From NCBI RefSeq assembly GCF_002849615.1, contig NZ_PDNV01000005.1, positions 1 through 64,000 of the forward strand: a stretch of DNA of 64,000 nt. Reading direction: 5' to 3'. A program made the position numbers and the translations under genes. This document shows positions 1 to 64,000 of this stretch, one piece after another (the first letter of the stretch is position 1; each line of letters starts with the position of its first letter). The notes beneath the pieces were generated by a model, which had not been told where the DNA came from, did no database searches, and saw only the letters and a program-made list of their open reading frames with translations. The DNA comes from Pollutimonas nitritireducens. Its GTDB lineage: Bacteria; Pseudomonadota; Gammaproteobacteria; Burkholderiales; Burkholderiaceae_B.

Positions 1-1
1 T

Positions 2-97
2 CGTACCGTGCGCAACTGGAAGCGCATAGACAAGGTCTGGCTCAACCCGGATAAGGTCAATGAAGAGCTACCGGAAACCATGAAGCTTGTTGCATGA
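2..97 (+). pseudogene. C-terminal end of an unidentified ORF, possibly an IS transposase
   Basis: An open frame enters from the left edge and ends at TGA 95-97. About 31 residues are visible, basic and Trp-rich (RTVRNWKRIDKVW near the start, MKLVA at the end). I do not recognise the family. A transposase is inferred only because the frame ends about 20 bp from the point where the neighbouring TonB-receptor gene stops making sense, and because the sequence between (98-120, ending TTGACA on the + strand) could be a terminal inverted repeat reading inward as TGTCAACAATGATGTCCGC. Only one end is visible, so target-site duplication and the partner repeat cannot be checked. Confidence 0.3.
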
Positions 98-100
98 AAA

Positions 101-120
101 AGCGGACATCATTGTTGACA
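101..120. repeat. Candidate terminal inverted repeat of an insertion sequence
   Basis: Read on the minus strand the stretch begins TGTCAACAATGATGTCCGC. It lies immediately past the stop codon of the left-edge ORF and exactly where the TonB-receptor reading frame loses family resemblance. Termini starting with TGT are common in several IS families. The opposite end is outside the window, so this is an inference from position. Confidence 0.25.
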
Positions 121-299
121 AACACCGGTTGCGTGGTGACGGTGATCGGTGCCAGGGTGCGCGTGCCGCCTTGTAACGCAGGCGGAGCAAGCTGCGCCCA
201 GGCAATCGGCATGCCTGCCGTAAGCGAACATGAGAGCCAACTCGTTGCGGCGAGGACGCGTACAGCCGGCCGGGCCAATGTTTTGCAAGGCATATACAT
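121..299 (-). pseudogene. 5' fragment of a TonB-dependent siderophore receptor
   Basis: The ATG at 299 follows an AGGA ribosome-binding site. It opens a frame with a typical signal peptide (hydrophobic core, AWAQ cleavage region) and then a LAPITVTTQP stretch, the usual start of a mature TonB-dependent siderophore receptor just before the plug domain. Only about 60 codons remain of a family normally 700-800 residues long. The frame runs on into unrelated sequence and stops near 57. The gene is the third minus-strand gene after the PepSY protein and the small membrane protein, consistent with one iron-uptake operon. The rest of the receptor was either displaced by the putative IS at 1-120 or lost. 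Recognition rests on the signal peptide and TonB-box-like start only. Confidence 0.55.
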
Positions 300-319
300 T
301 CTGTTCCTAGTTTTGGTGG

Positions 320-544
320 TCAAATTTGCGTGTCGCAGGGCCCCGGACTTTTCCTCTGGCGTCGCGGAAATGACCAGAACCAGGCACCGGTTGCGACCGG
401 TACTGCAAGCGCCAGCCAGGCCAGCCAGTGCCAAATATCGACGCCCAGCAATGCGGCCAACAAGCCGAAACACGTCAGCAGTCCGAGCACAGCAGGGGCG
501 CCCCAAAGCCGCCACGTTGCGACAGGTCTTTTACCCGTCATCAT
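320..544 (-). CDS. Small two-helix membrane protein of the iron-uptake operon
   Basis: A 74-residue protein with two hydrophobic helices (about residues 15-35 and 40-58) and a basic C-terminus. Its start ATG overlaps the stop of the PepSY gene (541-544), so the two are probably translationally coupled. Small membrane proteins of this size commonly sit between PepSY proteins and TonB-dependent receptors in Alcaligenaceae iron loci. No enzymatic motif is visible, and its function is unknown. The overlap and the codon pattern support it as real. Confidence 0.65.
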   Translation of the reverse strand: MMTGKRPVATWRLWGAPAVLGLLTCFGLLAALLGVDIWHWLAWLALAVPVATGAWFWSFPRRQRKSPGPCDTQI

Positions 545-1710
545 GACCTCGCCGCGGCCGGGCTCGGCGGGGAGTTACGCGCCATCCGTTCGATACGGGC
601 ATCATTGGCCTTGCGGCGCGCGATCCACAGATAAAGGCCGCTGGCCAACACCACGATCGTCAATAGATCGAGCAGGACCCAGATAATCTTCAGAGGTATG
701 CCGCCGTAATCGCCAAAATGAAGAGGGCGCGAAAGCTCGAGGAGATTCAGGTACCAGGGCGGATGCGCCACAGCGGTCACGTCGCCCGAACCTGCATCCA
801 CCAGCACTGGCGTGAATAAGTGGCCGGTCAGCGGCGTGCTGCCCTTGGTCCAAATCACGTAGTGGTGGGAAGTGGCGTAACGGTTGCCCGGGTAGCTGAT
901 GCTGACCACTTCATTGCCCGGAATTGCGCCGGCGGCGGCCGTTACGGCGGCGTCCATGGACGTATGTTGTGACGGCGGCGCGTCGTTGCGATATGAAGCG
1001 ATCAGTTCGGAGACTTCGGTGGCCTGCCATAGGCCATACAAAGGAGTAGCCAATTCATTGATGACGCCGGTCACGCCCACGACAGAGGCCCATACCAGCG
1101 TAACGGCGCCAAGCAGGTTGTGCAGGTCCAGCCATTTCAACCGTGCGGAACGTTGCTTGCGCACGGTGCCGAACGACAACTTTTTCATGAAGGGTCCGTA
1201 CAGCACTATGCCGGAAATGATGGCGATGACGAAGAGCAACCCCATAAAGCCCAGGAATAATTGGCCGGGCAGTCCGGCGAACATGTCCACGTGTAGCGCG
1301 AGCATCAGACCTAGAAATGTGAACTGCTCCTGGGCGACCGTGTCTCCGTCCTGCAGCAGCGCACCGGTATGGGCGTCGAAACGCATGTAATGATGCTGCT
1401 TTGGGTCTGATGCATGGGACGGAGACATGCCGACGTAGACCAGCGGTTCGTGATCATCCATGTACACATATTCGACCACTTCGCCAGGGTACTGTTGACG
1501 CGCACTCTGAACGATACCGTCGAGGCTGGTGCGCGGCGTGCCTTGGGCGACTACGGCATAGGGCTTGCCGTCATCCAGCACATGCTCGAGTTCCTCGTGA
1601 AAGACCAATGGCAGACCAGTGATGCAGATCACCAAGAGGAACAGTGTGCAGACCAGGCTGGACCATTTATGGACCCAATACCAGGACTTAAGCGACGCGG
1701 GCGCCATCAT
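541..1710 (-). CDS. PepSY domain membrane protein, probable ferric-siderophore reductase
   Basis: 389 residues from the MMAPAS start. The N-terminus has the PepSY-TM pattern (KSWYWVHKWSSLVCTLFLLVICITGLPLVFHEEL): a His in a first helix followed by a periplasmic loop with PepSY repeats. Further helices lie around residues 145-175, 190-220 and 340-370, the last ending in LYLWIARRK. Proteins of this family next to TonB receptors act in the inner membrane and are thought to reduce or release iron from siderophores (FoxB/FsrB-like); that role is inferred. An in-frame ATG at 1785 would add 25 atypical residues; neither start has a strong Shine-Dalgarno sequence. The Fur-box candidate at 1792-1810 lies just upstream. 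Confidence 0.8.
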   Translation of the reverse strand: MMAPASLKSWYWVHKWSSLVCTLFLLVICITGLPLVFHEELEHVLDDGKPYAVVAQGTPRTSLDGIVQSARQQYPGEVVEYVYMDDHEPLVYVGMSPSHASDPKQHHYMRFDAHTGALLQDGDTVAQEQFTFLGLMLALHVDMFAGLPGQLFLGFMGLLFVIAIISGIVLYGPFMKKLSFGTVRKQRSARLKWLDLHNLLGAVTLVWASVVGVTGVINELATPLYGLWQATEVSELIASYRNDAPPSQHTSMDAAVTAAAGAIPGNEVVSISYPGNRYATSHHYVIWTKGSTPLTGHLFTPVLVDAGSGDVTAVAHPPWYLNLLELSRPLHFGDYGGIPLKIIWVLLDLLTIVVLASGLYLWIARRKANDARIERMARNSPPSPAAARS

Positions 1711-1791
1711 GCTGGCCAGGCCATGCGGGGAGGAACGCTGGCGTCTTTCGAGATTTCCTGTATGGCAATGCCCACGGTCAACCATTTATTG

Positions 1792-1810
1792 AATGAGAAT
1801 GATTCGTATT
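1792..1810. promoter_or_regulatory. Fur-box candidate
   Basis: AATGAGAATGATTCGTATT matches the GATAATGATAATCATTATC consensus closely in its centre (GAGAATGATTC) and is followed by an AT-rich tract to 1825. It precedes the PepSY/small membrane protein/TonB-receptor genes on the minus strand, so iron-dependent repression of that operon is the natural reading. It is also 137 bp upstream of the DUF72 gene on the other strand, which it might affect less directly. Confidence 0.7.
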
Positions 1811-1866
1811 ATAATTTTATTGATTTTTGCTGTCAACCAAAGAGTTTCGTGGCGTCAGCAAAGTTT

Positions 1867-1893
1867 CCCTAAACGCAACCGTTCGCGTTTGGG
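1867..1893. repeat. Hairpin between the PepSY and DUF72 genes
   Basis: CCC-T-AAACGC (1867-1876) pairs with GCGTTTGGG (1885-1893) around an 8-base loop, with one bulged T. No T tract follows on either strand, so it does not look like an intrinsic terminator. It lies in the leader of the DUF72 gene and might affect that mRNA or bind a protein. Function unknown. Confidence 0.3.
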
Positions 1894-1946
1894 TACCGAA
1901 GTTACGATGTGAATATTTTCACTATGACCATGAGGAGCGCAAGCTC

Positions 1947-2723
1947 ATGACTGACACTATCTCCCATTCACGCGTTTGTTCCGGGCAGGCGATTTATGTC
2001 GGGTGCGCCGGCTGGGGGCTGGCTTCCGGAGTAGCTTCGCGTTTTCCCAGCGAGGGTAGCCATCTTGAACGATACGCACAAGTATTCCCGTCGGTGGAAA
2101 TCAATTCTTCGTTCTACCGCCCACATCAACCCAAAACCTATGCGCGTTGGGCCGCGAGCGTACCGGATGCATTTCGGTTTTCTGTCAAGATTCCCCGCAG
2201 CATATCGCATGAACTCCGGCTGCGGGAAGCGGACGCCGCCATGCGCGCGTTTGTCGACCAGACCGCCATGCTGGGCGATAAGCTGGGGAGCCTGCTTCTG
2301 CAGCTGCCGCCTAGCCTGGCCCTGCACAAAGCAGTGGCAACGGATTTTTTTTCCATGTTGCGTCGTCTTACGAGCGTGCCTGTCGTCTGCGAACCACGCC
2401 ATACAAGCTGGTTCACCCCCGCGGCGGCTGAATTGATGAGGGACGAAGGTATAGCTTGTGTTCATGCGCACCCGGCCCCGGTATCGGGCATTGAGCCCCG
2501 AGGCGACCCGCATACCCTGTATATCCGCCTGCATGGTGCTCCGCTTATGTACTACTCCGCGTATGACGATGCGTTTATTGATGCGGTAGCCGTGAAGATC
2601 GCCGCTACGTGCCGGTCACGCTGTCAGGCCTGGTGCATATTCGACAATACGGCGCGAGGAGAGGCCATACCCAATGCGCTGACCTTGATGGAACGTTTGA
2701 GAGCGATACACCCGGCGACCTGA
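1947..2723 (+). CDS. DUF72 (YecE-like) family protein, copy 1
   Basis: 258 residues from the ATG at 1947, which has a GAGGAG ribosome-binding site 9 bases upstream; a longer frame to 1827 lacks one. The family pattern is clear: YVGCAGWGL near the N-terminus, then FPSVEINSSFYRPHQPKTYARWAASVPDAFRFSVKIP split over residues 50-85, and a late IYIRLHGAP-like segment. DUF72 proteins have a TIM-barrel fold; their biochemical role is not established. It converges on a second DUF72 gene 28 bp away and shares about the same domain layout. Confidence 0.88.
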   Translation: MTDTISHSRVCSGQAIYVGCAGWGLASGVASRFPSEGSHLERYAQVFPSVEINSSFYRPHQPKTYARWAASVPDAFRFSVKIPRSISHELRLREADAAMRAFVDQTAMLGDKLGSLLLQLPPSLALHKAVATDFFSMLRRLTSVPVVCEPRHTSWFTPAAAELMRDEGIACVHAHPAPVSGIEPRGDPHTLYIRLHGAPLMYYSAYDDAFIDAVAVKIAATCRSRCQAWCIFDNTARGEAIPNALTLMERLRAIHPAT

Positions 2724-2751
2724 AGTGCCCGGTTTCCAGCGAATGCGCTCG

Positions 2752-3558
2752 TCAGCCAATATGTTTGATAAGCGCCGACGCTGCCATGGGATTCAAGACT
2801 TTGTGGCCGCCGATGACATACAGGTAGACATTGCGCTTGTCGGCATCGGGCATGGCCGGCGCAAGCGGACTCAGGCCCTTTGGCGTTGCGCCCTTGGCCC
2901 ACGCCTTTGCACGCTGTGACCACAGCTTCAGGGTAGCCGAGGGATAGCCAAGCGCCTCGCCCTCTTGAGTGCCCATCAGCCGGATATAAACGAATGGCGC
3001 GGTTGTGTCCGCGATTAAAGGGTACTGGGAGTCCACGTCCATCACCACGGCAACGCCATAGCGCCGGGCCAAGGCGATGAATTCCGGCGTCCGAAAGCTG
3101 TCGTGACGGACTTCGACGGCATGATGCAGAGCAAGACCATCGATACGCTTCGGGAGCAACTTGAGGAACGCCTCGAAGTCGCCAGCATCGAATATCTTGC
3201 TGGGCATAAACTGCCAGTTGATCGGGCCGAGCTTGTGTTTCAGTTCCGTCACACCACCTGACAGAAAACGCTCGATTGATTTTCCAGCTTCCGCCAGTAC
3301 CTTGCGATGGGTAGCGTAGCGGGGCGCCTTTACCGAGAATATAAATGTGTCGGGCGTCTGCTCGTACCACTTGGCAAAGCTTTCCGGCTTCTGAGCTCCG
3401 TAGAAGGTGCTGTTGATCTCTATCGAGGTGAGCTGCCGGCTGGCGTACTCGAGCTCGCGCTTCTGGGGATGGCTTTCGGGATAGAAAGTGCCTCGCCATG
3501 GTTCGTATGTCCATCCACCTATGCCGACGCGTATCGTGCCGCTGTTTGTCTCGTTCAT
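2752..3558 (-). CDS. DUF72 (YecE-like) family protein, copy 2
   Basis: 268 residues. The start ATG at 3558 has a GGAGGA ribosome-binding site; the longer frame to 3867 runs through non-coding-looking sequence. Family motifs: RVGIGGWTYEPWRGTFYPE, LTSIEINSTFYGAQKPESF, TFIFSVKAPRYATH, and a C-terminal VYLYVIGGHK segment. It faces copy 1 tail to tail. The two are clearly divergent paralogues rather than a recent duplication. Function unknown. Confidence 0.88.
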   Translation of the reverse strand: MNETNSGTIRVGIGGWTYEPWRGTFYPESHPQKRELEYASRQLTSIEINSTFYGAQKPESFAKWYEQTPDTFIFSVKAPRYATHRKVLAEAGKSIERFLSGGVTELKHKLGPINWQFMPSKIFDAGDFEAFLKLLPKRIDGLALHHAVEVRHDSFRTPEFIALARRYGVAVVMDVDSQYPLIADTTAPFVYIRLMGTQEGEALGYPSATLKLWSQRAKAWAKGATPKGLSPLAPAMPDADKRNVYLYVIGGHKVLNPMAASALIKHIG

Positions 3559-3651
3559 GAGGGTCCTCCGAGGGGTCGTCAGTAACCGGGCTAAAATCGC
3601 TGAAAATAGAGCATTTATTTTGTTTCTTCGTAAGTTTTCAGGAGCAGAGGG

Positions 3652-3855
3652 TTGATCAGTTTGGCTAGCGGTATCATGCTTGTAGTCGCGTTCGCCGCGG
3701 CGTTTATTGTGTCCCGGCTGATTGTAAAAACCCGGACAGCGCGCGCCGCTACGCAAGCGCGGCTGCACATGGAGTCTATTAGGCGCAATGCGCCACCGCC
3801 AGCGCCTTCCAAGAATAAAAGCAAGCGGCGGCGACAACAACGTACGCAAGGCTAA
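3652..3855 (+). CDS. Small single-pass membrane protein with basic tail
   Basis: A 67-residue frame starting with TTG at 3652 behind GGAG/GAGG. It has one hydrophobic helix (residues about 4-24, LASGIMLVVAFAAAFIVSRL) and then a strongly basic, Pro/Lys/Arg-rich C-terminus. An ATG at 3676 is an alternative start. I recognise no family. The membrane helix and the ribosome-binding site favour a real gene, but its shortness leaves doubt. Confidence 0.5.
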   Translation: MISLASGIMLVVAFAAAFIVSRLIVKTRTARAATQARLHMESIRRNAPPPAPSKNKSKRRRQQRTQG

Positions 3856-3906
3856 CGAGGTATCCATCGCACGCCAAAAAGTGCAGCGGCTTTTAGTGTC
3901 GAATCC

Positions 3907-5118
3907 CTATTCTTTCAATCCTACTTTCAGGAGCTGGCCCGGCGACGCGTCGGTCAATACGTAAACATAACCGTCAGGGCCGACACGCACATCGCGGATG
4001 CGCGCGTCCAGGGATTCGAGCAGCCGCTCTTCGCGCACGACGTTATGGCCATCTAGCTCAAGCCGTATAAGGGCGTGTTCCTTTAACGATCCAATGAAAA
4101 GCGACTGCCGCCAGGCAGGGAAGCGCTTGGCGTCGTAGAAAGCCATGCCCGATATTGCCGGCGATACTTTCCAAAAATGGATGGGCTGTTCCGTTCCCTT
4201 AACGTGGGTGCCTTTCGATTCGGGTATGGCGGAACCACCGTAATCGATGCCATGGGTTGCCAGTGGCCATCCATAGTTTTTACCGGCTTCCGGAATATTG
4301 ATCTCATCGCCGCCACGTGCGCCATGCTCATGCGTCCACAGCCTGCCTGTCCAGGGATTGAGCGCCGCTCCTTGTTGATTGCGATGGCCGTACGACCAGA
4401 CCTCTGGTCGCGCGTTTGCGTTTCCGACAAAGGGATTGTCGTCGGGAACTCGTCCGTCGGGCAGGAGCCGCACCACTTTGCCTTGCAGTTTGTCCAGGTC
4501 TTGAGAGGTTGGACGTTGATTGTTCTCGCCCAGGGCAATGAATAAGTACCCTTGTCGGTCAAACACCAGACGCGAACCAAAGTGCGCACCGGTGGACAGC
4601 CGGGGCATCTGCCGGAAGATAACGGTGAAGTCTTCCAGTCGGCGCCCATCAGCCGACAAGACGCCGTAGCCTACGGTGGTGCCTGCTTTACCGTCATTGC
4701 CGCGTTCCGCATAAGACAAGTACACACGCCGGTTTTTTACAAAGTCCGGAGCCAGGACGACATCGAGCAAGCCGCCCTGCGACCGCGCATAGACGTCAGG
4801 CACGCCAGCTATGGGTTCAGACAGCGTGCCGTCCGGTTTCCACAACCGCAGCCGCCCCGCTTTTTCGGTGATCAATGCTCCAGCGTCCTCTGGCAGGAAT
4901 GCAATTGCCCAAGGGTAGTCCAGGTCAGTAAGCAGCTCAGTGACGATGAGCGTGCCTTTCTCGCTGGGAAAGCTGCTGGGAGCCGGAGCCTGCGCATGGG
5001 CCTGCCAGGCAAGCAGCGGTAGTGCAGCGGCGCAGAGAAAGCTGTGCAATGTCCGGCGGAAAGCCGGCCCGATAGCGAAGTGGTTTTTTCTGATCGAGCT
5101 GGTGTAAGGTAGCGTCAT
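3907..5118 (-). CDS. PQQ-dependent aldose sugar dehydrogenase-like protein (YliI/Asd type)
   Basis: 403 residues with an N-terminal signal peptide (hydrophobic segment to about residue 42, WQAHAQA cleavage region), so it is periplasmic. The six-bladed propeller family of soluble PQQ sugar dehydrogenases is shown by LLTDLDYPWAIAFLPE, ITEKAGRLRLW, QGGLLDVVLAPDF, the LSTGAHFGSRLVF segment, the NQQGAALNPWTGRLWTHEHG segment with the conserved His, and a final VRVGPDGYVYVLTD repeat. The start ATG at 5118 is preceded by GGAGAG. The family oxidises aldoses with PQQ; the exact sugar cannot be told. It diverges from the transporter gene at 5243. Confidence 0.88.
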   Translation of the reverse strand: MTLPYTSSIRKNHFAIGPAFRRTLHSFLCAAALPLLAWQAHAQAPAPSSFPSEKGTLIVTELLTDLDYPWAIAFLPEDAGALITEKAGRLRLWKPDGTLSEPIAGVPDVYARSQGGLLDVVLAPDFVKNRRVYLSYAERGNDGKAGTTVGYGVLSADGRRLEDFTVIFRQMPRLSTGAHFGSRLVFDRQGYLFIALGENNQRPTSQDLDKLQGKVVRLLPDGRVPDDNPFVGNANARPEVWSYGHRNQQGAALNPWTGRLWTHEHGARGGDEINIPEAGKNYGWPLATHGIDYGGSAIPESKGTHVKGTEQPIHFWKVSPAISGMAFYDAKRFPAWRQSLFIGSLKEHALIRLELDGHNVVREERLLESLDARIRDVRVGPDGYVYVLTDASPGQLLKVGLKE

Positions 5119-5242
5119 GAGAGCTCTCCGGGTTGGAATGATGGAAGAGGCTGGCTGCTTGTCTGCCTTCTAAAACCATATCACGTAGTCAATACATATG
5201 GCTGCCGATCGCGGGGTGGCGTGCAAGCTAAGAGGGCGGTGC

Positions 5243-6595
5243 ATGGCCATTACATTACAACGCCTGTTCAATGTCCATCGCGCGGAGGTCGCGCCGGTGG
5301 CCCTGTCCGTGCTGTTTTTCTTTTGCGTGCTGACCGCGCTGATGATGCTGCGGCCTGCGCGCGAAGCATTGGGTATGCAAGGCGGATTGGATGCAGTCCG
5401 ATGGCTGTTTGTCGGTACCGCGCTGGTGACGCTGCTCGTCAATCCCGTATTTGGAACGCTAGTAAGCCGATTTCGCCGGATCGTGTTCATTTCTGCCACG
5501 TATTTGTTCTTCGCGTCCAGCCTCGTGGTTTTCTACCTGTTGATTGTCTTTACGCCTGACGTTGTCGGCCTGATCACCGGCCAAATCTTCTATGTCTGGT
5601 TCAGTGTCTTCAATCTATTTTCTTCCATGGTCTTCTGGGCCTTGATGTCCGACCGGTACTCTCTGGAACAGAGTAAACGGTTTTTTGCGCTGATCGCCGT
5701 GGGGGGTACTCTGGGCGCCATTTTTGGCCCATGGCTGGCTTCAGTCCTCGCGGCGCCACTGGGCACCCCGGCTCTGCTACTGGTGTCCAGCGGCTTCTTG
5801 ATACTGGCATTGTGCGCGGCAACCATGCTGGTCCGCATCCAACCTGCGCATACAACGCAGGATGACGACGAGTTGGAGGGGCGGCCACGGCCCGACGCCG
5901 GCGTTATCGGCGGCGGTGCATGGGACGGGATCAAGGCAGTGTTCCAGTCAGGATACCTGACCGGCATTGCGGTCTACGTCGTGATCCTGGCCGTAATGGC
6001 CACCTTTCTTTACTTCACGCGGCTGCAAATGGTGGCAGCCCTGGGCGGTGGAGTGGACGCGCGCACCACGCTTTTTGCCCAAATCGACTTGATCACGCAA
6101 ATTGCCACCCTGGTGATCCAGGTCCTAGTATCGGGCCATCTGATGAAGCGCCTGGGTGTCCATATCACCCTTGCCCTGCTGCCCGTCACCGCATTGCTTG
6201 GATTTGTCGGACTTGCGTTGGCAGGTTCATTGGCTGCCTTGATCATTTTCGAGTCGGCGTTCAGGGCGGTGCAGCGCGCGATCATGCGTCCCGCCCGGGA
6301 AACGCTGTTCACCGTGGTCAGCGCGGAAGACAAGTACAAGGCCAAAGCCTTCATCGACACTTTCGTCTATCGCGCTGGCGACGTGGCAGGTGCCCAGCTG
6401 GAGGGCGCATTGGGTCGCCTGGCAATGGGACTGGCCGCCGTGGCCAGCGTCGCCGTACCTCTGGCCATCGTCTGGGCGGTACTTGCGCTTTGGCTGGGCC
6501 GCACGCAACAGCGGATCGCGGTGTCCGACAGATCCGGGCATATCCCTGCAGGCTTGCCTTCCCCTAACACGCTTGGTAAAGGAGCTTCCACATGA
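5243..6595 (+). CDS. MFS transporter related to NTP/NDP (NTT-type) carriers
   Basis: 450 residues from the ATG at 5243 (AGAGGGCGG upstream); about 12 membrane helices. The N-terminal part (APVALSVLFFFCVLTALMMLRPAREALG) and the RAIMRPARETLFTVVSAEDKYKAKAFIDTF region resemble the MFS branch that includes ATP/ADP translocase-like carriers found in free-living proteobacteria. The true substrate of these bacterial members is not known, so nucleotide transport should not be assumed. The stop overlaps the start of the aldo/keto reductase by 4 bp (6592-6595), so the two are co-translated. Confidence 0.8.
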   Translation: MAITLQRLFNVHRAEVAPVALSVLFFFCVLTALMMLRPAREALGMQGGLDAVRWLFVGTALVTLLVNPVFGTLVSRFRRIVFISATYLFFASSLVVFYLLIVFTPDVVGLITGQIFYVWFSVFNLFSSMVFWALMSDRYSLEQSKRFFALIAVGGTLGAIFGPWLASVLAAPLGTPALLLVSSGFLILALCAATMLVRIQPAHTTQDDDELEGRPRPDAGVIGGGAWDGIKAVFQSGYLTGIAVYVVILAVMATFLYFTRLQMVAALGGGVDARTTLFAQIDLITQIATLVIQVLVSGHLMKRLGVHITLALLPVTALLGFVGLALAGSLAALIIFESAFRAVQRAIMRPARETLFTVVSAEDKYKAKAFIDTFVYRAGDVAGAQLEGALGRLAMGLAAVASVAVPLAIVWAVLALWLGRTQQRIAVSDRSGHIPAGLPSPNTLGKGAST

Positions 6596-7548
6596 TCTCT
6601 CGTCGTGATTATTTGAGGCTGTGCATGGCAGTCAGTACCGGCTCCATGCTCAAGTCCGCCTCGTTGTGGGCAAATGAGAAATCCGGTATGGCGTCCGGTA
6701 TCTTGATCACACGGCGTATCCCGTCTTCCGGCGAGACGCTCCCCGTGGTGGGCTTGGGCAGCTCGGCGACGTTCTCCAGCGCGGCGGGCAGTCACGATGT
6801 TGAAGCGTTGAAGCAGGTATTCACCGCCATGGTGGAACGCGGTGGATCGGTTTTTGATACCGCGCCCAGTTATGGCGCATCGGAATCCGTGGCGGGAGGA
6901 ATCGTCAATGACATCGGCATTCGGGACAAGGTGTTCTGGGCGACCAAGCTCAATGTTGCCGGCTATGGCGGGGGAAAAGCAGATGTCGCGCGGGCACGGG
7001 CCCAGATCGAGGCTTCATTCAACGCGGTCCGCAAACCCGTTATCGACCTTATCCAGGTGCACAATCTTGGCGATCTGCCTACTCAGTTGCCGCTATTGAA
7101 AGACCTGCGCGACCAGAAACGGATACGCTACATGGGCGTCACCACGACATTTCCGAGCCAGTACGACTACCTGGAAAAAGTGATGCGCGATGAGCCGCTG
7201 GACTTTATCGGTGTGGATTATGCAATTGATAACCGGATTATGGAGGAACGTATCTTGCCACTGGCGCAAGACCGCGGCATTGCCGTGCTGGTGTATGCGC
7301 CGTTCGGGCGCTCGCGTCTATTCAGTTTGGTGAAGGGACACGAGGTGCCCGGCTGGGCTGACGAGCTGGGCATCCGATCCTGGGGTCAGTACTTTCTGAA
7401 ATTTGTAGTGTCCCACCCGGCAGTCACTTGTGCGACCCCGGCGACGAGCCGCCCAAAGAATATGGTGGACAACATGGGCGCGGCGTATGGAGACTTACCG
7501 GATGCGTCCATGCGGAATCGCATGGCCCAGCACATACAATCTCTGTAA
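6592..7548 (+). CDS. Tat-exported aldo/keto reductase
   Basis: 318 residues. The N-terminus MISRRDYLRL is a twin-arginine motif followed by a hydrophobic stretch, predicting folded export to the periplasm. The aldo/keto reductase tetrad is visible: Asp and Tyr in FDTAPSYG (about residues 88-95), Lys in WATKLN, His in IQVHN. The C-terminal half has the family WGQYFLKFVVSHPAVTCATPAT pattern (a cofactor-site region). NADPH is scarce in the periplasm, so the source of the cofactor is a question. The 4-bp overlap with the MFS gene upstream ties the two functionally. Confidence 0.85.
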   Translation: MISRRDYLRLCMAVSTGSMLKSASLWANEKSGMASGILITRRIPSSGETLPVVGLGSSATFSSAAGSHDVEALKQVFTAMVERGGSVFDTAPSYGASESVAGGIVNDIGIRDKVFWATKLNVAGYGGGKADVARARAQIEASFNAVRKPVIDLIQVHNLGDLPTQLPLLKDLRDQKRIRYMGVTTTFPSQYDYLEKVMRDEPLDFIGVDYAIDNRIMEERILPLAQDRGIAVLVYAPFGRSRLFSLVKGHEVPGWADELGIRSWGQYFLKFVVSHPAVTCATPATSRPKNMVDNMGAAYGDLPDASMRNRMAQHIQSL

Positions 7549-7721
7549 CGACGGTTCACGGCGCGGAAATATCCGCAGTCCGGCGCTTGGCTGCCTGCGC
7601 GCCCGTCAGTCAGCTCGATCATCGTGGAAGATGGTTGTCGCTACCGACTAGGCATCAACGTGAAGTTCTAGTGCGGTTACAAGGTGCAGGCGCCTTTCGG
7701 GCCGGCGTCTCGGGGTGTCCT

Positions 7722-8498
7722 TCACCAGACAGGCTTGCGCTTTTCCACAAAGGCAGCTATGCCTTCTTTGGCGGCTTCGGTTGCAGCGACGTTGCAGAAA
7801 CTGTCTGCTGCAGCAGATACCGCCTGGCGATAGCCATTGTCATTTGCATGCATGAATGCAGACCTCCCGAACCTGACGACTTCCGCCGATTTGTCGCGCA
7901 GGGTCTGCGCAAGCTGACGTGCGCCTTCGAGCTCCTGGCCGTCCCCGGTCAATCGGCAAACCAGTCCCAGCGATACCGCTTCCTGTGCGTCAAAAGAGCG
8001 TCCGGTGAACAGAAGCTCAAACGCCCGGTGTCGGCCGATGATACGCGGCAGATGCGTGAAATGGATGGATGGAAGCACGCCGGCGTCGATTTCCGGATAG
8101 CCGAAAGTCGCTGTGCTGGAAGCCACAATCATGTCGCAGGAGATTGCAATAGTCATGCCGCCGCCACGCGCTGTGCCGCCTATGGCTGCGATTGTGGGCT
8201 TGCCCATATTGAACTGGGTTTCCGTCATCCGGACGTACAGGCGATCAAGCAGCGACCGTACTTTGCTGGTCTCACCCGTGTGAATGGCCGTCAAGTTCAA
8301 TCCGGCCGAGAACCGGCCGGGAACCTTGCTTCCCACAATAACGGCACGAACGTTGGAATCGCGCGATGCCTCTTCCAGAGCTGCAAGGTAGTCCTCCAGC
8401 ATGGTCTCGGATAATGCATTTACTGGCGGATTGTTGAACAGTATTTCTGCAACTTGATTGTTGACGTCATAGCTTAATGCGGACACCGTGTACTCCAA
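7722..8498 (-). CDS. Enoyl-CoA hydratase/isomerase family protein
   Basis: 258 residues, normal crotonase length. The oxyanion-hole segments are present: KVPGRFSAGLNLTAI (about residues 58-72) and AIGGTARGGGMTIAISCDMIVAS (about 106-128), followed by ATFGYPEIDAGVLPS with the conserved Glu region. It is the last gene of a minus-strand operon with the CoA-transferase (33 bp upstream) and the Bug protein, implying breakdown of an imported organic acid through its CoA ester. Which acid cannot be told. Confidence 0.88.
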   Translation of the reverse strand: MEYTVSALSYDVNNQVAEILFNNPPVNALSETMLEDYLAALEEASRDSNVRAVIVGSKVPGRFSAGLNLTAIHTGETSKVRSLLDRLYVRMTETQFNMGKPTIAAIGGTARGGGMTIAISCDMIVASSTATFGYPEIDAGVLPSIHFTHLPRIIGRHRAFELLFTGRSFDAQEAVSLGLVCRLTGDGQELEGARQLAQTLRDKSAEVVRFGRSAFMHANDNGYRQAVSAAADSFCNVAATEAAKEGIAAFVEKRKPVW

Positions 8499-8531
8499 TA
8501 GTTGAGCCTGCTGGTAGAGGGTGGTTCGATT

Positions 8532-9731
8532 CTACGCAGCACAGGCTTGTGTGATTATCCCGTGCTCCTTGAAGGACTGGATGTCTTCCCGGCTATAGCC
8601 GGCCTCGAGAAGAATCTCTTCACTATGCTCGCCGTGCAGCGGGGGAGGACGCGAGGCCGTCCGGTCCTTTTGCTGAAACCGGACCGGATGCCCGATATTC
8701 TGCAATTCTCCCAGCACGGGGTGGTTCGACGCCACGATCAGGCCGCGCGACGCGACCTGAGGATGCGACAGCGCCTCCCCTAGTTTATAAATCGGAGAGC
8801 AGGGCACGCCGACCGCGCTAAGGCATGATAGCCACTCTGATACTGTCCGGGTTTTCATTACGTCCTGCACCAGGGCTTCGGTTTTGGCCAAATTGCTCAT
8901 GCGTATGGCATTGGTGGCAAAGTCGGGGTGGTCGACATAGCTATCCAGACCGGCGACCGAGCAGAATCGGCGCCATTGGGCGTCATTGCCAGCCCCGAGC
9001 ATGATGGGTCCGTCCGATGCTTGAAATGCCTGATAAGGCGACATGGACGGATGGGCCGTTCCCATGGGTTTCGGGTTCACACCCGTGCGCCAATAACTTT
9101 GAGCCATATAAGACATAAAGCCCAGCGCCGTATCCAGAAGCGATATCTCGAGGTACACGCCCTTGCCGGTCCGTCCGCGTTCGATGACAGCGGCCAGCAC
9201 ACCGCTTAGACCGTGCATGGCCGTACCGATATCGACCGGCGAAAAGCTGGCACGTGCATAATGCCCTTCCTTTTCGCCGATGGTGCTGATCATACCGCTG
9301 AAGGCCTGCAACATGACGTCGTAGCCCGGCTCGTTCCCCATGGGTCCCGTTCGTCCGTATCCCGAAATCTCGCAGTAAATCAGTTTGGGGTTCAGTGCCG
9401 CCAGCGTTTCATAGTCAACGCCCAGTTTTTTTGCGGTGCCTCCCCCAAATCCTTGCATCACAATGTCGGAATTTTGAACTAGCCGGTGAACAGCTGCCAG
9501 ACCCGCTTCCGTCTTGAGATCGACGGCCAGGCTGCGTTTATTGTGGTTGACGGCCAGGAAGACCGCGGATTGCCCATGGTCCTGGGGAAGCCACCCTCGC
9601 GTATCGTCGCCTGTGCCCGGCGTCTCGATCTTGATGACATCGGCGCCGAACTCTCCAAGATATTGGCTGCACAGCGGTCCAGCCAACACCTTGGTCAGAT
9701 CAACGACTTTCATACCTTTAAGTGGCTTCAT
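8532..9731 (-). CDS. Family III (CaiB/BaiF) CoA-transferase
   Basis: 399 residues from the ATG at 9731 with a GAGG site upstream; a longer frame to 9794 lacks support. Family features: LKGMKVVDLTKVLAGPLCSQYLGEFGADVIKIE at the N-terminus, NHNKRSLAVDLKTEAGL, and the catalytic Asp in the YLEISLLDTALGFM segment. It transfers CoA to a carboxylic acid. It sits between the Bug binding-protein gene (25 bp upstream) and the enoyl-CoA hydratase in one operon. Confidence 0.9.
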   Translation of the reverse strand: MKPLKGMKVVDLTKVLAGPLCSQYLGEFGADVIKIETPGTGDDTRGWLPQDHGQSAVFLAVNHNKRSLAVDLKTEAGLAAVHRLVQNSDIVMQGFGGGTAKKLGVDYETLAALNPKLIYCEISGYGRTGPMGNEPGYDVMLQAFSGMISTIGEKEGHYARASFSPVDIGTAMHGLSGVLAAVIERGRTGKGVYLEISLLDTALGFMSYMAQSYWRTGVNPKPMGTAHPSMSPYQAFQASDGPIMLGAGNDAQWRRFCSVAGLDSYVDHPDFATNAIRMSNLAKTEALVQDVMKTRTVSEWLSCLSAVGVPCSPIYKLGEALSHPQVASRGLIVASNHPVLGELQNIGHPVRFQQKDRTASRPPPLHGEHSEEILLEAGYSREDIQSFKEHGIITQACAA

Positions 9732-9756
9732 TTTTTGCCTCGCAGATGGAAGTGAA

Positions 9757-10731
9757 TTACTCAGCCTTGATGCCAATGGATAGGGCGGCTTCACGCCACT
9801 TTTTCGTATCGCTGCTCATGAACGTATCCAGGTTTGCCGGTGCCACATAGAAATTTTCCACGCCGCGTGCTGCAACACTCTGACGGTAGGTTGGATCTTG
9901 CACGGCTTTATCAATTGCATGGCGCAGCTTGGCAACCACATCTGGCGGCGTTTTTGAAGGAACTTGCAAGGTGAACCAGAAATCGACATCCACGTCGCCA
10001 AAACCCGTTTCCTTCAACGTGGGCACGTCGGGCAGGAGCGCAGAGCGGTTCGACGATGTAATGGCAAGGGGCACCAACTTGTCGGCTTTGACCTGCGTGA
10101 CGCTGGTGGTCATGCTGTCGAACATGAAGTCGATGCGGCCTGCCAACATGTCGGTAATGGCGCTTGCACTGCCTTTATACGGGATGGGCATGGCGGAGAT
10201 GTCCGCGGCTTTCTCCAGCAAAGAGCCAAAAAAATGAGGTGAGCTTCCAGGGCCGAAGGTCGCGAAGCTCAGTTGCGCGCCGTTCTTCTTGCCTTTTTTG
10301 ACCAGCTCTTCAACTGTCTTGATGCCGGACTCGGGGTGCACGACCAATAGGTTGGGTAAAGCCCCCGTGATGCCAACCGAAATCAGATCGCGGGATGGCT
10401 CGAAATTGGCGCTGGGATACATTAACGGATTCACCGCTTGCATGGCCGCTGTACTGTGGACCAGTGTTAAACCGTCAGGTTTGGCGTTGACGACGTTCTG
10501 GGTGCCAATGTTTCCACTTGCTCCCGGACGGTTGTCGATGACCACGGGCATGCCGAGCTCTTTTGAAAGGGGTTCGGCGAGCAGCCGTGCAATGAAATCG
10601 GTAGGGCCTCCTGCCGAGAACGGTACAACGATGGTCGTCGTTTTTCCACCGCCCAGCTGAGCCATAGCCGGCAACGAGAATGCAGCTGCAACGATTCCGA
10701 CCAATAGTAAGTGGCGAGTTGTTATGTTCAT
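9757..10731 (-). CDS. Bug family periplasmic solute-binding protein
   Basis: 324 residues from the ATG at 10731 (GGAGA upstream). Signal peptide to about residue 24 (SLPAMAQ), then the tripartite tricarboxylate receptor pattern: TTTIVVPFSAGGPTDFIARLLAEPLSKELGMPVVIDNRPGASG, split over residues 30-75, and YKGSASAITDMLAGRIDFMFDS. Bug proteins bind carboxylates, often as orphan receptors without their own membrane genes, as here. First gene of the operon, divergent from the LysR regulator. Confidence 0.9.
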   Translation of the reverse strand: MNITTRHLLLVGIVAAAFSLPAMAQLGGGKTTTIVVPFSAGGPTDFIARLLAEPLSKELGMPVVIDNRPGASGNIGTQNVVNAKPDGLTLVHSTAAMQAVNPLMYPSANFEPSRDLISVGITGALPNLLVVHPESGIKTVEELVKKGKKNGAQLSFATFGPGSSPHFFGSLLEKAADISAMPIPYKGSASAITDMLAGRIDFMFDSMTTSVTQVKADKLVPLAITSSNRSALLPDVPTLKETGFGDVDVDFWFTLQVPSKTPPDVVAKLRHAIDKAVQDPTYRQSVAARGVENFYVAPANLDTFMSSDTKKWREAALSIGIKAE

Positions 10732-10800
10732 GTCTCCATCCTGTTTGAGTTTTTGAACGTTATTCGGAACATCCGAGGCTGGATTCTGAACGCGAGCTGG

Positions 10801-10852
10801 GTATAGGTCAAAGATTAAATTTTCATGGCAGGTATAGTATTCTTGTATAGGT
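10801..10852. promoter_or_regulatory. GTATAG direct repeats, candidate LysR operator
   Basis: GTATAG occurs three times in 50 bp, at 10801, 10832 and 10845; the first and third extend to GTATAGGT. The second and third also form TATA-N9-TATA (10833-10849), which fits the T-N11-A rule for LysR-type regulators. The site lies between the divergent Bug operon and the LysR gene, 29 bp before the regulator start. Binding is inferred. Confidence 0.4.
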
Positions 10853-10880
10853 TGATCACTCATAGCCAGGGACAGTTCAA

Positions 10881-11864
10881 ATGGCCTTCGATCTGCGAAG
10901 TCTACGAAGTTTTGTCGCCGTTGCCTCTACCGGGTCCATCTCGGGGGCGGCGCAACTGCAGCATGTCGCTCAGCCCGCGCTCAGCGTTCAAATCAAGCAA
11001 CTCGAAGAGCAGTTGGGCACAGCGCTTTTTGAGCGGCACGCGCGTGGCGTAACGCTTACGTCCGCGGGTGATCGACTCTTGGTGCACACAATAGAGGTAT
11101 TGAGACGTCTGGATGTTGCATTCGACGACGTACGTGGCGCTGTGGATGATCCTAGTGGCCGCGTTTCGATTGCACTGCCACAATCTGTCGCCAAATTTGT
11201 GACCGTACCACTCGTACGGGAGGTCGTGCTGCGATGGCCCAAGATTCAACTTCAAATGGTCGAAATGAGCACGGGCTATATTCCCGATCAGCTTATGCGT
11301 GGGTACATCGACATCGGTGTGACGTTCGGCGTTGAAGAAGATGTACGGATGAACTTCAAACACCTGATGGATGAAGAACTGGTGCTTGTGACATCACAGC
11401 GGGAGCTGTTGCGTCTGCGCCTGCCGCCGCAGCGCAACAGGACGGATGTCGCCTTGCGATCCATCGGATCGCTACCGATGATTTTGCCGACGGTAGCGCA
11501 CAGTTTACGACGGCGTATCCAGACGTATTTGCTGGAGGAAAACGCAACGTTGAACGTGATTGCTGAAGTCAACGCCATACCCGAGCTAATCGAACTGGTG
11601 GCGGCCGGCGTCGGGTCCACCATATTGTCGTATGCAGCGGTTAACGACCATGTGGTAGCCGGACGACTACTCATGTTGCGGATCAACAATCCCCAGATGA
11701 TTCGATCGATTTATTCCTGTCGGTCGGCAACATTGCCGATGTCGATAGCCGCGACGAAGGTCCAGGAACTGTTGCATGAAACCATTGGCCACGCTGTGGC
11801 CTGCGGCGCTTGGCCACACTTGCTTGATGGTCTGGGCAACAGCGCTGGCGAAGAGCAGGTGTGA
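10881..11864 (+). CDS. LysR-type transcriptional regulator
   Basis: 327 residues. The N-terminal winged helix-turn-helix is textbook: LRSLRSFVAVASTGSISGAAQLQHVAQPALSVQIKQLEEQLG, then LFERHARGVTLTSAGDRLL. The remaining 230 residues are the effector-binding domain. It is divergent from the Bug/CoA-transferase/enoyl-CoA hydratase operon and is its likely regulator. The last residues after about 305 are unusually basic-poor and extend past the common family end, a minor oddity. Confidence 0.9.
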   Translation: MAFDLRSLRSFVAVASTGSISGAAQLQHVAQPALSVQIKQLEEQLGTALFERHARGVTLTSAGDRLLVHTIEVLRRLDVAFDDVRGAVDDPSGRVSIALPQSVAKFVTVPLVREVVLRWPKIQLQMVEMSTGYIPDQLMRGYIDIGVTFGVEEDVRMNFKHLMDEELVLVTSQRELLRLRLPPQRNRTDVALRSIGSLPMILPTVAHSLRRRIQTYLLEENATLNVIAEVNAIPELIELVAAGVGSTILSYAAVNDHVVAGRLLMLRINNPQMIRSIYSCRSATLPMSIAATKVQELLHETIGHAVACGAWPHLLDGLGNSAGEEQV

Positions 11865-11881
11865 CCTTGCCGCGATTTTGT

Positions 11882-12619
11882 CTAGCCGGCCGACCCGTGG
11901 GGCAGCCCCGCCATGGCTTCTTCGATCTCGGCAGCGGTGGGCATGGATACCGCAGCGCCGTGCCGGGTGACCGAAATGCCGGCCAATGCGGCGCCAAACC
12001 GCATGGCTTCTTTTACGTGCAAGCCCCGGGACAAGCCAGCGGCGAAGCCGCCTGTGAACCCGTCCCCGGCGCCAGTGGTATCGATGCACTTGCCAGCGCT
12101 GAACGCAGGCGCCAGATAGGCTTCGTCTGCATTGCAAAGCAATGCACCTTTTTCGCCCAGTGTAATGATTACGTTGGCTGCCCCTTTTGCCAACAGTACA
12201 TGCGCTGCCGCCTTGGCGCTTTCAATCGAGTTCACCTCAATGCCTGACAGGATGCTTGCCTCGGTTTCATTAGGCAGGAGGTAGTCGCACAGCGGGAAGA
12301 CGTCGTCAGGTAACGCACAGGCTGGCGCCGGGTTGAGTATTGTGATTACGCCGTTCTTTTTTGCAAGTTCGAGACCACGCACAGCCGCTTGCACTGGTTG
12401 TTCGAGCTGCACGACGAAGACTGCGGAAGCAGCAATATCGGAAGCGTGGGTGTCGATATCGTCGCGGGTCATGTGTCGCGATGCGCCAGGATAAACGCAA
12501 ATGCTGTTATTCCCGGATCGAGTGTCGACGAAGATGCTGGTAACGCCAGTCACTTCGTCGTTCACGATTCTTGCCTTGCTGCATATGCCTTCGTCTCGCC
12601 AGAGTGCGATAGTTCCCGG
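11882..12619 (-). pseudogene. rbsK: N-terminally truncated ribokinase (PfkB family)
   Basis: The frame covers only about the last three quarters of a ribokinase. Recognisable parts are the VTGVTSIFVDTRSGNNSICVYPGA region, LEQPVQAA, ILNPAPA, LLPNETEA, and the PfkB catalytic signature DTTGAGDGFTGGFAAGL. Missing are the roughly 80 N-terminal residues, including the sugar-binding GGKGAN motif. The frame is continuous back to the codon right after the rpiB stop (12620-12622) and already looks ribokinase-like there (WRDEGICSKARIVNDE), so a deletion joined rpiB to the middle of rbsK. A GTG at 12565 could start a 227-residue product, but it would lack the substrate site. Probably non-functional. Confidence 0.75.
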
Positions 12620-13066
12620 TCACGAAGACAGTTCCATCTGGTGGAGTTTCTCCACCCGCCGACGGCAATCTTCATCAGTGGAAAACTGCGCCTGCAGGTA
12701 GGACTCGACCAGATCGTTGGCCAGCCAGGGGCCGACAATCTGTGCGCCGATACACATGACGTTCACATCATCATGCTCGACGCATTGATGGGCGGAATGC
12801 ACATCGTGACATACGGCCGCCCGGATACCCCGAACCTTATTGGCGGCGATACTGGCGCCAACAGCGGTCCTGCACACCATAATGCCGCGGTCCGCGGATC
12901 CGGCCTTGATCTGGTCCGTAAGTGCCCGGGCAATATCTGGAAAATCCCCAGGTTCGTCAGAATGACTGCCGACATCATGAATTTCATGTCCCATTCTTTT
13001 AACGGCTTCGATGATGGAACCTTTTAAAGACCAGCCGGCATGGTCGGAGCCGACGACTATACGCAT
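12620..13066 (-). CDS. RpiB/LacAB-type sugar-phosphate isomerase with altered motif
   Basis: 148 residues, typical RpiB length. Start ATG at 13066 behind AGGAAG. Family features: MRIVVGSDHAGWSLK at the N-terminus, SIAANKVRGIRAAVCHD, and NVMCIGAQIVGP. The anion-hole motif, normally CGTGIG or CGSGIG, is here CRTAVG (residues 65-70); the catalytic Cys is kept but two glycines are replaced. This suggests another substrate, such as a tetrose or other pentose phosphate (some RpiB relatives isomerise erythrulose phosphates), or reduced activity. Directly followed by the broken ribokinase. Confidence 0.75.
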   Translation of the reverse strand: MRIVVGSDHAGWSLKGSIIEAVKRMGHEIHDVGSHSDEPGDFPDIARALTDQIKAGSADRGIMVCRTAVGASIAANKVRGIRAAVCHDVHSAHQCVEHDDVNVMCIGAQIVGPWLANDLVESYLQAQFSTDEDCRRRVEKLHQMELSS

Positions 13067-13541
13067 ATCGCTTCCTGATTAAAAATGTATTGGGTCTATT
13101 TGCTGCCGAGCATTTCCTTAGGCAGCTCGCGCCTCGGCGTTGCATTGTTCGCGAACTGTGCGTGGGCCGAGCAGAATCCTGGCGCCTTCTGCGGTGGTAC
13201 AAAAGGACATAGACAACAAGGTTGGCGACAATAAGTAGTACCGCCAATAGCGTTTGCAGCTGTCGCGTGAGACCCGGAGGATATATCGCCACCAGCAGGT
13301 AGTGTTCAATAAACCCGCTGGCGTATCCATTGTTGCCCGCCATCTGGCGTAACGTGTTTTCCGATGGAGTCAACGGACAGGTCCAGCCCATTCCTATGAC
13401 GGCTGCGCCCCACGCGAGCGCGGGCATATGCAGGAGGACGATCCATGGCTTCCATAATGCGAGCACGCCGCCGAAAACCACAAACATGATGAATGAGGCA
13501 TGCACCAGTAGAACCAGATCGGCAAGAGCCTGGTAGATCAT
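12999..13541 (-). CDS. DUF2784 family membrane protein with C-terminal extension
   Basis: The first ~125 residues match DUF2784: MIYQALADLVLLVHASFIMFVVFGG, the WKPWIVLLHMPALAWGAAV helix, WTCPLTPSENTLRQMAG, FIEHYLLVAIYPPGLTR, and a last helix ending VVYVLLYHRRRRQ. Four membrane helices are expected. Family members usually end here, but this frame continues about 55 basic residues and overlaps rpiB by 68 bp, probably because the original stop was lost. Start ATG at 13541 with GGGA upstream. Role unknown. Confidence 0.7.
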   Translation of the reverse strand: MIYQALADLVLLVHASFIMFVVFGGVLALWKPWIVLLHMPALAWGAAVIGMGWTCPLTPSENTLRQMAGNNGYASGFIEHYLLVAIYPPGLTRQLQTLLAVLLIVANLVVYVLLYHRRRRQDSARPTHSSRTMQRRGASCLRKCSAANRPNTFLIRKRYAYSRRLRPCRLVFKRFHHRSR

Positions 13542-13593
13542 TGCAGTTTCCCGCTCAATTGGATACGCAGGCGTGCCAAACCACCGTGGACCT

Positions 13594-14439
13594 TCAGATG
13601 ACAGGTAGAAATTCAGGGCGGGCGCCGCGGGGGAACGCCAGATCCAGACGCGCGATTTCATCGCTGGAAAGCGTGATGTCCCCGGCGGCGGCGTTCTGTT
13701 CAAGATGCGCTGCCTGGATCGCTTTGGGAATGACGAATACCGATGACGCACGCGTCAGGAAGGCCAATGCTATTTGCTGTGGGGTCGCACCGCGGGCCCG
13801 CGCGATCTCGTTCAGCGTCATGCCCGCCGGTGTCGTCGATTCAGGGAAGGCGTTATGTCCCAATGGACTATATGCCACGACGGCAACATTGTTGGCGTCG
13901 CACCAGGGAATGACGTCATGTTCGATGGCACGTTCCCCCAGATGGTAAAGCACCTGATTGCAGGCCAGGCGTCCCCGTCCCAGCAGGGCCAGTGCCTCGT
14001 CCAGATCGTCGACATCGAAATTGCTGACGCCAAACGACAGGATTTTGCCCTGTTTTTGCAGGCTTTCGAATGCGGAGAAAGTTTCCTCAAGAGGGTAAGA
14101 GCCACGCCAATGCAACAGATAGCAGTCGAGGTGGTCTGTGCCCAAGCGCTTCAGGGAGCTTTCGCACGCCGCGCGCGTACCGTGACGGGAGGCATTCTCC
14201 GGCAACACTTTGGATACCAGAAAAGCATCATCGCGCCGCCCGCGGATTGCTTCCCCAACCACGCGTTCCGCGGCGCCGGAGCCATACATTTCTGCTGTGT
14301 CGATATGGCGCATGCCAAGTTCGAGGCCGAGTCGGATTGCGGAAACGGCGGCGCTGCGCTGCGCGTTGTCGATATACCAGGTTCCCTGTCCAATGACTGG
14401 AACCCGGTGGCCTGTGGTGCCGAACAAATGTTGATGCAT
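13594..14439 (-). CDS. Aldo/keto reductase, cytoplasmic
   Basis: 281 residues from the ATG at 14439 (MHQHLFG); the longer frame to 14511 has no support. The tetrad is present: Asp and Tyr in RHIDTAEMYG, Lys in FLVSKV, His in CYLLHWRG. Later motifs GVSNFDVDDL, ACNQVLYHL, AVVAYSPLGH and FVIPKAIQ mark the NADPH-dependent aldo/keto reductase family (DkgA/YajO-like). No signal peptide, unlike the reductase at 6592. It heads a minus-strand run with DUF2784, rpiB and the broken rbsK. Substrate unknown. Confidence 0.85.
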   Translation of the reverse strand: MHQHLFGTTGHRVPVIGQGTWYIDNAQRSAAVSAIRLGLELGMRHIDTAEMYGSGAAERVVGEAIRGRRDDAFLVSKVLPENASRHGTRAACESSLKRLGTDHLDCYLLHWRGSYPLEETFSAFESLQKQGKILSFGVSNFDVDDLDEALALLGRGRLACNQVLYHLGERAIEHDVIPWCDANNVAVVAYSPLGHNAFPESTTPAGMTLNEIARARGATPQQIALAFLTRASSVFVIPKAIQAAHLEQNAAAGDITLSSDEIARLDLAFPRGARPEFLPVI

Positions 14440-14594
14440 GGTGTTGTAGACCCCCGTTGTTCGCCGGGGCGTTTGACCGCTGGTAACACCCGGACATAGG
14501 CAATGGCACATCGAAACGCCGGTTTATGTTACTACTGAACGCGGCGCCTGCGGGAGATCCCCAGGCGCCGTTTTGCAGTGAACAGGAACCAGGC

Positions 14595-15626
14595 ATGACA
14601 AAAAGCAGTTTCAGTACCGGTATGGATACCGCACGAGTAGGTGCGTGTTTCATGGTGATCGTCTTACATGTGGCGGCAGTCAATTTCAGTATCTTCGACG
14701 ACCAGTGGTGGGCGTCCAACTTCTACGATTCGCTCACGCGCAGTTGCGTCCCGGTGTTTCTTATGATTTCGGGCGTGTTGCTATTGAACAGGCACGAAGA
14801 TATTCCGGTGTTTTTCACCAAGCGTTTTGCGCGAATTCTGCCACCGTTGCTGTTCTGGTCCTTGTTCTACATGACATGGAATGCATGGCAGGGCAGGGGC
14901 TATGGTGCCTGGACGCAATGGGTGAAGGCGGTGGCCAGTGGCCCCGTCGTTTTTCACTTATGGTATCTGTACGCAATACTCGGCATTTATCTGTTCGTAC
15001 CGTTGCTGCGGCGTATCTGGTCTTCGTCGCAAACGTCCGATAAAAGAGCATTTTTATTGCTTTGGATGCTTGTCTCGGGATGGCCCATTGTAGGGGCCGG
15101 TTTCGGACTAGACCGCGATTTTTCGCTGTTGTCGTCGGCGACGCCGGTGATAGGACTTATGGGTTACCTGTTCCTGGGCGCCTATGTTTACGAGGTATAT
15201 CAGAATAAGCTCTCCAAGGTCCAATACTGGTGGGCGAGTGCCGGCCTCTTCGTGGTCTTCAGCGTGCTGACGATGGTGGCGACTTTTGTTTACTCCACGC
15301 ATGTCAAGGCACCCGATGCCCTGTTCTACGATTATCTATCACCCTTGGTCATGGCGGCGTCCGTTTGCATTTTCAATGTCCTGTACGGCCTGGGCAGCGC
15401 GCTGCGTCCCTATGCGGCGGCGTTGAATCGCATATCGGCTTGCACGTTGGGCATCTACTGCATCCATATATTCGTAATGGACCGATTCGAAGCCATGACC
15501 GGTCTTCTCGGTTCTGGCGAATCGTCCTGGTGGTCTATCCCGTTTATGGCAACTCTGGTGTTCGGCGTATCACTGAGCATCATCATGGTACTCAGGCGCT
15601 TTCGGCCGTTCCTGCATGTGACCTGA
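14595..15626 (+). CDS. Acyltransferase family 3 membrane protein (WecH-like)
   Basis: 343 residues from the ATG at 14595 (AGGAACCAGG upstream). About ten membrane helices. Family signs are the His-containing first helix ([14 protein letters not shown]), [52 protein letters not shown], and [11 protein letters not shown] near the end. Such enzymes O-acetylate surface or intermediate sugars using cytoplasmic acyl-CoA. No polysaccharide genes lie nearby, so the acceptor is unknown. Confidence 0.85.
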
Positions 15627-15726
15627 GTGCGATTGCTTATGTCGCGGCGATGGAGGGCACTTGTGGTTCATGGGCAAAGCACCTAACATGGGACGCGTAC
15701 CTTTCCCTCGTCCAAGGAGTGTAGCC

Positions 15727-15933
15727 ATGACCAATCACGTCTATAAGCAACTCGAACTGACTGGATCGTCCAGCGTAGGAATTGAAGACGCGATCAGCAG
15801 CGCTATCGCGAAAGCGCACGAGACCGTGCGCAATATCCAGTGGTTCAACGTCACCGAAACGCGCGGTCATGTCACTGACGGCAAGGTGGCGCACTGGCAG
15901 GTATCAATAAAGGTGGGCTTTACACTGGAATAA
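15727..15933 (+). CDS. Dodecin, flavin-binding
   Basis: 68 residues with AAGGAG upstream of the ATG at 15727. The dodecin pattern is complete: [42 protein letters not shown] with the flavin-stacking Trp, and [13 protein letters not shown]. It forms hollow dodecamers that store or buffer flavins. Stands alone, 5 bp before the converging Mut7-C gene ends. Confidence 0.93.
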
Positions 15934-15938
15934 TGGTA

Positions 15939-16682
15939 TCAGTGCGTCCGCATTGTTTCATCGAGCAATGCCCGCATGCGCTGCCAATGCGATCCTTGCC
16001 AGAATATTCCCTTGCAGACATCGCAAGTGCTGAATTCTTCATAGATTGCCCGTGTGCGTGGGGGAATCAGATGTAATACTGCATCCTTGTCAATGGGTCG
16101 CAAGGGCGCATTGCACTTGAGGCATAAGGAAAAGGGGCGGGCACTACTGGTCAAGTCCAACCTGTCTACGACCTCGCGGAATTGCTGCTCCGATCGCAAC
16201 GCCCTTACGTAGCAGCCATGGGTAATGCTGCGGCGTTTCAGCAATTCGCGATCACGTGACAATACGATGCGATGCTGCGTGGCGGCAATCGCCTCGATCT
16301 CGTCATCTTGATAGTTGTTCTTATAGAGTGTGTCGAACCCGGCCAGTCGCAATAGCGGCGCCAGACCGCCCAGATGCGCGTCGGCAATGAAACGCAAGTC
16401 GCGTAACGGATGTGCGCGCACGCGTAGCAGCGCGCTCACGTCCAAGGTTTCGAATTTTGGGTACACGGCCACACGATCACCGTTGTCCAATATTTTGTCG
16501 AAACTCGTCGATATGCCGTTGACCAGCACGAGTTCCACTTCCGTATGAGGTACGCCCAGCGCCTCTATCATGTGCTTGACCGTGGCGGCGCGAGCGCAAG
16601 GCATATCAAAAGCCCGTCGGCGCCGTTCAGGCGCCAGGAAGTCGTTGAGCTCTTCGTAGAATCGGAAGGTAGCGGTGACCAT
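15939..16682 (-). CDS. Mut7-C RNase-like protein with N-terminal ubiquitin-like domain
   Basis: 247 residues from the ATG at 16682 (CGGAG upstream). Residues 1-75 form a MoaD/ubiquitin-like domain (TFRFYEELNDFL, ELVLVNG, DRVAVYPKFE). Residues about 90-245 are Mut7-C: RFIADAHLGGLAPLLRLAGFDTLY, the Asp-rich DDEI segment, RIVLSRDRELL, and a zinc-ribbon pair C-x2-C (LCLKCN) with another (CDVCKGIFW). This fusion is a known PIN-like RNase family of unknown target. Faces dodecin tail to tail. Confidence 0.85.
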   Translation of the reverse strand: MVTATFRFYEELNDFLAPERRRRAFDMPCARAATVKHMIEALGVPHTEVELVLVNGISTSFDKILDNGDRVAVYPKFETLDVSALLRVRAHPLRDLRFIADAHLGGLAPLLRLAGFDTLYKNNYQDDEIEAIAATQHRIVLSRDRELLKRRSITHGCYVRALRSEQQFREVVDRLDLTSSARPFSLCLKCNAPLRPIDKDAVLHLIPPRTRAIYEEFSTCDVCKGIFWQGSHWQRMRALLDETMRTH

Positions 16683-16727
16683 GGCGCTCCGCGTCGGTAA
16701 TCCAGTCACTCTTGCGCGGCCGGCGCC

Positions 16728-17453
16728 TCACCGGACAGGCAGGAAATTGAAGAAAAGCAGTCCCTGCATATAGTTGATGCCGACACGCCGAAGATTTTCA
16801 TCCAGCAGGTTGGCCACGAGATCCAGGCGACCTACTAGTTGTCCAAACTCGCGTTCAAAGCTCAGATTGGAGATTGCATCTGTTATTTCGTTTGCAAGCA
16901 GCAAAGGCTTGCCGCCAGCGTCGCGGCGGGTTGCCAGCAACCACGCCGCAATCTCGACGTTTCTCGCCGCATTATAGACATGCTGTGCGTTCAACACATC
17001 GGTGGCATAAAAGCGGGTCTTGCCATTGTGCGCGCGCACAACCATGTCGGACAAGCCGAAGATAAGCGTGCCTGCTCGATCGCCCTGATAAGCTGGATCC
17101 AGCGCCAGGGAGAGAATTTCAATATCGTGTAGCGCGGCCAGATCGGCAGGACCCTGACCGCTACGGATGGCCTCCCGCCCCTCTCGCACAGCCTCCGCAA
17201 GGCTTTGGGCCCCGGTCTTGCGCCATTCACCTGGGTTCCGTCTATAGAGCTTTTCCAGCAAACGGCTCAGACTGTCCAGGTTGTCGCGCATGGCGATAGT
17301 GACGGTACGGTTGAAGTCGGTTTGCCCAAGCTGATCGAAAGACATTTCCTCGTCGCGGGGTTGGGAAGTGCCATGTTGTGCCTGGGATCCCATGCAGCCC
17401 GACAAAACCAGAGCCGTTGCCAGAATTACCCATGCCACGCTGCATCGCTTCAT
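16728..17453 (-). CDS. Conserved lipoprotein of unknown function
   Basis: 241 residues from the ATG at 17453. The N-terminus is a lipoprotein signal (MKRCSVAWVILATALVLSGC) with lipobox LSGC; the +2 residue is Met, so the outer membrane is the likely destination. The rest is mostly helical with no catalytic motif I can name; it ends in a hydrophobic NYMQGLLFFNFLPVR. The order suggests an independent gene. I recognise similar proteins only as uncharacterised. Confidence 0.75.
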   Translation of the reverse strand: MKRCSVAWVILATALVLSGCMGSQAQHGTSQPRDEEMSFDQLGQTDFNRTVTIAMRDNLDSLSRLLEKLYRRNPGEWRKTGAQSLAEAVREGREAIRSGQGPADLAALHDIEILSLALDPAYQGDRAGTLIFGLSDMVVRAHNGKTRFYATDVLNAQHVYNAARNVEIAAWLLATRRDAGGKPLLLANEITDAISNLSFEREFGQLVGRLDLVANLLDENLRRVGINYMQGLLFFNFLPVR

Positions 17454-17536
17454 GCCGCTGCCGTCCTGAGTCCGCTTTATCGTTAGACCCGTCGTAGTTA
17501 AGTCGATCATAATGTGTAATGGGTAATCGTTGCTGT

Positions 17537-17980
17537 CTATCGTTCAGTCAGCGGCGGCAAACGCCGCTTGACCGGCGTGGTCTTGACAATGGCTGTATTG
17601 GTTTCAGCCTGATTGGCAAGCTTGTCCAGGATGGTATCCAGTTGTTCCATGGAACGTACATTCAATCGTGCAACGAAGCAATCTTCGCCCGTCACCTTGT
17701 CGCATTCGGTAAATTGCGGAATAGCCTGGATTTGGCGTTCGACTGAATGCAATTGGCCAGGAAGGGGGCGTATCCGGACGATCGCCTGTAGAAGATAGCC
17801 AAATGCCTTTGGGTCGACCATTACGGTGTAGCCAGTAAGGACTCCACGCTCTTCAAGACGCCGCAGACGTTCCGCGACGCTGGGTGAGGACAGTCCGCTG
17901 GCGCGGGCCAGCGCTTTGAGGGAAAGCCGTGAGTCTTCCATGAGCGCGGCTATGAGAATACGGTCGATTTCGTCGTGCAT
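17537..17980 (-). CDS. Lrp/AsnC family regulator
   Basis: 147 residues from the ATG at 17980. N-terminal helix-turn-helix: MHDEIDRILIAALMEDSRLSLKALARASGLSSPSVAERLRRLEERGVLTGY in family order, followed by the RAM ligand-binding domain with ECDKVTGEDCFVARLNV. Divergent from an EamA exporter, so it probably controls it in response to an amino acid. The ribosome-binding site is poor; the longer upstream frame shows no family similarity. Confidence 0.88.
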   Translation of the reverse strand: MHDEIDRILIAALMEDSRLSLKALARASGLSSPSVAERLRRLEERGVLTGYTVMVDPKAFGYLLQAIVRIRPLPGQLHSVERQIQAIPQFTECDKVTGEDCFVARLNVRSMEQLDTILDKLANQAETNTAIVKTTPVKRRLPPLTER

Positions 17981-18023
17981 TTTATTAAATAGGAGGAACC
18001 CCGATTTTGATGCCTGATAAAAA

Positions 18024-18043
18024 GGTGAACAGTGTGTTCCACC
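18024..18043. promoter_or_regulatory. Imperfect palindrome between Lrp-type regulator and exporter
   Basis: GGTGAACA-GTG-TGTTCCACC is an inverted repeat with one extra base in the right arm. It lies in the 132-bp divergent region between the Lrp-type regulator and the EamA exporter, where an operator would be expected. Assignment is positional. Confidence 0.35.
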
Positions 18044-18112
18044 TAATTTTAGCCATGGATGGCCAGCCTGGAAAGCGTCAAACTTTGCCTGTCTGAATAA
18101 AGGAGTCTGGCG

Positions 18113-19003
18113 ATGGTAAATCAAGTTAAATGCGGCTCAATCGAAATGGCCGCCGCCATGGTGATTTCTGGCACTATCGGCTGGTTTGTATTGATGTCGG
18201 GACAGCCCGTGCTGGATGTCGTATTTTGGCGTTGCGTGTTCGGTGCTCTTACCTTGCTGTTGATATGCGGGCTGATGGGATTCCTGCGTCCCGGCCTGAT
18301 AACCTGGTCGGTCTTTGGGATTGCCGTTGCTAGCGGGGGCGCCATCGTGGGAAACTGGGTGCTCTTGTTTGCCGCGTATTCCGGCGCCTCGATCGGCATT
18401 GCCACGGCGGTCTACAACACACAGCCGTTCATGCTCGTCGCCTTGGGAGCCATATTCCTGGGCGAGCGCATTACATTGGACAAAATGATGTGGCTTAGCC
18501 TAGCTTTTATTGGCATGCTGGCCATCACCCAGTCGCACGGCACCACAGGCGGCGGACACGCCTACTTGATGGGTATTGCGCTGGCTCTGGCGGCGGCCTT
18601 TCTTTATGCCATCGCGGCCTTGCTGGTCAAACGGCTGACGGGTACTCCGCCACACCTGATCGCCCTGATCCAGGTTTGTACGGGCATCCTGCTTCTCGCG
18701 CCGTTTGCGGAGGTTTCTGCTCTGCCTGAACAGACAGCGCTGGCCTGGATCATGCTGCTGTCGATGGGCGTCATACACACCGGGCTGATGTATGTACTGC
18801 TCTACGGCGCCATCCAGAAGCTGCCCACCGCGTTGACGGGTGCTTTATCGTTTATCTATCCTGTTGTCGCAATCCTGGTCGACTGGGCAGCGTTCGGCCA
18901 TCGCCTGCAGTGGCTGCAGTGGTTCGGAGTCGCTGCCATTCTTCTTGCGACGGCAGCGATGCGGCAGGGCTGGACATTGGGGCGGCATCGTGCCGTGCCT
19001 TGA
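18113..19003 (+). CDS. EamA/DMT family exporter
   Basis: 296 residues with ten predicted helices in two EamA halves (about 10-135 and 145-285). Family cues: GQPVLDVVFWRCVFGAL, NWVLLFAAYSGASIGIATAVYNTQPFMLVALGAIFLGE, and the second-half MYVLLYGAIQKLPTALTGALSFIYPVVAILVD. The start ATG has AAAGGAG upstream. Probably exports an amino acid or metabolite under control of the divergent Lrp-type gene; the substrate is unknown. Confidence 0.88.
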   Translation: MVNQVKCGSIEMAAAMVISGTIGWFVLMSGQPVLDVVFWRCVFGALTLLLICGLMGFLRPGLITWSVFGIAVASGGAIVGNWVLLFAAYSGASIGIATAVYNTQPFMLVALGAIFLGERITLDKMMWLSLAFIGMLAITQSHGTTGGGHAYLMGIALALAAAFLYAIAALLVKRLTGTPPHLIALIQVCTGILLLAPFAEVSALPEQTALAWIMLLSMGVIHTGLMYVLLYGAIQKLPTALTGALSFIYPVVAILVDWAAFGHRLQWLQWFGVAAILLATAAMRQGWTLGRHRAVP

Positions 19004-19154
19004 CGTGCAAATCCGTCACGACCATCGCGACGGCGAAGAGGGGCGCCCGGCCCCATCCGGAAATGCCGGTATGGACACCCAACATAAGAAGCTCCTGTGG
19101 TGCTCACGTGTATGATTGCAAGCTACCGATTTGATACTCCAGGGAGCAATAATA

Positions 19155-19913
19155 ATGGACAAGACAGCAGGAATAGCGGTAGTAACGGGGGCGGGCAGCG
19201 GCATCGGCCGCGCCGTGGCGTTGGAGCTTCTCGCCAATAATTATCAAGTCGTACTGGCCGGTCGTCGTGCCGATGCGCTGGAGCAGACGCGCGAGATGGC
19301 AGCAAATAATGGATCGCGCGCCGTGTCGATTCCCACCGACGTCACTGATGAACAGTCCGTCCATGCCTTGTTCGCCCGTATAGAAAACGACTTTGGTCGA
19401 CTTGACCTCTTGTTCAATAATGCGGGGCGCGGCGCTCCCGCTGTGCCCATCGAGGACCTGCCCATTGAGACCTGGCGCGCCGTGGTTGACGTGAACCTGA
19501 CCGGCATGTTCCTGTGCGCGCAATCAGCCATACGCTTGATGAAAAAGCAACAACCGCAAGGGGGGCGCATTATCAATAACGGTTCGATTTCGTCCCACGC
19601 GCCCAGGCCATACTCGATAGCGTATACGGCCACCAAGCATGCAGTCTCGGGTCTGACGAAATCAATTTCGCTCGACTGCCGTCCCTACCATATCGCCTGC
19701 GGGCAGATCGATATTGGCAACGCCGCCACCGAAATGACCGATCGCATGACGGCCGGTGTGTTGCAGGCGGATGGCAGCACGCGGGCCGAACCTCGCATGG
19801 ATGTCGCCCATGTCGGCCGCGTGGTGGCGCACATGGCCCAGCTGCCACTCGACGCCAATGTACAGAACATCACCATCATGGCGACCAATATGCCCTTTGT
19901 CGGGCGCGGCTGA
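19155..19913 (+). CDS. Short-chain dehydrogenase/reductase
   Basis: 252 residues from the ATG at 19155 (AGGGAG upstream). Cofactor motif TGAGSGIG at residues 11-18, structural NNAG, catalytic Ser in NGSISS and Tyr-x3-Lys in YTATK. Arg-Arg after beta 2 (AGRRADAL) favours NADPH. Substrate unknown. Followed 16 bp later by the DUF924 gene, a likely operon partner. Confidence 0.9.
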
Positions 19914-19929
19914 TCGTCCAGGGCAGATC

Positions 19930-20490
19930 ATGACCATACAAGATAGCGTTCACAGTGAATCCCCCAACGGCATACTTTCATTCTGGCAGGCAGCCGGGCC
20001 GCCGCGGTGGTTCAAGAAAGACACGATTTTCGACCAGGACTTCCGCAATCGGTTCCTACCATTGCACCTGGCAGCGGCACGACGCGAACTGGACCACTGG
20101 CAACGCAGTGCCGACGGCGGGTTGGCGCTGCTGATTCTCCTGGATCAATTTCCCAGGAATGCGTTCCGGGACACCGCCCACATGTTCGCTACCGATGAGC
20201 TGGCCCGCTATTTCGCGACGGCTATGGTGGGTTCCGGCCTGGACCAGGATATTGAGCCGGCGTTGCGCGTCTTTTGCTATCTGCCTTTTGAACACTCCGA
20301 ATCCCTGGCCGACCAGGAGCGCTCGCTGGCCCTTCAGGTCGATATGGACCCCTCGACACGCGCGTTTGCGGAAGAACACCACCGTATCATCGCGCGGTTC
20401 GGCCGATTTCCCCATCGCAACCGTTTGCTGGGACGTATAACCACGGCAGCCGAGCAGGAATACCTGGAAGCCGGCGGATTCGCCGGCTAG
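19930..20490 (+). CDS. DUF924 family protein
   Basis: 186 residues from the ATG at 19930; the long frame from 19756 is only an overlap with the SDR gene. DUF924 features: ILSFWQAAGPPRWFKKDTIFDQDFRNRF, LALLILLDQFPRNAFRDTAHMFATDELA, CYLPFEHSE, and HHRIIARFGRFPHRN. Helical TPR-like fold; no enzymatic function is known to me. Co-directional with the SDR and LrgA genes. Confidence 0.88.
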   Translation: MTIQDSVHSESPNGILSFWQAAGPPRWFKKDTIFDQDFRNRFLPLHLAAARRELDHWQRSADGGLALLILLDQFPRNAFRDTAHMFATDELARYFATAMVGSGLDQDIEPALRVFCYLPFEHSESLADQERSLALQVDMDPSTRAFAEEHHRIIARFGRFPHRNRLLGRITTAAEQEYLEAGGFAG

Positions 20491-20516
20491 CCGTATAGCC
20501 AGGGAAGGAGATCTTC

Positions 20517-20876
20517 ATGCCGGTTTTAACCGCCATTGCTGCGTTGTTCATCATGCAATTCCTTGGCGAAGTCGTGGTGCGCCTGACTGGCCTGCCTGTA
20601 CCCGGGCCTCTGGCGGGAATGCTGCTCATGCTGGTCGCGTTGATTTTTCATGGAAGGGTGCCGGTGGGTCTTCGCGATACTTGTCATCATCTACTCAAGC
20701 ACCTGATGCTGCTGTTCATCCCTCTGGTGGCCGGAATCATGCTGCACTTCGGGCCGCTGGCTGATGAATGGATTCCCTTCCTGCTGGCGTGCATTGGAGG
20801 TGTTGCGCTTACCATCGTGGCCACTGCACTCAGTTTTCGCTGGATGCTCAGGCGGTCACGGGCGCCAGGTTCATGA
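20517..20876 (+). CDS. LrgA/CidA family holin-like membrane protein
   Basis: 119 residues, four helices. The family core GLPVPGPLAGMLLMLVALI and LLFIPLVAGIM are clear. GGAAGGAGA lies upstream. The stop overlaps the start of the LrgB gene by 4 bp. CidA/LrgA proteins form the small subunit of a murein-hydrolase or metabolite export channel; in Gram-negatives the pair is often linked to overflow metabolism. Confidence 0.88.
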   Translation: MPVLTAIAALFIMQFLGEVVVRLTGLPVPGPLAGMLLMLVALIFHGRVPVGLRDTCHHLLKHLMLLFIPLVAGIMLHFGPLADEWIPFLLACIGGVALTIVATALSFRWMLRRSRAPGS

Positions 20877-21598
20877 GCGAAACGTTCCAAACCCTATGGG
20901 CTTTCCTGGTCGATTCCAGGCTTTTCTGGTTGACACTGACCTTGCTGTCGTACCTCTTGGCAGCCGCCGTGTATCAGCGCAGCGGCGGAAATCCCCTGTT
21001 GTTGCCAGTATTGACGGCCGTGGTGCTCATCGTGCTGGTGCTGACTGCGACCAACACGCCGTACGCCTTGTATGCGGAACACACAAGCTTCCTGCCTTTC
21101 CTCATCGGCCCCGCCACTGTGGCTCTTGCTGTACCGCTGTATGCGCAACTACCGCGACTGAAGCGCTTATGGTCGCCCATACTGGTTGCTTTAATGGTCG
21201 GTTCCAGCACGGCCATTCTCTCTGCGATCTTGATTGCGCGGATGCTGGGCGCATCCATCCAGACGCAGCTGTCGCTGGCACCAAAGTCTGCGACCATGCC
21301 TATTGCCATGGAGGTTACCGCCTTGAGCGGAGGATCCCCTTCACTGACGACAGTTGCCGTGGCCATTACCGGTATCGCAGGCGCCATCATGGCGGGGTGG
21401 CTACTGACGCTTCTGCGGCTGAACGACCCCCGGGTCGAAGGATTTGCGCTAGGCTTGAGTGCACACGCAATCGGCACGGCGCGAGCTTTCCAGTCCAGCG
21501 ATACGGCCGGCGCATTTGCCGCATTGGGCATGGGGCTGAACGGGGTCGTAACCGCAATACTGGTGCCCTTACTGCTAAGCGTAATGGCATTGTTCTAG
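20873..21598 (+). CDS. LrgB/CidB family membrane protein
   Basis: 241 residues starting at the ATG at 20873 inside the overlap with LrgA. Family motifs: FLIGPATVALAVPLYAQLPRLKR, the ALMVGSSTAILSAILIA helix, LAPKSATMPIAMEV, GAIMAGWLL, and GLSAHAIGTARAFQ with the conserved SHAIGTARA core. Large partner of the LrgA/B pair. Seven or more helices. Confidence 0.9.
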   Translation: MSETFQTLWAFLVDSRLFWLTLTLLSYLLAAAVYQRSGGNPLLLPVLTAVVLIVLVLTATNTPYALYAEHTSFLPFLIGPATVALAVPLYAQLPRLKRLWSPILVALMVGSSTAILSAILIARMLGASIQTQLSLAPKSATMPIAMEVTALSGGSPSLTTVAVAITGIAGAIMAGWLLTLLRLNDPRVEGFALGLSAHAIGTARAFQSSDTAGAFAALGMGLNGVVTAILVPLLLSVMALF

Positions 21599-21674
21599 GT
21601 CATTACCTGAAGCCGCTTCAAATAGTATTATCCTGATAACGAGCACTGCCACAGAATAATTAAAGGAGACCAGA

Positions 21675-23333
21675 ATGCCCAGCATTTTTGACCAGGATCT
21701 GCCCCAGACACCGGCGAATCACGCCTCGATTTCGCCCTTGTCATTTATCGAACGGTCCGCCAGCGCCTATCCGCAACGTCTTGCCATTGTGCATGGCAGT
21801 GGTCCCGATACCTTGCGACGCACTTGGTCCGAGCTTTATGATCGTTGCCGCCAATTGGCCAGCGCGCTTGAAAGAAGCGGCGTGTCGAAAGGCCATACGG
21901 TCGCCGTCATGCTGCCCAATACCCCGGAAATGGTCGAGGTTCATTTTGGCGTACCCATGACCGGTGCGGTACTGAACACGATCAATACACGTCTCGACCC
22001 GCAAACCGTCGCCTTCATGCTGGACCACGGGGAAGCGCGGACTGTCATCGTGGATACGGAATTTGCGCCAGTGATGTCCAAGGCATTGGCCTTGCGCAGT
22101 TCCGCATCACCCATACAAGTGATCGATGTAATCGATAGCTTGTATGGCGGCGATGCGAAAGCTATAGGCAGCATCGACTACGAGACCTTCATTGCCGATG
22201 GCGACCCCCACTATGCGTGGCAATTGCCCGAGAACGAGTGGGATGCCATTGCCCTGAACTACACCAGCGGCACTACCGGCAACCCCAAGGGTGTCGTGTA
22301 TCACCATCGCGGCGCGGCAACCGCCGCCATTTCCAACATTCTCGAATGGGATATGCCCAAACATGCCGTTTATCTCTGGACGCTGCCCATGTTTCATTGC
22401 AACGGCTGGTGCTTTCCGTGGGCGATTGCCGCGCGCGCGGGAGTCAACGTATGCCTGCGCAAGGTCGAAGCCAAAGCCATATTCGACGCAATCAGGGAAC
22501 ATGGTGTGACGCATTATTGCGGTGCCCCCATCGTGCACAGCTTGCTCGTCAACGCGCCCGGTGCCATGAAAGAGGGGGTGCCGCAAGGGGTCAAAGCCAT
22601 GGTCGCAGGGGCGGCTCCGCCGGCTTCCATGATCGAAGGCATGGAACGTCTCGGTTTTGACTTGCTGCATGTTTACGGTCTGACAGAAACCTACGGCCCG
22701 GCCACCGTGTGTGCCAAGCACGACGAATGGAACGATCTCGACATTGGCGAGCGCGCGCGCCTTAATTCGCGTCAAGGCATCAATTACCACCTTGAGCGCG
22801 GCATCGCGGTAATGGACCCGCAAACCATGCAGCCGGTACCGGCTGATGGCGAAACCATGGGCGAAATCATGTTTCGAGGCAATATTGCCATGAAAGGCTA
22901 CCTGAAGAACCCGAAAGCGACGCAGGAAGCGCTGGCAGGCGGATGGTTTCATAGCGGCGACCTGGCCGTGATGGATCCGGACGGCTATGTGAAGATCAAA
23001 GATCGCAGCAAAGACATCATTATTTCAGGGGGTGAGAATATATCGTCCATTGAGGTCGAGGACGTCCTTTACCGTCATCCCGATATCCTCGCCGCAGCGG
23101 TCGTGGCGCGTTCGGACACACGTTGGGGCGAAACGCCATGTGCATTCGTCGAACTGAAGGAAGGCGCCGAGACGACCACAGAGGCAATTATCGAACACTG
23201 CAAGAAGCATCTTGCCGGATTCAAAGTGCCGCGCGCCGTTGTATTCTGCGAGCTTCCAAAGACTTCCACCGGAAAGATACAGAAATTCGAATTGCGCAAG
23301 CAGGCTGAATTGCTTGCCGCCACACCGGGCTAA
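21675..23333 (+). CDS. AMP-dependent fatty acyl-CoA ligase
   Basis: 552 residues, typical for medium-chain acyl-CoA ligases. The P-loop-like AMP motif YTSGTTGNPKGV is at about residues 196-207, the adenylate motif VYGLTETYGP near 330, GWFHSGDLAVMDPDGYVKIKDR near 420, and the C-terminal catalytic Lys in TSTGKIQKFELRK. AAAGGAGA lies upstream. It makes CoA esters from carboxylic acids. Stands alone; substrate unknown. The hairpin at 23317-23346 overlaps its stop codon. Confidence 0.92.
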   Translation: MPSIFDQDLPQTPANHASISPLSFIERSASAYPQRLAIVHGSGPDTLRRTWSELYDRCRQLASALERSGVSKGHTVAVMLPNTPEMVEVHFGVPMTGAVLNTINTRLDPQTVAFMLDHGEARTVIVDTEFAPVMSKALALRSSASPIQVIDVIDSLYGGDAKAIGSIDYETFIADGDPHYAWQLPENEWDAIALNYTSGTTGNPKGVVYHHRGAATAAISNILEWDMPKHAVYLWTLPMFHCNGWCFPWAIAARAGVNVCLRKVEAKAIFDAIREHGVTHYCGAPIVHSLLVNAPGAMKEGVPQGVKAMVAGAAPPASMIEGMERLGFDLLHVYGLTETYGPATVCAKHDEWNDLDIGERARLNSRQGINYHLERGIAVMDPQTMQPVPADGETMGEIMFRGNIAMKGYLKNPKATQEALAGGWFHSGDLAVMDPDGYVKIKDRSKDIIISGGENISSIEVEDVLYRHPDILAAAVVARSDTRWGETPCAFVELKEGAETTTEAIIEHCKKHLAGFKVPRAVVFCELPKTSTGKIQKFELRKQAELLAATPG

Positions 23334-23346
23334 GCTGCTGTGGCGG
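23317..23346 (+). terminator. Hairpin spanning the acyl-CoA ligase stop codon
   Basis: CCGCCACA (23317-23324) pairs perfectly with TGTGGCGG (23339-23346). The TAA stop is in the 14-base loop. A run of ten T residues begins only about 25 bases later, so it is at best a weak terminator; it may instead protect the mRNA end. A TATACT at 23357-23362 could serve as a -10 for yajQ. Confidence 0.35.
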
Positions 23347-23395
23347 TCTAATTCCGTATACTAGACTATTGTTTTTTTTTTCTTGGAATCCTGGT

Positions 23396-23878
23396 ATGCC
23401 TACATTTGATGTCGTCTCAGAAGTTGACAAGCATGAACTCAGCAACGCTGTCGATCAAGCCAGCCGCGAATTGGTCACACGATTTGACTTCAAAGGCACC
23501 GACGCCAAATTCGAGCTTGATGGTTTCGTGGTCACGCAGTCCGCCTCCAGCGTTTTTCAATTGAATCAGATGCTCGACATCCTGCGTGGCCGTCTGTCGG
23601 CGCGCGGCATCGATGTGCGGTGCCTGGATGTCGCTCCCCCCCTGGAAAACCTGGGCGGCGCGCGCCAGAAGATCACGATCAAGCAGGGTATCGAGCAGGC
23701 CATCTCCAAGAAGCTCATTGCAGCGCTCAAGGCGGACAAGCTGAAAGTCGAAGCCCAGATCAACGGCGAAAAACTGCGCATCAGCGGCAAGAAACGCGAC
23801 GATCTCCAGGCTGCTATTGCCGTGCTCAAGAAAGCCGACGTCGAATTGCCGCTGCAGTTCGAGAATTTCCGGGACTGA
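23396..23878 (+). CDS. yajQ: YajQ family nucleotide-binding protein
   Basis: 160 residues from the ATG at 23396. The whole sequence matches YajQ: MPTFDVVSEVDKHELSNAVDQ, LVTRFDFKGTDAKFE, and KKRDDLQAAIAVLKK ending PLQFENFRD. Members bind nucleic acids or cyclic di-GMP; the cyclic di-GMP role is shown for Xanthomonas and Pseudomonas relatives. The poly-T tract is in its leader. Confidence 0.93.
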   Translation: MPTFDVVSEVDKHELSNAVDQASRELVTRFDFKGTDAKFELDGFVVTQSASSVFQLNQMLDILRGRLSARGIDVRCLDVAPPLENLGGARQKITIKQGIEQAISKKLIAALKADKLKVEAQINGEKLRISGKKRDDLQAAIAVLKKADVELPLQFENFRD

Positions 23879-23917
23879 CACGCGCACCGTTCGACCCCGG
23901 CCGGCACGCAACGCCGG

Positions 23918-24679
23918 TCAGTTCTTGAGCCGGTATCCCGACTTGAATATCCAGTAGACCAGGGCCAGGCATACGGCCAGGAAAAACACCGTCATGCCCA
24001 GGCTTACAAAAACATTGACGTCGGCAATGCCGTAGAAACTCCATCGGAAGCCGCTGATCAGGTACACAACCGGATTGAACAGGGTGACGGTCTGCCAGAA
24101 GGGCGGCAGCATATTGATGGAATAAAAGCTTCCGCCCAGGAATGTCAGCGGGGTGACGATCAATAAAGGCACCAGCTGCAACTTTTCGAAGCCGTCGGCC
24201 CAAATTCCTATAATGAAACCGAACAGGCTGAATGTGACCGCCGTGAGAACCAGGAACAGCAACATCCAGAAGGGATGGTCTATTTGCAAGGGCACGAAAA
24301 ATCCGGCGGTGGCCAGGATGATGGCGGCAAGAATTATGGATTTGGTCGCCGCCGCCCCGACATATGCCAATGTGATCTCGGCATAGGAAACCGGTGCCGA
24401 CAGGATTTCGTAGATAGTGCCAGAGAACTTCGGAAAATAAATGCCAAATGATGCATTCGATATGCTCTGCGTCAGCAGTGAAAGCATGATCAGTCCTGGT
24501 ACGATGAAAGCTCCGTAGCTAATACCGTCCACCTCGGTAATCCGGTGTCCGATGGCAGCGCCGAATACGACAAAATACAAAGACGTGGAAATGACCGGCG
24601 CGACAATGCTTTGCAGCAGGGTACGCCAGGTCCTGGCCATTTCGAATGCGTAGATCGCGCGGATTGCATGGATATTCAT
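23918..24679 (-). CDS. ABC-2 type exporter permease (YadH-like)
   Basis: 253 residues with six helices. ABC-2 features: [66 protein letters not shown], and [20 protein letters not shown] near the end. Its start overlaps the stop of the ATPase gene by 4 bp (24676-24679). Exported substrate unknown; the YadGH family is uncharacterised. Confidence 0.9.
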
Positions 24680-25599
24680 GGGTTTCGAACCAATTTCACA
24701 AAGATTTCTTCAAGCGACGTCTGTTTCGTTTCCAGGTCTCGGAATCGTATGCCGGCGGTGGTCAGGTCCTGAAAGAGCGCGATGATATCGTTGTGCTGAC
24801 GCTGGGTATCATAGGTATAGGTCAACGTGGTGCCATCGGTGGATAGCTCCAGCTGGTAGGCGCCAAGCGATTCGGGCAATGCATATAGGGGCTGGGGCAG
24901 GTGCAGTATCAGTAGTTTCTTGCCCAGTTTGTGCATGAGTTCCGTTTTGTCTTCGACCAGTATGATTTCGCCATTGTTGATGACGCCGACCCGATCGGCC
25001 ATTTCTTCCGCTTCTTCGATGTAGTGGGTCGTAAGAATGACCGTAACGCCCGTGTCCCGCAAAGAACGCACCACTTGCCACATTTCCTGCCGAAGCGATA
25101 CGTCTACCCCGGCCGTGGGCTCGTCGAGAAACAGAATTTGAGGTTCATGTGACAACGCCTTGGCAATCAGTACGCGGCGCTTCATCCCGCCTGAAAGCGT
25201 GATAAGTTTGTTGTCTTTCTTGTTCCACAGCGACAGGGCGCGTAGAGTTTTCTGTATATGTTCGGGATTGGGTGGCTTGCCGAACAGGCCGCGGCTGAAG
25301 CTCACGGTGTCCCAGACGGACTCGAAGGCATCGGTGGTAAGCTCTTGCGGCACCAGACCGATTTTGGAGCGCGCCAGGCGATACTCACGCACGATATCGT
25401 GGCCATCGGCCAGCACCGTTCCCGATGAGGGGTTCACCAGCCCACAGATTATGCTGATAAGCGTGGTTTTGCCGGCGCCGTTGGGCCCGAGCAGCGCAAA
25501 TATCTCACCGCGGCGTATGTCCAGATTTATATTTTTGAGCGCCTGGAAACCCGAAGCGTAGGTCTTGTTCAGATTGGATACCGAAATGACGGGTGACAT
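24676..25599 (-). CDS. ABC transporter ATPase (YadG-like)
   Basis: 307 residues. Walker [10 protein letters not shown] near residue 39, signature LSGGMKRR, Walker [13 protein letters not shown], and the switch His in [15 protein letters not shown]. The C-terminal 80 residues are the extra domain typical of YadG. Translationally coupled to the permease downstream and divergent from nnr. Confidence 0.93.
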
Positions 25600-25670
25600 A
25601 ATGAATTCCGAATTCGACTAGGGCACAATACCATAATCGGAACCCTGATCGACCCCACAACCGGGACTGG

Positions 25671-27164
25671 ATGTCATTCATGTTCTCTTGCAAGTCAGCA
25701 TTGCTTACCCCGGCCCAAATGGCCGCCGCCGATAGTGCCGCTATTGCCTCGGGCATCAGCGAAATGGCGCTCATGGAAGCCGCCGGTTCGGCGGTGGCCA
25801 ACGCCGTCGGCGCACGCTGGGGCAAGCGGCCCGTGCTCGTTCTGGCAGGTCCGGGGAATAATGGCGGCGACGGATTCGTCGCCGCTCGCCATCTGCGCGA
25901 TGCCGGCTGGAACGTCCGGATAGCTTTACTGGGCAGTCTGGAACAGCTGTCCGGTGTTGCGGCAAGGCAGGCGGCTTTATGGAACGACGAAGTCCTCGCA
26001 CTATCTGTCTACCTGCTCGACGGCACGGCGCTGGTCGTCGACGCTTTATTCGGCGCCGGTTTGACCCGGCCTATCTCCGGTGTAGCGGCCCAACTACTCG
26101 AGGCAGTTGCGTCACGCGGCATTCCTGTTTGTGCCATCGATGTTCCCAGCGGCCTCGACGGTGCGAGCGGCCAGCCGCAAGGTGTCGTCGCGAGAGCAGA
26201 TATTACCGTTACGTTTTTTCGCAAGAAGCCGGGACACGTCCTGATGCCAGGCAGGCTGCTGTGTGGAGAGGTGATACTTGCCGATATTGGCATTCCTGAC
26301 CGGGTTCTCTCACAGATCGATCCGGCTGTATTCGAGAACTCGCCGGTACTGTGGATGAACGCGTATCCATGGCCTCATATTGATGGCCATAAATACCAGC
26401 GTGGCCACGTGCTGGTGGTCGGCGGGGCCACCATGACGGGCGCGGCAAGGCTGTCGGCACTGGCCAGTGCGCGGATCGGCGCCGGGCTGGTTACCGTGGC
26501 AGCGCCCGATTCCTCCTGGGCCATATATGCCGCGGCATTGACCAGTATTATGGTGCAGCGCGTCAACGACGTAAGCATGCTGGACCATCTGCTTAGCGAC
26601 GATCGCAAGAATGCGGTCGTCGTTGGTCCCGGAGCCGGCGTGTCCCACAGCACGCGTGAATACGTGTTGGCGGTGCTGGCGCGCAAGCGTGCGGTGGTGC
26701 TCGACGCCGATGCCATCAGCGCGTTTGCGGCGGATCCCCAGTCGCTTTTCAATGCGATAGCGGGTCCCTGCGTGCTTACACCCCATGAAGGCGAATTTGG
26801 CCGCTTGTTCAATGTCAACGGAGATAAGCTGGAACGTGCACTCATGGCGGCCAGGCGTAGCGGCGCCGTATTGGTGCTGAAGGGCGCTGATACCATTGTT
26901 GCTGCCCCTGACGGACGCGCAGTCATCAACACCAACGCTCCGCCGGACCTCGCGACAGGTGGTACAGGCGACGTCCTTGCCGGCTTCATTGCCGGTCTCG
27001 TCGCCCAGGGCATGCCGGCTTTTGACGCCGCAGCCGCGGCCGTATGGCTACACGGCGAGGCCGCGGCGCTTTTCGGCCCGGGCTTGATTTCGGAAGACCT
27101 GCCCCAGATACTGCCCCGGGTGCTGCGGCGCCTGAAACGTGCAACACGACACGATATAAGCTGA
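25671..27164 (+). CDS. nnr: Bifunctional NAD(P)HX epimerase/dehydratase
   Basis: 497 residues. The N-terminal YjeF_N epimerase half shows VLAGPGNNGGDGFVAARHL near residues 58-76. The C-terminal ADP-dependent dehydratase half shows VVGPGAG, LDADAISAF, LTPHEGEFGRLF, and the ATP-site ATGGTGDVLAGFIAGLVAQG near residue 428. The protein repairs hydrated NADH and NADPH. Followed 86 bp later by the HAD gene. Confidence 0.93.
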   Translation: MSFMFSCKSALLTPAQMAAADSAAIASGISEMALMEAAGSAVANAVGARWGKRPVLVLAGPGNNGGDGFVAARHLRDAGWNVRIALLGSLEQLSGVAARQAALWNDEVLALSVYLLDGTALVVDALFGAGLTRPISGVAAQLLEAVASRGIPVCAIDVPSGLDGASGQPQGVVARADITVTFFRKKPGHVLMPGRLLCGEVILADIGIPDRVLSQIDPAVFENSPVLWMNAYPWPHIDGHKYQRGHVLVVGGATMTGAARLSALASARIGAGLVTVAAPDSSWAIYAAALTSIMVQRVNDVSMLDHLLSDDRKNAVVVGPGAGVSHSTREYVLAVLARKRAVVLDADAISAFAADPQSLFNAIAGPCVLTPHEGEFGRLFNVNGDKLERALMAARRSGAVLVLKGADTIVAAPDGRAVINTNAPPDLATGGTGDVLAGFIAGLVAQGMPAFDAAAAAVWLHGEAAALFGPGLISEDLPQILPRVLRRLKRATRHDIS

Positions 27165-27250
27165 GCCGCCGTTGTGCGCGCTTTCGTCACCTGCCTCGCT
27201 TTATTGGCATAATGCCGGTCTTGCAACGTTAAGCACCAAGAGATACCTGT

Positions 27251-28592
<1,342 letters not shown>

Positions 28593-28671
28593 ATAGACCG
28601 CGCTGCCGTCGCAGTGCATGGATTATTATGTCTTGCTTTTCCCAACTATTCGCTTGAAGACGAGATCAATA

Positions 28672-29643
28672 ATGACGCACGCGGCGCACGACCACGCTCC
28701 TGACCATACCCACGATGAACATGGACACCATCATGAGCACCACGACCTCCCGTCACCTGATGGCATCTACCTGATCTCACCTTCCGGTGCCGTGGCAGAT
28801 CCGCTGGCGATCGAACTGGCGCGCGAACGCCTGGGTGAACTGGGTTTCAAGACTGCCGTTGACCGTACCGCGCTTGCCGTGCATGAACGCTTTGCGGGTA
28901 CCGACAAGCAACGCCTGGCCGGCATCGCCCGCGCACTGAAGCAGAAGCATCCTATCGTCATGGCGACCCGCGGTGGCTACGGCCTTAGCCGCTTGCTGCC
29001 TTACATCGATTGGACTGCGGTAGCCGACAGCGGAAAAATATTCATAGGTCAAAGTGATTTCACGGTGTTCAGCCTGGCTTTGCTGGCCAGGACAGGTGCA
29101 AGCAGCTTTGCGGGGCCGACAGCCGTCTATGATTTCGGTGCGAAAAAGATGGACGATCTCACGGCGGCCCTGTTTGCCGAGACCATGCGGCGCGAACTCG
29201 AGGTCTTGAGCTTCGAGTCCCCCGATTCCGATGCGGTTGATGCGCGCGGCCTCTTATGGGGAGGCAATCTTGCCATGGTTGCATCACTGGTCGGTACGTC
29301 CTATATGCCTGATATCGATGGCGGCATATTGTTCCTGGAAGACATTGCCGAACATCCCTTCCGGATCGAACGCATGCTTACGCAATTGTGGCATGCCGGG
29401 ATTCTGGGCCGCCAGCAGGCGATTGTGCTTGGCCGCTTCACCGATTACCGCCTCGCCGCCCACGATAATGGTTTCGATCTCCCGTCTGTCGTCGCCTGGC
29501 TGCGCGCCACGGTCAAAGTGCCCGTCATCACTGGTCTGCCGTATGGCCATACCCGGGTCAAGGCCACCTTGCCCATAGGCAAGCAAGTCGGAGTCGCGAC
29601 CGAAGACGGCATGGCTCATCTGGTGCTCGAAGAGCATTTCTAG
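28672..29643 (+). CDS. ldcA: LD-carboxypeptidase (LdcA) with His-rich N-terminus
   Basis: 323 residues from the ATG at 28672. The S66 triad region is visible: catalytic Ser in FIGQSDFTVF, Glu in ILFLEDIAEHPFRIERML, and His in GLPYGHTR. It recycles peptidoglycan by cutting the terminal D-Ala of tetrapeptides, in the cytoplasm. The first 25 residues hold 11 His and several Asp/Glu before the family core (DGIYLISPSG). This extension is not needed for catalysis and suggests metal binding. Confidence 0.88.
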   Translation: MTHAAHDHAPDHTHDEHGHHHEHHDLPSPDGIYLISPSGAVADPLAIELARERLGELGFKTAVDRTALAVHERFAGTDKQRLAGIARALKQKHPIVMATRGGYGLSRLLPYIDWTAVADSGKIFIGQSDFTVFSLALLARTGASSFAGPTAVYDFGAKKMDDLTAALFAETMRRELEVLSFESPDSDAVDARGLLWGGNLAMVASLVGTSYMPDIDGGILFLEDIAEHPFRIERMLTQLWHAGILGRQQAIVLGRFTDYRLAAHDNGFDLPSVVAWLRATVKVPVITGLPYGHTRVKATLPIGKQVGVATEDGMAHLVLEEHF

Positions 29644-29697
29644 GCACAACTTGTTAAACTATCAGGTTATATTGACTTTATTACGTGAAATCTCTAA

Positions 29698-31299
29698 GTG
29701 ATCTCCACCGCAAATCTAACCATCCAGTTCGGCCCCAAGCCCTTATTCGAAAACGTCAGTGTCAAATTCGGGGAGGGCAATCGCTACGGCTTGATTGGTG
29801 CCAATGGTTCGGGCAAGTCCACCTTCATGAAAATCATCGGGGGCGACCTCGAATCCACTGCCGGCAATGTGTCGCTGGAGCCCGGGGTACGCCTGGGCAA
29901 GCTGCGCCAGGATCAGTTCGCATTTGAAGACATCCGGGTGCTGGATGTGGTAATGATGGGTCACGAGGAAATGTGGCAGGTGATGTCGGAGCGGGATGCC
30001 ATCTATGCAAACCCCGACGCCACGGAAGACGACTACATGCACGCCGCCAATCTCGAGGCGAAGTTCTCGGAATACGACGGCTACACGGCAGAAGCGCGGG
30101 CCGGCGAGCTGTTGCTGGGCCTGGAGATTCCGGTTGAGCAGCACAACCAGCCCATGCGCGAGATCGCGCCGGGCTGGAAGTTGCGTGTGCTGCTGGCCCA
30201 GGCGCTGTTTTCGAATCCCGATGTACTGCTGCTGGACGAGCCCACCAACAACCTGGACATCAACACCATACGATGGCTGGAAGACGTGCTTAATGGCTAC
30301 CAAAGCACGATGATCATCATCAGCCATGATCGCCACTTCCTGAACCAAGTGTGCACGCACATGGCCGACCTGGATTACCGCGAGCTGCGCATTTATCCGG
30401 GCAACTACGACGACTACATGCTGGCCTCCACGCAGGCCCGCGAACGAGTCTCGTCATCGAACGCCAAGGCCAAAGAACGGGTGGCTGAGCTGCAGGATTT
30501 CGTGCGTCGCTTTGCCGCCAACAAGTCCAAGGCACGCCAGGCAACATCGCGACTCAAGCAAATCGACCGCATCAAGGCAGCCGCGGTCGAAGTGAAGCCA
30601 TCGTCGCGCCAGAATCCCTACATACGCTTTGAACAGACCAAAGTGCTGCACCGCCTCGCCGTAACGATAGACAAGATCAGCAAGTCCTATGACAAGCCTG
30701 TTATCAAACCTTTTTCCGCCATGATAGAAGCCGGCGAGAAGGTGGCGATCATTGGCGCCAACGGCGTAGGCAAGACAACGCTGTTGCGGATGCTGGCCGG
30801 CGACCTGCAGCCCGATACGGGTTCGATCAAATGGTCTGAAAGCGCTGACATCGGCTACATGGCACAAGACGTATCCGACCAATTCCAGTCCGACAAGACA
30901 CTGTTCGACTGGCTCAGCGAATATCGCCAGGCGGGCGACGATGATCAATCGATGCGTTCGGTAATGGGTCGCATGCTTTTCTCGGGCGACGATATCGGCA
31001 AGGAGGTCAGAGTACTCTCAGGCGGCGAGAAAAACCGCATGAGCTTCGGGCGCCTCATGCTTGGCCGCCACAATGTGATGCTGCTGGACGAGCCCACCAA
31101 TCACCTAGATATGGAATCGATCGAGTCTCTGCAATTCGCACTCGAAAAGTACGCGGGCACACTTGTGTTCGTTTCTCACGATCGGGAGTTCGTCTCGGGC
31201 GTTGCAACGCGCATCATGGAAATCATGCCCAATGGCGAGGTTGCCGACTATCTGGGCGGCTATGAGGACTACCTGGCCTCACGCGGTATCGAGGCCTGA
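29698..31299 (+). CDS. ybiT: ABC-F family ATPase YbiT
   Basis: 533 residues from a GTG at 29698. Two ABC domains: Walker [10 protein letters not shown] near residue 38 and GANGVGKTT near 352; Walker [12 protein letters not shown] and [10 protein letters not shown]; the linker has the ABC-F Arg-rich helix ([20 protein letters not shown]). The sequence tracks E. coli YbiT closely over its full length. ABC-F proteins act on the ribosome. Confidence 0.93.
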
Positions 31300-31311
31300 T
31301 CGGCTGGAGCC

Positions 31312-31896
31312 ATGCCTTATACCTTGACTGGTTTGGCAAGCTACCAGGAAGAAATCAAGAAGAGCCGCTTCACTGTCTTTGCGGCGGCTGCTCAGTCTCC
31401 TGCTCAGGCTTTACAGTTTGTTGCCGCGCATAGGGTCGCGGAAGCCACCCACAATTGCTGGGCCTATCGTATTGGAAGCGAATATCGTTTCAGTGACGAC
31501 GGCGAGCCGGGAGGCACGGCCGGGCGCCCAATACTTAAAGCGATAGAAGGGCAGCAGTATGACCGTGTCGCAGTACTCGTGGTGCGCTGGTTCGGTGGCA
31601 TCAAGTTGGGTCCAGGCGGCCTGATACGCGCGTATGGCGGCACAGCGGCACAATGTCTGCGACTCGCAGACAAGACTGAACTTATCGATGAGGTGATGGT
31701 GGCCTGCCGTTGCGGCTTCGCCGACATGGCGGTAGTCCAGTCCCGTTTTCCCGCGTTCTCGACACGTATCGTCGAAGAGACATTTGACGGCGAAGGCGTT
31801 CGATGGACTATCGCGTTTCCGCGGACGCAGGAAGAAGCCCTTGCCCAACTCTTCGTGAATCTTACTCGCGGCCAGGGCAGCTGGTCGCCGGTCTGA
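31312..31896 (+). CDS. yigZ: IMPACT/YigZ family protein
   Basis: 194 residues starting 12 bp after ybiT. IMPACT family core: KSRFTVFAAAAQSP, HNCWAYRIG, RFSDDGEPGGTAGRPIL, VLVVRWFGGIKLGPGGLIRAYGG. The C-terminal domain is EF-G-like. Likely co-transcribed with ybiT. Its role in bacteria is not settled. Confidence 0.9.
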   Translation: MPYTLTGLASYQEEIKKSRFTVFAAAAQSPAQALQFVAAHRVAEATHNCWAYRIGSEYRFSDDGEPGGTAGRPILKAIEGQQYDRVAVLVVRWFGGIKLGPGGLIRAYGGTAAQCLRLADKTELIDEVMVACRCGFADMAVVQSRFPAFSTRIVEETFDGEGVRWTIAFPRTQEEALAQLFVNLTRGQGSWSPV

Positions 31897-31938
31897 GCGT
31901 CATTCGTTGTTGACTTCGCTTCCTGACGCTTGGACCGC

Positions 31939-32319
31939 TTATGCCTCGTCGTCGGCCTGGTCCTGCTGCGCGGCTATTTCTGCATGCACCTGATCCATGT
32001 CCACCGCCTTGATCTGGGCGATCAGTTCGCTTAACTGGCTCGCAGACAACGCCCCAGCCTGTGAGAATAGCAATACCTGCTCGCTAAACACCATGAGCGT
32101 AGGGATGGACCGTATACCCATGCCGGTCGCCAGTTCCTGCTGATCTTCCGTATTCACCTTGGCGAAGGTGATGTCGTCGTGCAGCTCAGAGGCTTCATCG
32201 AAAATAGGTGCGAAATTCCGGCAAGGCCCGCACCAAGGTGCCCAGAAATCCACGATCAGCGGCTTGCTTGCCTTGATTGCAGCCTGAAACGAGTCTTTGT
32301 TCAAGTCGATGGTACTCAT
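31939..32319 (-). CDS. Thioredoxin-like protein
   Basis: 126 residues from the ATG at 32319 with GGGGGA upstream. Active site WAPWCGPCRNFAPIF, cis-Pro in IRSIPTLMVF. The C-terminus is about 15 residues longer than standard thioredoxin and acidic (DQVHAEIAAQQDQADDEA). It is a general disulfide reductase of the cytoplasm. Confidence 0.9.
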   Translation of the reverse strand: MSTIDLNKDSFQAAIKASKPLIVDFWAPWCGPCRNFAPIFDEASELHDDITFAKVNTEDQQELATGMGIRSIPTLMVFSEQVLLFSQAGALSASQLSELIAQIKAVDMDQVHAEIAAQQDQADDEA

Positions 32320-32335
32320 AGGAGCGTCCCCCAAA

Positions 32336-32358
32336 CAAAAAGCGGCTTATAGCCGCTT
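32336..32358 (-). terminator. Intrinsic terminator after the purine permease gene
   Basis: On the minus strand AAGCGGCT-ATA-AGCCGCTT forms an 8-bp stem followed by TTTTTG. It lies 99 bp beyond the permease stop and 17 bp before the thioredoxin start. It fits a terminator for the permease transcript; a TAATAT-like -10 for trx upstream of it would make it a leader hairpin instead. Confidence 0.6.
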
Positions 32359-32456
32359 GGAATGATTGATATATTAGCTTAGTGTAGCGCGCTTTGCGCG
32401 GCCAGCGGTTTCGGCGCTTGACGCCGTTGCCGATGGGCAGGCTTATCCACAAAGGT

Positions 32457-33749
32457 TTATGCAGGAAAGAACGCGTATCGAACCACGAAAAGCACCGCCA
32501 CCAGAAGAGTCGCCAAATGGATCTCCCGGTAGCGTCCTGTGGCCGCCTTGAGCACCACGTAGCTGATGAAGCCGAAAGCCAGTCCGTCGGCAATTGAGTA
32601 CGTGAATGGCATCATGATGGCTGTCAACGCGGCGGGGGTGGCTTCAGTTACATCGTTCCAGTCGATTTCGGTAATCTCGCGCAACATCAGCCCAGCCACA
32701 TACAGCAATGCGGGTGCCGTAGCGTAGGCCGGTACTGAACCGGCCAAAGGCGCCACAAACAGTGCGAGCAGGAACAGGATCCCGACCGTCAACGCAGTCA
32801 GGCCGGTACGGCCGCCGGCTTGAACGCCGGAGGCGCTTTCGGCATAGGCAGTTGTGCTGCTCGTTCCAAGGAAGGAACCTGCCACGATTGCTGTGCTGTC
32901 CGCCATCAGCGCCCGTCCCAACCGGTTGGGCTTGCCTTCAGGAACCAGATTGGCTCGTTTGGCCACGCCTATCATTGTCCCCGTAGCGTCGAATACCTCG
33001 ACCAGGACAAGCACGAGGATGACATGTACAAAGCCCGTATGCAAAGCGCCCATGATGTCCAATTGCATGAAAGTTGGCGCGAGACTGGGAGGCATTGAAA
33101 ACACCCCATAGAATTCGCTGTGTCCGGTGAGCATGGACAGAACAGTGACTGCCAGGATGCCGATCAGGATGGATCCCTGGACCTTCATGGCGTCGAGCGC
33201 CGCAATAACGAAAAAGCCCAGAATGGCAAAAAGTGCCGGTGCGGCAGTGAGGTCGCCCAAGTCCACTTTGGTTGCCGGATTAGCGACGACAATGCCCGAG
33301 CTGCTCAGTGCAATGATGGCCAGGAACAACCCTATGCCGGCCGCGATGGCCGCGCGCAACGACTTCGGTATGCCCGCGACAAGCCATGACCGGATGCCTG
33401 TAAGGGTGAGCAACAGGAATATGACGCCGGACAGGAACACGGCCCCAAGCGCTTGTTGCCAGCTATACCCTAATGCTCCGACCACCGTAAATGCGAAGAA
33501 AGCATTCAGACCCATTCCGGGTGCCATGCCGATCGGCCAGTTTGCGAGGAATGCCATGATAAGCGTGCCGATGGCCGCAGCCAGGCACGTCGCCACGAAG
33601 ACGGCACTCTTGTCCATGCCAGTGCTCGACAGGATTTCCGGGTTCACGAAAATGATGTATGACATTGTCAGGAACGTCGTGATGCCGGCCAGTATTTCGG
33701 TGCGCACTGTTGTTCCGTGTTCACGCAACTGGAATAATCGTTCGAGCAT
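32457..33749 (-). CDS. NCS2 family purine permease (guanine/hypoxanthine type)
   Basis: 430 residues, 12-14 helices. The AzgA/GhxP branch is indicated by LREHGTTVRTEILAGITTFLTMSYIIFVNP, ANWPIGMAPGMGLNAFFAFTVV, LVLVEVFDATGTMIGVAKRANL, and FLGTSSTTAYAESASGVQAGGRTGL. It takes up adenine, guanine or hypoxanthine by proton symport. Divergent from tsaD. Confidence 0.9.
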   Translation of the reverse strand: MLERLFQLREHGTTVRTEILAGITTFLTMSYIIFVNPEILSSTGMDKSAVFVATCLAAAIGTLIMAFLANWPIGMAPGMGLNAFFAFTVVGALGYSWQQALGAVFLSGVIFLLLTLTGIRSWLVAGIPKSLRAAIAAGIGLFLAIIALSSSGIVVANPATKVDLGDLTAAPALFAILGFFVIAALDAMKVQGSILIGILAVTVLSMLTGHSEFYGVFSMPPSLAPTFMQLDIMGALHTGFVHVILVLVLVEVFDATGTMIGVAKRANLVPEGKPNRLGRALMADSTAIVAGSFLGTSSTTAYAESASGVQAGGRTGLTALTVGILFLLALFVAPLAGSVPAYATAPALLYVAGLMLREITEIDWNDVTEATPAALTAIMMPFTYSIADGLAFGFISYVVLKAATGRYREIHLATLLVAVLFVVRYAFFPA

Positions 33750-33875
33750 GGGAATTCCTGAAAAGGGGGCTTGATGGGCCGTGGCGCCGCCGCGTGCAGT
33801 CGGTCAGGCACTATCATTAAAGTAATGCAGCCTGAATTCTAAGACGGATTCACTAGTGGTTGTAAACTGGCGCTC

Positions 33876-34934
33876 ATGATTATTATTGGTTTTGAAAGCT
33901 CTTGCGATGAAACGGGTGTGGCGCTGGTCTGCACCGAACGCGGTTTGCTGGCGCACTCGCTGCACAGCCAGATCGCCATGCACCAGCAGTATGGCGGTGT
34001 CGTTCCGGAACTCGCCTCGCGCGATCACATCCGCCGTGTGCTGCCCCTTACGCGCGAAGTGCTTGGTTCGGCCGGCATGACGCTGGATCAGATTGACGCA
34101 GTCGCTTATACCGCGGGACCGGGCCTGGCAGGTGCGCTGCTGGTCGGCGCAAGCTTCGCGCAGTCGTTTGCATGGGCGCGCAGCCTGCCGGCCATTCCTA
34201 TCCATCATCTCGAGGGACATCTGCTGTCGCCGTTGCTCGCGGCTCCACGCCTTGACTTTCCTTTCGTTGCCTTGCTGGTTTCTGGCGGACATACCCAGAT
34301 CATGCGGGTTGACGGCGTTGGGCGATATGAGTTGCTCGGTGAAACTCTCGATGACGCAGCCGGTGAAGCATTCGACAAGACGGCCAAGCTGATGGGCCTG
34401 GGCTATCCAGGCGGGCCGGCGTTGTCCAACCTGGCTCAGCAGGGCGATGCCAGGGCTCATGACTTCCCGCGGCCCATGATTCATAGCAGCAACCTGGACT
34501 TTAGTTTCAGTGGCCTCAAGACGGCGGTAATGACGCGCGTCAGGGCCCTGGAGAAAGCCGACGGTCCCTTATCGGCGCAGCAGCTTGCCGACCTTGCCGC
34601 ATCCACCGAATCGGCCATTGTCGATGTGCTTGGCGCCAAATCGATCAAGGCGATGAAACAGACCGGCTTGAAGCGTCTGGTGGTGGCCGGTGGGGTGGGC
34701 GCAAATCGTCATCTGCGGACCCGCCTTTTGCAAGACATGCTCAAACTGGGAGGACAGGTATTTTTTCCTCCCCTGGACCTGTGCACCGACAACGGTGCCA
34801 TGATTGCATTCGCGGCAGCAATGCGCGTAAATGCAGGCCTCGTGGATCTGTCTGATACCAGCCATGCCTTCACCGTGAGACCCCGCTGGGAGTTGCATGA
34901 CATTTGCCTGGGCGCTGACGCCGCGGCTGTTTAG
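33876..34934 (+). CDS. tsaD: tRNA N6-threonylcarbamoyltransferase TsaD
   Basis: 352 residues. [18 protein letters not shown] start, metal-binding HLEGH near residues 111-115, [49 protein letters not shown] and [16 protein letters not shown]. Essential for t6A37 in tRNAs decoding ANN codons. Converges on plsY, whose stop is 10 bp away. Confidence 0.95.
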
Positions 34935-34943
34935 CACGCCAAA

Positions 34944-35582
34944 CTACTTCTTGCTGCCGATGCGGCTTTCCTTGCCAGTCATGAGTCGGCTGATGTTCGC
35001 CTGGTGGCGAAACAGCAACATCACGCTGATGATCACGATGGCGAATGCAATGGCTGGATCCAATGGCCAGGCAACGTTGCCGCCCAGCAAGTAGTACAGT
35101 GGCGCGAAGATGGCCGCGATGATGGAAGCCAGCGAAGAATACCGGCTTACGTAGACGATGATCAGCCAGGTTCCCACTGTGGCCAGTGCCAGCCAGGGAT
35201 TCAATGCCAGCAACACGCCGAGCGCCGTCGCTACCCCTTTTCCACCCTTGAATTTAAGGAACACCGGAAACAGGTGACCTAAAAACACGGCAACCGCGCA
35301 TAGTGCCACGCTGAACGAAGGCAGACTCCATTGAGTTGTTGCATACGCAGCGACGAATACGGCCAGCCAGCCCTTGGCCGCATCGCCCAGAAGCGTCAGG
35401 ACCGCGGCCAACTTGTTGCCCGTACGCAAAACGTTGGTGGCGCCGGGGTTCCTGGACCCGTAGCTGCGCGGATCCTTCAGTCCCATGGCGCGACTCACCA
35501 CCACCGCGAACGGAACGGACCCGAGCAGATACGATATAAAGACGAGGGCAAGGACGATGAAACTTGCGGTAGCGACGGTCAT
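34944..35582 (-). CDS. plsY: Glycerol-3-phosphate acyltransferase PlsY
   Basis: 212 residues. The three PlsY motifs are visible: [40 protein letters not shown], and the SLASIIAAI region. Five helices. It uses acyl-phosphate for the first step of phospholipid synthesis. Divergent from surE. Confidence 0.94.
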
Positions 35583-35692
35583 AAAATTTAGAAAGCTCCA
35601 GTGTGTTTGCGTGGATTCTACCGAGTGTCACCCAAAACACCAATACGAGCAGGTACAATTCGCTACGTTCGGTTGAATTCTATGGAAGGGCA

Positions 35693-36451
35693 ATGCGCAT
35701 ACTGGTGTCCAACGATGATGGCTACACCGCTCCAGGCCTCGAGGCGCTGGTGCAGGCCTTGAAAGGGATGGGTGAATTAACCGTCGTGGCCCCCGAGACC
35801 AATTGCAGCGGGTCGTCGAATTCCCTTACCCTCAACAGGCCGATGTCGGTGCGTCAGGCTGCCAATGGCTTCTACTATGTAAATGGTACGCCGTCCGATT
35901 GCGTGCACATAGCCCTGACCGGCCTGCTGGACTTTCGTCCCGACTTGGTGGTTTCGGGCATCAATAACGGCGCCAACATGGGAGACGATACCCTATATTC
36001 CGGTACGGTGGCGGCGGCAACCGAGGGCCATCTTTTCGGCATTCCCTCCATCGCATTTTCCCTTGCAAATAAAGGGTGGGAACATATCGAAGGTGCGGCG
36101 CGTATCGCCCGGCGTATCGTCCAACAGCAAACGGCTACTCCCCTGGTTGGCAACATACTGCTTAATGTAAACATTCCTTCCGTGCCCTATGATGCCATCC
36201 GCGAGGTTCGCGTTACACGCCTGGGCAAACGCCACCCTTCCGAGCCGGTCGTGAAAAGCAGTACCCCATATGGCGATCCGGTGTACTGGATCGGCCCCGT
36301 CGGACGGGCGTCCGACTCGGCCATAGATACCGACTTCGGTGCGATCGAACAGCATGCCGTGTCGATCACCCCGTTACGGCTGGATCTCACCCATTACGAA
36401 CAATTGTCATTAGTCAGGGACTGGGCGGTGCCGTTATGCGAAAACCAGTAG
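35693..36451 (+). CDS. surE: 5'/3'-nucleotidase SurE
   Basis: 252 residues from the ATG at 35693 with GAAGGG upstream. Metal-binding [36 protein letters not shown], and [23 protein letters not shown] mark SurE. Overlaps pcm by 16 bp. First gene of surE-pcm-nlpD-exonuclease, a compact operon. Confidence 0.95.
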
Positions 36452-37251
36452 TGCCGTTCCCGTTTGCCAACGGCACCACCAACCGCTTCGGGCGTTCAAG
36501 CCTTGGTGGAGGTTTGTCCACCGCCAACAGCAATACACGGGTCTTCGCCCAGGGTCGTGCGGCGCCCGTCGTACCGGCACTCCGCCAGTCGTCGGGCAAT
36601 GCCAATTTGGGTTTGAACTCCGAACGATCGCGTGGCATGATGATTCAGCGTTTGCGCAACCAGGGCATCCAGGACGATCGCGTGCTCGACGCCATGATGT
36701 CGGTGCCGCGGCACTTGTTCGTCGATGAAGGTCTGGCCAGTCGTGCCTACGAAGACGCGGCATTGCCTATCGGTCATGGTCAGACCATTTCACAACCCTG
36801 GGTCGTCGCGCGGATGATCTCCGTGATGTGCGAAAATCGGGTTCCGGTTAAAGTGCTGGAAGTGGGTGCGGGCTGTGGCTATCAGGCTGCGGTACTGGCA
36901 CATTTCATCAAGGAAGTGCATACCATCGAACGAATTCGCGGCTTGCACGAACTTGCACGAGAGCATCTCCGAACGCTCAAGCTCATTACCCGTGTTCGTC
37001 TGGTATTCGGAGACGGCATGGCAGGATTGCCCGGGGTAGCACCGTTTGATGCCATCATCATTGCTGCCGCCGGTATTAAAATTCCCCAGGCGCTGTTGGA
37101 ACAGTTGACCATTGGGGGTCGATTAATTGCCCCGGAAGGGTCAACAGCGCAGCGTTTGATCCTCATAGAACGCACGGGAGCCGCAACCTGGCGCCGTGAC
37201 GAACTCGAATCCGTTCGCTTTGTCCCTCTTCGGGCAGGAACACAGTCTTAA
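36436..37251 (+). CDS. pcm: Protein-L-isoaspartate O-methyltransferase
   Basis: 271 residues, with about 60 residues of low-complexity N-terminus before the enzyme core. Core: [67 protein letters not shown] (SAM site), and [10 protein letters not shown]. Repairs isoaspartyl residues in aged proteins. Starts inside surE and is followed by nlpD 17 bp later. Confidence 0.93.
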
Positions 37252-37268
37252 GCCTCCAGGAGAGCTAT

Positions 37269-38060
37269 ATGCATGCAGGGACGTTTCGTTCTACCGCTCT
37301 GACAATTTCGTACCGGAAACGCACATCTCGTTATCTGGTCATTGCCGCCGTGGTTGCGACGACCATTCTGGCCGGATGCGCGTCTCGCAGTACCAAGGCA
37401 CCCGTTACCGATATGTCGGCGGGTCCGGTGACCCCGACAACGGGCGGTACTTACGTCGTGCGCCCCGGCGATACCTTGTACAAGATTGCCCAGGCCAATG
37501 GTATGGAACTGGCAACGCTTACGCGCCTGAATAACATTACCGATCCCAGCCAATTGAGGGTTGGGCAGGTATTGCGCCTGGACGCTTCAGGTCCGGCGCC
37601 GGCACCCAGCACCAACACAGGCGTCGCCAAGCCTATACCAGTCACGCCAGTTGCGCCCGCCGAACCCGTGGCGACGCAACGGGCCAGTGATGCAACGGTC
37701 ATCAGTTGGGGGTGGCCGGCCTCTGGAAAAATCATCCAGAGCTTCAACGCGAACACGAAAGGCATCGATATCGCGGGAGCGGTAGGCGAATCCGTGCATG
37801 CGGCCGCTGATGGAAAGGTCATGTATGCCGGCAACGGCGTGCGCGGGCTTGGTAATCTGGTCCTTCTTGGTCACTCCAATGGTTTCATCACGGCCTATGC
37901 TCACAACCAATCCTTGCTGGTCAAAACCGGAGAGCAGATCAAGAAAGGGTCCAAGATCGCCGCAATTGGCCAGACCGACACCACTTCGCCGCGTTTGCAT
38001 TTCGAAATCCGTCGCCGCGGCACTCCAGTCGATCCCATGGCCTACCTACCCCCTCGATGA
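37269..38060 (+). CDS. nlpD: NlpD-like lipoprotein (LysM and degenerate M23)
   Basis: 263 residues. Lipobox LAGC follows a membrane-spanning signal that begins unusually far in (about residue 25). One LysM domain (YVVRPGDTLYKIAQANGMELATLTRLN, ending at about 104). The C-terminal LytM domain lacks the catalytic metal ligands: the first His position reads TKGIDIAG and the HxH reads RLHFEIR, so it is an amidase activator, as in E. coli NlpD. It overlaps the exonuclease gene by 4 bp; rpoS, which often follows nlpD, is absent. Confidence 0.92.
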   Translation: MHAGTFRSTALTISYRKRTSRYLVIAAVVATTILAGCASRSTKAPVTDMSAGPVTPTTGGTYVVRPGDTLYKIAQANGMELATLTRLNNITDPSQLRVGQVLRLDASGPAPAPSTNTGVAKPIPVTPVAPAEPVATQRASDATVISWGWPASGKIIQSFNANTKGIDIAGAVGESVHAAADGKVMYAGNGVRGLGNLVLLGHSNGFITAYAHNQSLLVKTGEQIKKGSKIAAIGQTDTTSPRLHFEIRRRGTPVDPMAYLPPR

Positions 38061-38851
38061 TTCCCTCACTCGTCTTCGATCTTGAAACAATACCCGACGC
38101 AGCTGGTCTGCGTCGGTTGAATCCGCACTGGGACGCGGACCTTACCGATACGCAGGTCATTGAAATGGCGCTGGCAGCCAGGCGCGAGTCGCATGGCACC
38201 GATTTCCTGCCTTTGCATCTGCACAAGGTTGCCGTTATAGGGTGTGTGTTCCGTGACGACCACGGCTTTCGCGTGAAAACCCTGGGCAAGGCCGATGACA
38301 CTGAAGGTGTCCTGCTTGCGGGCTTTTTCAAGACAATAGAACGCTATACGCCGCGCCTCATCAGCTGGAACGGTTCAGGCTTCGATCTTCCCGTTTTGCA
38401 TTACCGCAGCCTTATAAACTCCGTGCCGGCGCCCCGTTATTGGGACATGGGCGAAGACGACCGCGACTTCAAATACAACAACTACATCAGCCGCTACCAT
38501 AGCCGGCACGTTGACTTAATGGATGTCCTGGCCAAATATAATGGGCGCGCTAATGCGCCCCTGGACGACCTGGCCAAGCTCTGCGGATTTCCCGGTAAAC
38601 TGGGTATGGATGGCAGTCAGGTCTGGCAGGCCTGGGCCAATGGCAAGGCCGATGAAGTGCGCGCCTACTGCGAAACAGACGTGGTGAACACATGGCTGGT
38701 GTACTGTCGTTTTCGATTCCTGAAGGGCGAACTCGACCGCGAATCCTACGACGCTGAAGTGCATCTGGTGCGCGACACGCTGCAAGCCAGTGATGCCGTT
38801 CACTGGAAGGAATACCTGGATGCCTGGGGCACGATTCCAAAAGGCGCATAG
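38057..38851 (+). CDS. Predicted 3'-5' exonuclease, PolB-like (DEDD)
   Basis: 264 residues, start overlapping the nlpD stop. DEDD residues: LVFDLETIPD at the N-terminus, SWNGSGFDLPVLHYRSL, HVDLMDVLAKY, and EVRAYCETDVVNTWLVYCR. Family of predicted PolB-like exonucleases found in proteobacteria beside rlmD. Function in the cell is not known. About 80 bp before the converging APH/AAA fusion gene. Confidence 0.88.
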   Translation: MIPSLVFDLETIPDAAGLRRLNPHWDADLTDTQVIEMALAARRESHGTDFLPLHLHKVAVIGCVFRDDHGFRVKTLGKADDTEGVLLAGFFKTIERYTPRLISWNGSGFDLPVLHYRSLINSVPAPRYWDMGEDDRDFKYNNYISRYHSRHVDLMDVLAKYNGRANAPLDDLAKLCGFPGKLGMDGSQVWQAWANGKADEVRAYCETDVVNTWLVYCRFRFLKGELDRESYDAEVHLVRDTLQASDAVHWKEYLDAWGTIPKGA

Positions 38852-38929
38852 ACCAGCATAAGCACTGAGCTGTTTCCCGCGCGCGATGATGCGGCCCCTG
38901 CGTGGTGCGCAGCATTACAACTTAAGCCG

Positions 38930-40462
38930 CTAATCGGGTGCGAGCAGCCCAAGCACTTTTTCTGCCGTTGCCTGGGAGGTGCCACCAGCTGGAACGACCG
39001 TCCATTCAACCGCGTCTGGTTGCTGCTGCAACTGGGCCAACACCACAGCTCTGCCTGCATCGGAGGCGTCGCCACGACGCGACTCCACGCGAGCGATAAG
39101 CGTGTCTGCTTGTACCTCCAGCCATATCCCCATGAAGGGCACGCCGGCCTGCTCGGCGCACTGCTGCACACGCAGACGTTCTTCCTGCTTTGAAAACACA
39201 CCATCGGCCATAGCCGAGTAGCCATTGGTCAGGATTCGTGTTGTCTGCTTATACAGTGCGTCATAAACCCGGGCCGATGATTCCTTGGTATAGCTGCTTG
39301 GCGGGAGGCGCGTTTCCGATGACACACCGGCCATGCGCTTGCGGATTCGGTCGGTCGACAAGATGCGCGCGCCAGGTGCAGCGCCCGCGAAGTGTGCAAT
39401 GGCCGCAGCCACGGTAGACTTGCCCGAGCCGCTTAGTCCGCCTATGGCATACATGCGTACTGATGCTGGTTGCAGCAGCTGCATGGCCAATGCCAAATAA
39501 GCCTGGGCCTGCGCAATAATTTCTTTTCGTTGCTGCGCATTGGGCAAGGCGGCCTGGGTCGCCAGCACCTGTGCCCGTATGGATGCGCGCAGCGCCATAA
39601 AAAATGGCAGCAAGGGCAGGCCGTCAACCTCATCGGCTTCGTCCATGTAGCGGTTCATGACCCAGTTTGCCTCGGCAGGCAAACCGGCGTGCCACAAATC
39701 CATCAACAAAAATGCCAGGTCGTACAGGACGTCGATTACGGCGAGTGAATCATTGAACTCAATGCAGTCGAACACAGTTGGCTTGCCTTCGAAAAGGCAA
39801 ATATTGCGCAAGTGCAAGTCGCCGTGACAATGGCGTATGCGGCCGCCTGCTGCGCGCTTATCCAGCAGCCTGGCATGCTGATGCAGGTGGGTGCGCAATG
39901 CAGCCCGAAGCTGGCGAACGGCTTCCTGGCCAAGCACCGACGCCATGTTTTCGTTCTGTTCATTCAGACGTAACACGGCCTCGATGGCGGCTGCGCCCGA
40001 GCAAACGATATGAACCTGAGCGTTTTCATGAAAGGACGCAATATAGCGGGCCAGCGTCGTAAGCATACTGAGTTCGAGGCCGCCCTCAGCCGCAAGCCGC
40101 GAAAACAAGGTGCTGTCGTCAAAGCGCTGCATTTCGACCACGGCATCAACCAGTTCGCCTTCACCGCCAAATTGCAACTCGCCGTCAGCACCGCGCGTAA
40201 TACGCCTTACACCCAGATAGAGGGCGGGCGCGGTACGCCGATTTAGCATGACCTCTCGTTCGCAGGCCGTTGCGCGCAACGCTGGTGTTGAAAAATCAAG
40301 ATAGGAAAGCCGAATCGCCCGTTTCACTTTCCACACCCGCGGGCCACGCATGACGATGATGGAGATATGAGTTTCGACGATGCGCACGTCGTTCTGGCTT
40401 ATGTCCTTGCAAGCCGCGCCGCGTAGAAACTCCAGGACGCACTGCTGATCGCCATGCGACAT
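38930..40462 (-). CDS. APH-like kinase fused to AAA/zeta-like ATP-binding domain
   Basis: 510 residues from the ATG at 40462 with an AGGAGG site. The N-terminal half (to about 330) is an aminoglycoside-phosphotransferase-like fold, with the catalytic loop HCHGDLHLRNICLF and FDCIEFNDSLAVIDVLYD. The C-terminal half has P-loop AIGGLSGSGKSTVAAAIA and LSTDRIRKRM. This bifunctional family is widespread in proteobacteria; its substrate is not known and antibiotic resistance should not be assumed. Confidence 0.85.
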   Translation of the reverse strand: MSHGDQQCVLEFLRGAACKDISQNDVRIVETHISIIVMRGPRVWKVKRAIRLSYLDFSTPALRATACEREVMLNRRTAPALYLGVRRITRGADGELQFGGEGELVDAVVEMQRFDDSTLFSRLAAEGGLELSMLTTLARYIASFHENAQVHIVCSGAAAIEAVLRLNEQNENMASVLGQEAVRQLRAALRTHLHQHARLLDKRAAGGRIRHCHGDLHLRNICLFEGKPTVFDCIEFNDSLAVIDVLYDLAFLLMDLWHAGLPAEANWVMNRYMDEADEVDGLPLLPFFMALRASIRAQVLATQAALPNAQQRKEIIAQAQAYLALAMQLLQPASVRMYAIGGLSGSGKSTVAAAIAHFAGAAPGARILSTDRIRKRMAGVSSETRLPPSSYTKESSARVYDALYKQTTRILTNGYSAMADGVFSKQEERLRVQQCAEQAGVPFMGIWLEVQADTLIARVESRRGDASDAGRAVVLAQLQQQPDAVEWTVVPAGGTSQATAEKVLGLLAPD

Positions 40463-40794
40463 CGTTCCTCCTTCCAAAAGGCCGCCGGATTGGGGCCTTA
40501 ATCAAACAATATGCCGATACCATCATGCACATCGGCGACAAAAGCAGTGGCCAGCGTGAACATCACGCCACTGTACTGTATCAGGCTCCATTTGAGCGAG
40601 GCGGTTCAGTTTTCTAGCCGTCCGCACATCGGGCAAATTGGAGCCGATAGGTTAGGGGGCTGCTGTAGCGAGCCAAAAGCTCGGGGCGTCCCTGGCTGAA
40701 GTCGATTGAAAAGGTTTCGTTTTCGATGAAACAGATCGGAAACGACTTCGGTTGCACAATGAGGCCTCCTCACCAAATCAAAAGGAAGCACATC
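40463..40794. other. Intergenic region between the APH/AAA fusion and the Spy-like gene
   Basis: About 330 bp without a convincing gene. The divergent genes must have their promoters here. GTTTC (40714-40718) and GAAAC (40728-40732) form an inverted repeat about 65 bp before the Spy-like start, in an A/T-rich stretch, which might be a regulatory site. I see no clear sigma-70 pair, RNA gene or terminator. Confidence 0.4.
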
Positions 40795-41445
40795 ATGCAA
40801 CGCTCACTATCTTCCGTGTCCATCAAGCTCGCCACCCTGACTGCGGCCCTGGCGCTGGGCGGCGCGGCATTTGCGGCCACCGGTGATTCCACATCAGAGC
40901 CCGTCACCCCGCAAGCAAATTCGACCACGGCCTCGCCTGCAACATCGGAAAAAACGCCTGGCCACCATTACAAGCATGGTCGCCACCACAAGTCCATGCT
41001 CGGCCATCACATGCGCGATTCCGCATTCCTCGTGCCAGGTTATGGACCACTGCACCCCAAGTTTGTTGACTCGTTGGCTCTGACCGATGCTCAGGCCAAA
41101 CTTGTCAAGGAGGCTCAGGATGAGCAGAAAGAGGCTCGTAGCGCGCGTATCGAGGCGATGAAGGCTGGAAGAACCGAGAAACTCGAACAAATCAAAAGCG
41201 GCAAGCTTGACCCCAAGGCGGCGTTGAAACAGACCGAAACGTTGCATGAGCAAGCTGCCAAGGAACGCAGCAAGATCCATGAAAAGTGGCTGGCAGTATG
41301 GGACGCTCTGGACGAAACTCAGCAGGGAAAAATTGCGGCCCACCTGAACGAGCGCGCCGAAAAATTTGCAAGTCACGGCGAGAAGCATGCGGAAAGGCAC
41401 GGCAATCGCGATGCCGAGGCTGATCCTGCGAAGATTGCCTCGTAG
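40795..41445 (+). CDS. Spy/CpxP-like LTXXQ periplasmic protein
   Basis: 216 residues from the ATG at 40795 (AAGGAAG upstream). Signal peptide ends near AAFAA. Then a His-rich stretch ([17 protein letters not shown]) and helical segments with the family motif [11 protein letters not shown] and a [12 protein letters not shown] repeat. Spy-type proteins are periplasmic chaperones induced by envelope stress; the His-rich part could bind metal. Ends 48 bp before the rlmD frame. Confidence 0.82.
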
Positions 41446-41531
41446 TCGGAACGCAAACACGTATCCTCGCGGCTCGACTTACTGCCGCGAGGATGTCAAA
41501 ATTCGGGGCTGCCTCTTTGGATTCCCGAATA

Positions 41532-42848
41532 ATGACGTTAGAAGTATTTGATATAGAGTCCCTGGACCTCGAGGCCCGCGGTGTCGCGCGTCGCGAGGGT
41601 AAAGTCGTCTTCGTGGACGGTGCGTTGCCTGGCGAGAAGGTTCTTGCCCGTATCGCCAAGCGCAAGGCATCTTTCGATACTGCCCGGCTCGAGCGGGTTA
41701 TCAAGCCATCATCGCAACGCGTCACGCCCGGATGTCCGCACTTTGGCATGTGCGGCGGCTGCGCGATGCAACATCTCGATGCCTCGGCCCAGGTGGCCAT
41801 CAAGCAACGTGTGCTTGAAGACACATTGTGGCACATAGGGCGTGTGCGCCCGGTTGTGGTGTTGCCGCCCATGCACGGTCCGACCTGGGGTTATCGCTAT
41901 CGGGCTCGCCTATCGGTGCGTGCCGTGCGCAAGAAGGGAGTCGTCCTGGTCGGATTCCGTGAGCGCCGCGGCAGTTACGTGGCCGATATCCAGCAATGTC
42001 GAGTATTGCCGGCGCACGTATCGGCCATGCTACTGCCATTGCGCGCGTTGGTAGGTGCATTCGCGCAGCCAGACCGCATTCCCCAGATCGAAGTCGCAGT
42101 CGGAGACAAAACCACGGTATTGTTGCTGCGTCACATGGAAACCCTCGCCGACAACGACATCGCCTTGTTGCGCGAATTCGGGCACAAGCATGATGTCACC
42201 TGGTGGTTGCAGCCCAAGGGACCCGAGACGGTGCACCCGTTGAATCCCGAAGATGCCGACAAGCTGGCTTATACCTTGCCGGAGTTCGGCCTGCGCATGC
42301 CTTATCGTCCCACCGATTTCACCCAAGTAAATCACGCGATCAACCAGGCGTTGATTTCCAAAGCCCTGACGTTGCTCGATGTTCAGCCATCGGACCGTGT
42401 TGCCGATTTGTTTTGCGGGTTGGGCAATTTTACCTTGCCTCTAGCAACCCGGGCGCGTAGCGTGGTTGGCATAGAAGGCAGCGCTGCGCTTACCGAAAGG
42501 GCGCTCCAGGCGGCGCGGGCGCATGGCCTGGAAGGTCGCACCGGATTCGCGACCCTGAATTTATTTGAAGTCGATGCGCAGTGGTTGCGCGATCTGGGTT
42601 ATTTCGACCGGATTCTTATCGATCCGCCTCGTGAGGGCGCAGAAGCCGTGGCACGAGCGCTCGCCGCCCTGGCGTCGGCGGAGCGGCCGAAAAGAATTGT
42701 ATATGTATCCTGTAGCCCGGCCACCCTGGCGCGGGATGCCGGGATACTTGCACATGAGGGTGGCTACACACTGCGCAGTGCCGGCGTTGTCAACATGTTT
42801 CCACATACCGGTCATGTGGAATCGATTGCCGTCTTCGACGCCAGCTGA
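41532..42848 (+). CDS. rlmD: 23S rRNA (uracil(1939)-C5)-methyltransferase RlmD
   Basis: 438 residues from the ATG at 41532; a start at 41493 is possible. N-terminal TRAM domain, Fe-S ligands in [14 protein letters not shown] (residues about 67-80), SAM-binding [16 protein letters not shown], and the catalytic Cys in [12 protein letters not shown] near the end, preceded by [10 protein letters not shown]. Modifies U1939 (E. coli numbering). Tail to tail with argH. Confidence 0.94.
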
Positions 42849-42853
42849 CGCGA

Positions 42854-44281
42854 TTACTGGCCGGCCGACGTTTCGGCCAGTATGCGCTCTGCTTCCTGCC
42901 TGACGCGTACCGGTGCAGTCCCACCGATATGATTGCGTGCAGCGACTGATCCTTCCAGGGTGAGTACCCCGTAGATATCCTGTTCGATCAGACCGTGGAA
43001 GCCCTGGAGGTCGTTCAAGGGCAGGTCGGCGAGGTCGCAGCCTCGTTGTTCGCATTCACGTACCGCATGGGCAACCGTTTCGTGAGCGTCGCGAAAAGGC
43101 ACGCCTTTCTTGACCAGATAGTCGGCAAGATCCGTGGCGGTGGCAAAACCCTGTAGCGCGGCGGCGCGCATCGCCTCCGCCTTGACCCTGATACCTCCGA
43201 CCATATCGACAAATATTGTCAGGGTGTCGCGGACGGTGTCGGCCGAATCGAACAGGCCTTCCTTGTCTTCCTGATTGTCTTTGTTGTATGCCAGAGGCTG
43301 GCCTTTCATCAGGGTAAGCAAGGCGATGAGATGACCGTTCACGCGACCGGTCTTGCCGCGTGCCAGCTCGGGAACATCAGGGTTCTTCTTCTGGGGCATG
43401 ATGGAACTGCCCGTGCAGAACCGGTCGGCCAGGTCGATGAAGCCGACGCGCGGACTCATCCACAGGACGAGTTCCTCGGAGAAGCGCGAAATGTGCGTCA
43501 TGATAAGCGCGGCGGCCGCGCAGAATTCAATGGCAAAGTCGCGGTCGGATACGGCGTCGAGGGAATTACGGCACACGCTTTCGAAGCCCAGCGTCCGGGC
43601 GACACGTTCACGATCGATCGGGTACGAAGTGCCGGCCAGTGCGGCAGCGCCCAGCGGCAGTCGATTCACGCGTTTGCGGCAATCGGTCAGGCGCTCCGCA
43701 TCGCGGCCGAACATCTCGGCATAGGCCAGAAGGTGGTGGCCGAAAGTGACAGGCTGCGCCACCTGCAAATGTGTAAAGCCGGGCAGGATGGTGTCGGTGT
43801 GCTCGAGGGCCAGCGTGGCCAGTTTTCGGCGCAATTGATGAAGAAGGTCGATGGCAATGTCGATTTCGTTGCGCACCCAAAGCCGGATGTCGGTCGCCAC
43901 CTGATCGTTGCGCGAGCGGCCCGTATGCAGCCGCTTGCCTGCATCGCCGATCAGCTCCACCAGACGTTTCTCGATATTCAGGTGCACGTCTTCAAGGTCT
44001 ATGGACCAGGAGAACCGGCCTGCATTGATCTCTTCCAGGATCAGCGCCATTCCGCGGTCGATGGCGGCCTTGTCTTCCGCGCTGATGATGCCGATGGAGG
44101 CAAGCATGTCGGCGTGCGCCAGCGAACCCTGGATATCGAAATCGGCCATGCGCTGGTCGAAATTGACTGAAGCGGTATAGCGCTTGACGAGGTCGGAGAC
44201 TGGTTCGGAAAAACGGGCTGACCAAGCCTGAGCCTTGTTTGCAAACTGGTTTTGCGGCGGGGAGGAGTTGTTTTTTGACAT
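42854..44281 (-). CDS. argH: Argininosuccinate lyase
   Basis: 475 residues. The fumarase/aspartase-superfamily signature [15 protein letters not shown] lies near residue 290; [13 protein letters not shown] and [20 protein letters not shown] are both present. Last step of arginine synthesis. Divergent from the MscS-type gene; a large antisense frame over this gene is only a shadow. Confidence 0.96.
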
Positions 44282-44363
44282 AGTGCGGTGATTATAAGGG
44301 AAGGGCGCCTACGGTATATTAGTGACCTTCCACCTTATCAATGTACGAGGCACGGCCCTGGCG

Positions 44364-45981
<1,618 letters not shown>

Positions 45982-46044
45982 GCATGAATTCGAACAACTA
46001 TTTACCATGCGCCTGCCCGGAGTCGGCGGGCGTCGAGGTCAGCA

Positions 46045-47670
46045 ATGAAGCCATTCAATTGGGATAACCCGTATCGTACCGAGCGCACGCCGCTTTTTGC
46101 CCGCAATGTGGTGTCGACATCGCACCCGCTGGCGGCCCAGGCAGGGCTGCGCATGATGCTCAAGGGTGGCAACGCGGTCGACGCCGCCATCGCGGCTGCG
46201 GCCACCATCGTGCTTGTTGAGCCGGTTTCCTGCGGACTGGGTGGCGACTGCTTCGCAATATTGTGGGACGGCAAGCAATTGCAGGGCTTGAATTCATCCG
46301 GCGTGGCCCCGGCTGCCTGGAATGTCGAGTATTTCAAGCGCAAGCATGGCAGTAATGCACAGGGTTTGGCCAACATGCCCATGCGTGGCTGGGACGCCGT
46401 CACGGTACCCGGTGTCGTTGCCGGATGGGCCGCATTGCATGAGCGTCACGGCAAATTGCCGTTCGAGTCTCTGTTTGAACCAGCCATCGAGATCGCTGAA
46501 CGCGGCTTTTCAGTGTCTCCAGTCGTTCACCGTAAATGGGTTGCCGCGGCAGCCGAGTTGAAGGACCAGCCCGGCTTCGCCGAGGCTTTCATGCCTGAAG
46601 GACGTGCACCATACATCGGTGAACTTTTTTCACTCGCCGACGCCGCGCGAACACTCAAGTTGATCGCGCAAAGCAAGGGGCGGGCATTCTACGAGGGCGA
46701 GCTTGCAGAAAAAATAGCGGCATTCAGCAAGGCTTGCGGCGCAGCCATGACGCTCGAGGATTTGCGCAGCTATCGGCCAGAATGGGTTGAACCGATTTCC
46801 AAGGACTACCGCGGCTACACCCTCAACGAAATACCTCCGAACGGACAGGGAATCGCGGCACAGATGGCGTTGGGCATCCTACAGCATTTCGATGTGGCCG
46901 ATCTGCCGGTCGACTCACTGGAGTCGCAGCATTTACAGATCGAAGCCATGAAGCTGGCATTCGCCGACTTGTATCGCTATACATCTGACCCGCGCAGCAT
47001 GGAAGTCACTCCGGATCAAATGCTGGACGATGCGTATCTGGCCGGTCGTGCGCGCCTTATCGACAGGCAGCGCGCCACACGGTTCGGCCCCGGGCGCCCG
47101 GCGTCGGGTGGTACCATCTATCTGACGGCCGCTGACGAAAGCGGAATGATGGTTTCTTTCATTCAGTCCAATTACATGGGATTCGGTTCTGGCGTCGTTG
47201 TGCCCGGAACCGGGATCAGCCTGCAGAATCGTGGCTATGGATTTTCCATGGATCCTGCGTCGCCCAATGTTGTCGAAGGTGGCAAGCGCCCATTCCACAC
47301 CATCATTCCCGGTTTCCTTACGAAGGACGGCAAGCCGGTGATGAGTTTTGGCGTGATGGGCGGCGACATGCAGCCGCAGGGCCATCTGCAGACCGTAGTC
47401 CGCATGCTTGACTACGGACAGCAGCCACAGGCGGCCTGTTGTGCGCCGCGCTGGAAGTTGAATCGCGACTTCACCCTCGATCTCGAGACAGGAATCAGCG
47501 AGACTGTGGCGCAAGGCTTGCAGGCCAAGGGCCACATCCTCAAGGCAGTGGATGACCCGTATATGGACTTTGGTGCTGGCCAGTTCATCTGCCGTTTGTC
47601 CGATGATCCGGCCCGGGGCTACGTCGCTGCTAGCGACAGCCGCCGCGATGGGCAGGCCGTCGGCTTTTAG
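46045..47670 (+). CDS. Gamma-glutamyltransferase family protein
   Basis: 541 residues without a signal peptide, so likely cytoplasmic. The Ntn-hydrolase nucleophile is Thr357 in GGTIYLTAADESG, which would generate two subunits by autoprocessing. Other motifs: GGNAVDAAIAAA near the N-terminus, SCGLGGDCFAILWDG, and NRGYGFSMDPASPNVVEGGKRPFHTIIP in the small subunit. Family members cleave gamma-glutamyl bonds or act on related compounds. It follows glnB by 64 bp. Confidence 0.88.
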   Translation: MKPFNWDNPYRTERTPLFARNVVSTSHPLAAQAGLRMMLKGGNAVDAAIAAAATIVLVEPVSCGLGGDCFAILWDGKQLQGLNSSGVAPAAWNVEYFKRKHGSNAQGLANMPMRGWDAVTVPGVVAGWAALHERHGKLPFESLFEPAIEIAERGFSVSPVVHRKWVAAAAELKDQPGFAEAFMPEGRAPYIGELFSLADAARTLKLIAQSKGRAFYEGELAEKIAAFSKACGAAMTLEDLRSYRPEWVEPISKDYRGYTLNEIPPNGQGIAAQMALGILQHFDVADLPVDSLESQHLQIEAMKLAFADLYRYTSDPRSMEVTPDQMLDDAYLAGRARLIDRQRATRFGPGRPASGGTIYLTAADESGMMVSFIQSNYMGFGSGVVVPGTGISLQNRGYGFSMDPASPNVVEGGKRPFHTIIPGFLTKDGKPVMSFGVMGGDMQPQGHLQTVVRMLDYGQQPQAACCAPRWKLNRDFTLDLETGISETVAQGLQAKGHILKAVDDPYMDFGAGQFICRLSDDPARGYVAASDSRRDGQAVGF

Positions 47671-47736
47671 TCTATGTACCGGCCCAGTCAGGCCAGTGCC
47701 GATACCCATTTTCTTTGAAAGTAGCAAAGGCGCCCT

Positions 47737-48273
47737 ATGGCATTGCGTGCCACGATTTTCAAGCTGGAATTACATGTGGCCGACCTGGTGCGCGGCTATT
47801 ACGATAGCCATACGCTCACTCTCGCGCGTCATCCTTCCGAGACCGAAGAACGCATGATGCTGCGCGTACTGGCTTATGCCCTGTACGCCAGTGAAGGTCT
47901 GTCTTTTACACGAGGACTCAGCACCACCGACGAACCCTCACTATGGGAAAAAGATCTTACGGGCACCATACTCACCTGGATTGAACTCGGGCACCCGGAC
48001 GAGCGCCGCATACTGCAGGCCAGTGGCAAGTCGGATCGGGTTGTCGTCTTCTGCTACGGCGGACATGCCAGCCACGTTTGGTGGCAGGGCGTCCAGACAA
48101 GTGTGGCAAGGGCTCAGAATCTCAGCGTGATTTCGGTGAGTCCGGCGCAGGTCCAGGCGCTTGCCGGCCTTGCCAGACGAAATATGACATTGCATATCAC
48201 GATCGAGGAAGGCACCGCCCTGGTTTCATGCGCCGACGACAGCGTTGCGGTCGATATAGATGTTTGGCGCTGA
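47737..48273 (+). CDS. yaeQ: YaeQ family protein
   Basis: 178 residues, typical YaeQ length. MALRATIFKLELHVADLVRGYYDSHTLTLARHPSETEERMMLRVLAYALYASE is the conserved N-terminal half, then GHPDERRILQASGKSDRVVVFCYGG. PD-(D/E)XK nuclease-like fold; role unclear. Converges on ubiC. Confidence 0.92.
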   Translation: MALRATIFKLELHVADLVRGYYDSHTLTLARHPSETEERMMLRVLAYALYASEGLSFTRGLSTTDEPSLWEKDLTGTILTWIELGHPDERRILQASGKSDRVVVFCYGGHASHVWWQGVQTSVARAQNLSVISVSPAQVQALAGLARRNMTLHITIEEGTALVSCADDSVAVDIDVWR

Positions 48274-48275
48274 AT

Positions 48276-48326
48276 TGCAGGGCATCTGGGACTTTAGTCC
48301 AGGAAATGGTATGATTCCGCCCTGCA
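48276..48326. repeat. Nested hairpin between yaeQ and ubiC
   Basis: Outer arms TGCAGGGC (48276-48283) and GCCCTGCA (48319-48326) are perfect. Inside, CTGGGACT (48286-48293) pairs with AGTCCAG (48296-48302) with one bulged G. It sits between two convergent genes and could be a bidirectional transcription stop, though neither side has a T tract. Confidence 0.4.
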
Positions 48327-48333
48327 GGGCCGC

Positions 48334-48900
48334 TTAGCTGCTTATCGCGGCCAGGGCCCAGAAATCCGGCAGGAAGCACTCGGCAACCAATAAAGGCTGT
48401 CGCTGACGCCAGAATACCGAACAGCGGGCCATTACGCGGTGCGCCGGAGGGCATTCATCACCCAGCAGGCGCCGAAGCGAACGGTACAAGGGATCCTGAT
48501 GATGCAGGCGACAGACAAAGAATTGCGATCGCGTAATTTGCGTATCGTGATACAACATATCGGCCAACGGACGGGTACGAAGACGTCGCATCCCCTGCCA
48601 TAGGCCGTGGGAAGCATTCAATGGCGTGAAACTACGGGCGAACACGCTTTTCGTGCCGTTGATCGACATGACAATCTCACGTAACCAAACAGGCGCATGC
48701 GGTCGGCGTTTGAGCATCCATGCTTCGCTGGGATGCAGGCCCTGGGCTCGTTCGCGTACGACTTGCAGCTGTACCTGACCGATTTCACGCAGGCCCACGG
48801 TCAGGGCGCCCGGTCGAAATAACCAATACTTTTGTTGCTGACTGAACGATGGCGGCGGTGAAGCAAGCCAGTCGCTTCGATAAGGCGGGAAGAGTTCCAT
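48334..48900 (-). CDS. ubiC: Chorismate lyase UbiC
   Basis: 188 residues. Family features: [52 protein letters not shown], and the C-terminal [11 protein letters not shown] and [12 protein letters not shown]. Removes pyruvate from chorismate to make 4-hydroxybenzoate for ubiquinone. Divergent from the pseudouridine synthase gene. Confidence 0.9.
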
Positions 48901-48936
48901 AAATCATATTATCGCCAAAGTCATAAAATACTGCTC

Positions 48937-49671
48937 ATGGAAAAGACACGAATTTCAAAATTGATGGCCGAGCAAGGTCTATGTTCGCGCCGCGAGGCCG
49001 ATGCATATATCGAACGCGGCTGGGTGAGAGTGGACGGCACAGTCGTCTCCGAATTGGGCAGCAAGGCCTGGCCAGATCAGAAGATAACGCTGGACAAGCA
49101 GGCGCAACGCCGCCAAACGTCACGGGTCACGATCCTGCTGAACAAGCCGGTGGGCTATGTCTCAGGGCAGGCTGAGCAAGGCTATCGTCCCGCCGTAACG
49201 TTGATCACCGCCGCGTCGCAGTATCGCGCAGACAAGACCGCTTTGCGTTTCGATCCAGCCCATCTCCGGGGGCTTGCGCCCGCGGGACGCCTGGATATCG
49301 ACTCGCAAGGCTTGCTGGTGCTGACCCAGGACGGCCGTATTGCACGCCAGCTCATCAGCGATGATTCGGAAATCGAGAAAGAATATCTTGTGCGTGTGCA
49401 TGGCAAGATCGGAAACAATGGTTTGAAGATGCTTAACCATGGCTTGATGCTCGACGGCCAGCAGCTACGGCCCGCCCACGTAAGCTGGCAAAATGAAGAC
49501 CAGTTGCGGTTCATCCTTCAGGAGGGGAAAAAGCGTCAGATCCGTCGCATGTGCGAACAGGTGGGTTTGAAGGTGGTCGGCCTGAAGCGCGTACGTATGG
49601 GTCGCATTGTGCTCGGAGACCTGCCTCCGGGACAATGGCGCTACCTGAAAGACGCTGAGCGTTTCTTGTAG
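48937..49671 (+). CDS. RsuA-family pseudouridine synthase (RluF-like)
   Basis: 244 residues. S4 domain at the N-terminus ([30 protein letters not shown]), [11 protein letters not shown], catalytic Asp in [19 protein letters not shown], and [18 protein letters not shown]. Closest to RluF/RluE by length and by PAGRLDIDS; the rRNA target is not certain. Confidence 0.9.
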
Positions 49672-49689
49672 AGTCCGGCGTGCCAGCGC

Positions 49690-50544
49690 TCAATTGCCAT
49701 GCTGGGTCAGCGTAAATGCGGCACGCTCGTCGAGCCCCAACTTGTCGCGTAGCCACGGCAACGTTCTGCTGAGTTCGCCATACAAGGTCCAGGGCGGGTT
49801 GACGACGAACATGCCGCTGCCATGCAGCCCAAATCCGTCGGTTGTGGGTTTGCGCAGGGTGAGGCTGGCATGCACCCAAGGGGTTTTCAGGCGTTCCAGG
49901 GTGCGCGGCATTTCTTGCGCTTCCCGTCGTTGCACAATGGGGTACCAGACGGCGAAGCAACCCGTGGCGAATCGCTTCAGCCCCTCATTCACCGCTTGCA
50001 ACGTCCTGCGATAATCCTGTTTGTCCTCATAGGAAGGGTCGATGATCACCACGCCGCGCCTGGAAGGCGGAGGTAATTGGGATTTCAGTCCTTCGAATCC
50101 ATCCGCTTCGTAAATGGATGTCTGGCGGACTGCTGCGCGGCCTTGACGGGAAAGGTTTTCCTTTAGAACTTCAGCCTCGGACGGATGCATTTCAAACAGC
50201 TTCAGCCGATCGCGATTGCGCAAGGCATGCAGAGCCAGCCAGGGCGAACCGGGATAGAAGTTCGCGACACCGTCCGGATTGAAAAAGTGAACTTCCTCAA
50301 GATACCGCTCTATCATGGGCGGCATGGATTTTTCCTGCAGCACGCGATCGAGGCCTTCGGTGAACTCGCCGTTGGTAAGTGCCCATTCGCTACGCAAGTC
50401 GTAAAGCCCGGCCCCGGCATGCGTGTCGATGACCGAATACGGAGCCTCTTTCTGATTGAAATGATCCAGGATATGGACGAAAATGGCGTGTTTCAACACA
50501 TCGGCGTGGTTGCCGGCATGGAATGCGTGTCGGTAGCTGAACAA
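49690..50544 (-). CDS. rlmJ: 23S rRNA (adenine(2030)-N6)-methyltransferase RlmJ
   Basis: 284 residues from a TTG start at 50544 behind AGAGGA; the family N-terminus (M)FSYRHAFHAGNHADVLKHAI begins here. SAM site VIDTHAGAGLYDL, methyltransferase motif GVVIIDPSYEDKQDY. Ends facing the pseudouridine synthase gene, so two rRNA-modification genes converge. Confidence 0.92.
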   Translation of the reverse strand: MFSYRHAFHAGNHADVLKHAIFVHILDHFNQKEAPYSVIDTHAGAGLYDLRSEWALTNGEFTEGLDRVLQEKSMPPMIERYLEEVHFFNPDGVANFYPGSPWLALHALRNRDRLKLFEMHPSEAEVLKENLSRQGRAAVRQTSIYEADGFEGLKSQLPPPSRRGVVIIDPSYEDKQDYRRTLQAVNEGLKRFATGCFAVWYPIVQRREAQEMPRTLERLKTPWVHASLTLRKPTTDGFGLHGSGMFVVNPPWTLYGELSRTLPWLRDKLGLDERAAFTLTQHGN

Positions 50545-50630
50545 AGATATATTCCTCTAGTGCATGGTGGCCGCTTGCTAGCGCTGGCGGCATGGGGATT
50601 GTCGGACCGATAGGGCAAAAGATGCCTCCA

Positions 50631-51389
50631 TCAAGCCAGCGATGCTGGTGTTATGTGGGTTATTTCATCAGTGACGATGGCATTGCAACCCCAGTTCAGC
50701 AGTTCCTGTGCTCGCGCCATATCGTTCACCGTCCAGATGGCCAGCGTATAACCCCCGTTCCGCAGCGCCCGTACCAGCGGCAATGTGGTGTAACGGTGAT
50801 TGAGGTTCAATCCGAGGCATCCCAGCCTTTTAATGCGATCTTCCCAATCATCGGGCACATCGTGCTCGATGAGCAGTGCACGGGGAAGTTGCGGTGCTTC
50901 TTTCATGGCCGCGGCCAACGCGACTTCCGAAAAGGACGACAAAAGGGGCGGGATATCGGCGCCGGCCCATAACCGTTGCGCCAATCGGGCCACGTGCCGG
51001 CCGGTTTCAGCTTCCGCGCCGGTGGTCGGCTTGATTTCGATGTTGCTGCGTATCCCGTTGGCCAGCGTGTAGGAAGCAATCGATGCAAGTGTGGCGATAG
51101 GTTCGCCCGCATACTCTTTCGATGTCCATGCGCCGAAGTCCAGCTCGGCCAGTTCCTTCAGGGTCATGTCGGCAGCACGTCCGCAACCGTTGGAGCTGCG
51201 GTCCACGGTGTCGTCATGCAGTAAAATCGCGACACCGTCGCGGCTGAGTTTCACGTCGTACTCCATCATGGTGAAGCCGTGCCGGACCCCTGTTCGCACT
51301 GCAGCCAGCGTGTTTTCAGGCGCATGGCGGCCAGCGCCCCGGTGTGCGATAAGCTTGGGGTAGGGCCACGTCGAAGACATGTCGGGCAT
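50631..51389 (-). CDS. ugpQ: Glycerophosphodiester phosphodiesterase
   Basis: 252 residues from the ATG at 51389. GDPD motifs: KLIAHRGAGRHAPENTLAAVRTG with the catalytic His-Arg-Gly, MMEYDVKLSRDGVAILLHDDTVDRSSNG with the metal ligands and second His, IRSNIEIKP, and VWTVND-like IWTVNDMA. No signal peptide, so cytoplasmic like UgpQ. Hydrolyses glycerophosphodiesters to glycerol-3-phosphate. Confidence 0.92.
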   Translation of the reverse strand: MPDMSSTWPYPKLIAHRGAGRHAPENTLAAVRTGVRHGFTMMEYDVKLSRDGVAILLHDDTVDRSSNGCGRAADMTLKELAELDFGAWTSKEYAGEPIATLASIASYTLANGIRSNIEIKPTTGAEAETGRHVARLAQRLWAGADIPPLLSSFSEVALAAAMKEAPQLPRALLIEHDVPDDWEDRIKRLGCLGLNLNHRYTTLPLVRALRNGGYTLAIWTVNDMARAQELLNWGCNAIVTDEITHITPASLA

Positions 51390-51528
51390 TGTGAAGATCC
51401 GGTATTTACGTATCGCGAAAGAATGCACGCATTTTATCGCCACTTGTCTACATTAACGGGCGGGTTTTCCCAAAGCTGGGGTAAACTGCATAAAATTTCT
51501 GTGTTCTGCTCGGGTTTTGCGTAATCAT

Positions 51529-51550
51529 GGCGATCTCGATCGCCTTTTTT
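51529..51550 (+). terminator. Intrinsic terminator with no upstream gene on its strand
   Basis: GGCGATC-TC-GATCGCC is a perfect 7-bp stem followed by six T residues (51545-51550). The only neighbour upstream, ugpQ, is on the other strand, so it must end a short + transcript: either a small RNA from 51390-51550 or an attenuated leader of ppiD, which starts 52 bp later. Confidence 0.65.
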
Positions 51551-51601
51551 GATGTAACCGTCGCGCAAGCTCCTCCCGGGATGCGTGTCAGTGGGTGATT
51601 A

Positions 51602-53569
51602 ATGTTCGAATTTATACGTACGCATCAACGCTTGATGCAACTAATACTGTTGGTCCTCATCCTGCCATCTTTCGTCCTGATCGGCGTAAGTGGCTATACG
51701 AATTACGTGTCCGGTGACGAAGAGCTCGTGAAGGTGGGAAACACTGCCATAACGCAGCAGGAATTCGAGCAGGCGCGCCGTAGCCAGGTGGAACAACTGC
51801 AGCAAACAAGCCAGGGCGGGTTCGATCCAGCCGTACTAGATAACGTTCCGGCGCGCACTGCCTTGCTCGACTCTCTCATCGACCGCCGCATCATGATCAC
51901 GACAGCAGAGAAAGAACGATTCACGGTGTCCGACACTGCGCTGCGCCAAGCCATAGCATCCATGCCGCAATTGCAGGTGGACGGACAGTTCTCCGCCGAA
52001 CGCTACAACCAGGTATTGGCATCGGCCGGGCTATCTACGCGCGAATTCGAGCAAAGTCAGCGTGCCGAACTCGCTCTTAGTCGTGTGCTGGGGCCGGTGG
52101 GCGCCACCGCCGCCGTTCCTGCAACCGTTATCGATCGCCTCGAGCATGCACTTACCGAAGAACGTCGCGTCCGCCTGATTGCCTTTCCATCGACCGACTA
52201 TGAAAAAGACCTCACGATCAATGATGAAGACATCAAAGCCTGGTACGAAAAAAACAAGCAGACGCTCGAACTGCCCGAGCAAGTAACCGCCCAGTATCTC
52301 CTGCTTAACGAGGAGGCGGCCATGCAGAACCTGCCTGCGCCCAAACCGGAAGAGCTGCAGCAGTATTACGAGCAGAACAAGTCGCGGTATGTGCAGCCCG
52401 CGCGTGTGAATGTCAGCCATATTCAGCTTAATGTTCCGGCCGGCGCAAGCGACGAACAGCGTGCCGCCATCAGGGCCAAGGCAGACGAGATTGCGAAAAA
52501 ACTTCAGGCCGACGTAGGGGCATTTCCAGAAATCGCAAGCGCCGAGTCCCAAGATGCAGGCACCGCGAACGATGGTGGCAAGTTGGGCTGGATCACCAAA
52601 GGTACATGGCCGCAAGCCTTGGAGCAGGCAGTATTTGCGCTAGGCAGTGGTGAAGTCTCGGGTGTGGTCGAGGGCCCCAGTGGCTATCATATCTTCCTGG
52701 CCAATGAAGTACAGGCCGAAAAGGGAGAATCATTCGAAGAAGCGAAAGACAAGGTCGAGCAAGAGGTGCGCCGCCAGCTAGGCGCCGAACGCTTTGCGGA
52801 TATGGCCACCCGGCTAACCAGCCTGGTCTATGACAATCCTGCAAGCCTGCAACCCGCCGCTGATGCGCTGGGTCTGAAGGTGAGGTCGGCCACGGGCATC
52901 GCACGTGATCGTCTCTTGCCCTCGGAAGAGGTGGGTGCCAATGCCGCTTCAGCCGGCGAAGATGCGGCAATTCTGGATGACCAGCGCGTTCGGCGCGCAT
53001 TGTTCACACCGCAAGCACTCAAGGAAAAACAGAACTCCGGGGTCATCGAGATTTCGCCCGACACCATGCTCACCGTGCGCGTAGAAAAAGCAATACCTGC
53101 CCATATCCCGGAACTCGAGAAAGTGAAGGCTCATGTCGTCGAGGTTCTGAAAAAAGAGAAAGCCCTGGCGGCTTCAGAGAAAGCCGGACGTGATGCACTG
53201 GCTACGTTCGAAAGCGCACAGGACAAGACACAAGTGCCTCCCGGATTCGGCACACCGCTCGATATCAGCCGCATTGATACTCAAGGTTTGGGCAAACCCA
53301 TTCTCGACGCGGCATTTGCAGCACCCGCCACGGGACTACCCAATTATGCGGGAGTGACAGGTCCTCAAGGCTTCGTCGTGCTACGTATTGAAGGCGCCAA
53401 AGAAGGCAAGGTCGATGCACCAATGCTGGCTACGCTGCCGATCGAGCTGGGCCAGGCGTGGGGCAGGGCCGAGCAAAACGCTGTACTTAAGGCAATGCGT
53501 GCACAGGCCAAGGTAAAGGTATTGCCGGAAGCCAGTAAAGTGCTTTCCGGCGAAGCGTCACAAGATTAG
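51602..53569 (+). CDS. ppiD: Peptidyl-prolyl isomerase PpiD (SurA-like)
   Basis: 655 residues. A single N-terminal membrane anchor (LMQLILLVLILPSFVLIGV) with the rest periplasmic. SurA_N-like helical region to about 230, a parvulin PPIase domain at about 262-370 (VNVSHIQLNVPAGASDEQRAA, GGKLGWITKGTWPQALEQAVF, GPSGYHIFLANEV), then a C-terminal chaperone domain. Assists folding of exported proteins. Confidence 0.92.
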   Translation: MFEFIRTHQRLMQLILLVLILPSFVLIGVSGYTNYVSGDEELVKVGNTAITQQEFEQARRSQVEQLQQTSQGGFDPAVLDNVPARTALLDSLIDRRIMITTAEKERFTVSDTALRQAIASMPQLQVDGQFSAERYNQVLASAGLSTREFEQSQRAELALSRVLGPVGATAAVPATVIDRLEHALTEERRVRLIAFPSTDYEKDLTINDEDIKAWYEKNKQTLELPEQVTAQYLLLNEEAAMQNLPAPKPEELQQYYEQNKSRYVQPARVNVSHIQLNVPAGASDEQRAAIRAKADEIAKKLQADVGAFPEIASAESQDAGTANDGGKLGWITKGTWPQALEQAVFALGSGEVSGVVEGPSGYHIFLANEVQAEKGESFEEAKDKVEQEVRRQLGAERFADMATRLTSLVYDNPASLQPAADALGLKVRSATGIARDRLLPSEEVGANAASAGEDAAILDDQRVRRALFTPQALKEKQNSGVIEISPDTMLTVRVEKAIPAHIPELEKVKAHVVEVLKKEKALAASEKAGRDALATFESAQDKTQVPPGFGTPLDISRIDTQGLGKPILDAAFAAPATGLPNYAGVTGPQGFVVLRIEGAKEGKVDAPMLATLPIELGQAWGRAEQNAVLKAMRAQAKVKVLPEASKVLSGEASQD

Positions 53570-53579
53570 GTAGCGAGAT

Positions 53580-54224
53580 CTAGTTGGGCTTCAGTATGGG
53601 CGCCAGGTGCGCCCATACGTTCTTTTCCAGCAGGGCCTGGGCTTTTTCGTTCGGATGTATGCCGTCGGACTGGAACATGGTCTCGTCCGTGGCAATGCCT
53701 TCCATGAAAAAAGGCACCAGCGCGGCATTGTGCTGTTTGGCCACTGATGCGAAAAGGCCGTGGAATTGTTCCGCATAGGTCCGTCCATAATTGGGTGGGA
53801 TGTGCATACCCAGAATCAAGACCGAGGCATTGGCTTCTTGTGCCATGGCCACCATTTTTGACAGATTATCCTGGGTCATCGTCAGCGGCAGGCCACGCAA
53901 AGCGTCGTTGCTGCCGAGTTCAATGATGACGATGTCGGGATGGTAGTGCGCAAGCGCGTCGGGCAAACGGCTCACGCCTCCGCTGGTGGTGTCGCCGCTG
54001 ATGCTGGCGTTGTGTATCTGGTATCCTGTTTTTTCTTCGGACAGACGCCGACTGAGGAGTGCAACCCAACCGGAATCTCGGCGAAGACCATATTCAGCCG
54101 ACAGGCTGTCGCCCACTACCAATATTGATGGGCCGGGCGTTTCGGTTACCGCCGCGGCCGTTGCCATGCCGGCCCAGGAAAGACAACAAAGTGCCGCTAT
54201 TATTAGACGCCAGCGTATCCACAT
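53580..54224 (-). CDS. tesA: Arylesterase/lysophospholipase TesA-like (SGNH hydrolase)
   Basis: 214 residues with signal peptide (IIAALCCLSWAGMATAA). SGNH blocks: nucleophile GDSLSAEYGL, Gly in NASISGDTTSGG, Asn in IELGSNDALRG, and the late Asp/His in SDGIHPNEKAQ. Periplasmic thioesterase/esterase. Its start overlaps the start of the divergent ybbA gene within the palindrome CATG. Confidence 0.93.
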   Translation of the reverse strand: MWIRWRLIIAALCCLSWAGMATAAAVTETPGPSILVVGDSLSAEYGLRRDSGWVALLSRRLSEEKTGYQIHNASISGDTTSGGVSRLPDALAHYHPDIVIIELGSNDALRGLPLTMTQDNLSKMVAMAQEANASVLILGMHIPPNYGRTYAEQFHGLFASVAKQHNAALVPFFMEGIATDETMFQSDGIHPNEKAQALLEKNVWAHLAPILKPN

Positions 54225-54906
54225 GAATTACATCCACTCGATTGAAGTTAGTCAATTATGCCAAAGGGTCACCGATTCTTCGGGTGAACTCGATATTCTC
54301 AGCGACGTTAGCTTTACCGTCGCGGATGGCGAGGCTGTTGCCGTCACCGGAAGCTCGGGTTCCGGAAAATCGACCCTGCTTGGACTCCTGGCCGGACTGG
54401 ACGTTCCATCTTCCGGACAGGTAAAGCTGCTGGGACACGATTTATTCGCCCGGGACGAAGAGGCACGCGCGGCCCTGCGCGCGGCCCACGTGGGTTTCGT
54501 GTTCCAATCGTTCCAGCTGCTTCCCAATCTGACGGCCCTGGAGAATGTTATGTTGCCGCTGGAGCTTGCGGGCAGGCCTGCCGTGGACGCGGCCAGCGAT
54601 ATGCTTGAACGCGTCGGCCTGAAGGATCGGTACCATCATTATCCCAAGACGCTGTCCGGGGGAGAACAGCAACGGGTTTCGCTTGCACGCGCTTTCGTGG
54701 TACAGCCGCGATTGTTATTTGCCGATGAACCTACCGGTAGTCTGGACCCGATCAACGGCGCAAAAGTGATCGAACTCATGTTTGCCCTGCATCGCGAGCA
54801 TCAGACAACACTGGTTCTGGTCACTCACGATGCACAGTTGGCCGCCCTGTGTCAGCGGGAGTTGAAGTTGGCTGGAGGTCGTTTGCAGATACCTGACTAT
54901 CGGTAA
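54223..54906 (+). CDS. ybbA: ABC transporter ATPase YbbA-like
   Basis: 227 residues from the ATG at 54223. Walker A GSSGSGKST, Q-loop FVFQSFQLLPNLTALENVMLPLE, signature LSGGEQQR, Walker B LLFADEPTGSLD, and switch His LVTHDAQLAALC: MacB/LolD type. The usual large permease (YbbP) does not follow; the next gene converges and overlaps by 10 bp. Confidence 0.92.
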   Translation: MNYIHSIEVSQLCQRVTDSSGELDILSDVSFTVADGEAVAVTGSSGSGKSTLLGLLAGLDVPSSGQVKLLGHDLFARDEEARAALRAAHVGFVFQSFQLLPNLTALENVMLPLELAGRPAVDAASDMLERVGLKDRYHHYPKTLSGGEQQRVSLARAFVVQPRLLFADEPTGSLDPINGAKVIELMFALHREHQTTLVLVTHDAQLAALCQRELKLAGGRLQIPDYR

Positions 54907-55343
54907 CCGATACCCATCACGTAGTCGCGTAGCAACAAATCCTCGTACTCAACTTCTTTCATCAACACTTCCAACGTTTCGTTGGCGTATAGCAACCCGA
55001 GCGGCTCAGATGCCTGGTTGCTGACGGGAATCTGTTTTAATTTCTTGTCCTTCATGAGAAGCCAGACGTCATAAAGGTTTTGATCAGGATGGCACGCTAT
55101 GACGTCTCGGGTCATGACCTCGGACACCATGGTTGTGCAGCTGCAACCTTGGCAGTAGCTTATTTGCTTCACCACGTCGCTTTTAGTGATCACTCCGGAC
55201 ATCAGGCCTTCCGGATTACACACAACTAACAGATTGGTGTCCATCTCGCTTAGCATTTTGGCTGCGTCTACCAGCGGCGCAGCGATTTCAATCGTAACCA
55301 GACGCTTGCCGGCGGTGGGCAATATAGCTTGAACAAGTGGCAA
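54897..55343 (-). CDS. CBS-pair protein with a Cys cluster
   Basis: 148 residues from a TTG at 55343 with a clear AAGGAG 7 bases upstream. Two CBS repeats: ILPTAGKRLVTIEIAAPLVDAAKML with GVITKSDVVKQI, and VMTRDVIACHPDQNLYDVWLLMKDKKLKQIPVS. Between them is CQGCSC (Cys64, 67, 69), which could bind iron-sulfur or zinc. CBS pairs sense adenine nucleotides. Follows sdhB by 56 bp on the same strand, where gltA or sdhE would be expected. Confidence 0.82.
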   Translation of the reverse strand: MPLVQAILPTAGKRLVTIEIAAPLVDAAKMLSEMDTNLLVVCNPEGLMSGVITKSDVVKQISYCQGCSCTTMVSEVMTRDVIACHPDQNLYDVWLLMKDKKLKQIPVSNQASEPLGLLYANETLEVLMKEVEYEDLLLRDYVMGIGYR

Positions 55344-55398
55344 TTTTTTTCTCCTTTCGTCGAATTTGCTGCCGAGAATTGGATCGAAATGTCCGCAG

Positions 55399-56097
55399 CT
55401 ATAGCGAATGGTTCACCATTGCCAACCGAATATGTTCGATCGCCCGAGACGGCTCAAGGCTCTTTGGGCAGACCTCGGTACAGTTCATGATGGTACGGCA
55501 GCGGAACAAACGGTAGACATCATTCAGGTCATCCAGCCGTTCTTCTGTCGCCTGATCGCGGCTGTCGGCAATAAAGCGGTACGCGTTCAATAGCCCAGCT
55601 GGCCCAACGAATTTGTCCGGATTCCACCAGTATGACGGACACTGGCTTGAACAACAGGCACACATGATGCATTCGTACAGGCCGTTGAGCGATTCGCGTT
55701 GCTCGGGAGACTGCAGCCGCTCTTTTTCAGGCGGCGGCTCGTGATTGATAAGATATGGCTTGATTGACCAGTACTGCTTGTAGAACTGGGTCATGTCCAC
55801 TATCAAATCGCGAATAACCGGGAAGCTCGGCAAGGGGCGCAGCACAACCGGTTCTTCCAAGGTTCTTACCTGAGTAACACACGCGAGTCCATTGCGCCCA
55901 TTGATATTGATGGCATCCGAGCCGCATATGCCTTCACGACACGATTTGCGCATGGTCAGCGAATCATCGAGCTCCATCTTGATGCGCAGGATGACGTCGA
56001 GCAACATGTGATCGTTGAGGCCAATCTCTACATCAAAGTCCTGCATTCTCGGCTTTTTATCGATGTCCGGATCGAATCTATAAATCGAAAATCGCAT
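55399..56097 (-). CDS. sdhB: Succinate dehydrogenase iron-sulfur subunit
   Basis: 232 residues from the ATG at 56097 (GGAAGCAG upstream). All three cluster motifs are intact: [2Fe-2S] CREGICGSD with Cys53, Cys58, Asp61 and Cys73; CIMCACCSSQCPS (Cys143-153); and CRTIMNCTEVCPKSL. Electron transfer from the flavoprotein to ubiquinone. The gene normally upstream, sdhA, is absent: sdhD ends 37 bp before this start. Confidence 0.95.
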   Translation of the reverse strand: MRFSIYRFDPDIDKKPRMQDFDVEIGLNDHMLLDVILRIKMELDDSLTMRKSCREGICGSDAININGRNGLACVTQVRTLEEPVVLRPLPSFPVIRDLIVDMTQFYKQYWSIKPYLINHEPPPEKERLQSPEQRESLNGLYECIMCACCSSQCPSYWWNPDKFVGPAGLLNAYRFIADSRDQATEERLDDLNDVYRLFRCRTIMNCTEVCPKSLEPSRAIEHIRLAMVNHSL

Positions 56098-56134
56098 GGC
56101 TGCTTCCAATATGAAGTACCGCGGCGGTGGCTTA

Positions 56135-56476
56135 TCAGCCGCCCGCTGTGAATAACACCTGCATAACCCATGCCCCCATGCTGATCAGGCTGAGTGCGAG
56201 CAATGCCAGCACAGTCATCCGTAGGGGTAAGGGTTTGACGTAATCCATAATGACGTCACGAAGACCGACCCAGGCGTGAGCAAGCAGGGCGATGAAAAAT
56301 ACGCTGGTCGTGACCATCAGCGCAGCGCCCGACATCGAATCTTGCCACGCGTCATACGACACCGGCGGAAAAAAGACGAAGTACACCAGCAGGAAAAGAA
56401 AGAAAAAAAGCAGGTAAATTGCGGTAAACCGTTGAATGATCCAAGCTCCCAGCCCGCTGACAGGTGACTTTTTCAT
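56135..56476 (-). CDS. sdhD: Succinate dehydrogenase membrane anchor SdhD
   Basis: 113 residues, three helices. QRFTAIYLLFFFLFLLVYF, then HAWVGLRDVIMDYVKP with the haem-ligand His and the quinone-site Asp-Tyr. Overlaps sdhC by 4 bp (56473-56476). Confidence 0.92.
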   Translation of the reverse strand: MKKSPVSGLGAWIIQRFTAIYLLFFFLFLLVYFVFFPPVSYDAWQDSMSGAALMVTTSVFFIALLAHAWVGLRDVIMDYVKPLPLRMTVLALLALSLISMGAWVMQVLFTAGG

Positions 56477-56841
56477 AGGAAAGCCACGGCGGCAAGCACG
56501 GCAAGCAAAGGGCTGATGCAATTGACTATCCAGGCGCTACGCCGAGCCCCAGCCAACCTTGAACCAATATCGATATCACTGAGCAAGTGGCGAACGCCGG
56601 CCAACAGGTGATGGCCCAACGCCCAGGCAAAAAGTATCGCCAAACATCGAATGGGAAGGCTATCGAGTAGCGCCATGGCCTGTTGGTAGGCATCGGGACC
56701 ATCCAGCGACAAATCCAGCAGGTAGATACTGAAAGGAATGCCTATGGCGAGCAGAATTCCGGTAACGCGATGGATGATGGAGGTGATCGCGCCTATTGGC
56801 ATCTGAATCTGGAATACGTTGAAAAAGACCGGCCTTTGCAT
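56473..56841 (-). CDS. sdhC: Succinate dehydrogenase cytochrome b556 subunit
   Basis: 122 residues, three helices. RPVFFNVFQIQMPIGAITSIIHRVTGILLAIG carries the quinone-site Ser and Arg, and ALGHHLLAGVRHLLSDIDIG the haem-ligand His. First gene of the operon; promoter expected in 56842-56944. Confidence 0.92.
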   Translation of the reverse strand: MQRPVFFNVFQIQMPIGAITSIIHRVTGILLAIGIPFSIYLLDLSLDGPDAYQQAMALLDSLPIRCLAILFAWALGHHLLAGVRHLLSDIDIGSRLAGARRSAWIVNCISPLLAVLAAVAFL

Positions 56842-56944
56842 GTTCCCACCCCTTCATTGGTCAGGCTGCGACATGCAACTATCATACTCTTCGTGCCATT
56901 ATGCGCTAGCCAGTGGGCTGTCGCAGGGCGCATTGTGACGACCC

Positions 56945-58246
56945 TTACATAGTCATGTGCTTGGGTAGCCAGGTGGCGATGCCGGGCACCGCATAAACGA
57001 TAAGCACGCCGAGGATCATGAGCGCGAACATGGGGAACACAACGCGGGAGAGATAAGGCAGCTCTTTCTTGGTCATGCCGGAAAGCACGAACAGGTTGAA
57101 CCCCACTGGTGGAGTGATCTGGGCCATTTCAATAACGAAGACCAGGAATATTCCGAACCATATGAGATCGATGCCTGCCGCGGTGACCGTAGGAAGCAGC
57201 ACACCCATAGTCAATACCACGATGGATATTCCATCAAGGAAACATCCAAGGACGACGAAAAACACCATGAGCGCAATGATAAGGCTGAACTGAGAAAGGC
57301 CTAGGGACCCTATCCACTCCGCAAGAGCCCTCGGCAAACCGATATATCCCATGGACAGCGTCAGGAACTGTGCGCCAGCCAGAATCAGTGCAATCATGCA
57401 ATATAACCGGGTCGCGCCCATGAGCGAATCTTTGAATACTTTCCAATTCAATGAACCCTGCGCGGTCGACAGGATCAACGATCCCACCACACCCACAGCC
57501 GCTGCTTCGGTTGCGGTCGCGAACCCGGTATAAATAGAACTGAGTACCACGGCAATCAGGATGACAACCGGAATCAGGTGACGCGATTCATAGACCTTGC
57601 GGGTGAACGTCATTGGCGCATCGGCCTGCGGAATCTGGTCAGGATGCAGCATTGCCCAAACGGCGATATAGCCCATGAAGAGCCCTGCCAGTAGCATGCC
57701 TGGGAAGATGCCTGCGATGAAAAGCTTGGAAATGGAGACATCGGCCGAGACACCGTAGACGATCATGATGATGGACGGCGGGATCAGCAGACCCAATGTG
57801 CCGGCACCAGCCAGTGTGCCAATGATCTGGTCTTGGGGATAACCGCGGCGGGTAAGCTCCGGTATGGTCATTTTCCCGATGGTCGCACAGGTGGCAGCCG
57901 AAGACCCTGATACAGCCGCGAAGATGGCACAACCGACCACATTGGTGTGCAGCAGGCGCCCCGGTATGCGGTCCAACCATGGTGCCAGCCCCTTGAACAA
58001 GTCCTGGGAGAGGCGCGATCGGAACAAAATTTCGCCCATCCAGAGAAATAATGGCAGGGCTGTGAGTGTCCAGCTTGACGCGGCCCCCCAAATGGTGATG
58101 GCCATGGCGTCGCCTGCAGGGCGATTGGAAAAAAGCTCCATGCCCAGCCAGGCCGCACCGGCCAGAGTAAGGCCCACCCACACTCCACCGGCAAGGAATC
58201 CAAAGATGGACAGCACGAGCAGGGAAATTACCAGCACTTCATTCAT
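56945..58246 (-). CDS. TRAP transporter large permease (DctM)
   Basis: 433 residues with about 12 helices. Family motifs: GGVWVGLTLAGAAWLG, LPLFLWMGEILFRS, SGSSAATCATIGKMTIPELTRRGYP, LGLLIPPSIIMIVYG, and IEMAQITPPVGFNLFVLSGM. Its start overlaps the DctQ stop by 8 bp. Third gene of a DctP-DctQ-DctM operon. Confidence 0.94.
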   Translation of the reverse strand: MNEVLVISLLVLSIFGFLAGGVWVGLTLAGAAWLGMELFSNRPAGDAMAITIWGAASSWTLTALPLFLWMGEILFRSRLSQDLFKGLAPWLDRIPGRLLHTNVVGCAIFAAVSGSSAATCATIGKMTIPELTRRGYPQDQIIGTLAGAGTLGLLIPPSIIMIVYGVSADVSISKLFIAGIFPGMLLAGLFMGYIAVWAMLHPDQIPQADAPMTFTRKVYESRHLIPVVILIAVVLSSIYTGFATATEAAAVGVVGSLILSTAQGSLNWKVFKDSLMGATRLYCMIALILAGAQFLTLSMGYIGLPRALAEWIGSLGLSQFSLIIALMVFFVVLGCFLDGISIVVLTMGVLLPTVTAAGIDLIWFGIFLVFVIEMAQITPPVGFNLFVLSGMTKKELPYLSRVVFPMFALMILGVLIVYAVPGIATWLPKHMTM

Positions 58247-58742
58247 AATGTATTTCTTCGCTGTTCGCTTCGGGAATACCGCGCATGCGCCGTATGGTTT
58301 CGTCGGCGACGCCGATGAAGAAAATGAAAGTGCCTATAGCCATCGCGATTTGCGGTATCCACAAAGGGGTGGCGTCGTCACCGGTTGAAATGTCGTTATA
58401 GGAAAAAGAATCAAGGACCAGTTTTCCGCTGAACCAGCAAAGGTTGGCTGTGATGGCACAGGCTACCAGCAACGCGAAAATATCGAGTCGCATTCGGCCT
58501 TTTGCAGGTAATGCGGCCAACACTAGCGTCACACGTATATGCTCACCACTCTTGAATGTATGGGCCAACGCAAGAAAGCCGGTAGCAGCCATGAAATAGC
58601 CGGCGTATGCATCCAGTCCGCCAATATGCACACCCATTTGCCTGGAAACGATGGACAATACCACCGCGCCCAGGACGCCGACCATGAAGACGGCCGCCAT
58701 GCCGCCTGATACGAGGTATAGTCCATCGAGAAAGCGGCGCAT
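58239..58742 (-). CDS. TRAP transporter small permease (DctQ)
   Basis: 167 residues, four helices (about residues 13-35, 45-65, 85-110, 132-155). The layout and the GLDAYAGYFMAATGFLALAHTFKSGEHIRVTL segment are typical of DctQ. Starts 2 bp after the DctP gene ends. Confidence 0.88.
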   Translation of the reverse strand: MRRFLDGLYLVSGGMAAVFMVGVLGAVVLSIVSRQMGVHIGGLDAYAGYFMAATGFLALAHTFKSGEHIRVTLVLAALPAKGRMRLDIFALLVACAITANLCWFSGKLVLDSFSYNDISTGDDATPLWIPQIAMAIGTFIFFIGVADETIRRMRGIPEANSEEIHYE

Positions 58743-58744
58743 GC

Positions 58745-59722
58745 TTACTTGTTGGCCCGGAAAGTATCGATCACTTTCTGGCCATCAGGACCTGCCTTCT
58801 GGATCCACTCGGTAAGCATGGTGTCGCCGACTTTATCCAGGCCTTTCATCAGGGCGGGGGCAGGCTTGATGATTTCCATGCCATTCTTGGCCAGATTGTC
58901 CAAATACCATTGGGTTTTTTCTTTGGAAAGTGCCCAGCCGCGTTTTTCGGCGTCTGCGCTGGCTTGCAACAGCGCTTTCTTGCTTTTCTCGTTGAGCGCG
59001 TCAAACGCCTTTTTGTTCACGATGACGGCATTCTTGGGCAACCAGGCCTGTGTGTCGTAGAACTTCTTGATGTATTCATAGGTCTTGGTGTCCCAGCCTG
59101 TGGATCCGGACGTCATGAAAGCATTGACCACTCCGGTCGCCATGGCCTGGGCCAGTTCGGACTGCTGGATCGTAACGGGTTGAGCGCCAACCAGTTCGGC
59201 GATACGGGCGGTGACGGGGCTATAGGCGCGCCACTTGACGCCCTTCAGGTCGTCCACGCTGTTGATTTCTTTATTGGCGAAGATACCCTGTGGCGGCCAG
59301 GCCACGGTGTAAAGTGCCGTCATGCCTTGCGCAGCCAGCTTCTTGTTCAGCAGTTCTTTCTGAGCCTGGTAGAGCTTCCAGGCGGCATCGTAGCCAGTGG
59401 CCAGGAACGGGAGTCCGTCCAGTGCATAGATGGGATCTTCGTTCGCGTAATTGGTCAGTAGAATCTCACCGATCTGGGCCTGATTGCCTTGCACCGCCCG
59501 TTTGATCTCCGGGGCCTTGTACAGGGAGGCGTTATTGTGCAGGACGATGTCGAGTTCGCCATCGGAAAGTTTTTTTACATCCTTGACGAACTGCTCAAGG
59601 TTTTGCGTGTGGAGATTCGAAGCCGGGTAGGCACTGGGCAGATCCCACTTTGTTGCCGCATGAGCGTTCAAGGCAAGCGCGGCGGCACCGACTGTGGTCA
59701 GGAAAGCGAGTGTTTTTTTCAT
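58745..59722 (-). CDS. TRAP transporter solute-binding protein (DctP)
   Basis: 325 residues with signal peptide (ALALNAHA). DctP family features: TKWDLPSAYPASNLHTQNLEQFVKDVKKLS, AVQGNQAQIGEIL, GVKWRAYSPVTARIAELVGAQPVTIQQSELAQAM with the conserved Arg binding a carboxylate. First gene of the TRAP operon and divergent from the fused hydantoinase/oxoprolinase gene, so it may bind a cyclic amide or amino-acid-derived acid. Confidence 0.92.
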   Translation of the reverse strand: MKKTLAFLTTVGAAALALNAHAATKWDLPSAYPASNLHTQNLEQFVKDVKKLSDGELDIVLHNNASLYKAPEIKRAVQGNQAQIGEILLTNYANEDPIYALDGLPFLATGYDAAWKLYQAQKELLNKKLAAQGMTALYTVAWPPQGIFANKEINSVDDLKGVKWRAYSPVTARIAELVGAQPVTIQQSELAQAMATGVVNAFMTSGSTGWDTKTYEYIKKFYDTQAWLPKNAVIVNKKAFDALNEKSKKALLQASADAEKRGWALSKEKTQWYLDNLAKNGMEIIKPAPALMKGLDKVGDTMLTEWIQKAGPDGQKVIDTFRANK

Positions 59723-59948
59723 AGGAGAATCCTTTGACGGAACAGTACATTCGTGCGATATGCACAGGGGGCCGATTGTAGTGTGGGAACTTCCAAGATC
59801 CAGCGGTTTCGCCCGTAATTCAGGGTAATCACTAGTGGGGCCCCGGCCTGTGTTTGCGTGCGGGTGGTGAACTGCGTTCTAATCAATTCTTTTTGCGTTC
59901 ACGGTCGTGATAACGGCCGCGTATTGCACATCGGTAATCGGAGCATGC

Positions 59949-62900
59949 ATGAAGAAGTGGCAATTTTGGGTGGATCGTGGCGGTACCTTTACAGACATTG
60001 TCGCGATCACACCCGATCGAAACATACTGACCTGCAAATTGCTGTCCGAAAACCCGGAGCAATATCCGGACGCCGCTGTGGCGGGAATAAAGCGCCTCCT
60101 CAATGTAGATCCCGGCGAGAAAGTTCCAGTAGAGCGGATCGAGTGTGTGAAGATGGGCACTACCGTCGCCACCAATGCGTTACTCGAACGAAAGGGTGAA
60201 CGCACGGTATTGGTCACGACTCGCGGTTTCCGCGACGCCTTGCGCATTGCATACCAGAATCGTCCGCGGCTTTTCGACCGCCATATTGTGCTTCCTGAAC
60301 TTTTGTATGAAAGCGTTATCGAGGTGGATGAGCGCCTCGACGCCCAAGGTCAAGTGCTCAAGACGCCTGATATGGCCGCGTTGGAAACCCAGCTGGCTGC
60401 CGTTTATGCCACTGGCGTGCGCACGATAGCCGTGGTGCTGATGCACGCATGGTTACGGGGCGACCATGAGATGATCGTAGCTCAGCTCGCGCGGGACATG
60501 GGATTCACACAGGTTTCTGTGTCGCATGAAGTCAGCCCGCTGATCAAATTCGTGTCACGTGGCGACACGACGGTGGTCGATGCCTACCTTTCCCCCATAC
60601 TGCAACGCTATGTCCAACAAGTTTCAGCCGAGCTTCCCGGTGTGCCGTTGCTGTTCATGCAATCCAGCGGCGGATTGACGCACGCTGGCAGCTTTCGCGG
60701 CAAGGACGCCATACTGTCTGGTCCCGCTGGCGGTATTGTCGGCATGGCGCGCACCAGCGAGCGGGCGGGTTTCGAGAAGGTCATTGGGTTCGACATGGGA
60801 GGGACGTCAACTGATGTCTCGCACTATGCAGGTGAGTTCGAGCGCGAATTCGAGACGCAGGTCGCCGGCGTTCGGATGCGGGCGCCCATGATGAGCATCA
60901 ATACGGTAGCTGCGGGTGGGGGTTCCATCCTGCACTTTGACGGCGCGCGTTTACGCGTCGGCCCCGATTCCGCAGGCGCGAACCCCGGGCCGGCCTGCTA
61001 TCGACGAGGCGGTCCATTGGCCGTCACCGACTGCAATGTCATGTTGGGAAAAATTCAACCTGATTTTTTCCCCGGGGTGTTTGGCCCGCGCGCGGACGAA
61101 GCCCTCGATGCGGCAACGGTACGGGCACTATTTCGTGAAATGGCCGGTAGCGTCAGCGAGGCTACCGGGCAGGACATGAGCGCCGAGGTGCTGGCCGAAG
61201 GCTTCCTTGCCATCGCAGTAGGTAACATGGCCGAGGCCATTAAGCGTATTTCTGTCCAGCAGGGTCACGATGTCACCACCTACGCACTCACCGTATTTGG
61301 CGGTGCCGGCGGCCAGCATGCTTGCCTGGTCGCTGATGCCCTCGGCATGACGCGCATATTTTCCCATCCTTATGGCGGCGTCCTTTCAGCCTATGGCATG
61401 GGGCTGGCGGATCAGATCGAGATTCGCCAGCAGACGGTAGAAAAATTGCTCGAGCCCGGGCTTATGCCCGTTCTGACGGCCTCCTGTCAGCAGTTGATCG
61501 AGCAGGCCAGCCAAGGCCTGGGCGGGCAGCATGGCAACAACGCGCCGTTGCAGACCACATGCCGCGTTCATTTAAAATACCAGGGAACCGACACGGCGCT
61601 GGATGTGCGGCTATCCGCAGCGATCGCCGACATGCAGACCGAGTTCGAGCAGTCATACCGCAAACGCTATTCATTTTTGATGCCGGACAGAAAGCTGGTG
61701 GTCGAGTCGATATCGGTGGAAGCCAGCCTGGCGGGCGACCAGATCGACGAACCACCGGCGCCTTTGGCGTCGCGCAATGGGGATGCGCAACCCCGGGCGA
61801 TACGGCCCATGTTCAGCGGTGGCCAATGGTGGGACACGCCTGTCTATGATCGTGCCGATTTGCAAGCCGACGATGTCATAACGGGGCCGGCAATCATATC
61901 CGAGCCTAACCAGACGCTGGTGATCGAACCGGAATGGCAAGCTCGCCTGACGAGCCAGAATCACTGGACCCTCTTGCGGCTTCGACCCTTGACGGGTCAG
62001 ATGGAAGTGAGCTCACAAGTCAACCCCATCATGCTGGAAGTGTTCAATAATCTGTTCATGTCGATTGCCGATCAAATGGGGGTGCGCCTGCAGAATACGG
62101 CGTATTCGGTCAATATCAAAGAGCGGCTTGATTTCTCCTGCGCAATCTTCGACGTTCAGGGCAATCTCATCGCCAATGCGCCGCACATGCCCGTGCATCT
62201 CGGTTCCATGAGCGAATCGATCAAGACCGTCATGCGCGAAAATGCGGGACGCATGCAAGCCGGCGACGCCTATGTCGTCAATGACCCCTATCACGGTGGG
62301 ACACATTTGCCGGATGTCACGGTTATAACACCGGTGTTTGACCGGGCCGGGGACCGGATACTGTTTTTTGTGGGTTCGCGCGGGCACCATGCCGACATTG
62401 GGGGCCTGACGCCCGGATCCATGCCCCCAAATTCCAGGACAGTTGAAGATGAGGGCGTCCTGTTCACCAATTTCCAGCTGGTCGGCAACGGAGTCTTTCA
62501 CGAAGCCGAGGCTCGCGCCATATTGGGTTCCGGTAAATGGCCGGCGCGTAATCCGGATCAGAACCTCGCCGATATGCGTGCACAGATCGCCGCCAACGAA
62601 AAAGGCGTGCATGAATTGCTGAATATGTGTGATCAGTTCGGCCTGGGCGTCGTTGTGGCGTATATGCAGCATGTGCAGGACAATGCGGAGGAGGCCGTGC
62701 GCAAGGTGATCACCCGGCTGCGCGATGGTCAATTTGATTATGCACTGGATAATGGGGCGCATATCCGGGTGGCAATCACCGTCAGGCACGAGGACCGCAG
62801 CGCCGTGGTCGACTTCAGCGGCACATCGGCACAGCTGGACAATAACTTCAATGCGCCAGCGTCCATTGCCGTTGCGGCAGTACTGTACGTGTTCCGTACA

Positions 62901-63590
62901 CTGGTTGATGATGACATCCCCCTGAATGCGGGCTGCCTCAAGCCTCTCGAGATCATCGTCCCACAAGGGTCCATGTTGCGGCCCAACCCTCCGGCCGCGG
63001 TCGTGGCGGGTAACGTTGAGACCTCGATGTGTATCGTCAATGCGTTGTACGGTGCTTTGGGTGTGCTGGCTGCCAGCCAGGGGAGCATGAACAACTTCAC
63101 TTTCGGTAACCAGCGCCATCAATACTATGAAACCATTTCAGGTGGCACTGGCGCCGGGCCGCAGATCATTGGTGTTCCTTACGACCAGGCGGGCGGTTTC
63201 CATGGTACGTCGGTGGTACAGGCGCATATGACGAACTCGCGCCTGACCGATCCGGAAGTTCTGGAGCTGCGCTTTCCGGTAAGGCTTGAATCCTACGAAA
63301 TACGTCCAGGCTCCGGAGGGCAAGGGCGATGGAACGGCGGGGATGGCGGCATACGCAGGGTTCGCTTCCTGGAGACCATGACTGCCGCCATTCTCTCAAA
63401 CAATCGCGTCTTTCCGCCGTTCGGCCTGGCCGGCGGATCCGCAGGGGCTTTGGGTGCCAACTACGTTGATCGCGCGGATGGCTCACGGACTGTACTAGGA
63501 CCTCAGGACAGTGCCGAACTGGTGCCGGGCGATGTTTTTGTTATTGAAACGCCAGGAGGCGGTGGTTATGGTCTCAAGGAGTCCTCATGA
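59949..63590 (+). CDS. Fused HyuA-HyuB ATP-dependent hydantoinase/5-oxoprolinase
   Basis: 1213 residues from the ATG at 59949 (CGGAG upstream). N-terminal HyuA half: WVDRGGTFTDIVAI near residue 6, MGTTVATNALLERKG, and the ATP-site FDMGGTSTDVSHY near 280. C-terminal HyuB half from about residue 690: NIKERLDFSCAIFD, MPVHLGSMSESIK, NDPYHGGTHLPDV near 778, and ending ETPGGGGYG. One-chain fusion in the order A-B is as in eukaryotic and some bacterial 5-oxoprolinases. Opens lactam or hydantoin rings using ATP; the exact substrate is unknown. The divergent TRAP system is a plausible importer. Overlaps the next gene by 4 bp. Confidence 0.9.
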   Translation: MKKWQFWVDRGGTFTDIVAITPDRNILTCKLLSENPEQYPDAAVAGIKRLLNVDPGEKVPVERIECVKMGTTVATNALLERKGERTVLVTTRGFRDALRIAYQNRPRLFDRHIVLPELLYESVIEVDERLDAQGQVLKTPDMAALETQLAAVYATGVRTIAVVLMHAWLRGDHEMIVAQLARDMGFTQVSVSHEVSPLIKFVSRGDTTVVDAYLSPILQRYVQQVSAELPGVPLLFMQSSGGLTHAGSFRGKDAILSGPAGGIVGMARTSERAGFEKVIGFDMGGTSTDVSHYAGEFEREFETQVAGVRMRAPMMSINTVAAGGGSILHFDGARLRVGPDSAGANPGPACYRRGGPLAVTDCNVMLGKIQPDFFPGVFGPRADEALDAATVRALFREMAGSVSEATGQDMSAEVLAEGFLAIAVGNMAEAIKRISVQQGHDVTTYALTVFGGAGGQHACLVADALGMTRIFSHPYGGVLSAYGMGLADQIEIRQQTVEKLLEPGLMPVLTASCQQLIEQASQGLGGQHGNNAPLQTTCRVHLKYQGTDTALDVRLSAAIADMQTEFEQSYRKRYSFLMPDRKLVVESISVEASLAGDQIDEPPAPLASRNGDAQPRAIRPMFSGGQWWDTPVYDRADLQADDVITGPAIISEPNQTLVIEPEWQARLTSQNHWTLLRLRPLTGQMEVSSQVNPIMLEVFNNLFMSIADQMGVRLQNTAYSVNIKERLDFSCAIFDVQGNLIANAPHMPVHLGSMSESIKTVMRENAGRMQAGDAYVVNDPYHGGTHLPDVTVITPVFDRAGDRILFFVGSRGHHADIGGLTPGSMPPNSRTVEDEGVLFTNFQLVGNGVFHEAEARAILGSGKWPARNPDQNLADMRAQIAANEKGVHELLNMCDQFGLGVVVAYMQHVQDNAEEAVRKVITRLRDGQFDYALDNGAHIRVAITVRHEDRSAVVDFSGTSAQLDNNFNAPASIAVAAVLYVFRTLVDDDIPLNAGCLKPLEIIVPQGSMLRPNPPAAVVAGNVETSMCIVNALYGALGVLAASQGSMNNFTFGNQRHQYYETISGGTGAGPQIIGVPYDQAGGFHGTSVVQAHMTNSRLTDPEVLELRFPVRLESYEIRPGSGGQGRWNGGDGGIRRVRFLETMTAAILSNNRVFPPFGLAGGSAGALGANYVDRADGSRTVLGPQDSAELVPGDVFVIETPGGGGYGLKESS

Positions 63591-64000
63591 AGCGGTACAG
63601 CCTGATTGCGGCGGTCGCATTGCTGTTCCCGCTTGCAGCCGGCGCCGAAGGCTATATCAGCCGCCTGTTGAATCAGCCCATACCGGGCGGTGTCGCGGTT
63701 GTGCCATTGGGCAAGGTGCCCCAGCTGCCCCGGGCATACCTCGATGGTGAACGGGTCATGGTGCTGCGCGACAGCGACGACCAATGGATTGCCATCGTGG
63801 GCATTGACCTGAAAACGCCCGCCGGCAAGCAGACTTTGAAGGTGAATGGCACGCAAGAGCGCACCTTCATGGTCGGCAGAAAGGATTACAAGGAACAACA
63901 CATAACATTGAAGAATAAAAGCCAAGTCAATCCCGATCCTGAACAAACCCGCCGATATGAGCGGGAGTACAAGGAGCAGATGATTGCCTATGCCAACTTC
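63587..64000 (+). CDS. M23-type peptidoglycan peptidase, N-terminal part (runs off the window)
   Basis: 138 residues are visible, frame open at the right edge. Signal peptide ends near AAGAEG. YISRLLNQPIPGGVAVVPLG and GERVMVLRDSDDQWIAIVGIDLKTPAGKQTLKVNG resemble the N-terminal domain found before M23 LytM domains in betaproteobacterial endopeptidases. The catalytic part lies outside the window. The start overlaps the HyuAB stop by 4 bp, with AAGGAG upstream. Confidence 0.72.
   Translation, partial: MKRYSLIAAVALLFPLAAGAEGYISRLLNQPIPGGVAVVPLGKVPQLPRAYLDGERVMVLRDSDDQWIAIVGIDLKTPAGKQTLKVNGTQERTFMVGRKDYKEQHITLKNKSQVNPDPEQTRRYEREYKEQMIAYANF

Follow-up and report, generated by a model that had tools for sequence, protein, structure and literature searches.

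Results

Layout of the locus

The window, by which we mean the whole 64-kb stretch of DNA analysed here, corresponds to contig C33 of a 4.31 Mb genome assembled in 38 contigs and 100% complete. On its minus strand, second copies of sdhC, sdhD and sdhB follow each other head to tail, and all three are intact. The sdhC gene (56473-56841) encodes a cytochrome b556 anchor subunit of 122 aa (TIGR02970, 110.6 bits, cut-off 52.3) and overlaps by 4 bp with sdhD (56135-56476), whose product is a hydrophobic anchor subunit of 113 aa (TIGR02968, 92.7 bits, cut-off 41.8). The Fe-S subunit gene sdhB (55399-56097) has an ATG start and specifies 232 aa that score above the cut-offs of both PRK05950 (358.6 bits, cut-off 228) and dhsB (277.8 vs 88). 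The sdhD stop codon and the sdhB ATG are separated by 37 bp (56098-56134, minus strand). This is the usual site of sdhA, and the gap is too short for that gene; inspection by eye revealed no convincing remnant of it either, and a tblastn search (E ≤ 1e-3) gave no sdhA match anywhere in the window. Coordinates and gene families are thus as described in an earlier sequence-only reading of this DNA, which had pointed to three consecutive sdh genes with no sdhA between them.

The same reading had noticed a CBS protein downstream, and this could be confirmed: 55 bp after sdhB lies, on the same strand, a gene with a TTG start (54897-55343) for a 148 aa CBS-domain protein (PF00571) with a C-x2-C-x-C motif, which is present in all four family members aligned. 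Immediately upstream of sdhC, after a gap of 103 bp, are the TRAP transporter genes dctM, dctQ and dctP (56945-59722, minus strand; TIGR00786, PF04290 and PF03480). An ORF of 1227 aa (59907-63590), divergent from the TRAP genes, resembles by eye a fused hydantoinase/5-oxoprolinase.

The window SdhB is not of the FrdB type, its best match among solved structures being the SQR subunit 1nek_B (335.8 bits), compared with 146.8 bits for E. coli FrdB (1kf6_B). It also falls below the cut-off of 443 for the SdhB subfamily PRK12575 with 395.8 bits, as do seven other SdhB from loci without sdhA (389-412 bits) and the canonical SdhB of the same genome (433.5 bits).

A complete canonical operon in the same genome

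A complete canonical sdhCDAB operon is present on contig C22, where a full-length sdhA is preceded by sdhC and sdhD and immediately followed by sdhB (111804-112487). The canonical SdhA scores 909.6 bits with TIGR01816 (cut-off 727), and the genes after canonical sdhB look by eye like sdhE and gltA. Of the possibilities raised by the sequence-only reading, that of an sdhA encoded elsewhere is therefore the one borne out by a genome-wide search, and the second sdh operon that it had proposed to look for was found complete. What the window carries is an extra set without a flavoprotein and not the sole SDH of the organism; to call it an operon without sdhA wrongly suggests that the SDH operon of the organism has lost its sdhA. 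The two copies of SdhB are 67-68% identical, those of SdhC 29%.

The FAD_binding_2 domain (PF00890) matches at 35 places in this genome. Of the eight best FAD_binding_2 proteins, all but one, the canonical SdhA, lack the Succ_DH_flav_C domain (PF02910) that forms the SdhA C-terminus. Two of the other seven exceed the TcuA cut-off, one is just under it and one exceeds the flavocytochrome-c cut-off; the remaining three received no NCBIfam name at E ≤ 1e-60.

The canonical SdhA was also matched in all ten genomes of the family that carry sdhCDB (see below), the set to which this genome-wide search was confined. In one of the ten (G025, 75% complete) the match is partial and covers residues 2-266; in two others (G006 and G084) SdhA was matched nowhere but in the canonical copy (E ≤ 0.001).

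Occurrence of sdhC-D-B without sdhA

The arrangement is found in 10 of 268 genomes of the family and 7 of 399 of the order, in total at least 15 distinct genomes, which according to their labels span five families. The family was searched with an SdhC profile; eight genomes matched at E below 1e-60 and two at 1e-25 to 1e-24, and each of these ten best genomes has sdhC-D-B with no sdhA in between. The family count is a lower bound, because gene order was read at the ten best-scoring places only and several genomes that score lower also match SdhC more than once. The order was searched with a DNA pattern that represents the Arg207-containing motif of SdhB (see below); zero mismatches were allowed, so that this count is a lower bound as well. 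The pattern occurred in 13 of the 399 genomes: seven with sdhCDB lacking sdhA, one with a lone sdhB and five with sdhCDAB. Two of the seven, the window's own genome and G084, are also among the ten carriers of the family. When the SdhC sequences of all 15 sdhA-less loci were combined into one profile, the seven order carriers scored 160-206 bits, partly by construction because the profile contains their own SdhC, while the rest of the 399 reached at most 125.2 bits. No genome scored between the two groups, and the four best non-carriers have sdhA in place. In a search of 266 genomes of the class, the best SdhC matches outside the order did not exceed 151 bits; in nine of the ten that were fetched sdhA separates sdhD from sdhB, and the tenth stops at a contig border.

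The distance between sdhD and sdhB is 10-41 bp at all 15 sdhA-less loci, and no sdhA match was obtained in the fetched stretches of 15-64 kb around them. By comparison, sdhA adjoins sdhB in 26 of 26 comparison loci (one, L044, is cut by a contig edge). Two large named plasmids, plasmid 3 of Variovorax sp. SRS16 and pAZKH of Azoarcus sp. KH32C, likewise carry sdhC-D-B with no adjacent sdhA. Of the 71 plasmid records that match sdhA at E ≤ 1e-100, the 60 listed include neither of these two; at their top stands betaproteobacterial sdhA of about 75-77% identity. The named carriers in the genome scan were Pusillimonas sp. UBA6240, Eoetvoesiella caeni, Paracandidimonas soli and an Alcaligenaceae bacterium, which probably correspond to G025, G020, G014 and G028, respectively. 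Four genomes of the window's own genus that were searched lack the set. Rare and patchy as it is, and absent from these four relatives, the set is dispensable.

Cofactor and quinone-site residues

Aligned to E. coli SQR, whose corresponding residues serve in haem, quinone and cluster binding, the window copy retains SdhC S27, R31 and H84, SdhD H71, D82 and Y83 and the SdhB cluster ligands. The equivalents of SdhC S27, R31, H84 and H91, of SdhD H71, D82 and Y83, and of the 11 cluster-ligand positions of SdhB together with P160, W163 and W164 (E. coli numbering) are found at all 15 sdhA-less loci. The H84 and H71 equivalents, along with the scores of SdhC and SdhD above their cut-offs, mark the products as a two-subunit haem b anchor, and the ligand positions, along with the dhsB and PRK05950 scores, mark SdhB as an Fe-S subunit with the ligands of a [2Fe-2S], a [4Fe-4S] and a [3Fe-4S] cluster. 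What the window set lacks of a four-subunit SQR is an SdhA encoded in the same operon.

The only checked residue that differs is SdhB His207, which is Arg201 in the window copy; position 207 is Arg in all 15 sdhA-less SdhB and in both plasmid copies. The quinone-site set (SdhC S27 and R31, SdhD Y83, SdhB W164 and H207) is retained at all 15 loci except for H207, and the statement of the sequence-only reading that haem, quinone and Fe-S residues are intact applies to the residues checked other than this one. The same position distinguishes PDB 2wp9 from 1nek, 2wp9_B having Thr for His. Arg207 was also considered as a marker of sets that lack sdhA, and rejected as not diagnostic. All members have it, but so do five sdhCDAB operons from this order (L139, L140, L141, L144 and L147), which were picked for having Arg; the other 26 SdhB in the tree, from sdhA-containing loci, have His207. 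Because these five operons carry it, Arg207 is compatible with a normal SDH and by itself no proof of a changed function.

Selection and descent

Compared with five relatives, the window copy shows dN values of 0.04-0.21 and dS values of 0.76 or more, two of them saturated (Nei-Gojobori), and by this measure it is under purifying selection. The 15 sdhA-less SdhB form one clade with a support of 100/99, unchanged when nine gammaproteobacterial SdhB were added to a tree with 12 of the 15; the lone SdhB of L138 falls outside the clade. This single clade argues for an old lineage in which, on these data, the arrangement arose once and which is patchily distributed. On a possible gammaproteobacterial origin the two proteins point in different directions: with the SdhC profile, scores reach 151 bits outside the order as against at most 125.2 for other SdhC within it, but in the SdhB tree the set and the gammaproteobacteria are separate.

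Structures of the complex show SdhB with its N-terminal half turned towards SdhA. Within-group identity in this half is 82.5% among 8 of the 15 sdhA-less copies and 83.6% among 25 canonical ones; the C-terminal half gives 88.9% and 88.5%, respectively.

Neighbouring genes

In a comparison of 16 loci, the neighbours are different at nearly every one, so that no pathway is implied. None of the other sdhA-less loci showed the TRAP arrangement of the window, and the transporter was rejected as a functional partner since it is not conserved. A link with denitrification came into consideration through the carrier L090 (G111), which has narG (by profile) and apparent partner genes upstream; it was rejected because narG is found in 6 of 10 carriers and in 113 of 258 other genomes. 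No FNR-like box, with up to two mismatches allowed, lies upstream of sdhC in the eight of the 15 loci scanned. The aconitase gene acnA is situated directly upstream of sdhCDB in L051 (9386-12199) and L052 (9083-11956), and in L172 (5389-8223) it immediately precedes the CBS gene. A link with aconitase is weak because the same type of acnA (76-81% identical) also occurs in non-carriers. L145 has suf genes 2-7 kb upstream and genes for an Rrf2-type regulator and a hemerythrin downstream, and sufD is found at L146; a hemerythrin is annotated after the pAZKH sdhB and a globin gene precedes sdhC of L092. Fe-S and redox stress may be a loose theme of these neighbour genes. Some of the loci lie near genes that by eye appear to concern organic acids.

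The gene for the CBS protein occurs in 18 of the 268 family genomes (E ≤ 1e-25) and adjoins sdh genes in nine of them: five with sdhCDB, two with a second sdhCDAB operon that is complete and two with degenerate remnants of sdh genes. For the other nine, no sdh gene was seen in the stretch fetched, three of these being contigs cut close to the CBS gene. At the sdhA-less loci it follows sdhB in 5 of 15 cases and is not adjacent in 10. Since it recurs beside second sdh genes, the CBS protein is a plausible, optional accessory partner of second SDH systems. The two complete second operons (L094 in G024, 7273-11427; L167 in G241, 8433-12832) have a divergent gene of the same CBS family, and their SdhA is about 54% identical to the canonical one. 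As to the remnants, the CBS gene of L168 (G240) stands beside a C-terminal piece of SdhA and sdhB, and that of L175 (G173) beside sdhC and a truncated sdhD. Further family members (L169, L171 and L178) lie near genes putatively concerned with heavy metals or copper (by eye), and the stretches fetched around them contain no sdh gene.

Discussion

A model for the window set

The window set would represent accessory complex II genes that provide only a haem-bearing anchor (SdhC and SdhD) and the Fe-S subunit (SdhB), while the canonical operon would contribute the flavoprotein SdhA in trans. This SdhA would join the second copies of SdhB, SdhC and SdhD in an alternative succinate:ubiquinone oxidoreductase, in which the same succinate site is connected to a different electron wire and quinone module. 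We think it likely that the set is such a plug-in module joining SdhA in trans, its assembly and activity being deduced from the genes. The genes are intact, conserved, under purifying selection and of one descent, they are borne twice on plasmids, and the family carriers have a canonical sdhA; a flavoprotein shared in trans would be the simplest explanation. Among the points against assembly in trans is the divergence of SdhC, only 29% identical to the canonical copy; SdhA would have to tolerate this module. As for the advantage of such an arrangement, a spare Fe-S/haem module under redox or Fe-S stress, or an altered chemistry at the quinone site, may serve as a lead.

Could SdhCDB instead pair with a different flavoprotein, for instance a TcuA-like or flavocytochrome-c-like one, and oxidize or reduce another substrate? 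Seven other strong FAD_binding_2 proteins are available in the genome and some sdhCDB loci have the apparent organic-acid genes mentioned above. Yet none of the seven has Succ_DH_flav_C, G006 and G084 have no SdhA match beyond the canonical one (in a search with SdhA), and no flavoprotein gene recurs beside sdhCDB in the clustered neighbours as inspected by eye. The second SdhB has moreover stayed 67-68% identical to its canonical counterpart. Another flavoprotein had been among the suggestions of the sequence-only reading; with PF02910 confined to SdhA among the eight best FAD_binding_2 proteins scanned we disfavour it and regard such a pairing as unlikely.

It seems improbable, too, that the set works free of any flavoprotein, be it as a haem/Fe-S quinone-linked electron sink, a sensor or a competitor in assembly, perhaps together with the CBS protein. 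The adjacency of the Cys-motif protein to sdh genes in half (9/18) of the family genomes that have it would suit such a role, as would the lone sdhB and lone sdhC genes that occur elsewhere. Against this, the N-terminal half of SdhB, on the side of SdhA, shows the same degree of conservation as its canonical counterpart, which a role free of SdhA would not require, and at two thirds (10/15) of the loci the CBS gene is not adjacent.

A patchy distribution is also what one would expect of a mere leftover, that is a duplicated sdhCDAB operon which has lost its sdhA and has no separate function, and in L168 and L175 a second sdh operon of another kind has indeed decayed. With 15 of 15 loci intact, the cofactor residues retained, dN low relative to dS in five pairs and a single deep clade extending across five families, we consider redundancy or decay very improbable.

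That sdhA was lost between sdhD and sdhB through an assembly error, a caution voiced by the sequence-only reading and favoured by nothing else, can be practically dismissed, since the same order with its gap of 10-41 bp recurs in 15 separately assembled genomes and on two plasmids amid other neighbours, and the canonical sdhA was assembled elsewhere in the same genome. On the sequence evidence the set is neither an assembly gap nor a pseudogene, and the earlier impression of a real, functional arrangement gains support from its conservation and purifying selection, with the comparison of relatives that had been advised showing the sdhA-less order in 15 genomes.

If SdhA in trans is indeed the partner, one may go further and speculate that SdhA serves as a shared chassis for interchangeable, horizontally carried anchor/Fe-S modules. 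The sdhCDB genes, with the Cys-motif CBS protein as an option, would then be a mobile spare that replaces the stress-sensitive Fe-S/haem half of the enzyme while the sturdier flavoprotein is reused. We put this forward as a tentative and rather doubtful extension.

The four subunits of complex II are usually regarded as an invariable unit and as encoded together. Should the module function as proposed, a set of three of the four subunits, sometimes plasmid-borne, would amount to a natural subunit-swap experiment, and it could be tested which half of complex II sets quinone preference, stress sensitivity and catalytic direction. For annotators, it means that an sdh cluster lacking sdhA need not be broken.

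Comparison with known systems

The window set resembles the E. coli SQR (sdhCDAB, PDB 1nek) in the families of SdhC, SdhD and SdhB, in the haem b ligands, the three Fe-S sites and most quinone-site residues. It departs from canonical sdhCDAB in having no sdhA and an Arg at SdhB position 207, and from the canonical operon of its own genome in an SdhC of only 29% identity.

Extra sdh genes away from sdhA also occur singly. The lone SdhB of the PRK12575 type share with the window set an additional sdhB without adjacent sdhA, whereas no sdhC or sdhD adjoins them. One such gene (L138 in G544, 8979-9683) scores 510.7 bits with PRK12575; another, on a Burkholderia multivorans plasmid (L222, 4980-5690), lies near cytochrome c oxidase genes. 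A lone sdhC is annotated on plasmids of several gammaproteobacterial genera, among them Enterobacter, Pseudomonas and Acinetobacter (L223, L224 and L225), and in these three stretches the neighbours are glutaredoxin, ferredoxin-reductase or oxidoreductase, and sulfite-oxidase-like genes. Among the 30 rows listed for the 102 plasmid records matched, 24 share 33.9% identity to the window SdhC.

In haloarchaea, the gene order is sdhCDBA (PMC8305020), in which sdhB comes directly after sdhD as in the window, but sdhA then follows sdhB. An arrangement of this type is excluded at the 15 loci because the fetched stretches contain no sdhA match. The literature searched, mainly titles and the beginnings of abstracts, did not yield any account of bacterial sdhCDB genes that lack sdhA and share SdhA, and two papers that seemed to match sdhCDB turned out to read sdhCDBA.

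While the bacterial B-C-D set thus appears undescribed in these sources, subunit-swapped complex II is already known in eukaryotes. Paralogues of SDHC and SDHD in yeast are mentioned in a 2023 review (PMC10238741). Helminths have alternative complex II subunits that derive from duplicated genes and are linked to changed behaviour of the enzyme; the duplicates vary by lineage (SDHA and SDHD in Ascaris) and are associated with rhodoquinone and hypoxia (PMC6859908), in contrast to the present case, where SdhA is unduplicated. A further parallel is the alternative SDHC of Zymoseptoria tritici (ZtSDHC3), a dispensable anchor paralogue that combines with the other, shared subunits into a functional, inhibitor-resistant enzyme (PMC6941823). 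There a single fungal gene is linked to resistance to SDHI fungicides, whereas here B, C and D come together in one bacterial cluster.
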